This document shows positions 1-30,084 of a stretch of 30,084 bases of DNA, piece by piece. The stretch comes from a virus. The stretch's first letter is position 1, and the number at the start of each line of letters is the position of its first letter. The DNA lies in IMG/VR virus record IMGVR_UViG_3300020051_000587, positions 1 through 30,084 of that record; one strand, given 5' to 3'. The translations under genes and the position numbers were made by a program. The notes under the pieces are model-generated. The model ran no database searches. It was not told the origin of the DNA and was given only the letters and a program-made list of their open reading frames with translations.

Positions 1-1
1 G

Positions 2-1492
2 GCTTATCGTGGTGGTGTGAACTATGAAGATGTTCTGGGTACTACCGCAATTTGGGATAGTATCATCTATCGCCTTTTGTATAATCAACAAACCGTAGTT
101 CCCCCAAAGATTGAGAAACCCAAAGGTGACTATGCTGGTGGTTATGTGAAAGAACCACAAGTCGGTTCCCATGAATGGGTTACCTCGTTCGACCTGAACT
201 CCCTGTATCCTATGATTATTGTTCAATACAATATGTCGCCCGAAACTGTGGTTGATGGTCTGGTGCATACTTCGGTAGAACATATGTTACGTGGTGTGAC
301 TGAGACTGACCCTAACTATGCTCTTGCACCAAGCGGTGTTCGTTTCAGTAAAGATAGAGAAGGTATCATTCCTAGTGTGATTCGACAGTACTATAGTGAA
401 CGTAGACAAATTAAGAAGGCGATGTTGGAAGCGCAACAAGAATATGAACAGACTCCCACCAAGGCCTTGTCTAATAAGATTGCGACCCTAGACAACCAAC
501 AAATGTCCATCAAGATTCTTATGAACAGTCTCTATGGTGCATTGGGTAATCGATGGTTCAGATACTTTGACCAACGGGTTGCTGAGTCTATTACTCTTGC
601 GGGTCAGTTGTCAATCAAATGGGCAGAACGAACAGTCAACAGAGAGATGAACAAACTTCTCTCGTCAGACGATGTTGACTACGTTATTGCGATTGACACT
701 GACTCTCTTTATATTAACATGGGTGAACTAGTCAAGAAGTTTAACCCCAAAGACCCCGTGAAGTTTCTTGATAAGATTTCTTCGGAACACTTCGAAGACG
801 TTCTAAAGAAAACCTACCAAGACCTTGCTGACTATACTAATGCATATGTGAATCGTATGGAGATGGGTCGTGAGGTGATTGCTGACCGTGGTATCTGGGT
901 TGCAAAGAAACGATACATCTTGAATGTCCACAACTCTGAGGGTGTTCAGTATGCAGAACCAAAACTCAAGATGATGGGTATCGAAGCTATTAAGTCATCC
1001 ACTCCCATGGTTGTGCGTGATAAGATGAAGGAGATGTTCCGCATACTGGTGAAGGGTACTGAGACTGAGACGCAATCGTTCATTACTAAATTCCGTAATG
1101 AATTCTCTTCCCTACCTGCCGAAGATATCTCGTTCCCTCGTGGAGTGAGTGATGTTAAGAAGTGGGCAGACCGTAAGGTTATTTACAAGAAGGGTACGCC
1201 CATTCATGTGCGTGGTGCGTTATTATACAATCACTACACCAAAGACATCTCTCGTTATGAAACCATCAAAAATGGTGAGAAGGTGAAGTTTGTCTATCTC
1301 AAGACACCCAATCCTATCAAAGAAAACATTATTTCATATCCTGTTAACTTGCCTCGTGAACTTGCGTTGGATAGATATGTGGACTATGACAAGATGTTCT
1401 CCAAGACCTTTCTTGACCCCCTAGAACCTATATTGACTGCGGTTGGTTGGTCAGCTGAACCTCAAGCATCGTTAGAGGATTTCTTCGGATAG
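2..1492 (+). CDS. 43: DNA polymerase, family B (T4 gp43-like), 3' part
   Basis: The replicative DNA polymerase of the phage, cut by the window edge: the frame is open to the first bases, so the amino-terminal exonuclease half is missing and only about the last 496 residues are seen. The palm motifs are clear. Motif A is [10 protein letters not shown], motif B is the [14 protein letters not shown] segment, and motif C is [10 protein letters not shown] with the two catalytic aspartates. The protein ends in LEDFFG; a short hydrophobic carboxyl end of this sort is the usual sliding-clamp contact of gp43 polymerases (family knowledge, not shown here). The stop codon lies 3 bases before the -35 box of the next promoter. 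The family call is secure; the true start is outside the window. Confidence 0.96.
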
Positions 1493-1495
1493 TGC

Positions 1496-1524
1496 TTGAC
1501 TTTTAAAGGACGTTATGTTATTAT
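1496..1524 (+). promoter_or_regulatory. Sigma70-type promoter, leaderless class
   Basis: The -35 box is TTGACT (1496-1501) and the -10 box is TATTAT (1519-1524), with a 17-base spacer. The predicted start is about 1531, next to the ATG at 1532. The first ten bases around the -35 box (TGCTTGACTTTT) match those of the promoter at 8975. Confidence 0.7.
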
Positions 1525-1531
1525 ATACACA

Positions 1532-2488
1532 ATGAAATATTCTCTTACAATATTCAAGAACACGTTTGACAACCAGACCCATCGGCGTATGGTCTTCGAG
1601 TCGTGGACTGAGTTTGAGAAGTTATTATATGATTTATCCAATAGGGAGGGTAGAAAAGGTGGTAGAGATAGTAGTCCTCTTATCAGTCCTGCTAGTTACT
1701 ACGATGTTACTACTAGGTCTAATAAAAATGTTTCTTCGTGGGGTGGTTGGGCTTGTCTTGACGTTGATGATTATGTTGTACATAGTGATACCACTCGCAG
1801 TCCTGTTGAGTGCTTAAAACAACAACTACAGGAAAGGTATGGTCGATTCTACTATGTGTGTTACAATACCGCATCATCTAAGACTGAACAACCTAAGTTT
1901 AGATTAGTGTTCCCATTGACCCGAAAGGTGGATAGAAAAGACTTACCACACTTCTGGTTCTCTATGAACAAACAATTTGATGGATTGGGAGATAAACAGA
2001 CAAAAGATTTGTCACGGATGTATTATGTCCCCGCACAATATCCTGACGCATATAGTTTCATATTTACCAACGAGGGTGTACATCTTGACCCTGATATGTT
2101 GATGGACAAGTATTCGTTTGTTGAACCGCAGGGCAGAACCTTTATGGATAGGTTACCACCTGAGTTACAGAAAGCGGTGATGGAACATCGTAAGAATTCA
2201 CTAGACAATACTGATATTACTTGGACATCGTATCGTGACTGTCCGTTCTTCCCAAGAAAGTTGGAGAACGAATATCGTGCGATTACTAACACTGGGTGGT
2301 ATCATAAAATGTATCAGATTATGATTGCGGTGGCTGGTAACGCAATCTCAAAAGGTTATCCCATTTCCTCATCTCAGATTGCACAGATGTGTTCTGAGTT
2401 GGACTTGGAAACTGGTAACTGGTATGAAAACCGACCACTTAATAAAGAGGCAGACAGAGCATTGGAGTACATATATCGTAATGGTTAA
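1532..2488 (+). CDS. Primase-like protein (archaeo-eukaryotic primase superfamily, tentative)
   Basis: A 318-residue protein that resembles AEP-type phage/plasmid primases. What is seen: a hydrophobic strand followed by a D-x-D-D cluster (CLDVDDY, residues 77-80), then a YNTASSK segment followed by an FRLVFPL strand with arginine 124, then a KDLSRMYYVP segment. This order matches the metal-binding, nucleotide-binding and third AEP motifs. The carboxyl third is helical and resembles a PriCT-type domain. The frame opens at a TTG at 1496, but that TTG is the -35 box of the promoter, so the ATG at 1532 is the likely start; it has no Shine-Dalgarno sequence and sits at the predicted transcription start. 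It lies directly behind the polymerase, which fits a role in replication priming. It is not a DnaG/gp61-type primase by these motifs. Confidence 0.6.
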   Translation: MKYSLTIFKNTFDNQTHRRMVFESWTEFEKLLYDLSNREGRKGGRDSSPLISPASYYDVTTRSNKNVSSWGGWACLDVDDYVVHSDTTRSPVECLKQQLQERYGRFYYVCYNTASSKTEQPKFRLVFPLTRKVDRKDLPHFWFSMNKQFDGLGDKQTKDLSRMYYVPAQYPDAYSFIFTNEGVHLDPDMLMDKYSFVEPQGRTFMDRLPPELQKAVMEHRKNSLDNTDITWTSYRDCPFFPRKLENEYRAITNTGWYHKMYQIMIAVAGNAISKGYPISSSQIAQMCSELDLETGNWYENRPLNKEADRALEYIYRNG

Positions 2489-2747
2489 GAAATGGGAAGT
2501 AGTACAGGGACGTAAGTCCGAGAAAGATAAGATACTTTTGTATCAAGGTCAAGCAGTTGCATTTCGTGATGTTGCAATGATGTGTATCTTCTTTATGGAA
2601 AATGAAGACAATTTGTATCCGCCCTCTCATGGGTTGAAGGGAGCAGAGATGTTTAAGGACTATATAAAAGAAGTATTAGAGACAAGATGTGTACCTACAG
2701 ATAGTAAGTACGCTATCAAAAAGAATCACGGTGTGGTGAAAGTATGA
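2481..2747 (+). CDS. Hypothetical protein, 88 residues
   Basis: Not recognised. The ATG at 2481 overlaps the end of the primase-like gene by 8 bases, so the two are probably translationally coupled; earlier in-frame starts lie deep inside that gene and are unlikely. The protein is lysine-rich at its start (MVKKWEVVQGRKSEKDK), then has a central helical part with FRDVAMMCIFFMENED, and no signal peptide. Its stop overlaps the start of the epimerase gene. Position suggests a small accessory of the replication block, but nothing in the sequence shows its role. Confidence 0.7.
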   Translation: MVKKWEVVQGRKSEKDKILLYQGQAVAFRDVAMMCIFFMENEDNLYPPSHGLKGAEMFKDYIKEVLETRCVPTDSKYAIKKNHGVVKV

Positions 2748-3682
2748 GAATTTTAATTACAGGTGCGGCTGGTTTTATCGGTAGTCACCTTGCAGATACA
2801 CTATTGGATGATGGGTTTGATGTTGTTGGATTGGACAACTTTAATGATTTCTATGACCCTTTATTGAAACATGATAGAGTACAGTATTTTGGTCACCAAG
2901 TTTTTAACTGCGACCTAAAAGACTTTGATGCTCTTGACGAAGCATTCAATAAACTGCGACCTGACATCGTTATGCATTTAGCTGCACGTGCAAATGTGCG
3001 TGACTCTTTTGGTAAGGAAGTAATTTATCACAAAGATAATATTGATGCTACTCAGAATCTTATTGAAGTATGTAAGATGTATGATGTCGCTAAGGTTGTA
3101 TATGCATCAACCAGTTCTGTATATGGTGGTACACCAATTCCAGCAACAGGTTGGGTAGAAGACGAAGTCACAGGACACCAGTTGAATGCATATGCATACT
3201 CAAAGTATGTCAATGAATGTCAGTTTAAAATATCTGGTCTAAACAATGTAGGTCTACGTTTCTTTACCGTATATGGGCCTTGGGGTAGACCTGACATGGC
3301 ACTGTTTGATTTTACTAAGAATATTGTTGCGGGTAACCCTATCGAGGCATTTAACTATGGTAAGATGAAGCGTGACTTTACCTATATCGGTGATATCATT
3401 GAGGGTATTAAGATTGCAATGTTTACTAATACTAATCCGAACGAAATTTATAATATCGGTAGAGGTAGACAAGTTGAATTGATGCATTTTATTAAGTGCA
3501 TAAGTAAAGAACTAGGAAGAGAGGCAGACGTGGTTCTCGCTCCTCGACATCCCGCTGATACACTAGAAACATTTAGTAACACAGCAAAAATAAGAGAACT
3601 TGGATATAAACCCAAAGTAAACATTGAGGTGGGTGTTGACGCATTCGTTCGATGGTACAAAGAATATTACGGAGTAAATTAA
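2744..3682 (+). CDS. NAD-dependent epimerase/dehydratase (UDP-glucuronate epimerase-like)
   Basis: An extended short-chain dehydrogenase/reductase of 312 residues. The Rossmann motif TGAAGFIG (residues 6-13) binds NAD. The active site is the STSSVYGG serine region followed by the Y150-x-x-x-K154 pair (YAYSKYVNE). Length and the LDNFNDFYDPLLK start resemble UDP-glucuronate 4-epimerases, which convert UDP-glucuronate to UDP-galacturonate. The next gene encodes a UDP-glucose 6-dehydrogenase-like enzyme, whose product would be UDP-glucuronate, so the pair could form a two-step route from UDP-glucose to UDP-galacturonate. The exact substrate is inferred. The gene starts with an ATGA overlap with the gene before it. 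Confidence 0.88.
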   Translation: MRILITGAAGFIGSHLADTLLDDGFDVVGLDNFNDFYDPLLKHDRVQYFGHQVFNCDLKDFDALDEAFNKLRPDIVMHLAARANVRDSFGKEVIYHKDNIDATQNLIEVCKMYDVAKVVYASTSSVYGGTPIPATGWVEDEVTGHQLNAYAYSKYVNECQFKISGLNNVGLRFFTVYGPWGRPDMALFDFTKNIVAGNPIEAFNYGKMKRDFTYIGDIIEGIKIAMFTNTNPNEIYNIGRGRQVELMHFIKCISKELGREADVVLAPRHPADTLETFSNTAKIRELGYKPKVNIEVGVDAFVRWYKEYYGVN

Positions 3683-4668
3683 TGAGTGAAGCAGAATGGG
3701 TAGATGGTGGTGATGGATATGAATATCCAAAGGGTTCGAGAAATGTTGACCCCAATGGAATTCCACAGGAAGTTGCCCTTAAATTAAAGATTGGTATTGT
3801 TGGACATGGATTTGTTGGTGGTGCGGTGGACTACGCATTTACCCATCCAGAAATTGAGAAGTTTTATGTTGACCCGAAATATGGGACAACTATTGATGAC
3901 CTAGTTGATTGGCAACCTCATGTATCATTTATTTGTGCCCCAACACCAATGGCAGAAAGTGGATTTGTTGATGCATCAATTGTAGAAGATGCCGCTCTGA
4001 AACTATTGGAACATACCGAAGGTGGTGTTGTTGTCAAATCAACAATTACTCCAGACATTGTTGACCGTTTATATTCGTCCGTATTTGAGGATGACATCAA
4101 ACGACTAACTATCAACCCTGAGTTCTTGACTGAGTCAAATGCGAAGGAACAGTTTGTTAATGCTAAGTATCACGTAATCGGTGGCCACCCTGACGCATGT
4201 CAAGGTCTTGCACAGTTATATGATGTGTATAGTTTATGTACCGCATCCGAGTATCTCTTTACGTCTGGCCCTGAGGCTGCGTTTGTGAAGTATGGTGTGA
4301 ACTCATTCCTTGCAACTAAGGTAACGTTCTTCAACCAACTCTATGATGCGATTCAGAAGTTTGGTTGTAACTTCCCCACGGTTGCTAATGCGATTGGTAA
4401 GGATGAGAGAATTGGTATCGGTCATACACGTGTGCCTGGTTATGATGGTAAACGTGGTTATGGTGGTGCCTGTTTTCCCAAGGATACAAAAGCATTCACT
4501 TTGTTTGATACTGACTTGACTTTAATTGAAAAGTGTGTTACTATAAACAACAATTACAGAAATAAATATGAACTAGACGAACGTGAGGAGTCAAATAATG
4601 TCAAGTATGATGGACAAGCTGAAGAAAAACAGCAAGATAAAAACAACGGAAGTACTGTCGGAGAGTAA
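3682..4668 (+). CDS. UDP-glucose/GDP-mannose 6-dehydrogenase family protein
   Basis: A 328-residue nucleotide-sugar dehydrogenase; the family oxidises UDP-glucose to UDP-glucuronate with NAD. The NAD site IGIVGHGFVGGAV appears after a roughly 35-residue extension. The NPEFLTES motif and the catalytic-cysteine motif GYGGACFPKDT (Cys264) are intact. It is shorter than bacterial Ugd (about 390-450), the carboxyl UDP-binding domain being largely absent, as in some phage homologues. The start is the ATG at 3682, which overlaps the epimerase stop (TAATG). The last 25 or so residues are low-complexity, rich in N, E, K and Q, and are read across the uvsX ribosome-binding site and start, giving a 71-base overlap; they may be a recent read-through extension. 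Confidence 0.87.
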   Translation: MSEAEWVDGGDGYEYPKGSRNVDPNGIPQEVALKLKIGIVGHGFVGGAVDYAFTHPEIEKFYVDPKYGTTIDDLVDWQPHVSFICAPTPMAESGFVDASIVEDAALKLLEHTEGGVVVKSTITPDIVDRLYSSVFEDDIKRLTINPEFLTESNAKEQFVNAKYHVIGGHPDACQGLAQLYDVYSLCTASEYLFTSGPEAAFVKYGVNSFLATKVTFFNQLYDAIQKFGCNFPTVANAIGKDERIGIGHTRVPGYDGKRGYGGACFPKDTKAFTLFDTDLTLIEKCVTINNNYRNKYELDEREESNNVKYDGQAEEKQQDKNNGSTVGE

Positions 4669-5647
4669 GTTCTTCACAGAAAAAGATATGGTGCCAACCA
4701 ATGTTCCTATGGTGAACGTTGCGTTAGCAGGAAGTATTGACGGTGGTGTCACGCCAGGACTTACAGTTCTAGCGGGCCCGAGTAAGCACTTCAAAACATC
4801 TTTCGCACTGCTTATGGCAAGTGCGTATCTAGATGCAAAGAAGGACGCAGTAATGCTCTTTTACGATAGTGAGTTTGGTAGTCCCCAATCTTACTTTGAG
4901 CAATTCGGGATTGATACCTCACGGGTGTTACATACACCCATCGCCAATGTCGAGGAACTCAAGTTTGACTTAATTGGACAACTTGAGAACATTGACCGAA
5001 ACGATGACGTAATTATTGTTATCGATTCAATTGGCAATCTCGCATCCAAGAAAGAACTAGAAGATGCGATTAACGAGAAGTCGGTGGCAGATATGTCCCG
5101 TGCTAAAGCGCTTAAAGGTTTGTTCAGAATGAGTACACCGTACCTAACTATGAAGAACATTCCGATGCTTGCCGTCAACCACACTTATAAAGAAATTGGT
5201 CTATTCCCGAAGGATATCGTTGGTGGAGGCACAGGGATTTATTACAGTGCAGACAACATCTGGATTCTTGGTCGTAGACAGAATAAGACGGGAACTGAGG
5301 TTACAGGATATGATTTCGTCATTAATGTTGAAAAGTCAAGATATGTTAAGGAGAAGTCTAAGATTCCTATTAGTGTTTCTTGGGAGGGTGGCGTTGAGCG
5401 TAACTCTGGTTTGTTGGACGCTGCTCTTGCTGGTGGTTATGTCAGTAAGCCTAGTAATGGGTGGTATTGTAGAGTTGACCGCTCGACTGGAGAATTGGTT
5501 GACCCCAAAGTAAGGGAGAAGGATACTCTCAAAGATGAGTTCTGGGCACCTATTTGGTCTGGTACAGACTTTGCAGACTTCCTACAGTCCCAATATTCAA
5601 TTACCAAAAAATCATTAGTATCAATGGATGATATTGTAGATGAATGA
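4598..5647 (+). CDS. uvsX: UvsX-like recombinase (RecA family)
   Basis: The strand-exchange ATPase of T4-like phages, 349 residues. The Walker A motif is GPSKHFKTS (K66), close to the T4-type GPSK-x-x-K form, and Walker B is DDVIIVIDSIGN. The conserved LAVNHTYKEIG and VVGGGTG-like (IVGGGTGIYYSADN) segments follow. The track-style upstream GTG at 4583 is less likely than the ATG at 4598, which has a GAGGAG Shine-Dalgarno about 8 bases upstream. Its first 71 bases overlap the end of the sugar dehydrogenase gene in another frame. Together with the polymerase, helicase and primase-like protein it forms the replication/recombination block. Confidence 0.95.
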   Translation: MSSMMDKLKKNSKIKTTEVLSESKFFTEKDMVPTNVPMVNVALAGSIDGGVTPGLTVLAGPSKHFKTSFALLMASAYLDAKKDAVMLFYDSEFGSPQSYFEQFGIDTSRVLHTPIANVEELKFDLIGQLENIDRNDDVIIVIDSIGNLASKKELEDAINEKSVADMSRAKALKGLFRMSTPYLTMKNIPMLAVNHTYKEIGLFPKDIVGGGTGIYYSADNIWILGRRQNKTGTEVTGYDFVINVEKSRYVKEKSKIPISVSWEGGVERNSGLLDAALAGGYVSKPSNGWYCRVDRSTGELVDPKVREKDTLKDEFWAPIWSGTDFADFLQSQYSITKKSLVSMDDIVDE

Positions 5648-6053
5648 GATTGAGTCAAAGTTAAGTGAGAAGATTCACTATGAGATTATTCCAGCCGATG
5701 ATGAACACGGTTGGAATATTCGAATACTAGAAGAGTATCCTGAAACGGTTATCTCTTTTGGTACTATTGAATTTCTTGGAGAAGAAGACCAAGACGGTCA
5801 TCTCTCTTTCAACTTCAGTGTAGTTGAATCACCTGACCCAGATTTATCACCAGAAGACTTGCCTTTTCAAGCATATGTTGGTAGAATACTAGGTTCAGTA
5901 ATTGATACTTCTATCAATGAAGGAACGATGGTTGCCCATGACCAGAAAACGGGTGAAATATTAGCAACCGAAGAAATGACTGAGGAGTTAGACGAACTAT
6001 ATAATGAATATCAATCTAGAACAGACAGTACTGCGGAACTTATTGACCAATGA
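5640..6053 (+). CDS. Hypothetical acidic protein between uvsX and the helicase
   Basis: A 137-residue acidic protein that I do not recognise. It overlaps uvsX by 8 bases and the helicase gene by 50 bases. No signal peptide or membrane segment is visible; the middle reads as alternating strands (GWNIRILEEYPETVISFGTIEFLG) and the end is a Glu-rich helix (MTEELDELYNEYQ). In T4 the position between uvsX and 41 is held by gene 40, a small head-assembly factor; here only the position matches, not a sequence feature, so no function is claimed. Confidence 0.75.
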   Translation: MNEIESKLSEKIHYEIIPADDEHGWNIRILEEYPETVISFGTIEFLGEEDQDGHLSFNFSVVESPDPDLSPEDLPFQAYVGRILGSVIDTSINEGTMVAHDQKTGEILATEEMTEELDELYNEYQSRTDSTAELIDQ

Positions 6054-7416
6054 TGAATATATGCGGAAGGTTCTTCCGTTTATTTCACCTGACTACTTCG
6101 ATGGAGTCTACAAAGGACTCTTTAAAGAAGTCACAAAGTTCGTAGCCAAATACAACAAACTACCTAGTCTTGAATCATTCAAGATTGAGATAGACGAAAA
6201 CAATTCGATGGGTGATGATAACTATCGCATTGCGTTAGACCTACTACCCAACATCTTTACCGCAGAACCAGAAAACCTCGAATGGTTGATTGAACGCACT
6301 GAGAAGTGGTGTCAAGACCGTGCAGTTTATAATGCTGTCATGGAGTCAATCAACATCATCGATGGCAAACATGCGACACTTCAAAAGAATGGAATACCTG
6401 AGATATTGAGTAAGGCCTTGGGCGTTACCTTTGATACCAATATTGGTCACGATTATCTTGCTGATGTCGATAGACGTTATGAATTCTATCATGAACAGGA
6501 AGAACGTATTCCGTTTGACCTTGACTACTTCAATCAGATTACCAAGGGTGGTCTACCAAACAAAACACTAAACATCGCACTTGCGGGTACTGGTGTTGGT
6601 AAGTCATTGTTTATGTGTCACATGGCTGCATCTGGTTTATCACAGGGTCACAATGTACTCTATATTACCATGGAGATGGCAGAGGAACGTATCGCAGAAC
6701 GGATTGACGCAAACCTATTGAACGTGCCTATTGACCAATTGGAGAATTTATCTAAGACTATGTTCACCGACAAGGTGCAACAGATTCAAGCGAAGACTCA
6801 AGGTAAACTTATTATCAAGGAGTATCCGACTGGTCAAGCAAACACGTCACACTTCCGTGCGTTGTTGAATGAGATGAAGTTGAAGAAGAACTTTGTTCCT
6901 GAGATTATCTTTGTTGATTATCTGAACATCTGTTCCTCTGCACGTATGAAAGGTATGGGTGGTGCTATCAACTCTTATTCTTATATCAAGTCTATTGCAG
7001 AAGAGTTACGTGGACTCGCAGTTGAGTTCAATGTTCCTATCATGTCTGCAACCCAGACTACACGTAGCGGTTATTCTAATGACGATGTTGGTCTAGAAGA
7101 TACGTCCGAATCATTTGGACTACCCGCAACTGCTGACCTAATGTTCGCACTCATCTCAAATGATGAACTGAACAATCTTGGTAAGATAATGGTCAAACAG
7201 TTGAAGAACAGGTATAACGACCCGACTCGACATAACAGGTTTACTATAAAGATTGACCGCAGTAAGATGCGTCTCTCCGATGATGATGATGAGGAAATGA
7301 TTCCTAGTCATGACCCCGACAAAGGATGGGATGATAAACCTATATTTGATAACAGTTCTTCTGGTAAGAGGATGTCTCAAGAAAACAACAAGTTTAAAAA
7401 CTTTAGGATGGAATAA
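6004..7416 (+). CDS. 41: Replicative DNA helicase, DnaB family (gp41-like)
   Basis: A hexameric 5'-3' helicase of 470 residues, the usual size of T4 gp41. The amino-terminal primase-interacting domain (residues 1-130) begins NLEQTVLRNLL, a DnaB/gp41-type opening. The RecA-like domain has Walker A AGTGVGKS (K200), a YITMEMAEERIAERID helix, and Walker B IIFVDYLNICS. The ATQTTRSGYSN motif near residue 360 and the SFGLPATADLMFAL segment are gp41 hallmarks. A polar, disordered tail ends NNKFKNFRME. The 50-base overlap with the gene before it suggests coupled translation. Confidence 0.95.
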   Translation: MNINLEQTVLRNLLTNDEYMRKVLPFISPDYFDGVYKGLFKEVTKFVAKYNKLPSLESFKIEIDENNSMGDDNYRIALDLLPNIFTAEPENLEWLIERTEKWCQDRAVYNAVMESINIIDGKHATLQKNGIPEILSKALGVTFDTNIGHDYLADVDRRYEFYHEQEERIPFDLDYFNQITKGGLPNKTLNIALAGTGVGKSLFMCHMAASGLSQGHNVLYITMEMAEERIAERIDANLLNVPIDQLENLSKTMFTDKVQQIQAKTQGKLIIKEYPTGQANTSHFRALLNEMKLKKNFVPEIIFVDYLNICSSARMKGMGGAINSYSYIKSIAEELRGLAVEFNVPIMSATQTTRSGYSNDDVGLEDTSESFGLPATADLMFALISNDELNNLGKIMVKQLKNRYNDPTRHNRFTIKIDRSKMRLSDDDDEEMIPSHDPDKGWDDKPIFDNSSSGKRMSQENNKFKNFRME

Positions 7417-7658
7417 TGGATTATGTATGGCCAATATCAACCGTGGTACTTATGTTCATATCCTACTGGGTCGGTAAGATTCATGGGTTTGTGCATGGCG
7501 AGGACGAGGGTTTCAATGAAGGTATTAAACAAGGAACTCCTGTAGTTGCAACCGCAATACTACGATGGGTGCGTCAAGAAAAGGATATAAATATCAGTGA
7601 CCCTGAAATTAAAGAAATAATCGATAACATAAATGTTGAATGGAAAAATGATAAATGA
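7416..7658 (+). CDS. Small single-pass membrane protein
   Basis: Eighty residues, not recognised. The start overlaps the helicase stop (TAATG) and the stop overlaps the thyX start (ATGA). Residues 5-20 (WPISTVVLMFISYWVG) form one membrane segment, followed by a His/Asp/Glu-rich stretch (KIHGFVHGEDEGFNEG) and a soluble acidic tail. A TATAAATA match at 7586 falls inside this gene. Confidence 0.72.
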   Translation: MDYVWPISTVVLMFISYWVGKIHGFVHGEDEGFNEGIKQGTPVVATAILRWVRQEKDINISDPEIKEIIDNINVEWKNDK

Positions 7659-8311
7659 GTGAAGTAAATCTAATTGCATTAAGTAAACCGTCCGCAGTGA
7701 CAGATTGCCGAACCGCAACTGAGTTGGTGGCATATACTGCTAGGGTGAGTAATCCCAGTAATCAGAATAATACAAAGACGGCTCCTAAGTTGTTGAAGTA
7801 TCTGATTAAAGAGAACCATTGGTCTCCCTTTGAGATGGTGCATATGACTATGGAGATTAAGACTACTCGTGATATTGCACGACAGATTCTACGTCATCGC
7901 TCGTTCTCATTCCAAGAGTTCTCTCAACGGTACGCTGTGAGTGAGAACATTGATGTTGTTCGTGAAGCACGTCTACAGGATGAGAAGAACCGACAGAACT
8001 CTATTGTAACGGATGACACACATATCAAACATGAGTGGCGTCATACTCAAGCGAGGGTACGTAACTTCGTGAAGAAAGAGTATGCTGCCGCACTTGATAT
8101 GGGTATCGCAAAAGAACAGGCACGTGCATTGTTACCCGAAGGTTTGACCGAAACTACTCTTTATATGGCTGGTAGTCTACGTAGTTGGATTCACTACTGC
8201 GACCTTAGACGTGCGAATGGCACTCAGAAGGAACACATGATTGTTGCAGAACAGTGTTGGGACGTTGTGAAGGGACACTTTCCAGAAATTGCAGATATGA
8301 CCAATGACTGA
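7655..8311 (+). CDS. thyX: FAD-dependent thymidylate synthase
   Basis: ThyX makes dTMP from dUMP with methylenetetrahydrofolate, FAD and NADPH, supplying thymidine for phage DNA. The signature RHR-x7-S is exact: R80-H81-R82 to S90, within RHRSFSFQEFSQRY. The HWSPFEMVHMTMEI segment before it and the SLRSWIHYCDLR helix near the end are also typical. At 218 residues it is the normal length for a phage ThyX. It starts with an ATGA overlap and overlaps the next gene by 8 bases. Confidence 0.96.
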   Translation: MSEVNLIALSKPSAVTDCRTATELVAYTARVSNPSNQNNTKTAPKLLKYLIKENHWSPFEMVHMTMEIKTTRDIARQILRHRSFSFQEFSQRYAVSENIDVVREARLQDEKNRQNSIVTDDTHIKHEWRHTQARVRNFVKKEYAAALDMGIAKEQARALLPEGLTETTLYMAGSLRSWIHYCDLRRANGTQKEHMIVAEQCWDVVKGHFPEIADMTND

Positions 8312-8978
8312 GATTGTAATCCGAAACAAACATCTACTAGAGATGCTTGATAAGACTGTTGATATGTTTCTTGAACATAGAGAACTGTGTGAAGAGTTAT
8401 CGGATAGTTTACAACGTGACATTCCAGTACAGGAGTGGGAGAGATTCTGCCAAGAGGATTATCTGCATGAGATGATTGCGAAGGGAGATGACCACAAAGG
8501 GTTTCCTGAAAAGGGTTATGGGTTTCAAGTATCACATGGGGTCAAACACAGGCCCGATGTGTTTGAACCATTAATGAAATGGACTAAGACCGAACTCCCA
8601 ATGCAGTTTGGTGCAAGGTCAAACTCTCTCACATCCTACTATCCACCCAATGGATTTGTGGGATGGCATACCAATTGGAATGCCCATGGGTATCAAATCA
8701 TTCTCACGTGGAGTGAAGATGGTGATGGGTATTTTTCTTATTATGATAGAAAGTCTGATACGATTATCACCGAACCAGATGTTAAAGGATGGCAGGCAAG
8801 ATGGTACAGGTTTGGTCGTAAAGATGAACCCCAACATCATTGTTGGCATACTGCATGGACAAACTGTCCACGATTCACCCTTGCGTTTAAGTTTCCTTAC
8901 CACATAGGTGGTGACGTATACGAAGATGCAGCCCTTGATGCGATAAATGATTTTGTAGAAGAGTTAGAAACTGCTTGA
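8304..8978 (+). CDS. 2OG-Fe(II) oxygenase-like protein
   Basis: A 224-residue protein resembling the double-stranded beta-helix oxygenases that use Fe(II) and 2-oxoglutarate. The core order is YYPPNGFVGWHTN, then a strand-rich part (IILTWSEDGDGYFSYYD), then HHCWHTAWTNCPRFTLAF, giving the proximal histidine, the distal histidine and a following arginine that would bind 2-oxoglutarate. The usual H-x-D/E metal pair reads H-T-N here, so the carboxylate ligand is absent at the expected place. It could be a divergent oxygenase or an inactive fold. It is coupled to thyX by an 8-base overlap; a DNA/RNA base or protein target cannot be told from the sequence. Confidence 0.65.
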   Translation: MTEIVIRNKHLLEMLDKTVDMFLEHRELCEELSDSLQRDIPVQEWERFCQEDYLHEMIAKGDDHKGFPEKGYGFQVSHGVKHRPDVFEPLMKWTKTELPMQFGARSNSLTSYYPPNGFVGWHTNWNAHGYQIILTWSEDGDGYFSYYDRKSDTIITEPDVKGWQARWYRFGRKDEPQHHCWHTAWTNCPRFTLAFKFPYHIGGDVYEDAALDAINDFVEELETA

Positions 8979-9003
8979 CTTTTTAGTATTGTGATGATAT
9001 ACT
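8975..9003 (+). promoter_or_regulatory. Sigma70-type promoter, leaderless class
   Basis: TTGACT (8975-8980), a 17-base spacer and TATACT (8998-9003). The -35 box overlaps the stop codon of the oxygenase gene. The predicted start, about 9010, coincides with the ATG of the cell-wall hydrolase gene. Confidence 0.75.
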
Positions 9004-9009
9004 GTATGT

Positions 9010-9546
9010 ATGATTATGAAAAGACTAGTGATAGGAATCGCTGTGCTCAGTATATTGGGTTCAGTATCAGGCGCAACAGAAAATAACGTTGAAATCCCGT
9101 TTATCTATTCAGATAAAGCCGTTCAATGTCTTGCACTCAACATCTATCATGAAGCACGGAACGAATCCTTTGCAGGACGAGTTGCGGTTGCTGATGTGAC
9201 AGTAAATCGCATGTATGATAGTAGATATCCGAATACGATATGTGGTGTTGTACATCAAGCGAAACTGAGTAAATGGCATCTTGAACAAGGACGTGAAGTA
9301 CCACTGAGACATATGTGTCAGTTCAGTTGGTATTGTGATGGAAAGTCTGACCAACCCAATGATGGAGACAGTTGGTTAAAGTCGAAAAGATTAGCACAAA
9401 ACTTCTTGACTTATGGGGAATTTCGTGGTATAACAGAAGGTGCAACACACTATCATGCAACCTATGTCAAACCTGATTGGGTTAATGACCGTGGTATGAG
9501 TATGGTGGGTAGTATCGGTGAACATATATTTTATAGGTGGAACTAA
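9010..9546 (+). CDS. Secreted SleB-type cell-wall hydrolase
   Basis: A 178-residue protein of the Hydrolase_2 (SleB) family, which cleaves peptidoglycan glycan strands. The family opening CLALNIYHEARNES is clear, with the likely catalytic glutamate E48, followed by AVADVTVNRM, the CQFSWYCDG cysteine segment and GATHYHATYVKPDW. A signal peptide (IMKRLVIGIAVLSILGSVSGA) should send it through Sec, so it could act as an exported endolysin without needing a holin, or as a periplasmic wall-loosening enzyme. Two starts are possible, ATG at 9010 or 9016; both lie at the predicted transcription start, so the message would be leaderless or nearly so. It has its own promoter. Confidence 0.88.
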   Translation: MIMKRLVIGIAVLSILGSVSGATENNVEIPFIYSDKAVQCLALNIYHEARNESFAGRVAVADVTVNRMYDSRYPNTICGVVHQAKLSKWHLEQGREVPLRHMCQFSWYCDGKSDQPNDGDSWLKSKRLAQNFLTYGEFRGITEGATHYHATYVKPDWVNDRGMSMVGSIGEHIFYRWN

Positions 9547-9815
9547 TGATTGATTACAAATATAACGAAGACAAGGCAATTAGAGAATTGTCTGAATATA
9601 TCGATGGCACATATGGAGAACACTACTCGAAGAATAAGTTTCAGGCAACTGAGTTTATTATCGATGGCGGTCATGGTGATGGGTTCTGTATCGGAAACAT
9701 CATGAAGTATGCACAACGATATGGCAACAAGAATGGTTATAATCGTGCAGACTTGATGAAGGTCTTACACTATGCAATCATTCAGTTGCATGTACACGAC
9801 CATTACGAGAGGTAA
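9546..9815 (+). CDS. DUF3310-type small protein
   Basis: Eighty-nine residues. The segment FCIGNIMKYAQRYGNKNG...ADLMKVLHYAIIQL matches the pattern of DUF3310 (SaV-like) phage proteins, which carry a G-N-x-x-K-Y-x-x-R-x-x-x-K core and a following D-L-x-K helix. Function of the family is not established; it is often linked to nucleotide metabolism by analogy with MazG-like helical proteins. The ATG at 9546 overlaps the stop of the hydrolase gene (TAATG), and an in-frame GTG at 9537 is less likely. Confidence 0.8.
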   Translation: MIDYKYNEDKAIRELSEYIDGTYGEHYSKNKFQATEFIIDGGHGDGFCIGNIMKYAQRYGNKNGYNRADLMKVLHYAIIQLHVHDHYER

Positions 9816-9818
9816 TCT

Positions 9819-10016
9819 ATGATGGAGTATTTTGTCGGTACGATTGTATTGTTGATAGGATTCTTCTTTATGTACATGTCAATACACATGGAAGAAGAAA
9901 AACGGGAAGGTCGTTACCTTCCATTGCCTTGGGAACAGGGTGGCTGGATGCACAAAACCCAAAGAAAGATATTTGATAAATCAGACATCAAATATCGTGA
10001 CGGAGATAACACGTAA
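9819..10016 (+). CDS. Small membrane protein
   Basis: Sixty-five residues, not recognised. Residues 3-22 (EYFVGTIVLLIGFFFMYMSI) form one membrane segment at the amino end, followed by a charged cytosolic or periplasmic tail (HMEEEKREGRYLPLPWEQGG). Starts at 9819 and 9822 (ATGATG) are both possible. It follows the DUF3310 gene by 3 bases, with an AGAGGT Shine-Dalgarno just upstream. Confidence 0.7.
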   Translation: MMEYFVGTIVLLIGFFFMYMSIHMEEEKREGRYLPLPWEQGGWMHKTQRKIFDKSDIKYRDGDNT

Positions 10017-10017
10017 A

Positions 10018-10063
10018 TTATTTTCAAAAAACCCTTGCCAAAAGTTGCTCTTGTTGTTATAAT
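10018..10063 (+). promoter_or_regulatory. Early-type sigma70 promoter cassette with UP-like element
   Basis: TTGCCA (10035-10040), 17-base spacer, TATAAT (10058-10063), preceded by the A/T-rich element TTATTTTCAAAAAA (10018-10031). Leader to the ATG at 10093 contains GAAAAGGAAAT. Same layout as the cassettes at 16966, 17682, 18480, 21198 and 21804. Confidence 0.85.
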
Positions 10064-10092
10064 AAGTACATAAAGTCAGAAAAGGAAATATT

Positions 10093-10440
10093 ATGAATGT
10101 AATTAAATACGATATCTACGAGTCATTCAATAGGAATGGGTCATGCAGACAAGGTGAGATTACCACCACCTATGACACCCTTAACAACCTTTTTGGTACA
10201 CCATCTTACACAGACGCAGACCCATATGAGAAGGTGTCTTGTGAGTGGGTTCTGAATGTCAAAGTCGGAGATGAAGACGATTGGTCTTATGAACAGGTTT
10301 CCATCTATGCATGGAAGTACGGTAGAATCCCTACCGAAGAGTGTCAGTGGAACATTGGTGGCCACAACTACAAAGCACAAGAGATTGTGGAGTCAATAAT
10401 TGAATCGGGTATTGAACCCGCATATAGTGAGGTGGCGTAA
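10093..10440 (+). CDS. Hypothetical protein, 115 residues
   Basis: Not recognised. It is the first gene behind the promoter at 10035, with an AAGGAAA Shine-Dalgarno 6 bases before the ATG. It is acidic and strand-rich, with several tryptophans and tyrosines (CEWVLNVKVGDEDDWSYEQVSIYAWKYG), no signal peptide and no membrane segment; probably a small globular early protein. It ends in a TAATG overlap with the next gene. Confidence 0.75.
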   Translation: MNVIKYDIYESFNRNGSCRQGEITTTYDTLNNLFGTPSYTDADPYEKVSCEWVLNVKVGDEDDWSYEQVSIYAWKYGRIPTEECQWNIGGHNYKAQEIVESIIESGIEPAYSEVA

Positions 10441-10625
10441 TGAGTAAGATGGGACAATTTGTTTTTGAGTGTCAGGAAATTGCAGAAAACAATTATAATG
10501 ATACAAAGGAAAAGGTTATCTCTGAAGTCAAACAGACTTTTGAGGTATGGCAACAACCTTACGCAATTGATGTTGCGGTAAGTTGCTGGGAAGAAATTCA
10601 GTCAGATATGCAAAACTATTTCTGA
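10440..10625 (+). CDS. Hypothetical protein, 61 residues
   Basis: Not recognised. It overlaps the gene before it by one base and is predicted to be almost entirely helical (QEIAENNYNDTKEKVISEVKQTFEVW), with two cysteines and no membrane segment. It belongs to the transcription unit that begins at the 10035 promoter. Confidence 0.65.
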   Translation: MSKMGQFVFECQEIAENNYNDTKEKVISEVKQTFEVWQQPYAIDVAVSCWEEIQSDMQNYF

Positions 10626-10654
10626 TTGGTAATATTAACTCTAACTAAGGAAAT

Positions 10655-10945
10655 ATGAGAAAGAGTAACTTTGATAGGAGACCACAACGTCCTAAACCAA
10701 AAGTGTGGCCTAAAGACGGTGCTAGGCAAGTCACCGTAAGATATGATGATGTCGAGACCGCCTTGAAAGTATTCAAGAGAAAGGTTAAGAAATCAGACAT
10801 TCTCTTTGATATCAAGAAGAAGGAGTTCTTTGAGACAAGAAGAGAGAAAGGAAGAAAAGCTAAACTCGCTGCTATCAGGAGGGTTAAAAAGCAAAAAATG
10901 AAACAAGCAGAACTTGATGAAAGAATGAAGTTCCGTTACAGATAA
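10655..10945 (+). CDS. rpsU: Ribosomal protein bS21 homologue
   Basis: A 96-residue, strongly basic protein. From about residue 25 it follows bacterial ribosomal protein bS21: VTVRYDDVETALKVFKRKV, then KKKEFFETRREKGRKAKL, then a basic helix AAIRRVKKQKMKQ. bS21 sits on the 30S platform by the anti-Shine-Dalgarno region and helps initiation; phage copies could replace the host protein and favour phage messages. It has a basic proline-rich 24-residue extension at the front (RRPQRPKPKVWPKDG) and about ten extra residues at the end compared with the 70-residue bacterial form. An AAGGAAAT ribosome site precedes the ATG. bS21 is the ribosomal protein most often reported in phages (established knowledge). 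Confidence 0.87.
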   Translation: MRKSNFDRRPQRPKPKVWPKDGARQVTVRYDDVETALKVFKRKVKKSDILFDIKKKEFFETRREKGRKAKLAAIRRVKKQKMKQAELDERMKFRYR

Positions 10946-10956
10946 ATCAAAACTCT

Positions 10957-10964
10957 TATAAATA
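10957..10964 (+). promoter_or_regulatory. T4-type late promoter motif TATAAATA
   Basis: An exact TATAAATA in the gap after the bS21 gene. By T4 geometry the start would be about 10970, giving a 41-base leader to the ATG at 11011. Confidence 0.5.
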
Positions 10965-11010
10965 TAGAAGTCAGGTAGACTTAACAAAGTAACAAGGGTG
11001 TGGATGTGTC

Positions 11011-11196
11011 ATGAAAAAGACAAAAAGAATAAAATCCCGTCACGGGAATCTGTTGTTTGACAACAATAGTCCTTTTAAACAAAAGGTAGTACTCGATAAA
11101 ACGAAGTACAACCGCAAAAAGAATCCCCGCAAAGTCGGGGATTTTTCTTATTGGTCTTTATTAAATTCTCTAAAGGGTCTAACCTTTCCATCATAG
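11011..11196 (+). CDS. Small basic protein whose stop lies beyond a terminator
   Basis: Sixty-one residues. The basic first part (MKKTKRIKSRHGNLLFDNNS, then PFKQKVVLDKTKYNRKK) looks like short basic proteins seen in marine T4-like phages; no function is known to me. A strong intrinsic terminator (11116-11146) lies inside the frame at codons 36-46, and the stop codon is 48 bases further on, antisense to the end of the converging gene. Transcripts stopped there would have no stop codon. The last 17 residues may therefore be rarely or never made. Confidence 0.55.
   Translation: MKKTKRIKSRHGNLLFDNNSPFKQKVVLDKTKYNRKKNPRKVGDFSYWSLLNSLKGLTFPS
11116..11146. terminator. Bidirectional intrinsic terminator
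   Basis: Stem AATCCCCG (11122-11129) pairing with CGGGGATT (11136-11143), loop CAAAGT, with an A-run before and a T-run after, so it works as a terminator on either strand. It separates the plus-strand bS21 unit from the converging minus-strand gene. Confidence 0.9.
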
Positions 11197-11459
11197 AATA
11201 ACATTTTATACCAAGGAGTGTCCCTCTTCATGCGTGGAAGGGTGTACTCAAACTTCTTACCTTCCCTGTTAATCCAAACAACATGATATCCAATCCATCT
11301 TCTTGATGGATACCACTGCGCCTTCCCACCATTCACAATAATATTTTCTAGTGTCCAGAAATAACAGTTGTTCTTCTTAGTGAACAAACGTATTGGCCAT
11401 GACCAGAAAAACACAATCATTAATGTGAATGTTATTAATTTTCTGTATAAAGTATCCAT
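11148..11459 (-). CDS. Minus-strand small membrane-anchored protein
   Basis: The only convincing minus-strand gene, 103 residues, not recognised. Residues 7-22 (LITFTLMIVFFWSWPI) form a membrane anchor, followed by a basic, aromatic-rich domain (NGGKAQWYPSRRWIGYHVVW, then a KFEYTLPRMKRD segment). Its end meets the bidirectional terminator, and it starts divergently from the curli-like operon, with only 40 bases between the two starts. A possible -10 box (TATAAT) lies close upstream on its strand, but no clear -35 box. It shares the divergent control region with the late motif at 11487. Confidence 0.75.
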   Translation of the reverse strand: MDTLYRKLITFTLMIVFFWSWPIRLFTKKNNCYFWTLENIIVNGGKAQWYPSRRWIGYHVVWINREGKKFEYTLPRMKRDTPWYKMLFYDGKVRPFREFNKDQ

Positions 11460-11486
11460 ATAATTATATATATGGAAGTCGTTTCT

Positions 11487-11494
11487 TATAAATA
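11487..11494 (+). promoter_or_regulatory. T4-type late promoter motif driving the curli-like operon
   Basis: An exact TATAAATA (followed by CCTAC). In T4 the motif covers -13 to -6, which puts +1 at 11500, the A of the first ATG of the operon, so the message would be leaderless. No sigma70 -35/-10 pair of similar quality is seen in the gap. Confidence 0.6.
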
Positions 11495-11499
11495 CCTAC

Positions 11500-11781
11500 A
11501 TGGAAAATGCATTTACTCTAATCAATGAATTGGGGTTTCCTATAGCCGCTGCACTGATTGGCGGTTTCTTTATGTTTCTGACTCTCAAGTATATAATGGA
11601 CGGTGTTATTGGTCAGGTGAAATCTATTCGTGGAATAGTGGGAAGCCTTGATAACCGTGTAAAAACTATGAATCATGATATGGTTCGTATGGACACAACT
11701 ATGTGTGTTGTTCTGGGAATAAGACCAGACCTAACCCGCATCAGTAGAGCTAATGGTAAAGAAGATGCGAGACGAGACTAA
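11500..11781 (+). CDS. Small membrane protein with coiled-coil tail (A)
   Basis: Ninety-three residues, first gene of the curli-like operon. Residues 8-33 (INELGFPIAAALIGGFFMFLTLKY) hold one membrane helix beginning with a GFPI turn, followed by an amphipathic, heptad-like segment (VKSIRGIVGSLDNRVKTM). The next gene encodes a protein of the same plan, with the same GFPI start, so the two look like an old tandem duplication. Holin-like size and shape are compatible but not diagnostic; they might also be inner-membrane partners of the CsgG pore. The ATG coincides with the predicted late start. Confidence 0.72.
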   Translation: MENAFTLINELGFPIAAALIGGFFMFLTLKYIMDGVIGQVKSIRGIVGSLDNRVKTMNHDMVRMDTTMCVVLGIRPDLTRISRANGKEDARRD

Positions 11782-12032
11782 TGATAGAATTTATAGACAG
11801 TATAAAGTCTTTCGGGTTTCCGATAGTATCAGCGGTGGGTATGCTGTATATGATTTACTTCGTGTGGAAAACAATCACCGAAGAAGTCGAGAAGAACTTA
11901 GATGATACACAAAAGACCTTAATTGGTTTGATTGACAGAATAAGAATGTTAGATAATGATATCATCCGATTGCAACAGAAACTAGATACTGCAATCGAAT
12001 TAAAGAGAAAACAAGATGAAGAAAATAACTAA
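11781..12032 (+). CDS. Small membrane protein with coiled-coil tail (B)
   Basis: Eighty-three residues. The ATG overlaps the stop of the gene before (TAATG). Layout repeats that of its neighbour: a membrane helix opened by GFPI (FGFPIVSAVGMLYMIYFVW), then a longer coiled coil (LIGLIDRIRMLDNDIIRLQQ). It probably sits in the inner membrane with the helix near the amino end. The gene overlaps csgF by 17 bases, so it is part of the same unit; function unknown. Confidence 0.72.
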   Translation: MIEFIDSIKSFGFPIVSAVGMLYMIYFVWKTITEEVEKNLDDTQKTLIGLIDRIRMLDNDIIRLQQKLDTAIELKRKQDEENN

Positions 12033-12504
12033 GTTTACCGTGATTGAAAAAATAGAATCGATTATATTATTGGTTTGTTTTGGACTTATGTTTTTTGTGT
12101 TTGCCGAAGTTTCGGCTGCACCGATTGAACATAAGTTTAAATCGCCGTCATTCAGTGGAGTGAACACTAGTTCTCATTATTTAACAATTGAGAACCAAGA
12201 AGCATCTCGTAAACAAGCCATAAAACAAGAGATAAAGGAATTACAGGAACAATTGGAAAGGGATGCTGAGAATACCACCCTTGCAAAATTTATTAGAAAT
12301 GTGGAAAGTAGAATTTATTCTACCCTATCACGACAGATTGTAGACAGTATGTTCGGCGAGAATCCTAGTGATACGGGTTCATTTAACATTGAAGGTACAG
12401 GAATATCATACGTCAGAAATGGCGATAGTGTGGAGTTAACAATTACAGATGAGAATGGTAATACGACTGTTATCGTTATTCCTCTTGGGGACTTTGGTAT
12501 CTAG
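12016..12504 (+). CDS. csgF: CsgF-like curli assembly factor
   Basis: In curli (type VIII secretion) systems CsgF is exported and its first residues plug into the CsgG pore from the cell surface, widening the constriction and tethering the nucleator. Here, a signal peptide ends in FAEVSA/APIEH, and the mature start HKFKSPSFSGVNTSSHYL follows the CsgF pattern F-x-N/S-P-x-F-x-G. Then come a helix (TTLAKFIRNVESRIYSTLSRQIVDSMF) and a beta end GDSVELTITDENGNTTVIVI that matches the CsgF tail. An extra charged helix of about 30 residues is present between the plug and the neck. The gene overlaps csgG by 56 bases. Confidence 0.88.
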   Translation: MKKITKFTVIEKIESIILLVCFGLMFFVFAEVSAAPIEHKFKSPSFSGVNTSSHYLTIENQEASRKQAIKQEIKELQEQLERDAENTTLAKFIRNVESRIYSTLSRQIVDSMFGENPSDTGSFNIEGTGISYVRNGDSVELTITDENGNTTVIVIPLGDFGI

Positions 12505-13264
12505 TTGTACTTCTCTCGGTAGTGGAAACTTTGAGATACCACAGAGAGATGAACCAAGAATACAGGAAACATTACTCCAACAAGAACTGAAGAATGTTTC
12601 TAGTCCGAAGAGGAAACCGACAGTAGCTGTGTATCAGTTTACTGACCAGACGGGACAGAAAAGACAAAATAGTGGTGGTGGAACTTCGTTTAGTTCTGCG
12701 GTAACACAAGCACCTTCGGTGTACCTAATACGTGCATTGAAACGTGCAGCGAACGGAAATTTCTTTCGTGTTGTAGACCGTCAAATTATTGACCATGTCA
12801 CTAGAGAAAGACAACTGATACGTCAAACTCGTCAAAGTTACGAGGGAGATGAATCTCAGAAATTACCAGCATTAACGTTCGCTGGGATGATAATTGCAGG
12901 AGGTATAGTAGGATACGATACTTCGATTGACACAGGTGGCGCTGGTGCTAGATACCTCGGTATTGGAGCGTCCCGTGAATTTAGTATTGATACTGTGACC
13001 GTAAATATACGGTTAGTGTCAGTTGCAACAGGCGAAGTCTTGCTTGATGTAATAACAAGTAAGACCATACTATCCACGGCTTTTGGTGGGGATGTATTTA
13101 AATTTATAGAGCAGGGCACCCAACTGGTTGAGATTGAATCAGGGGTGACTCAAAATGAAAGTGTTTCCATAGCGACCCAACGTGCTATAGAAACGGGAGT
13201 CCTTGCGCTCATTAATCGTGGAAACGACATGGGGTACTGGACATTTAACGGAGAAAATAAATGA
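12449..13264 (+). CDS. csgG: CsgG-like outer-membrane secretion pore lipoprotein
   Basis: CsgG forms the nonameric outer-membrane channel for curlin export. The 271-residue protein begins with a lipoprotein signal ending LVSSC (C20). The core follows CsgG closely: VAVYQFTDQTGQK, FSSAVTQAPSVYLIRALK, FFRVVDRQ, GYDTSIDTGGAGARYLGIG (the best-conserved CsgG block), VNIRLVSVATGEVL, TSKTILS, and AIETGVLALINRG near the end. The constriction loop after DQTGQ is two residues longer than in E. coli and is glycine-rich (NSGGGTSF); the phenylalanine of the eyelet appears kept, while the tyrosine and asparagine do not. The start overlaps csgF; no strong ribosome site, so coupled translation is likely. Confidence 0.95.
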   Translation: MRMVIRLLSLFLLGTLVSSCTSLGSGNFEIPQRDEPRIQETLLQQELKNVSSPKRKPTVAVYQFTDQTGQKRQNSGGGTSFSSAVTQAPSVYLIRALKRAANGNFFRVVDRQIIDHVTRERQLIRQTRQSYEGDESQKLPALTFAGMIIAGGIVGYDTSIDTGGAGARYLGIGASREFSIDTVTVNIRLVSVATGEVLLDVITSKTILSTAFGGDVFKFIEQGTQLVEIESGVTQNESVSIATQRAIETGVLALINRGNDMGYWTFNGENK

Positions 13265-13983
13265 ACGTTAGGCATTTAAGTTTTGCTATGATGTTCGTAA
13301 TCGGTTTTGCGTATGCAGACAATGAAATATATATTGACCAAGTAGGAGATGGGTCTTCGATTGACATCGTACAGGATGGTTCGGGGAACGTGATTGGTGG
13401 TTCTGCTTCAGACACCACTAAGATGTTACTTTCGGGTAGCAACATGGATTTCAATGTCAACATGACTGGTTCGGGTAATACACTGATAGGTGATATTATT
13501 GGTTCTGGAACTATCGTTGACCTTGATATCAATGGTTCGAGTAATGACCTGTTATTTGATATTGATAAAGGAAATGTGTATGGAGCTACCAATGGCGATT
13601 ACTTCATTAATATCACTGGTGGTAATAACGCTTTAGACTTTGATATTGGTTCGATTGATACTGCCAACGACTTAGACTTTGACTTTGTCTTGGATGGTGA
13701 TTTTAACACTGGAGACATTAATATTGATGCGTCAGGTTTGACATTCAATATGGATGTTGTAGGTGATAACAGTAACTTACTTTACAATGCTAGTGGTTAT
13801 GATGGACACAACTTTGTGTTGAGAGGCATTGGTAGCTATTGGAATATAGAAGTAAATCAAGAATCAACTTTACAGTCTGATTCGTTGGAGATAGATTATG
13901 ATGGTGACGGAACAAGTGCGACAGCGAATACTATTTGTATTAGTCAGTCTGATTCTGGTCTTAACTCCAACTGCGGTAACTAG
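13261..13983 (+). CDS. Secreted curlin-like beta-repeat protein (candidate substrate)
   Basis: A 240-residue exported protein starting with a signal peptide cut near AYA/DNE. The mature start carries two curlin-like strands, IYIDQVGDG and IDIVQDGSGN, which fit the I-x-I-x-Q-x-G-x-x-N pattern of CsgA/CsgB repeats. Further on the repeats drift to short alternating strands closed by G/S-N/D turns (VNMTGSGNTL, INITGGNNAL, MDVVGDNSNLL). It is very rich in Asp, Asn, Gly and Ser and nearly free of Lys and Arg, as expected of a beta-solenoid or amyloid. Two cysteines end the chain (CISQSDSGLNSNC). It starts with an ATGA overlap on csgG, which makes it the obvious candidate cargo. Not certain to be amyloid. 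Confidence 0.78.
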   Translation: MNVRHLSFAMMFVIGFAYADNEIYIDQVGDGSSIDIVQDGSGNVIGGSASDTTKMLLSGSNMDFNVNMTGSGNTLIGDIIGSGTIVDLDINGSSNDLLFDIDKGNVYGATNGDYFINITGGNNALDFDIGSIDTANDLDFDFVLDGDFNTGDINIDASGLTFNMDVVGDNSNLLYNASGYDGHNFVLRGIGSYWNIEVNQESTLQSDSLEIDYDGDGTSATANTICISQSDSGLNSNCGN

Positions 13984-15019
13984 TGCTGACGTAGGCGCAG
14001 TAGATAAAGCGGTTGGTTGGAGACAGATTGTTCGTGATTTGAACAAGATTGAACCAAGGGCTGGTTCGGATATAGCACCCAAGGACGACCTTCGCACAGG
14101 TGAGGGACGGATGCAAGTGTCTTTTGTTGACGATAGTAAACTTCGTATGACAGAACATACTCGCATAGTTATAGACAACGTAGTATTTGATGAAGACCCA
14201 AGTAAGTCTGATTTGGCAATGACCTTTGCTCAAGGTACGGCTAGATTTATATCTGGTCAACTGGGTAAGGTTGATAAAGAGAATATCAGACTCAAGACCC
14301 CGACCGCATCTATCGGTATCCGTGGAACAGATTTCACGGTTACGGTAGATGAGTTTGGGAAAACTTTGGTTGTACTTTTGCCTGACGTAAACGGTATCTC
14401 CTCGGGCGAGATTATCGTTTCAACAATGACAGGTGAAGTAGTACTCAACAAACCATTTCAATCTACCACAACAACCGTTGCCGAAGTGGCCCCAAGTGAA
14501 CCAGCAATCCTAGATTTGACTCTGGATATGTTGAACAACATTATGATTATCAACCCACCTAAAAAGAAAGAGACTCAAGAAGAGTTCATGGCAAATGTCA
14601 GTGCGACCAAGAATATCAACCCTCTTGACGTAGACTTTTTAGACCAAGACTTGTTAACCGAAGAAGAACTAGAGAGGGACTATCTAGAATTCAATGAACT
14701 AGATATCAACTACTTAGATGTTGACCTACTCGAAGACTTATTGGATAGTTTCGATTCATTGGGTGAAGATGTGTTGAAAGAACAAGAGTCTACAGGTGAA
14801 TTATCTCTCAGTGGCACCGAAGAAGGATTTGATACGGTTACTCAGGTTGCAACCATTGTAGATGGTGACAAGGTTACTTTTTCTAGAAACGTCAGTGACA
14901 TTGCAGAGGTTTCGGTAGATAAGACATCATCAACTTTAATAACAATAGAACAAGACGGAAAATCACTAGACCCCATTAAATTAAACGGCCAAGATACTCA
15001 GATAAATATAGTACAATGA
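13898..15019 (+). CDS. Secreted FecR-domain protein
   Basis: A 373-residue exported protein. The ATG at 13898 has GGAG 7 bases upstream; the signal peptide is ILFVLVSLILVLTPTAVTS. A FecR domain covers about residues 45-150: IAPKDDLRTGEGRMQVSF, DDSKLRMTEHTRIVID, TAFSQG-like FAQGTARFI, then the hallmark TPTASIGIRGTDFTV. The middle is acidic and Leu/Asp-rich. The last 30 residues carry curlin-like strands ITIEQDG (from residue 348) and a final INIVQ. FecR domains in the periplasm usually relay signals to membrane partners, and genes for FecR proteins are often found beside CHASE2 cyclases in bacteria, as here. It overlaps the repeat-protein gene by 86 bases and the cyclase by 4. Confidence 0.9.
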   Translation: MMVTEQVRQRILFVLVSLILVLTPTAVTSADVGAVDKAVGWRQIVRDLNKIEPRAGSDIAPKDDLRTGEGRMQVSFVDDSKLRMTEHTRIVIDNVVFDEDPSKSDLAMTFAQGTARFISGQLGKVDKENIRLKTPTASIGIRGTDFTVTVDEFGKTLVVLLPDVNGISSGEIIVSTMTGEVVLNKPFQSTTTTVAEVAPSEPAILDLTLDMLNNIMIINPPKKKETQEEFMANVSATKNINPLDVDFLDQDLLTEEELERDYLEFNELDINYLDVDLLEDLLDSFDSLGEDVLKEQESTGELSLSGTEEGFDTVTQVATIVDGDKVTFSRNVSDIAEVSVDKTSSTLITIEQDGKSLDPIKLNGQDTQINIVQ

Positions 15020-16836
15020 AGACATGGCACGTTCTTATCACACTGGGGTTGATGGTAGGATTACGATTTCTTGACCCCTTCCTATTAGAGAGTGCTAGAC
15101 TCTCTTTCTTTGATTCCCTTCAAAGAAACCAAGAAACATCTATCTCAGAACAGATTGTACTGGTAGATATTGACGAAAAGACTTTAGATAAGTTTGGTCA
15201 ATATCCAATTCCCCGTAAGGTCATGGCAGATGAGATTGATAAGATTGATGGTAGTATTATTGCATTCAATATCTTGTTCTCAGAAGAAGACAGAATGGGA
15301 GGCGATGAATACTTTGCAGACATTCTATCTTGGAAACAATCGGTGGTTGCTATTGCACCATCCAATAGAACCAACACAGACTACCGACCACCCCGTATCG
15401 GAACTGCAACCTTTGGTGACCGAGATGCCGAAGACTTCAGACCCGAACTGCCAGGCATGTTATTTGCACAACCAATCATACATGAGAATGTATTTGGTTA
15501 CGGAACGATATCATCTACACAGGATGTTGATGGTATCACAAGAAGACAACCTCTATTGGAAAACTTTGATGGAAGACTCTATCCCGCATTTGGATTAGAT
15601 GTTCTCAGGGTTGCCGCAGGAGACTCATCTTATCAGATATCCACGGATGAATACGGAATCAAGTTTGTTCGTGTACCACAGTTTAAAAATATCATAACTG
15701 ATACTAGTGGTAATATCACTATCGCATACTGGAATGAATTTAAGAGATACTCGTTCACGGAACTAGACACTATACCAAAAGGCAGTATAATCGTGATTGG
15801 AGCGAACTTTGAGGGTTCTAGTATAGTTGCGACACCCGTGGGGTCAATGTATCCTCATGACATTCAAGCGAACATAATCAAGACTATGATTGATGGTGTC
15901 GTTTTAAAGCGACAGGACGAATTTATTTTCTATGAGGTCTTGACAAGTATCATACTTTCTGTTATACTATTAGCTTTTATAACCTATGCACCAATAAGTG
16001 TATCTGGTATGACGTTTGGTGTCATACTAGGTGGATTATATTACTTTGCCAACGATACCTTCTCAACCTACTATTATATGGTTGACCCTATATTCCCTAT
16101 ATTAACGTTAGTAATAATATTTGCACATGGTTCCTTTGTACAGTTCTACACACAGTTTAAAGCTAAACAGATGATTAAGGGTCAGTTCGGAACTTACCTA
16201 TCACCCGACATGGTAGACATGTTGGCAAAAGACCCAAGTCTCATGAAGTTAGGTGGTGAGAAGAAAGAGATGACGTTTCTGTTCATGGACATATGTGGAT
16301 TCACCCCCATATCAGAACATTACAAAAACAAGGACGATGCGGAAGGATTGGTCACACTTATTAATAACTATCTTAATGAGATGACGAAAATTATCCTAAA
16401 TAACGGTGGTACAATCGACAAGTATATGGGCGATTGTATTATGGCATTTTGGAATGCACCTTTACCCTGTAAAAATCACGCAGAGATGGCAGTTAGGTCT
16501 GCAATAGAAATTGAAGAGAAAACGAATGAACTCCGAAGACAATATAGTGAACAGGGTCTACCCCCCATCAATGTTGGAACTGGTATCAATACAGGTACTT
16601 GCATTGTTGGTAATATGGGTAGTGAGTCACGGTTTGATTATTCAGTCATCGGAGACGCAGTCAACCTTGCAGCAAGACTCGAAGCAACCGCAGCTCGAGG
16701 AGACTACCTTGAATACAAGACCATCTACTCTAGTTTCACAATGGAAAAACTCACCACTATTAATTCGAGACCAATAGGTCAGATTAAAGTGAAGGGTAAG
16801 GAGGAAATGATTGATATCTTTACAATGGACAGATAA
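15016..16836 (+). CDS. CHASE2-domain class III nucleotide cyclase (probably adenylate cyclase)
   Basis: A 606-residue membrane enzyme expected to make cAMP from ATP. One amino-terminal helix (residues 5-20) leads into a periplasmic CHASE2 sensor domain (about 30-300; FFDSLQR, VLVDIDEKTL, PIPR segments). Three membrane helices follow (about 305-385), then a cytosolic catalytic domain (415-606). Metal-binding aspartates are D425 (FMDICGFT) and D473 (DKYMGDC); the transition-state pair is N550 and R554 (GDAVNLAARLE). The base-selecting positions are K469 and S543; a Lys with Thr/Ser is usual for bacterial adenylate cyclases. All catalytic residues are present, so it looks active. It is last in the operon, joined by ATGA to the FecR gene. 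Such an enzyme is very unusual in a phage. Confidence 0.94.
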   Translation: MKTWHVLITLGLMVGLRFLDPFLLESARLSFFDSLQRNQETSISEQIVLVDIDEKTLDKFGQYPIPRKVMADEIDKIDGSIIAFNILFSEEDRMGGDEYFADILSWKQSVVAIAPSNRTNTDYRPPRIGTATFGDRDAEDFRPELPGMLFAQPIIHENVFGYGTISSTQDVDGITRRQPLLENFDGRLYPAFGLDVLRVAAGDSSYQISTDEYGIKFVRVPQFKNIITDTSGNITIAYWNEFKRYSFTELDTIPKGSIIVIGANFEGSSIVATPVGSMYPHDIQANIIKTMIDGVVLKRQDEFIFYEVLTSIILSVILLAFITYAPISVSGMTFGVILGGLYYFANDTFSTYYYMVDPIFPILTLVIIFAHGSFVQFYTQFKAKQMIKGQFGTYLSPDMVDMLAKDPSLMKLGGEKKEMTFLFMDICGFTPISEHYKNKDDAEGLVTLINNYLNEMTKIILNNGGTIDKYMGDCIMAFWNAPLPCKNHAEMAVRSAIEIEEKTNELRRQYSEQGLPPINVGTGINTGTCIVGNMGSESRFDYSVIGDAVNLAARLEATAARGDYLEYKTIYSSFTMEKLTTINSRPIGQIKVKGKEEMIDIFTMDR

Positions 16837-16947
16837 CTTCCTTTCACCACAATCCCCACTTCGGTGGTATAGACCGTAAGGTTCTCACTTTCTTCTTTTA
16901 TAAGAAAAAGTTCTAAAAACTCCCCTTTTTATTCCATATTAATCTAC
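16837..16947 (+). other. Gap after the cyclase: hairpin with TTCG loop, possible weak terminator
   Basis: CCAC (16856-16859), loop TTCG, GTGG (16864-16867) forms a short stable hairpin, but no T-run follows directly. A second small inverted repeat, TTCTT/AAGAA, lies near 16890-16907. T-rich CCCCTTTTT is found near 16922-16930. Termination of the operon here is plausible but not clear. Confidence 0.35.
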
Positions 16948-16994
16948 TTATTATCAAAATAAGTGTTGACGAAACCTGCCTAATCGACTATAAT
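16948..16994 (+). promoter_or_regulatory. Early-type sigma70 promoter cassette
   Basis: UP-like element TTATTATCAAAATAA (16948-16962), TTGACG (16966-16971), 17-base spacer, TATAAT (16989-16994). Bases 16986-17022 are identical to 21218-21254. Confidence 0.88.
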
Positions 16995-17026
16995 GTATAT
17001 GTAAAGTCGAGTTGAGAGAGAGAATT

Positions 17027-17170
17027 ATGGGTTATGTATTGCGTTGTTTGAAAACTGATTTTATTATTGTCAACAAAGTGTTTGAGACTGTTCCAAAAGC
17101 ATTGAAGTATCGAATGGAACACTTGGAACGTGGTGTTGCGTGGGTTGATTATTTGGAGGAGGTTGTATAA
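17027..17170 (+). CDS. Small protein, 47 residues
   Basis: A short gene directly behind the 16966 promoter, with a GAGAGAGA ribosome site. The product begins MGYVLRCLKTDFIIVNKVFE and ends VDYLEEVV; it has one cysteine, is mostly helical and has no membrane segment. Not recognised. Its stop overlaps the start of the next gene (TAATG), which supports it as real. Confidence 0.65.
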   Translation: MGYVLRCLKTDFIIVNKVFETVPKALKYRMEHLERGVAWVDYLEEVV

Positions 17171-17442
17171 TGGCTCTTGCACCAATGAGTGTTGAACCCG
17201 TGTTAGGTGAGTTCGTAGAGAAGGAGTGTGGTAACTACTTTCACTACACTGAGAATGATGACCCATTCCATTGGTGTGAGGACTTTCCCCACAAGATATG
17301 GGTAGGTGACCAGATTGGTTCTCCCTATCGTTATGGTCTGGTCAAGAAGACCGTTGCTTATGTCTGTGTTGATGAAGATGAATTTGGTCTCCCTGTTGTG
17401 GAGAAATGGTTTCTTAAAAAGAACGTGGAGTTTATTGTATGA
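17170..17442 (+). CDS. Hypothetical protein, 90 residues
   Basis: Not recognised. Acidic and aromatic-rich, with the pattern CGNYFHYTENDDPFHWCEDFPHKIWVG split by two cysteines and two histidines that could, but need not, bind metal. Then VKKTVAYVCVDEDEFGLPVVEKWF. It starts with a one-base overlap on the gene before and ends with an ATGA overlap on the next, so three genes are translated as a chain from the 16966 promoter. Confidence 0.72.
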   Translation: MALAPMSVEPVLGEFVEKECGNYFHYTENDDPFHWCEDFPHKIWVGDQIGSPYRYGLVKKTVAYVCVDEDEFGLPVVEKWFLKKNVEFIV

Positions 17443-17678
17443 TTAACGAAAATGGTATAGAAGTAATCCCTACCCATATTGGAGGTGTGTGGAACATTAC
17501 ACATTCCTTTACACAATCCAAGACAGATGTCTCGGAATACTACTACAACCCTGAGTTGGATAAGTTTGGTAACAAGGATGACTGGGTCTGCAAAGACGGT
17601 TGGGTACGCATCGTTGTTGACGCATCTCTGCCCGCCCAAGAAGTTGACAAAATCTTTTTTTACTTATTTTCAAAATAA
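17439..17678 (+). CDS. Hypothetical protein, 79 residues
   Basis: Not recognised. It follows by ATGA overlap. Short strands and a tryptophan-rich middle (KDDWVCKDGWVRIVVD) suggest a small beta protein; the end (KIFFYLFSK) is hydrophobic. Its last codons and stop overlap the A/T-rich inverted repeat of the next promoter (17664-17678), so coding and control sequence share these bases. Confidence 0.7.
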   Translation: MINENGIEVIPTHIGGVWNITHSFTQSKTDVSEYYYNPELDKFGNKDDWVCKDGWVRIVVDASLPAQEVDKIFFYLFSK

Positions 17679-17710
17679 CGCTTGACAAACGTTGCTGTTG
17701 TTGTTATAAT
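17664..17710 (+). promoter_or_regulatory. Consensus sigma70 promoter cassette
   Basis: Perfect inverted repeat TTATTTT-C-AAAATAA (17664-17678), then TTGACA (17682-17687), 17-base spacer, TATAAT (17705-17710): a full consensus promoter. The leader has GAGTTGAGAGAG before the ATG at 17745. Confidence 0.92.
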
Positions 17711-17744
17711 AAGTACTTAGTTAATCGAGTTGAGAGAGTAAATT

Positions 17745-17882
17745 ATGAATTATGAAGTTTCAATCCTAATGAACGACCTTGCGATGCTGATAGAGGCATC
17801 AGAGATTTTCACTGAAGCGGAGTACAATAAAAAGTACAACGCACTAATAAAAGAAATAACTGCCTTAGGAGGGTTTGAATAA
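17745..17882 (+). CDS. Small protein, 45 residues
   Basis: A short gene behind the consensus promoter at 17682. The product is helical (MNYEVSILMNDLAMLIEASE, then YNKKYNALIKEITALGG) and acidic; not recognised. It ends in a TAATG overlap with the next gene, whose AGGAGGG ribosome site lies in its last codons. Confidence 0.65.
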   Translation: MNYEVSILMNDLAMLIEASEIFTEAEYNKKYNALIKEITALGGFE

Positions 17883-18106
17883 TGATGATTAATGGATTAA
17901 TAGGTACGCATCTCGCAACGAACGAAAGTGTTGAGATACCGATGAACTACAAAGAGATGCAATTGGCGCTTGACGATACTAATACTATCGGCGAGTCATG
18001 GTTTATGATGACTGATATGGTGTTCGACAGAACTGGTATCGAGATAGTTGACCAAATCGAATTGAACTACATCGTTGTTAACGGTGTTCAGAAAGTATTT
18101 CACTAG
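17882..18106 (+). CDS. Hypothetical protein, 74 residues
   Basis: Not recognised. Two adjacent starts (17882, 17885) follow a strong AGGAGGG site. The protein is acidic with a GLIGTHLATNESVEIPM beta start, a central helix (YKEMQLALDDT), then GESWFMMTDMVF and a strand-rich end (IELNYIVVNGVQKVF). No signal peptide or membrane segment. Confidence 0.7.
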   Translation: MMINGLIGTHLATNESVEIPMNYKEMQLALDDTNTIGESWFMMTDMVFDRTGIEIVDQIELNYIVVNGVQKVFH

Positions 18107-18116
18107 GAGATTTATT

Positions 18117-18470
18117 ATGGGTATTCACGTAAACATTTATAAGCAAGCAAGAGACGAAGATTCTATTTTCGGTAACAATGACTGCACCGCTGGTGGCGAG
18201 TCAAGTTATGCAAAAGGTTTTTGTGTGGTAAACGCAGAAGGGCCATTTGAACCGTGTGAGGATTATCCTGCCGCAGAGTTAGTGATGGCAGAACCAATCG
18301 GTGGTAGAAAAATCCTCAGACTGATTCCAGTTTCCAAGAAAGGAAAGTGGACAATGTTTGGTGGTAACTATGCGGGTTGTTCTGACTCAAGGTTCTCAAG
18401 ACTTTGTGACCAACTACTCGGTGGTTCGTTCTACGGTGCGGTTGCAGTTCACGATAGGGTGGAAGGTTGA
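18117..18470 (+). CDS. Hypothetical protein, 117 residues
   Basis: Not recognised. The ATG at 18117 is chosen because AGGAGA lies 7 bases upstream; a start at 18075 would fall inside the previous gene. The protein has five cysteines, glycine-rich turns and alternating strands (GKWTMFGGNYAGCSDSRFSRL), and the FCVVNAEGPFEPCEDYPAAEL segment resembles the GNYFHYTENDDPFHWCEDFP part of the product at 17170 in spacing of F-x-x-C-E-D-x-P. That similarity may be real (small paralogues) or chance. Confidence 0.72.
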   Translation: MGIHVNIYKQARDEDSIFGNNDCTAGGESSYAKGFCVVNAEGPFEPCEDYPAAELVMAEPIGGRKILRLIPVSKKGKWTMFGGNYAGCSDSRFSRLCDQLLGGSFYGAVAVHDRVEG

Positions 18471-18479
18471 AATTAGGGC

Positions 18480-18508
18480 TTGACAAAGTCCGCACTTATT
18501 GTTATAAT
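18480..18508 (+). promoter_or_regulatory. Consensus sigma70 promoter cassette
   Basis: TTGACA (18480-18485), 17-base spacer, TATAAT (18503-18508), both boxes perfect. The AAGTACATAAA start of the leader is shared with the cassette at 10035. An AAAGAGAGAAT ribosome site precedes the DUF932 gene. Confidence 0.93.
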
Positions 18509-18541
18509 AAGTACATAAACAAATAAAAGAGAGAATATATT

Positions 18542-19507
18542 ATGAGCATGAATGACGTTTTACAGATTGAAACAATGGCCTATGCGGGGTCTTCACCTTG
18601 GGGTGAGATTGGTACGCAAGTACCGAACGACCTATCCCCACAACAAATTATGACTAAGGCAGGACTTGACTGGTCTGTCGAGAAAGTCCCGACCTTTGCA
18701 ATCATGGGTGATGAACAAATCCCCACGGGTCAGGAAGCACTTGTCAGGTCTTCGGACAACAAGATTCTAACTCAGGTTGGTAAGAACTGGCATCCTGTCC
18801 AGAACGAAACTGCGTTTGAGTTCTTCAACGACTTCTGTTTGGAAGGTGGTATGGATATGCATACTGCGGGTTCACTGAAGGGTGGTAAGATGGTCTGGGC
18901 ACTCGCCAAGATTAACGAGTCATTCGATGTGTTGAAGGGTGACCAAGTAGATTCCTACCTGTTGTTCTCCAACCCACACGAGTATGGTAAGTCAATCGAT
19001 GTTAGATTCACCCCAATCCGTGTTACTTGTATGAACACCCTTGCGATGGCAATCAAAGGTTCTGCGGTTAACGGAATGAAACTTAATCACCGTAAGGCAT
19101 TTGACCCTCGTAAAGTAAAAGAGACTATGGGTATTGCACACGAGAAGTTTGAACAATACAAAGATGTTGCTCAGTTCCTTGCTGGTAAACAGTTCTCTAT
19201 GGACGCACTGGTTCAATACTACAACGATGTGTTCCCTAGAACGTATCAGGGTAAAGAAGAAGTCGAAGTCAAGACGATTCAGGACTTGACCTCTAATGGT
19301 CAGAAAGCGTTTGAGTTCTTGGAGTCACAGCCTGGTGCTGAGTTCGGAAAGGGTTCATGGTGGCAAGCACTTAACAGTGTGACCTACTTGACTGACCACC
19401 AGATGGGTAGGGAAGCGGACTCAAGATTGACTTCCGCATGGTTCGGTGCTAACCAGACCAGAAAAATCAAAGCAGTGGAAAGGGCAGTCGCATTAGCGGC
19501 TGCTTAA
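18542..19507 (+). CDS. DUF932 protein
   Basis: A 321-residue protein of the DUF932 phage/plasmid family. Typical segments are the AYAGSSPWGEIGTQV opening, a W-x-V-x-x-x-P stretch (LDWSVEKVPTF), SSDNKILTQVGKNWHPVQN, FFNDFCLEGGMDMHTAGSLKGGKMVWALAKI, and FTPIRVTCMNTLAMA near the middle. The family's role is unknown; it is common on plasmids and phages and has been linked by context to DNA processing. It has its own perfect promoter, so it should be made early and in quantity. A second ATG at 18548 is possible. Confidence 0.88.
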   Translation: MSMNDVLQIETMAYAGSSPWGEIGTQVPNDLSPQQIMTKAGLDWSVEKVPTFAIMGDEQIPTGQEALVRSSDNKILTQVGKNWHPVQNETAFEFFNDFCLEGGMDMHTAGSLKGGKMVWALAKINESFDVLKGDQVDSYLLFSNPHEYGKSIDVRFTPIRVTCMNTLAMAIKGSAVNGMKLNHRKAFDPRKVKETMGIAHEKFEQYKDVAQFLAGKQFSMDALVQYYNDVFPRTYQGKEEVEVKTIQDLTSNGQKAFEFLESQPGAEFGKGSWWQALNSVTYLTDHQMGREADSRLTSAWFGANQTRKIKAVERAVALAAA

Positions 19508-19536
19508 TTGATTGATATATAGGAGTACGTTTTATA

Positions 19537-19704
19537 GTGAAACGTGGTGAGAAAAGTTTAGCTGTAAGAGCAGAGCAACAGATTTCGATTTGTTGCGAAA
19601 CTCTTTGTGACCGTGAAACGGTAATAGAATATATTGACGAACTTAAAGTGGAAATCGCAGATATGAAAAAGTATATTGCGGCACTTGAAGAAGCAATACA
19701 ATGA
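19537..19704 (+). CDS. Small coiled-coil protein, 55 residues, GTG start
   Basis: A short gene that begins with GTG at 19537, with AGGAG at 19521-19525. The product (MKRGEKSLAVRAEQQISI, then a CCETLCDRE cysteine cluster, then a long helix VIEYIDELKVEIADMKKYI) has three cysteines close together and a coiled-coil end. Not recognised. The Shine-Dalgarno spacing of 11 bases is long, which lowers certainty about the start. Confidence 0.5.
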   Translation: MKRGEKSLAVRAEQQISICCETLCDRETVIEYIDELKVEIADMKKYIAALEEAIQ

Positions 19705-19713
19705 TAATTAAAA

Positions 19714-19998
19714 ATGGAGAAAAAAATGAAATTGAATGATGTAGTTGCCGTTATGTGCAACAGTGGTGAATATGTTGGTAAATATTCCAAAGAAGATGAC
19801 ACTACGGTAACAATTACCGACCCTCGAATGGTAGTAAGTACCCAAGAAGGTCTGGGATTTGCACATGGTATCTGTGTTACTGGTGAGGCTGATGTCCGTA
19901 CCGTTGACATATATAAGTCTAGTGTGTGTTTTGTAACGCCTGTTAATGATGATTTGCGTAAAGCATATATTAAAAACACGAGTGGACTTATCGTCTAA
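19714..19998 (+). CDS. Small beta-barrel-like protein, 94 residues
   Basis: Not named. The chain reads as five or so short strands: KLNDVVAVMCNSGEYVGKYS, DDTTVTITDPRMVV, GICVTGEADVRTVDIYKS, CFVTPVNDDLRKAYI. The first 40 residues have the look of an Sm/SH3-like barrel (a G-E-Y-V-G-K turn followed by T-V-T-I), but this is a weak likeness. Its stop overlaps the start of the ATP-grasp gene (TAATG), so the two are co-translated. Confidence 0.7.
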   Translation: MEKKMKLNDVVAVMCNSGEYVGKYSKEDDTTVTITDPRMVVSTQEGLGFAHGICVTGEADVRTVDIYKSSVCFVTPVNDDLRKAYIKNTSGLIV

Positions 19999-21176
19999 TG
20001 AAACGTAGGATTCTATGCGTAGATTACGGTCTATGCAATTTCCACAATCTAAGGATACTGGCAGAGGCTGGCCACGAAGTTTTTGTAACCAATACTTCGG
20101 GGAAAGCCCCTCATCGAGCACCAACCGCTTACTATAAATCTTTGGGAATAACACTATTAGATGACTTGGGGGTTACTGAACGTGAGAGTGTTGCACGTAG
20201 ATTCGTGAAGGATAATAGGATTGACACCATTATCAATTCATGGCCTAAGTTTATTGTACCAAATGAATGGAAACGTGACCTAGACTATATTGGACTTAGC
20301 GAAGAGTCCGCATGGTTAGAATGTCGTAAGTGGTGGACAAGACAACATATCGATGAACTTGGAGTTAAACTTCCGAAGTTACTGGATAAGGTAACTGCCC
20401 CTTGTGTAGTCAAACCAATACAGACATCTGGAAATAACGATAGTGCGTCAATTGTTCTCAATCAAAACCATGTCGATTGGGTAGGAAGATTATTAGACGT
20501 AGACCCAGCATTCGATTATTATATTGAAGAGTATATCTCTGATAACATTGAGACCAATGTTGAGTTTGTTGTCTCTGGTGGTAAGTGGTCTATCTACCAT
20601 CATCAACAGGTGATGGGTGAGGATGATGCAAAAATAGCTGGTAACTTTACTCACTGGACTCGTTTTGCAGGATATAAGAAATTGTCTGGTAAAAATCTTG
20701 AAATCACTCTGGATAATGCAAAGGTCATTCTAGACTGGGTAGCGACACTGGGCGGTGATTATCTTGGTCAGATTACTGGACTTATCAAAGATGGTGAGTG
20801 GTACTTCTGTGAGATAAACTCTCGACCCGAACAATCCAATAGTCTGCCTTACTTTATTACTGGGGATGAATGGTTGGAAGCAATGCATGGGAAACCTGAG
20901 ATAATCGGAGACTCATATGGTGAAGTTCAGAAGGTGGTACTACAACCCGACTCTCCAGATGTCCCATATCCATTTCACCTACATGAGAAGTATGGAGTTA
21001 ATATCCCATGTGGACTAGACATCCTTGCTGGTAAACACCGACTATCTCGACAGTTTAGGAAAAGGTCACCTGATAAATGTATCGGAATTATCGTGGTTGA
21101 CCGCAAAATACCCACAGATTTCATCGATGAGATTGAAAATAATTCCAAATATTCTGTAAGTCATTGTTTTTTATAG
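19998..21176 (+). CDS. ATP-grasp family enzyme
   Basis: A 392-residue protein with an ATP-grasp core, a fold that joins a carboxylate to an amine or thiol through an acyl phosphate. The amino domain (ILCVDYGLCNFHNLRILAEA) is the usual Rossmann-like part. The ATP site shows PCVVKPIQTSGNNDSASIV with the phosphate-binding lysine, then YYIEEYISDNIETNVEFVV, then the metal-binding end WYFCEINSRPEQSNSLPYF with E-x-N-x-R. It is most like PurD/CarB-type ligases in layout, without matching any one closely. The substrate is unknown; peptide tagging, nucleotide or cofactor synthesis are possible. It is longer than the minimal fold, with about 90 extra residues at the end. Confidence 0.82.
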   Translation: MKRRILCVDYGLCNFHNLRILAEAGHEVFVTNTSGKAPHRAPTAYYKSLGITLLDDLGVTERESVARRFVKDNRIDTIINSWPKFIVPNEWKRDLDYIGLSEESAWLECRKWWTRQHIDELGVKLPKLLDKVTAPCVVKPIQTSGNNDSASIVLNQNHVDWVGRLLDVDPAFDYYIEEYISDNIETNVEFVVSGGKWSIYHHQQVMGEDDAKIAGNFTHWTRFAGYKKLSGKNLEITLDNAKVILDWVATLGGDYLGQITGLIKDGEWYFCEINSRPEQSNSLPYFITGDEWLEAMHGKPEIIGDSYGEVQKVVLQPDSPDVPYPFHLHEKYGVNIPCGLDILAGKHRLSRQFRKRSPDKCIGIIVVDRKIPTDFIDEIENNSKYSVSHCFL

Positions 21177-21181
21177 GAATC

Positions 21182-21226
21182 TTATTTTCGAAATAAGTTG
21201 ACAAACCTTGCCCAATAGACTATAAT
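21182..21226 (+). promoter_or_regulatory. Consensus sigma70 promoter cassette
   Basis: Near-palindrome TTATTTTCGAAATAA (21182-21196), TTGACA (21198-21203), 17-base spacer, TATAAT (21221-21226). The -10 and leader (21218-21254) match 16986-17022 base for base. Confidence 0.93.
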
Positions 21227-21260
21227 GTATATGTAAAGTCGAGTTGAGAGAGAGTTTATT

Positions 21261-21383
21261 ATGCAGATAACATACAAAGGATATTGCGCTCTGGGTGGCG
21301 CATCTAATCCAAGACTTTACTCACGAACTGTGTATTTGGGTAAACACTATATGCACACCGCTTATTACTTGATGGGGTACTAA
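21261..21383 (+). CDS. Small protein, 40 residues
   Basis: A short gene behind the 21198 promoter with a GAGAGAGA ribosome site. The product (MQITYKGYCALGGASNPRLY, then RTVYLGKHYMHTAYYLMGY) is basic and tyrosine-rich; seven of 40 residues are tyrosine. Not recognised. Its stop is one base before the ATG of the peptidase gene, which supports translation as a leader gene of that unit. Confidence 0.6.
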   Translation: MQITYKGYCALGGASNPRLYSRTVYLGKHYMHTAYYLMGY

Positions 21384-21384
21384 T

Positions 21385-21795
21385 ATGTATAGTATTGAAG
21401 GTCGTCACGCTAAACCAGAAATCGTTGCGGAGTACGTTATCCGTCTTATGCAAGCTTTGAAGATTCACCGATTCACCGCCAAACATATCACCGTCAAGTT
21501 CAAGTCTGAACTACCTGACTATGCTCAGGGACTTTGTGAGGGTGATAAAGATTACGCCTACATTCAGATAGGTAAGTTCGACCAAACCTTTCTTCAACAG
21601 ATGCAAGCACTGGCCCACGAGATGGTACATGCTCGTCAGTTCCTTCGTGGTCAATTGAGTGCTGAAGGTGTGTGGAAGTGGAAGGGTCGCAATGCTGACA
21701 ACTACGCTTACACTAACCAACCTTGGGAAAAAGAAGCCTACCGTCTCGAACGTGAATTGTTCCTTGATTGTTTCCCGTTTGAGAAGATGGTGTAA
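21385..21795 (+). CDS. Zinc metallopeptidase-like protein (SprT-like, HExxH)
   Basis: A 136-residue protein with an HExxH zinc site, LAHEMVHARQFLRG (H78, E79, H82), followed by a second acidic cluster PWEKEAYRLERELF, where a downstream glutamate could be the third ligand. This layout is close to small SprT/ImmA-like peptidases of phages. Such proteins may cut a repressor, a host defence factor or DNA-bound proteins; the target is unknown. It belongs to the 21198 promoter unit, and a second HExxH protein follows under its own promoter. Confidence 0.8.
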   Translation: MYSIEGRHAKPEIVAEYVIRLMQALKIHRFTAKHITVKFKSELPDYAQGLCEGDKDYAYIQIGKFDQTFLQQMQALAHEMVHARQFLRGQLSAEGVWKWKGRNADNYAYTNQPWEKEAYRLERELFLDCFPFEKMV

Positions 21796-21803
21796 TTTAG
21801 GGG

Positions 21804-21832
21804 TTGCCGATTGTTGTTTTGTGTGATATAAT
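21804..21832 (+). promoter_or_regulatory. Sigma70-type promoter cassette
   Basis: TTGCCG (21804-21809), 17-base spacer, TATAAT (21827-21832). The leader to the ATG at 21871 has GAGAATGAGAAGAGAGAGGTG, with GAGAGAGG as the ribosome site. This copy lacks the upstream A/T inverted repeat. Confidence 0.8.
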
Positions 21833-21870
21833 ACTTGTATTGAGAATGAGAAGAGAGAGGTGATTATATA

Positions 21871-22470
21871 ATGGAACAGTGGAAATTGCGTTACCAAACC
21901 TATCTGTTGAAACACGAAGCAAAACAGAATCGTGGTGCAAAGTATTCTCGTGATACTGAGAAGACCAAGACCTATAAAGCGGAGTGGTCATTCCAATCTA
22001 GTGCAGAGATTCCTGACTTCAAAGACCTTAAAGAAGCGCAGAACTTTGCAAAGAAACTCTACAAGAGTAAGACGTGGATTAAATTGTGGCAGAAATCTAT
22101 TGAGAATGATGTTGGTAAAATCTTTAACGGACAACCTCAAGTAGTTGGTATGTCACGTAAGAGTAAAACCATGGCGGGATACACCAACGGTACTACCGTT
22201 ACACTTTGTCCTGTTACTGGAATGAATAAGTATGTACTGTTACATGAACTTGCACACTGTCTCGGACACATGCATCACGGACGTTCGTTCCGTCAATGCG
22301 TCCTGAGTCTGGTTGGTGCATTCATGGGTGCGAAAGAAAAGAAAATTCTGAAGGCGGAATTTAAGAAACGTAAACTCGCTTGTGGCGAGGCACGTAAACC
22401 AATGACCTATGAACAGTGGGTCTCTTCTGTAAGACGTATGGAGAAAATGCGAAATGAAAATGAAAATTGA
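21871..22470 (+). CDS. Putative zinc metallohydrolase (HExxH...H, TIGR04338-like)
   Basis: A 199-residue protein with a full zinc signature: LLHELAHCLGHMHHGRSFRQ, giving H125, E126, H129 and a third His at 135 or 136 six or seven residues later, as in metzincin-like or M48-type small peptidases. The first 90 residues are basic and helical (YLLKHEAKQNRGAKYSRDTEK), which could bind nucleic acid. The pattern recalls the TIGR04338 family of putative metallohydrolases found in phages and actinobacteria. It differs from the peptidase before it in sequence around the site, so the two are not recent duplicates. Substrate unknown. Confidence 0.8.
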   Translation: MEQWKLRYQTYLLKHEAKQNRGAKYSRDTEKTKTYKAEWSFQSSAEIPDFKDLKEAQNFAKKLYKSKTWIKLWQKSIENDVGKIFNGQPQVVGMSRKSKTMAGYTNGTTVTLCPVTGMNKYVLLHELAHCLGHMHHGRSFRQCVLSLVGAFMGAKEKKILKAEFKKRKLACGEARKPMTYEQWVSSVRRMEKMRNENEN

Positions 22471-22705
22471 AATTGATAGTAGTGCTTGGTTCACCGAGAA
22501 GGGTGTAGAAGTGACAACCTTTATCGGAAACTGTGATGAGCCTGTCGTGGAAATAACAGAATTGTATAAAGATTTGATTGATAAGGAACTTGATGCACAT
22601 CGATTCCCCGATGGGACGATTGACGAGAGGGCCGAAGATTTTGTCTTAGCGCTTGAGTCAGCGGCCGCTTATGCGAGGAAAGAATTGGAGTTCAGACGTG
22701 GTTAA
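22454..22705 (+). CDS. Hypothetical protein, 83 residues
   Basis: Not recognised. It overlaps the metallohydrolase gene by 17 bases and starts with ATGAAAATG. Acidic; two strands (KIEIDSSAWFTEKGVEVTTF and PVVEITELY) precede a long helix (ERAEDFVLALESAAAYARKE). Cytosolic by look. Its last codons hold the ribosome site of the next gene. Confidence 0.7.
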   Translation: MKMKIEIDSSAWFTEKGVEVTTFIGNCDEPVVEITELYKDLIDKELDAHRFPDGTIDERAEDFVLALESAAAYARKELEFRRG

Positions 22706-22997
22706 AGAAGTACCGACACTCGAAGAAATTGAAAACAGTAATCGTTGGCAGAAGTCAGCTACACCTAAACAAGACCTTAGTTGGTACATAAAGTGGGTAG
22801 CGTCCGTCTTGATACTTGCTGGAATGTCTATTCGAGGACTTGAAGGATTTCAGTTGTGGGACTTGACAATTTCTGCGGCAGGTGTTACTCTATGGTTATG
22901 GGTAAGTATATTATGGAAAGACCGTGCATTGATTGTTGTGAACAGTGTTGGTCTATTATTATTGATTCGCAACCTTATTGGAGCATTGAATGTTTGA
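22698..22997 (+). CDS. Membrane protein with three helices, GTG start
   Basis: Ninety-nine residues. The GTG at 22698 is chosen because GGAG lies exactly 7 bases upstream; a TTG at 22653 or ATG at 22671 would lie further inside the preceding gene with no ribosome site. A 30-residue soluble start (VKEVPTLEEIENSNRWQKSA) is followed by three membrane segments: WYIKWVASVLILAGMSI, LTISAAGVTLWLWVSILW and ALIVVNSVGLLLLIRNLIG. Not recognised by name; similar short proteins with the WYIKW and SILWKDRALI patterns occur in marine T4-like phages as I recall. Overlaps the gene before by 8 bases and the nuclease gene after by 8. Confidence 0.75.
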   Translation: MVKEVPTLEEIENSNRWQKSATPKQDLSWYIKWVASVLILAGMSIRGLEGFQLWDLTISAAGVTLWLWVSILWKDRALIVVNSVGLLLLIRNLIGALNV

Positions 22998-23667
22998 ACA
23001 TGAGAACATAGAACTGACTGAAATGGATGCAGTCACAACCGAAACTGGTCGTAAATACAGGACACCAGACGGGATTGACCTACCATCTATTACAACAGTA
23101 CTGTCTATTCTGTCTCGTGATTCTATTGCGAAGTGGCGTAAACGTGTGGGTGAGGAGGAGGCAAACCGTGTCTCTACCCGTGCCTCTGGTCGTGGTACAC
23201 GTGTTCACGAAATCTGTGAAAAGTATGTGGACAATGACCCCGATTATAAAGAAGGTTATACACCCGATATCATTGAGTCATTCATGCAGTTACAACCTAT
23301 CTTGGATGAACGTCTGACTAAGGTCTATGCACAAGAAGCGCCTCTCTACTCCACCCATCTTGGGGTGGCAGGTCGTGTTGACTGTGTTGGTATCTTTGAT
23401 GGTAAACTATCCATCATCGACTACAAGACCTCTATGAAACCTAAGAAACTAGAATGGGTCAAGAACTACTTCATGCAAGAAGCTGGTTATGCTGTAATGT
23501 GGGAAGAACGTACAGGAATGCCGATTACTCAATTGGTTACCATCATCTCTGTTGATAACAGTGAACCTCAAGTGTTTATTGAACACCGTGACAACTGGGT
23601 GAATACTTTGCGAAATACCATAGAAAAATACAACGAGGAGCAAAATTCGACTTCCATTTTGTTATAA
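22990..23667 (+). CDS. PD-(D/E)XK nuclease (RecB/Cas4-like phage exonuclease)
   Basis: A 225-residue nuclease. The core motif is GVAGRVDCVGIFDGKLSIIDYKTS with D131, D144 and K146 as the metal-binding and catalytic residues; the helix before it holds RGTRVHEICEKY with the His seen in RecB-type nucleases, and a QEAGYAVMWEERTG helix follows with the usual Q-x-x-x-Y. This is the plan of RecB-family exonucleases in phages, likely in recombination or host DNA breakdown. It closes the early-type region; the late motif at 23663 overlaps its last codons. Confidence 0.9.
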   Translation: MFEHENIELTEMDAVTTETGRKYRTPDGIDLPSITTVLSILSRDSIAKWRKRVGEEEANRVSTRASGRGTRVHEICEKYVDNDPDYKEGYTPDIIESFMQLQPILDERLTKVYAQEAPLYSTHLGVAGRVDCVGIFDGKLSIIDYKTSMKPKKLEWVKNYFMQEAGYAVMWEERTGMPITQLVTIISVDNSEPQVFIEHRDNWVNTLRNTIEKYNEEQNSTSILL

Positions 23668-23680
23668 ATAGTGGTATAAT
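23663..23680 (+). promoter_or_regulatory. Late promoter motif overlapping a sigma70 -10 box
   Basis: An exact TATAAATA (23663-23670) is followed by TATAAT (23675-23680). A weak -35 (TTCCAT, 23652-23657) is 17 bases before the latter. T4 geometry gives a late start near 23676 and a 31-base leader to the ATG at 23707. It marks the switch from early-type to late-type genes. Confidence 0.6.
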
Positions 23681-23706
23681 ACACTTTTATAACTTATGGG
23701 ATATCG

Positions 23707-24999
23707 ATGTTACAGTTTAGTCAACTCAACGAAACTTCCTTAACTTTTGGGGAAATTGTGCGTCCTGATAGGGCGTATCGTGCTGACCTATTCATTACGA
23801 AATACAAATCTGGAGAACCCTTTGAGACTACTGGTGGTGATAAGGTAGTTCTTCAGTATGACCCCTCAGTAGAAAAGGCAATTCGCACTGGAAATAGTAA
23901 AGGTCTACCTACCAAAGCACTCAAGACTCTGGATGGCCAAGAACTTACGTTCGGTAAACTAAAGAAGACCGCAGAGTTTGGTGGTGGTCGTGGTTCTGGT
24001 GGTGGTTCAGATAACACTCGTGCAACCGAATCCGCACAATGTGTTTATGCACAATTGATGTGGGACAACCCCAATACAAAATTCTCTCCTGACGAACTCA
24101 AGTCTGCATTCCAGAAAACAAATACCGATGCCAAGTTAGACGAGATTCTACTGAATGATGACCAGTGGATTGCATCATCTATTAACGGTGCAAGGATTCT
24201 TCATAAAGTATTGAAGAAGAAACAGTATACATGGCATCGTGGTTCACAGTGGGTTTCTAAACTTGAAGAAGTATTCAAGAAACTCAATAGTGAAGAGAAA
24301 CTATTCAGTAACGTAAATAAATGGACTCCCGCAGATATCTGGGCAGTCGCTCGTGGTGCAGAAAACAAATACAACATTCATGGTGCAAAAAGTTTCTCAG
24401 AACTTAACAATGAACTCTTGAAAGCATATGCCGCTCGTGATATAATGGGTATATCACTCAAGAAGATTGGGAAGAAACCTAAATTGTCACAAGTAAATTT
24501 CCGTGCGCCATTCGTACCACCCAAATTTATCAAACAAACCTTCGGTAAGAAGAACTTCTATGGTGCAAAGGACGGATACTTGTACGGGTCTGGTGGATTC
24601 CAGATTCAGTTCCGTACCTTTCCAACCTTCCAATGTGAGATTGTTGGTAAGAAAGCGAAACATGGTAAGGTGTCCTATGGTGGTATCAGTGATGCAATGA
24701 AAGATGCAACTGGTAGACCCCTGACAAATAAAAAGGTTGTTGAACAGATGTTGAAGAACAAACCCGATATGTTCTATGATAACTTCTGGAAAAACTATTC
24801 AATGACTAGTGAGAAAGATAGTAAAGAAACTCTCATGGCAAATCTACAGAAGAAAGACTTTGAGTGGAACGTATCTAAGTACATGGTATTGGAACTATTT
24901 ACTGCAATCAAAGGTCGGGAACAACAAGTACTGGACTACCTAGTTCGTATCGCAAAGTCACAAACAAAGAACTCCGCTGTTCACTTGAAGGTGTCGTAA
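23707..24999 (+). CDS. Conserved phage protein of unknown function, 430 residues
   Basis: First gene of the probable late block. Not recognised by name. A 90-residue beta-rich start is followed by a glycine-rich linker (FGGGRGSGGGSDNTRATESA), then a long, basic, aromatic-rich helical region (AQCVYAQLMWDNP, WHRGSQWVSKLEEVFKKL, WTPADIWAVARG). The combination of a T-x-S-A-Q-C segment after a Gly-rich loop occurs in other marine T4-like phage proteins as far as I recall. No signal peptide or membrane segment. It could be a DNA-binding enzyme or a virion protein; the sequence alone does not decide. The next gene starts on its stop codon (TAATG). Confidence 0.75.
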   Translation: MLQFSQLNETSLTFGEIVRPDRAYRADLFITKYKSGEPFETTGGDKVVLQYDPSVEKAIRTGNSKGLPTKALKTLDGQELTFGKLKKTAEFGGGRGSGGGSDNTRATESAQCVYAQLMWDNPNTKFSPDELKSAFQKTNTDAKLDEILLNDDQWIASSINGARILHKVLKKKQYTWHRGSQWVSKLEEVFKKLNSEEKLFSNVNKWTPADIWAVARGAENKYNIHGAKSFSELNNELLKAYAARDIMGISLKKIGKKPKLSQVNFRAPFVPPKFIKQTFGKKNFYGAKDGYLYGSGGFQIQFRTFPTFQCEIVGKKAKHGKVSYGGISDAMKDATGRPLTNKKVVEQMLKNKPDMFYDNFWKNYSMTSEKDSKETLMANLQKKDFEWNVSKYMVLELFTAIKGREQQVLDYLVRIAKSQTKNSAVHLKVS

Positions 25000-26219
25000 T
25001 GAATTTTAATGATTTTATAACAGAACAGAAGAATACTCACATGACCCATATTGAGGATAAGGTTCTCTATGGGGGTGTGAATGGTACACGTCAAGCAATC
25101 AATGCACTACGTGAACTCCGTGATATGTTAGCTGGACAAACTGACTCTAAACTGTCAACCAAGTGGGACGGTGCTCCCGCAGTCTTCTGTGGTCAAGACC
25201 CTAGTGACGGGAATTTCTTTGTTGCGAAGAAAGGTATCTTTGCAAAGAATCCTAAAATCTATAAATCTGCACAAGAGATTGACGCAGACATGTCGGGTGA
25301 CCTTGCAGACAAGATGAAACTTGCATTGAAACATTTACCAGAACTTGGTATCAAGGGTGTGATTCAAGGGGACTTCTTGTTTTCAAAACCAGACGTTAGT
25401 ACCGATACCATTGATGGTCAGAAGTACACAACCTTTCACCCCAACACTATCATCTATGCAGTACCCTATGACCAAGCTGATGCAATCCGTAAGGCAAAGA
25501 TTGGTATCGTCTGGCACACTACATATACGGGTAAAGACTTTGAGTCGATGAAAGCATCATATGGTGTAGACGTGTCGAAATTTAAGAGTTCTGTAAACGT
25601 ATGGTCACAGGACGCAATGTTGCGTGACGTGTCTGGTGCGACCATGAACAAGAAAGAAACCGCAGAGGTAACCAAACATTTGTCCGATGCGGGTAAGATA
25701 TTCAACAAGATATCTGGTTCCACCTTACGTGAGTTAGAACGTAATCAAAACCTTGCTCAACTTATTGAACAGTACAATAACACTTTTGTGCGGCAACAAA
25801 TGGTCATTTCTAACACTAATGCACACGTAACAGGTTTAATCAAGTGGTTGAATGATAAGTTTCAGAAAGAAGCTGACAAACGTAGTACCGAAAAGGGTAA
25901 AATGGTTCAGTTTAAGAAACTAGAAGAGTTGATGAAGTTCTTCTCTACAAGAAACAAAAAGAATCTAGTTGCAATGTTTGATTTGCAAAAAAATATTGTT
26001 CTTGCAAAACTAAAACTTATAAATAAACTTAATAGCATAAGTTCAATTGACTCTTTCGTCCAGACCAAAAAAGGTTATAAGGTTAAGACGGGAGCTGAAG
26101 GATTTGTCGCTATTGATAAACTAGGTGGTGATGCGGTCAAGTTGGTTGACCGTCTAGAATTTTCGTATAATAACTTCAGTCCAGATATACTGAAGGGATG
26201 GGATAAACCAAAGAGGTAA
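24999..26219 (+). CDS. Ligase-like protein with a KxDG nucleotidyl-transfer motif
   Basis: A 406-residue protein. The segment LSTKWDGAPAVFCG carries K55-W-D57-G58, which fits motif I (K-x-D-G) of the covalent nucleotidyltransferases: DNA ligases, RNA ligases and capping enzymes, in which the lysine takes up AMP or GMP. A matching strand IKGVIQGDFLFSKP, about 70 residues on, could be motif III/IIIa, and TIIYAVPYD or KIGIVWHTTYT could be motif IV. The carboxyl half is helical and basic (KHLSDAGKIFNKISG, KFQKEADKRSTEKGK) with no ligase OB domain seen. Reading: an RNA- or DNA-ligase-like enzyme of the late block, moderate certainty. A TATAAATA match at 26018 lies inside it. Confidence 0.62.
   Translation: MNFNDFITEQKNTHMTHIEDKVLYGGVNGTRQAINALRELRDMLAGQTDSKLSTKWDGAPAVFCGQDPSDGNFFVAKKGIFAKNPKIYKSAQEIDADMSGDLADKMKLALKHLPELGIKGVIQGDFLFSKPDVSTDTIDGQKYTTFHPNTIIYAVPYDQADAIRKAKIGIVWHTTYTGKDFESMKASYGVDVSKFKSSVNVWSQDAMLRDVSGATMNKKETAEVTKHLSDAGKIFNKISGSTLRELERNQNLAQLIEQYNNTFVRQQMVISNTNAHVTGLIKWLNDKFQKEADKRSTEKGKMVQFKKLEELMKFFSTRNKKNLVAMFDLQKNIVLAKLKLINKLNSISSIDSFVQTKKGYKVKTGAEGFVAIDKLGGDAVKLVDRLEFSYNNFSPDILKGWDKPKR
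26018..26025 (+). promoter_or_regulatory. Possible internal late motif TATAAATA
   Basis: An exact match inside the ligase-like gene, about 200 bases before the next start. T4 late promoters do occur inside genes, but a single 8-base match in A/T-rich coding sequence may be chance. Confidence 0.25.
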
Positions 26220-26222
26220 ACT

Positions 26223-26705
26223 ATGGCTAAACCAATGAGCCTAAAAACATTTCTAAATGTGGACTACACTCAGACGGGTGATGAGTACCAAGCAACCAAT
26301 GCAAAGAAGCGTAAGCGTGATATTGGGGCTGGAACTGACGCTGAGTATTCTTCAACGAATCCGCCTACAAAAGACGAGGCACTAACTTTACAACAACGTA
26401 TGAAGTTATCTCGTTCTCTCAAAAAGAACAAAGCAAAAATTGCTATGGGTCGCAAACGTGCTGCCCGTAAAGTCGCTGATGTTGACACTTTAAAAAAACG
26501 TGCAAAGAAACAAGCACGTATGCAATTCTTTAAAAAAGTCACTAAGGGTGTGGATAAGGGTGAAATGTCAATGGGTCGCAGAGCGTCCATTGAGAAACGC
26601 CTAGATAAGATGAAACCCAAGATTGATAAACTCGCAAAGAAATTACTTCCGAAGGTTCGTAAAGGTGAACTTGAACGGAAGAGAGGTGGAAACAAAAGTG
26701 ATTAA
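26223..26705 (+). CDS. Very basic phage protein, 160 residues
   Basis: Lysine and arginine make up close to a third of the chain. A polar, Thr/Asp-containing start (DEYQATNAKKRKRDIGAGTD) is followed by long basic helices (LQQRMKLSRSLKKNKAKIAM, GRKRAARKVADVDTLKKRAK). Proteins with this R-M-K-x-S/A-R-x-x-K-K-N-K-A-K-I pattern are conserved in marine T4-like phages as I recall, without a known function. A DNA-condensing, prohead-core or internal virion role would fit the charge, but is inference. It overlaps the nucleotidyltransferase gene by 8 bases. Confidence 0.8.
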   Translation: MAKPMSLKTFLNVDYTQTGDEYQATNAKKRKRDIGAGTDAEYSSTNPPTKDEALTLQQRMKLSRSLKKNKAKIAMGRKRAARKVADVDTLKKRAKKQARMQFFKKVTKGVDKGEMSMGRRASIEKRLDKMKPKIDKLAKKLLPKVRKGELERKRGGNKSD

Positions 26706-28569
26706 AGATTTTAAATCCTATCTAGTCGAAGAGGCTAAAGAGGTTTATTTTACGTTTGGTAGAATGAATCCGCCTACGATTGGCCATGGAAAAGTATTAG
26801 ATACCATTGCACAAAAGGCCAAGGGGGCAGACTGGAAGGTCTATGTCTCTCAGTCTACTGGTGCAAAAGACCCACTATCATATTCTGACAAAGTAAAACA
26901 CCTACGTAAGATGTTTCCGAAACATGGTCGTAACATCATGGTCGATAAGGGTGTGAAGAGCGTATTCGATATTGCTGCCAAGTTGTATGACCAAGGATAC
27001 AAGAAAATCACTATGGTAGTCGGAGAAGACCGTCTACGTGAGTTTGATGTCCTGTTGAATAAGTATAATGGTAAGAAAGCACGTCACGGATTCTATAACT
27101 TCGAGTCTATCAATGTTGTGTCGGCTGGTCGTAGAGACCCTGATGCCGAAGGTGTGGAAGGTATGTCTGCGTCCAAACAACGTGCCAATGCCAAAGAGAA
27201 CGATTACCAATCATTCACACAGGGTGTTCCGAAAGGAATGTCTGACCGTGATACTCGTAGATTGTTTAATGATGTTCGTAAAGGTTTAGGTCTCAAGGAA
27301 GAGCATTCTTTTAAACGCCACATCGAACTACCTAAAGTCTCTGACCTGAGAGAACAATTCGTTAAAGGTGAGTTGTTCGAACTGGGTGATACTGTTGTTA
27401 TCAAAGAAAGTGATGAGGTTGGTACAGTATCAGTCCTTGGCGCTAACTATGTCATCGTAGAATGTGGTGACCGTAAAATCCGTAAGTGGTTAGACGCAGT
27501 AGAGTTGGTAGAGAAAAAGGCAGTCCAAGACCCTGATATCAAAGACAAGGAAGGTACTCAACCTAAGAAGTACTATGCAGGTTTAGAGAAGTCTACCAAG
27601 AGTAAGCGTGATGCACATTTCAAGAAACATGGTAAGAAGGCAGACGATGATGATTCCGCCTATAAACCCGCTCCTGGCGATAAGACAGCAAAAACGAAAC
27701 CATCCAAGTACACCAAGCAGTTCAAGGACATGTATGACGAAGACTGTTGGGACGGTTATAAACAAGTCGGTATGAAGAAGAAGGGGAACAAGACTGTTCA
27801 GACCGAAGATGTGTCACAACAAGAACTTAATGACCTAGAGAAATTCGCAGACAGACTCCTCAACAAGTTCGATGTCGATATTGAATTCACAAGGCATTTC
27901 GCTGACCGTATGAATGACAAACGTAACAAACCCGCAATCACTGTGGCAGAGTTACAACGTCTGTTCAAGAAGATGGCCCAGAACAAGGGTAAGAAGATTA
28001 AGAAACACGGTAACAGTGAAGCTATTCTCAAGGACATGCAGTCCGACCTAAATCTGCCTGTGGTTATCAACTGGAAGAACGGTGAGTTCGAAGTTGTTAA
28101 CAAAACAATAATGCGTAAGAAGGCATTCAAGTCACCTGACCCAGAACTCAAGTATGAAGGTATGGCATTCGACAAACTGAAGTCTATGACTGTCGGTAAG
28201 AAACAGTATCAAGACGCATTACAAGCCCTGAAGAAACTACTTGCACGTAAGAAAAAAGAGAGTGGTGGTAAACTAAGACACTCTACCCACTACTACGCCA
28301 TGCAGATTGCCAAAACCTATAACAACATGAATGATAAAGTACTTCATAAAATGTTGGGTGAAGAAAGTGGTGCAGGCGAAGAAGGTACGGATAAACTTCT
28401 GAAGAAGTATAAAAAAGATACTCCGATGGAAGAAGACGCAGTTCAAGATGCAAAAGACCGTATCAAACGTGAGAAAGAACAAGATAAGAAGAAACACGAT
28501 TCACTACTTGACCGTGCCAGACTTGCACGTGCAAGAACAAAAAATAGAAATACTAGACCCAATGAATAA
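26698..28569 (+). CDS. Cytidylyltransferase-like nucleotidyltransferase fused to a possible nuclease-like domain
   Basis: A 623-residue fusion. The GTG at 26698 is preferred because GAGAGGTGG lies about 7 bases upstream; an ATG at 26623 is inside the preceding gene. Residues 10-180 form a nucleotidyltransferase Rossmann domain: YFTFGRMNPPTIGHGKVL with the T27-x-G-H30 motif, and GMSASKQR (S157, S159, R162) as the ISSTxxR-like motif. Residues 220-265 form a small beta domain (FELGDTVVIKESDEVGTVSV). Residues 385-480 (DIEFTRHFADRMNDKRNKPA... NGEFEVVNKTIMRKKAFK) resemble toxin-type BECR nuclease domains seen in phage polyvalent proteins; this is a tentative fold guess. The end is helical and very charged. 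Confidence 0.8.
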   Translation: MIKDFKSYLVEEAKEVYFTFGRMNPPTIGHGKVLDTIAQKAKGADWKVYVSQSTGAKDPLSYSDKVKHLRKMFPKHGRNIMVDKGVKSVFDIAAKLYDQGYKKITMVVGEDRLREFDVLLNKYNGKKARHGFYNFESINVVSAGRRDPDAEGVEGMSASKQRANAKENDYQSFTQGVPKGMSDRDTRRLFNDVRKGLGLKEEHSFKRHIELPKVSDLREQFVKGELFELGDTVVIKESDEVGTVSVLGANYVIVECGDRKIRKWLDAVELVEKKAVQDPDIKDKEGTQPKKYYAGLEKSTKSKRDAHFKKHGKKADDDDSAYKPAPGDKTAKTKPSKYTKQFKDMYDEDCWDGYKQVGMKKKGNKTVQTEDVSQQELNDLEKFADRLLNKFDVDIEFTRHFADRMNDKRNKPAITVAELQRLFKKMAQNKGKKIKKHGNSEAILKDMQSDLNLPVVINWKNGEFEVVNKTIMRKKAFKSPDPELKYEGMAFDKLKSMTVGKKQYQDALQALKKLLARKKKESGGKLRHSTHYYAMQIAKTYNNMNDKVLHKMLGEESGAGEEGTDKLLKKYKKDTPMEEDAVQDAKDRIKREKEQDKKKHDSLLDRARLARARTKNRNTRPNE

Positions 28570-28789
28570 ATTCAATCAACATATTGAAGAAGGTGCGTTG
28601 GCTGATAAGTCCAAGAAGTCTGGTATATCTGTCGATACATTAAGAAAGGTTTATAATCGTGGTGTTGCAGCATGGAAGACTGGTCACAGACCAGGCACTA
28701 CTCCCCAACAATGGGGATATGCTCGTGTTAATGCCTTCATAGTAAAAAAGAAAAAAGGTGGTCTGAACCACGATAAGGATTTAGCGTAA
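28562..28789 (+). CDS. DUF5824-type small protein
   Basis: Seventy-five residues. The ATG at 28562 overlaps the nucleotidyltransferase gene by 8 bases; longer in-frame extensions run inside that gene. The block ISVDTLRKVYNRGVAAWKTG followed by RPGTTPQQWGYARVNAFI is the pattern I associate with DUF5824, a short domain repeated across marine phage proteins, often as part of larger head-region proteins. Function is unknown. The stop overlaps the next start by one base. Confidence 0.82.
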   Translation: MNKFNQHIEEGALADKSKKSGISVDTLRKVYNRGVAAWKTGHRPGTTPQQWGYARVNAFIVKKKKGGLNHDKDLA

Positions 28790-30084
28790 TGAAAACATTA
28801 AAAGAACTCAGAGAAAAGACTCTGACTCCCGCAGAGAAAAAGAAACGGGAAGAGATTGCCAAGTCAATGGAGAAAGACAATCCTGACATGCCTATGGGCA
28901 AGAAGATGGCGATTGCTACTGCCACCGCAAAACGTGTCGCTGAAAGTGACTTCGAACCTCATATGATGTATGACCCGAAGACTGGTGAGTCCGAGAAGGC
29001 AGAGAAACCTGAAGACCATGAACGTCTGAAGAAGAAGGGTTATACTCACGAGAAACCAGAAGTTAAAGAATCCAAATCCGCAACACAGAGTGATGATGAT
29101 TGGGTTGTAGTTGGAAAGGGTAGAAAACCTGTTCGGTTTTTGAAGAATCCCAAAAATAATAAAGCACCTCGCAACTGGCAAAAATCTTCTGATGAACAAG
29201 AAGTAATACGAGTGAGTAAAGCCAAGCAGATGGGTATAATTAAGAAAGAGTCAGTAGAACTTGAGGAAGCAAAGTCCTCATCTGGTTACGAACTCTATCA
29301 CCGTGATTTCTCTGGTGCAATGCAACACGCATATGCACACGCAAAGAAGAAAGGTTTTACTGTAGACAAAGACGATATTGATTCCAAGGTTGCAATGGGG
29401 CCAAAGAGACCATCCAGTGGTAAGACTAATAGGTATATCCTAGATACCAACAAGAAACAAAAACTTCACGTACAGGTTGCGAACCTAGACAACAAACGAT
29501 ATGAGTTAAATATGTATATAGAATCTGTTGAATCCCTTGATGAGTCCGTCATCTCCGATGTCAAGGACATCGTTGCAAACAAACAAGCGAAGAAAATCCA
29601 AGGTGTTATGGTTGATATGTTCACCGCATCTGCTATCTCACAAATTTACGACAAAGTGAATGATGCGAATAAGGCGAAGATGGACAAGTTAAAGATTACT
29701 AAACTTGCTGACCTCGCAATGAAACTCATGAAGAGGGAAGATTTTGTCACAGAGAATACTCGTGCAAAGCGTGATGCCATGAGAGCCATGGGTAAACGTG
29801 GTAAAGATAGTGCTGATATAGATATGGATGCAACTGACGATGACCGCAAGGCAGCATCTAAAAATGTTCTTATGCAAATCCGTAAAGCGTCTGACCTACC
29901 TAAAGGCGGTGAGATTGAGTTCCCTGACAGTGGTAAGAAAGGTAAGATTTCACAGGATGACGCAAAGAAGATTTCTAAATTGTTTGACATATTGAAGAAA
30001 CCACAGGACAAAGAAAAGTTTCAGAAAGTAATATCAAAAGACCTGAAAGGTATTCAGGCACTTTTAAAGAGGTTAGGACGATAA
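28789..30084 (+). CDS. Multi-domain lysine-rich phage protein, 431 residues
   Basis: Not recognised by name. Its stop codon ends exactly at the window end. It starts with a charged helical region (LTPAEKKKREEIAKSMEKDN, then PDMPMGKKMAIATATAKRVAE), then a polar linker, then a compact block from about residue 163: GYELYHRDFSGAMQHAYAHA, KKKGFTVDKDDIDSKVAMGP, and LHVQVANLDNKRYELNMYI. This block is, from memory, a module reused in several marine myovirus proteins. The rest is basic helices, with a short strand pair SDLPKGGEIEFPDSGKKGKI. The repeated E-S-V-E-L-E-E, E-S-V-E-S-L-D-E and similar segments could be processing sites for a prohead protease, but this is a guess. Confidence 0.75.
   Translation: MKTLKELREKTLTPAEKKKREEIAKSMEKDNPDMPMGKKMAIATATAKRVAESDFEPHMMYDPKTGESEKAEKPEDHERLKKKGYTHEKPEVKESKSATQSDDDWVVVGKGRKPVRFLKNPKNNKAPRNWQKSSDEQEVIRVSKAKQMGIIKKESVELEEAKSSSGYELYHRDFSGAMQHAYAHAKKKGFTVDKDDIDSKVAMGPKRPSSGKTNRYILDTNKKQKLHVQVANLDNKRYELNMYIESVESLDESVISDVKDIVANKQAKKIQGVMVDMFTASAISQIYDKVNDANKAKMDKLKITKLADLAMKLMKREDFVTENTRAKRDAMRAMGKRGKDSADIDMDATDDDRKAASKNVLMQIRKASDLPKGGEIEFPDSGKKGKISQDDAKKISKLFDILKKPQDKEKFQKVISKDLKGIQALLKRLGR

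Follow-up and report, generated by a model that had tools for sequence, protein, structure and literature searches.

Gene Content and Late Promoter of the Operon

The window analyzed here, the whole stretch of 30,084 nucleotides, is a 30-kb fragment of the virus record IMGVR_UViG_3300020051_000587 with a GC content of ~41%. At positions 11500–16836 it carries seven open reading frames on the plus strand, which overlap by 1, 17, 56, 4, 86, and 4 bases; our re-check reproduced the gene number, strand, and overlap sizes of the first-pass annotation exactly. Two small membrane proteins head the operon, TM1 (11500–11781, 93 aa) and its paralogue TM2 (11781–12032, 83 aa), both assigned to phrog_18771; TM1 has one N-terminal hydrophobic segment followed by a charged helix. 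Downstream follow CsgF (12016–12504; PF10614, E = 6e-18), CsgG (12449–13264; PF03783, E = 8e-48), a secreted curlin-like repeat protein, Cur1 (13261–13983), a secreted FecR-domain protein (13898–15019; PF04773, E = 1e-11), and a membrane CHASE2-class III nucleotide cyclase (15016–16836; CHASE2, E = 1e-36; Guanylate_cyc, E = 9e-20). CsgF, CsgG, FecR, CHASE2, and the cyclase domain all score well over the Pfam cut-offs, in agreement with the identities first assigned. Known PHROG families cover all operon genes but the curlin-like one. The whole set is under purifying selection, with dN/dS mostly of 0.06–0.17 and at most 0.235. The Rfam scan of the window returned no match.

The remainder of the window carries T4-like genes for replication and metabolism. 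The DNA polymerase encoded there most resembles that of phage C48C1 (70% identity); a search for CsgG in this relative gave no match. Relatives with the same operon reside in records of up to 139–149 kb that encode a T4 gp23-type capsid protein. A phage endolysin or cell-wall hydrolase (9010–9546, plus strand; phrog_938; PF07486, E = 9e-23), is encoded 2 kb upstream of the operon. Between the two, at 11119–11146, a bidirectional terminator-like hairpin (11 pairs on the plus and 8 on the minus strand, a pattern match only) may part the operon from the genes upstream.

The operon is preceded by a T4-type late promoter element, TATAAATA (11487–11494, plus strand), which starts 13 nt ahead of the first ATG. 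By T4 convention, a transcript from such an element would begin at or near the ATG. The element occurs five times in the window, every copy on the plus strand. Among relatives, [TC]ATAAATA lies within 100 bp ahead of 80 of the 122 non-podovirus TM1 genes, compared with a background of 0.01 per 100 bp, and the commonest spacing is exactly −13 (28 hits). The internal operon genes almost never carry the element, except for CsgF and the cyclase in sub-groups. These patterns point to a late-expressed, T4-like late transcription unit. The annotated picture of a phage operon with a curli-type pore, a secreted curlin-like protein, FecR, an active-looking CHASE2 cyclase, and late expression was upheld.

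Export Pore and Putative Diverged Curlins

CsgG carries a lipoprotein signal, with Cys20 following LVSS, and is predicted to form an outer-membrane export pore, with CsgF as its extracellular cap. Cur1 as a single protein scores 15.7 bits against the curlin family PF07012, under the cut-off of 20.7. Its AlphaFold model is a regular strand stack with an 11-residue period (mean pLDDT 85.4, pTM 0.81), and its profile matches that of Cur2, a second curlin-like protein of related loci, with E = 1e-30. A Foldseek search of the PDB gave no specific match: all that it retrieved were generic solenoids, each with E above 0.001. We regard Cur1 and Cur2 as putative diverged curlin-repeat proteins. The initial claim that csgA, csgB, csgE, csgC, and csgD homologues of standard form are all absent accordingly needs splitting: Cur1 and Cur2 would take the place of csgA/B as diverged curlins, whereas the Pfam scan of the operon proteins indeed detected no CsgE, CsgC, or CsgD. 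Compared with the bacterial curli system (csgBAC-csgDEFG), the operon has in common the CsgG pore, the CsgF cap, and the putative curlin repeats, but it adds FecR, the cyclase, and the TM pair.

Distribution among Phages and Earlier Reports

Using tblastn, we matched both CsgG and the cyclase in the cultured phages HTVC008M and Melnitz, where the genes are arranged as TM1-TM2-csgF-csgG-curlin-FecR-curlin-cyclase. The order is the same as in the window operon, with one or two small genes ahead, whereas the phage of the window, at ~41% GC, is without the second curlin gene. PMC9599517 describes a pelagiphage type VIII secretion (T8SS) module comprising CsgF, CsgG, CsgA/B, FecR, and an adenylate cyclase in myoviruses and podoviruses, preceded by a "histidine kinase" gene, sometimes two; it likewise reports CsgE, CsgC, and CsgD as absent, and derives an alphaproteobacterial origin of the module from trees. 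The first-pass annotation placed csgF/csgG in pelagimyophages, though not together with FecR and a cyclase; this does not hold, and the cultured phages and PMC9599517 rule out that the full module is new to phages. The window operon is a further instance of the published T8SS-FecR-adenylate cyclase module, with matching gene order. The csgGF part is also treated in PMC7029224 and PMC9004378, in which sibling capture and lysis timing were proposed. The main text of PMC9599517, as searched, makes no mention of holins, the FecR tail, the lysis-cassette setting, or the type I variant described below. What is new here relative to the open PMC literature, for a module already published, is the curlin-type tail of FecR, the paralogous TM pair with its lysis-gene setting in podovirus-like relatives, the recurrent late promoter, and the FecR-cadherin/RTX neighbours of the related bacterial cyclases together with the type I variant.

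The gene order is repeated across ~100 viral loci. Among loci fetched with the cyclase and CsgG of the window, most sufficiently long contigs have TM1-TM2-CsgF-CsgG-Cur1-FecR-(Cur2)-Cyc. This recurrence excludes an assembly chimera, which had been named beforehand as refuting the reading. Scanning for the TM pair recovered the same module again or a version in inverted, convergent orientation relative to the pair. In INPHARED, the pair occurred solely in the six records of curli phages; beyond these there were two marginal matches (E = 0.5). Two apparent exceptions were dropped. The cyclase had seemed to be missing from L134–L138, which was wrong for most of them, since of the four records searched, three encode a CHASE2 protein at another place; and L345, taken for a curli-free counter-example, has CsgG 14 kb away on its contig.

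The Cyclase and Its Bacterial Relatives

All the residues of a class III adenylate cyclase are found in the window protein: the metal-binding Asp425 and Asp473, the base-contacting Lys469, and the transition-state residues Asn550 and Arg554. The nearest solved relative is the class IIIb adenylate cyclase CyaB (3r5g, E = 9e-39), with which the catalytic domain, the metal Asp pair, and the Lys, Asn, and Arg are shared; the window cyclase differs in its CHASE2 input and at the second base-selecting position, where Ser543 replaces Thr. It is probably a IIIb-like adenylate cyclase, as Lys469 and Ser543 would, by analogy with CyaB, favor ATP. Asp425, Lys469, Asp473, and Arg554 are invariant in 134 phage homologues, which excludes that the cyclase is a pseudogene in the relatives; position 550 is Asn in 120 of them and Ser in the other 14. 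These 14, Melnitz included, have Asp at the second base position and Ser at the Asn position, which marks an alternative type of catalytic domain. Any effect of cAMP would be exerted via a host or other receptor, because none of nine phage records encodes a cyclic-nucleotide-binding protein.

The nearest bacterial cyclases (~33% identity) come from Bradyrhizobium and other, mostly alphaproteobacterial, genomes, and many of them directly adjoin large FecR proteins. Four such proteins were scanned: one has cadherin and laminin-G domains (with weak RTX), two have RTX repeats, and one has FecR alone. A surface repeat protein with a FecR domain beside a CHASE2 cyclase is the arrangement of the phage module as well, but the bacterial repeats are cadherin, LamG, or RTX and CsgG is not beside these cyclases; CsgG is absent from 14 of the 16 genomes in which close cyclases occur. 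In the Burkholderia BiofilmReg operon (PMC5192318), which is linked to biofilms, a periplasmic FecR-domain protein adjoins a CHASE2 sensor, but its output is a histidine kinase and a response regulator with no cyclase. Conversely, the five true alphaproteobacterial curli loci among 385 genomes have no FecR, cyclase, or TM genes within ~10 kb. A bacterial ancestor with the complete module was not found in the 385 alphaproteobacterial genomes or the 16 genomes with close cyclases.

A variant with a partial type I system in place of the curli pore was encountered at L337/L416. There, the TM pair and a CHASE2 cyclase are convergently arranged; next after the cyclase come HlyD, a membrane protein that matched nothing in Pfam, an outer-membrane efflux protein, and a FecR-cadherin protein of 1299 aa, and no CsgG occurs over 148 kb. 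HlyD is also present on two shorter contigs, L325 and L332. The L337/L416 record encodes a phage-type clamp loader; of the capsid and terminase families tested, neither was found. Its assignment to IMG/VR, the clamp loader, and the TM pair suggest a phage-like record. Because this FecR-cadherin variant keeps the cyclase and the TM pair, a FecR domain on a surface polymer together with a CHASE2 cyclase appears to be the constant pairing.

A Curlin-type Tail on the FecR Protein

In the AlphaFold model, the FecR protein consists of a beta domain (residues ~33–192), a disordered or helical linker, and a C-terminal beta domain (~302–373; block pLDDT 79–88). Foldseek relates the protein to FecR-type domains of PupR and anti-sigma proteins (E ~5e-5). 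The C-terminal strands (14846–15016, plus strand) resemble those of curlins and end in ...INIVQ. Across FecR families ~29–82% identical to that of the window, Gln373 is the sole invariant residue in the last 40, and [IVL]x[IVL]xQ stands within the last few residues of 133 of the 141 phage FecR proteins, as opposed to 3 of 1457 other viral proteins. The same ending is found in 62 of 72 Cur2 and 28 of 135 Cur1 proteins, and several curlins of alphaproteobacterial curli loci share it (e.g., VTVTQN and ITITQH). None of 38 FecR proteins near the bacterial relatives of the cyclase has it, even with a looser pattern.

The curlin-type ending of 133 of the 141 phage FecR proteins (background 3/1457) makes it probable that FecR docks on the fibre via this tail. 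The comparison suggests common descent of the tail and the curlin repeats, and no more than suggests it, because the HHalign match between the two ends is weak (probability 49%); the statistically strong part is the terminal motif alone. Alternatively, the ending could be a convergent export or capping signal.

The tail also bears on the proposal, put forward in PMC7029224 and PMC9599517, that larger molecules enter through CsgG for nutrient uptake, with FecR and the cyclase reporting the iron or nutrient state. The name FecR does derive from iron-citrate signalling. A curlin-type tail on the phage FecR is not what this proposal leads one to expect, nor are the adhesin-like FecR partners of the related bacterial cyclases in place of FecA/FecI systems, or the late expression, and we consider a nutrient-uptake pore very improbable.

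The TM Pair and the Lysis Neighbourhood

Judged by position, TM1 and TM2 apparently correspond to the gene labelled "histidine kinase" in PMC9599517. Their number agrees with "sometimes two", and a kinase pair regulating the module would follow from that label. Proteins of 93 and 83 aa with a single hydrophobic segment and a charged helix, paralogous to each other, without a HisKA or HATPase domain in Pfam even at E ≤ 1, and occurring with lysis genes, make a kinase function barely credible. TM1 is holin-like in shape, and TM2 matches the holin family phrog_4898 weakly (E = 0.0016), such that holin homology of the pair, which is linked to these modules, is at best faint.

In the podovirus-like L350 and L351, the order is holin-like gene-TM1-TM2-module-Rz/Rz1 spanins-endolysin, and in L300 and L306 it is endolysin-spanins-holin-TM1-TM2-module. 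L287 has holin-like gene-TM1-TM2-spanins-endolysin-terminase-portal without curli genes, and its lysis and TM proteins are 58–75% identical to those of L351. The "holin-like gene" denotes a small membrane protein of phrog_10198, a family with no assigned function, whose role we infer from its position; it lies directly upstream of 24 of 165 distinct TM2 genes. In window-like relatives, a cell-wall hydrolase is encoded 2.3–4.9 kb upstream on the same strand, and in Melnitz 8.1 kb upstream; in T4-like phages overall, the hydrolase nearest to the operon is 2–8 kb off and non-adjacent. Lysis timing was argued in PMC9004378 from other synteny, together with a pinholin idea; TM1/TM2 and the nesting of the module among lysis genes add further evidence for a lysis link.

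Such a link could be taken further, to a device for lysis control in which TM1/TM2 act as a holin/antiholin-type pair, CsgG, as an open or a gated pore, depolarizes or permeabilizes the envelope, as in the pinholin idea of PMC9004378, and the curlin-like proteins serve as plugs and not as fibres. The module directly following a holin-like gene beside the spanins and endolysin, the curli-free arrangement of L287, and the late promoter would all fit. However, CsgG is an outer-membrane lipoprotein pore and no inner-membrane holin, the holin-like genes exist separately, a version with FecR-cadherin and a type I system exists, and the strong conservation of the curlin-repeat proteins, the FecR tail, and the cyclase would be left unexplained. 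We regard lysis control as the main function as unlikely.

Possible Function of the Module

Whether the operon is a late surface-fibre export module, linked to lysis, whose cyclase monitors a FecR-tagged fibre is in our judgment an evenly balanced question. CsgG and CsgF would assemble in the outer membrane of the host as a type VIII pore through which Cur1, and Cur2 where it occurs, are exported. FecR would cross the inner membrane and attach by its curlin-type C-terminal strand to the fibre as it grows, or to the fibre base, which might keep the FecR domain close to the CHASE2 domain that the cyclase exposes to the periplasm; cAMP production in infected cells would then be switched by fibre export or assembly. 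The holin-like TM1/TM2 at the head of the operon might connect the module with lysis. The likeliest benefit would be a curli coat on the dying cell and its debris, by which host cells are held or recruited or the infected cell is shielded from other phages. Fibre docking, FecR-CHASE2 contact, the direction of signalling, and the benefit are our extrapolations, and the coupling of envelope state to cAMP, as first annotated, keeps that status, now in a sharper form through the FecR C-terminus. No clumping was observed in cultures with phage Melnitz (PMC9004378), which tells against the fibre-module reading, as do the weak profile match of the FecR tail, the lack of a cAMP receptor in the nine phage records, the failure to detect CsgE and CsgC among the operon proteins, the weak holin homology of TM1/TM2, and the distance of 2–8 kb to the hydrolase.

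The module might accordingly serve to display fibre at lysis, to exclude competitors, or to control lysis. Were exclusion, or conversion of the envelope, the primary purpose, the late pore and fibre would mask receptors and block competing phages, with cAMP as a side signal. The products are directed to the surface, the module is found in dense marine phage communities, and the same hypothesis appears in PMC9599517; a late rather than early promoter leaves little time for protection, however, and the cyclase goes unexplained, making this account rather improbable.

A broader form of the fibre-module reading, which we advance tentatively and with some doubt, is that phages have adopted a bacterial theme, an exported surface polymer bearing a FecR domain and watched by a CHASE2 cyclase, as a late "fibre plus sensor" cassette with exchangeable parts and a holin-like pair at its core. 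Most phages would export curli via the type VIII pore, and others FecR-cadherin via a type I system. FecR would be the physical link by means of a curlin C-terminal strand that it has borrowed, and cAMP would report fibre export and tune lysis.

The module is common in ocean phages, SAR11 phages included. The FecR tail and the lysis setting give testable mechanisms, namely signalling from a fibre-docked FecR to the phage cyclase and fibre display at lysis, and the tail may help explain why FecR and CHASE2 genes are paired in bacteria. If the fibre-module reading is true, phages would alter the surface and the second-messenger state of cells that rank among the most abundant on Earth shortly before lysis.

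Variation of the module among related viral loci

The two small paralogous membrane proteins at the head of the window operon, TM1 and TM2, occupy other positions in some of the relatives. TM1 sits between csgF and csgG in L066 and L082, away from the operon head, and in L133 the pair lies 3' of the cyclase on the opposite strand (8650-8949), still adjoining the module. On one phage-like contig (L337 8245-16209 and L416 379-6034), the TM1-TM2 pair is adjoined by a CHASE2 cyclase, HlyD, an outer-membrane efflux protein and a FecR-cadherin protein; HlyD and the efflux protein constitute a partial type I system. GroEL, DnaK and 2OG-oxygenase-like genes are likewise encoded there. Another phage contig with the pair and a CHASE2 cyclase encodes a SoxY-SoxZ fusion protein (L345 11923-12642).

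In a Foldseek comparison, the model of the window FecR protein (13898-15019) weakly matched 5ix9, entitled 'cell surface anchoring domain' (E=0.022, 61 columns, target TM-score 0.71). CsgG is also encoded by OR851715, a short 'Salmonella phage' record (1499 bp) in the phages collection, which is possibly host DNA rather than phage. Within the replication block of the window, genes between primase and UvsX (2744-4668) carry the PHROGs labels nucleotide-sugar epimerase and UDP-glucose dehydrogenase, both of which look doubtful.

A second type of catalytic domain, with Asp at the second base position and Ser at the Asn position (Ser543 and N550 in the window protein), was found in L003 (12619-14670) and 13 further cyclases. 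This suggests that the catalytic domain was swapped behind a conserved CHASE2 domain in these 14 proteins.

Follow-up and report, generated by a model that had tools for sequence, protein, structure and literature searches.

The window, the whole 30,084-base stretch of a marine bacterial-virus record that was analysed here, encodes a CHASE2 receptor protein which is very likely a functional adenylate cyclase. Judged by gene content and order, its gene closes a viral operon for curli, or type VIII, secretion. The sequence-only reading of this DNA had described the cyclase but omitted the curli operon at whose end it stands. Our leading interpretation, tentative and somewhat short of evenly balanced, is that a working membrane adenylate cyclase acts as the output of a viral curli operon transcribed late in infection, in which the FecR-domain protein would report the state of the pore or fibre. 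Viral curli clusters with FecR and an adenylate cyclase were already reported in 2022 (PMC9599517), and the central claim of the earlier reading, a phage-borne receptor cyclase, is therefore not new. New here are the adjacency of FecR and cyclase in bacteria, the curlin-like tail of FecR and the late-type promoter box before the operon. The coordinates of all features are compiled in Table 1.

Table 1. Features of the curli operon and its cyclase gene in the window
Feature	Position	Strand	Evidence
Terminator-like hairpin with T-run, likely upstream operon boundary	11119..11146	+	11-pair stem; consensus match only
TATAAATA box of the T4 late promoter type, 13 nt ahead of S1	11487..11494	+	consensus match; recurs in viral loci
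Small protein S1 (93 aa) with a single hydrophobic segment and a helix-like tail (by eye)	11500..11781	+	relatives precede csgF
Small protein S2, 83 aa, layout like S1	11781..12032	+	relatives; Pfam matches only below cut-off
CsgF, curli assembly factor	12016..12504	+	PF10614, E 6.4e-18
CsgG, outer-membrane curli pore lipoprotein	12449..13264	+	PF03783, E 8.2e-48; phrog_20175
Curlin-like fibre subunit with I-x-I-x-Q strands	13261..13983	+	Curlin_rpt 0.015 (below cut-off); strand motif
FecR-domain protein, 373 aa, N-terminal signal-like helix	13898..15019	+	PF04773, E 1.2e-11
Final eight FecR codons, encoding the curlin-like strand DTQINIVQ	14993..15016	+	tail motif conservation
CHASE2 receptor adenylate cyclase, 606 aa (ATG at 15016, stop at 16836)	15016..16836	+	reading frame, residues, Pfam, conservation, model, fold match
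CHASE2 sensor domain with flanking helices, residues 10-317	15043..15966	+	PF05226, E 1.2e-36, above Pfam cut-off
Catalytic domain of class III cyclase type, residues 416-599	16261..16812	+	PF00211 Guanylate_cyc, E 8.6e-20, above cut-off

The predicted adenylate cyclase

Class III cyclases share two metal-binding aspartates, a base-selecting lysine with a serine, threonine or aspartate, and a transition-state asparagine and arginine. The pairing of the lysine with T, S or D indicates the use of ATP rather than GTP. All six residues named in the sequence-only reading (D425, K469, D473, S543, N550 and R554) were present in the window protein, and its K/S pair matches class III adenylate cyclases. 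With this residue set and a cyclase fold the protein belongs to class III. Pfam likewise agreed with the proposed CHASE2 domain, and the whole protein matched phrog_35576 (E 5.1e-192), a phage family without assigned function.

The active site was conserved in an alignment of the window with 82 viral loci (L002 to L083; L001, which is the window itself, and L084 were dropped). D425, K469 and D473 were invariant in 83/83 sequences. One viral copy ends before S543, leaving 82 for the remaining positions: R554 was present in all 82 copies that reach that far and N550 in 81, while position 543 was occupied by S in 78, T in three and D in one. The cyclase of phage Melnitz (L083, 8971-11022) is the sole copy of the 82 with D at 543 and S at 550 and sits on a long tree branch; this enzyme may differ in activity or in the base it selects.

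Against five relatives the cyclase gene had a dN/dS of 0.07-0.11, lower than that of the curlin gene (0.16-0.19); FecR ranged from 0.09 to 0.13. Together with the retention of the active-site residues across viral copies, these values indicate that the reading frame did not arise by chance. The ratios for CHASE2 (0.065-0.079) and the catalytic domain (0.061 and 0.076; the third catalytic pair gave no computable value) were similarly low.

The AlphaFold2 model of the cyclase (mean pLDDT 87.2) began with a helix at residues 5-19, which was followed by a sensor domain of the alpha/beta type, three more helices (303-324, 327-352 and 359-391) and the cyclase fold. This is the layout of CHASE2 receptors, i.e. 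an N-terminal helix, CHASE2 and three helices before the output domain, with the helices seen in the model only. The three membrane helices predicted earlier hold for the C-terminal side of the sensor, but the model adds a fourth at the N-terminus. The catalytic domain aligned with that of Pseudomonas aeruginosa CyaB (3r5g, catalytic domain only; Z 25.0, rmsd 1.7 over 185 residues, 43% identity), the best-matching solved catalytic domain, and the structure matches listed for the model covered the catalytic half or the last helices running into it. CyaB, a membrane-bound adenylate cyclase, has a different sensor in place of the CHASE2 of the phage protein. In the sequence alignment the base-selecting residues of CyaB are K and T, the T standing where the phage protein has S543. 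Residues, selection, fold and likeness to CyaB make the protein a very likely functional adenylate cyclase. The class III alignment and the structure model, both suggested as checks in the sequence-only reading, agreed with a cyclase, and domains, residues and conservation support its description as a phage-encoded, membrane receptor-type enzyme with a complete active site.

Distribution among viruses

The expectation that such a cyclase is rare in phages was not borne out. At least 598 IMG/VR stretches encode a relative, the best 80 of which were kept for analysis (44-100% identical), and so do the isolates HTVC008M, a Pelagibacter phage, and Melnitz, a Methylophilales phage, whose proteins are 45% identical over 99% and 36% identical over 91% of the window cyclase, respectively. 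The search for homologues, another proposed check, consequently ruled out that no related phage has the protein. A tree built from 28 phage and 43 bacterial cyclases placed the two groups on either side of one branch (SH-aLRT 100), consistent with a single ancient acquisition. A contig labelled Acinetobacter phage MD-2021a (L084, CAKLQH020000011.1) was rejected as a phage relative since genes of cellular housekeeping (mfd, isc) surround its cyclase; it is probably bacterial DNA.

Gene order of the viral curli operon

In the window, a pair of small, apparently membrane-bound proteins, CsgF, CsgG, a curlin-like protein, FecR and the cyclase are encoded in this order on one strand. The curlin-like gene stayed below the Pfam cut-off and was recognised by its position and strand motif. 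The curli genes of pelagimyophages and of Melnitz have been described before (PMC7029224, PMC9004378), and the succession CsgF, CsgG, curlin, FecR and cyclase is that of the viral type VIII secretion cluster of pelagiphages (PMC9599517), and of HTVC008M and Melnitz. The window differs from HTVC008M and Melnitz in its higher G+C content (41%) and in the absence of a second curlin gene separating FecR from the cyclase; the FecR stop and the cyclase start consequently overlap by 4 nt. This overlap, with nothing between the genes, recurred in 14/60 loci, all of the window's own group. In most other loci 0.3-2.3 kb separated the two genes, and in HTVC008M and Melnitz this interval contains the second curlin-like gene.

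The arrangement is strongly conserved. FecR preceded the cyclase in 60/60 viral loci whose upstream sequence reaches 2500 nt or more (22 of the 82 loci have less and were left out), and FecR, CsgG and CsgF all preceded it in 50/50 loci with at least 5000 nt upstream. Curlin-like cargo genes were retained in 49 of these 50. CsgE (PF10627), a component expected of bacterial curli systems, was found in 0/8 phage records including the window, some of which are fragments; Alphaproteobacteria are also reported to lack CsgE (PMC3521004).

The two small proteins occupy the place where PMC9599517 puts a "histidine kinase, sometimes two". With 93 and 83 aa and no match to a kinase domain, they do not look like histidine kinases. 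S1 had no match in Pfam, PADLOC or NCBIfam.

Operon boundaries and probable timing

Terminator-like sites numbered 14 between positions 11000 and 17500 against 3.4 expected, and one of them probably bounds the operon upstream. The box before S1, TATAAATA, is what we take to be the T4 late promoter consensus. It occurred within -120 to +9 of the first operon gene in 32/51 viral loci, where about one was expected from its overall frequency of about 0.02 per stretch; loci with less than 130 nt upstream or without CsgF were left out. Before other genes it was found in 7/53 (CsgF), 0/61 (FecR) and 4/78 (cyclase) cases. The enrichment before the first gene makes a single late transcript spanning S1 to the cyclase probable. 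Because the box is so near the start codon that almost no leader would remain, S1 may actually begin at a codon further downstream. The window contained five copies of the box, all on the plus strand, with 1.5 expected; those at 7586, 10957, 23663 and 26018 are further possible late promoters.

FecR and its curlin-like tail

The model of FecR (mean pLDDT 69, weak in the middle) matched the periplasmic signalling domain of PupR with residues 60-216 (6ovk, Z 14.7). Residues 29-100 matched the cell-surface anchoring domain of an antifreeze-protein adhesin (5ix9) with a middling Z of 7.1 over 72 residues at 1.9 A, a similarity for which the FecR sequence profile gave only E 0.16.

Within the C-terminal 90 residues of 19 viral FecR proteins the only invariant columns were G310, R330, I371 and Q373, the last two in the terminal strand. 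The pattern [IVLAF]-x-[IVF]-x-Q, which is that of the curlin-repeat strand, ended all 56 viral FecR proteins longer than 330 aa (61 in the set, five of 330 aa or less dropped). The strand motif had a density of 1.75 per 100 aa in viral curlins versus 0.04-0.39 in the neighbouring families, and it was found at none of the C-termini of the cyclase (73), CsgG (57) and CsgF (50) and in 0/38 bacterial FecR partners. Strands of the two proteins can be near-identical, as in DNEITIQQ of FecR and DNEINITQ of curlin. A profile comparison of FecR C-termini with curlins was not significant by itself (E 0.052, 10 columns, probability 1%), and the likeness is accordingly regarded as a strong pattern and not as proven homology.

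CHASE2 cyclases, FecR and curli in bacteria

A scan of species genomes yielded at least 80 bacterial loci with CHASE2 cyclases 31-35% identical to the phage protein. The flanking DNA of the best 80 was searched with HMMs made from the viral families. Among the matches listed, a FecR-domain protein was encoded near the cyclase in 37/80 loci, the flanks of the other 43 showing none. In 25 of these 37 loci FecR was directly adjacent to the cyclase, where random positioning of FecR within each locus's set of genes would predict 6.5, and in 22 of the 25 it lay on the same strand just upstream. The adjacent pairs came mostly from Bradyrhizobium and its kin, and therefore do not represent 25 independent events, but also from Thalassospira, Microvirga, Oleispirillum, Hyphomicrobiales and two Omnitrophota. 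Six FecR proteins near bacterial cyclases were scanned for domains: three consisted of FecR alone and three bore RTX repeats, one of these with additional cadherin and Ig domains. By this composition the RTX-bearing proteins look like type I secreted adhesins. In an Afipia locus a type I ABC exporter is encoded between FecR and cyclase.

Among the same listed matches, CsgG, CsgF or curlin occurred in 0/80 cyclase loci. Bacterial curli loci were collected from CsgF matches above cut-off, which were obtained in 5/385 alphaproteobacterial and 6/369 gammaproteobacterial genomes; the sixth gammaproteobacterial match, at a contig end, and one alphaproteobacterial match below cut-off were left out. 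Neither FecR nor a cyclase was present in any of the resulting ten loci (five from each class), and the two genes were rejected as parts of bacterial curli operons. With 80 cyclase loci free of curli genes and ten curli loci free of FecR and cyclase, the phages unite two modules that are found apart in bacteria.

Several known systems resemble parts of this arrangement. CyaD1, CyaD2 and CyaK of Sinorhizobium meliloti also combine CHASE2 with a class III cyclase and act with the outer-membrane beta-barrel protein NsrA (PMC13001267); alphaproteobacterial CHASE2 cyclases differ from the phage proteins, which form a separate tree group, in their lack of neighbouring curli genes. The BiofilmReg operon of Burkholderia likewise pairs a periplasmic protein bearing a FecR domain with a neighbouring CHASE2 receptor, but the output of that receptor is a histidine kinase and its FecR protein carries LysM (PMC5192318). 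The term CHASE2 is absent from PMC9599517. A literature search, covering mainly open articles and few subscription papers, preprints or supplements, returned no treatment of this phage CHASE2 cyclase and none of the FecR of a curli system.

Proposed mechanism and alternatives

In the mechanism that we favour, the operon would place CsgGF in the outer membrane late in infection and export curlin-like subunits. FecR would be held in the periplasm with a tail strand able to join the curlin stack, and as the periplasmic partner of the cyclase it would convey through CHASE2 what condition the pore or fibre is in and so set the cAMP level. An engaged or jammed pore, or the presence of a fibre, might thus lead to the formation of cAMP from ATP inside the infected cell at a late stage; the sign of this signal could also be the reverse. 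No cAMP-binding protein (PF00027) was found in the window or in seven long phage records, and a phage-encoded receptor of this type was rejected. The receiver would accordingly be of host origin, or a phage protein of another kind, and cAMP would presumably act through the host's own cAMP-binding proteins. Of the roles suggested in the sequence-only reading, a response to a periplasmic cue and an effect on the cell surface fit the operon, whereas catabolite control and motility do not gain from it; the probable late promoter speaks for a late role.

The earlier reading also allowed for a plain source of cAMP which reprograms host metabolism, motility or surface through CRP-type regulators, FecR and curli being mere neighbours. 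The intact active site agrees with this, and PF00027 proteins are encoded in 7/7 searched bacterial genomes with CHASE2 cyclases. We nevertheless consider it unlikely, given the linkage of FecR to the cyclase in every viral locus with sufficient upstream sequence and its frequent adjacency in bacteria, a CHASE2 domain as strongly constrained as the catalytic domain, and the late-type promoter box. That box, on the other hand, suits the proposal of the Melnitz authors that the CsgGF pore serves lysis or its timing (PMC9004378), in which case the cyclase would report or time pore opening. The small membrane proteins S1 and S2 in front of the operon and a cell wall hydrolase at 9010-9546 point the same way, but S1 and S2 match no holin family and the curlin-like cargo, superfluous for lysis, is kept in nearly all loci, which makes a lysis pore distinctly unlikely.

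PMC9599517 interprets FecR as iron-dependent, and the module might then tune curli, or uptake through the pore, to iron or ferric citrate. The resemblance of the FecR fold to the PupR signalling domain agrees with this suggestion. It is rendered improbable by the scanned window proteins, which include neither a FecA receptor nor a sigma factor of the FecI type, by the RTX adhesins in which some bacterial FecR domains near such cyclases reside, and by the curlin-like viral tail. Least probable by far is a Pycsar-type defence or interference system producing another cyclic nucleotide. PADLOC models of PycC did match the protein (best E 2.8e-25), but only over residues 400-583 of the catalytic domain; the CHASE2 receptor layout and the curli and FecR neighbours speak against such a system, and none of the five neighbouring operon proteins scanned with PADLOC matched an effector. 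Membership in Pycsar was rejected on these grounds.

Returning to the curli-sensing cyclase, a more specific version holds that phages joined curli secretion to an adhesin-linked pair of FecR and CHASE2 cyclase by means of the curlin-like FecR strand, the sensor reading the phage's own fibre or pore and giving late cAMP. We regard this version as possible, though rather doubtful. If true, the phage would carry a self-contained checkpoint of surface assembly. The curli genes of abundant marine phages lack an agreed purpose (PMC7029224, PMC9004378), and with the FecR partner shared with bacterial CHASE2 cyclases, its curlin-like tail and the late box, what appeared to be an extra cyclase plus an iron regulator becomes a single sensor circuit that can be tested. 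The observations also bear on CHASE2 itself, whose signals were called unknown in a 2016 paper (PMC5192318).

Further features of the window and its relatives

The window carries T4-like genes for DNA polymerase, UvsX, a DnaB-like helicase and ThyX. The cell wall hydrolase (Hydrolase_2, E 9.3e-23), possibly a lysis enzyme, is encoded about 2 kb upstream of the operon. One viral relative contains two tRNA-Arg genes. Adjoining genes for a nucleotide-sugar epimerase and a UDP-glucose dehydrogenase at 2744-4668 of the window represent a further possible cell-surface function.
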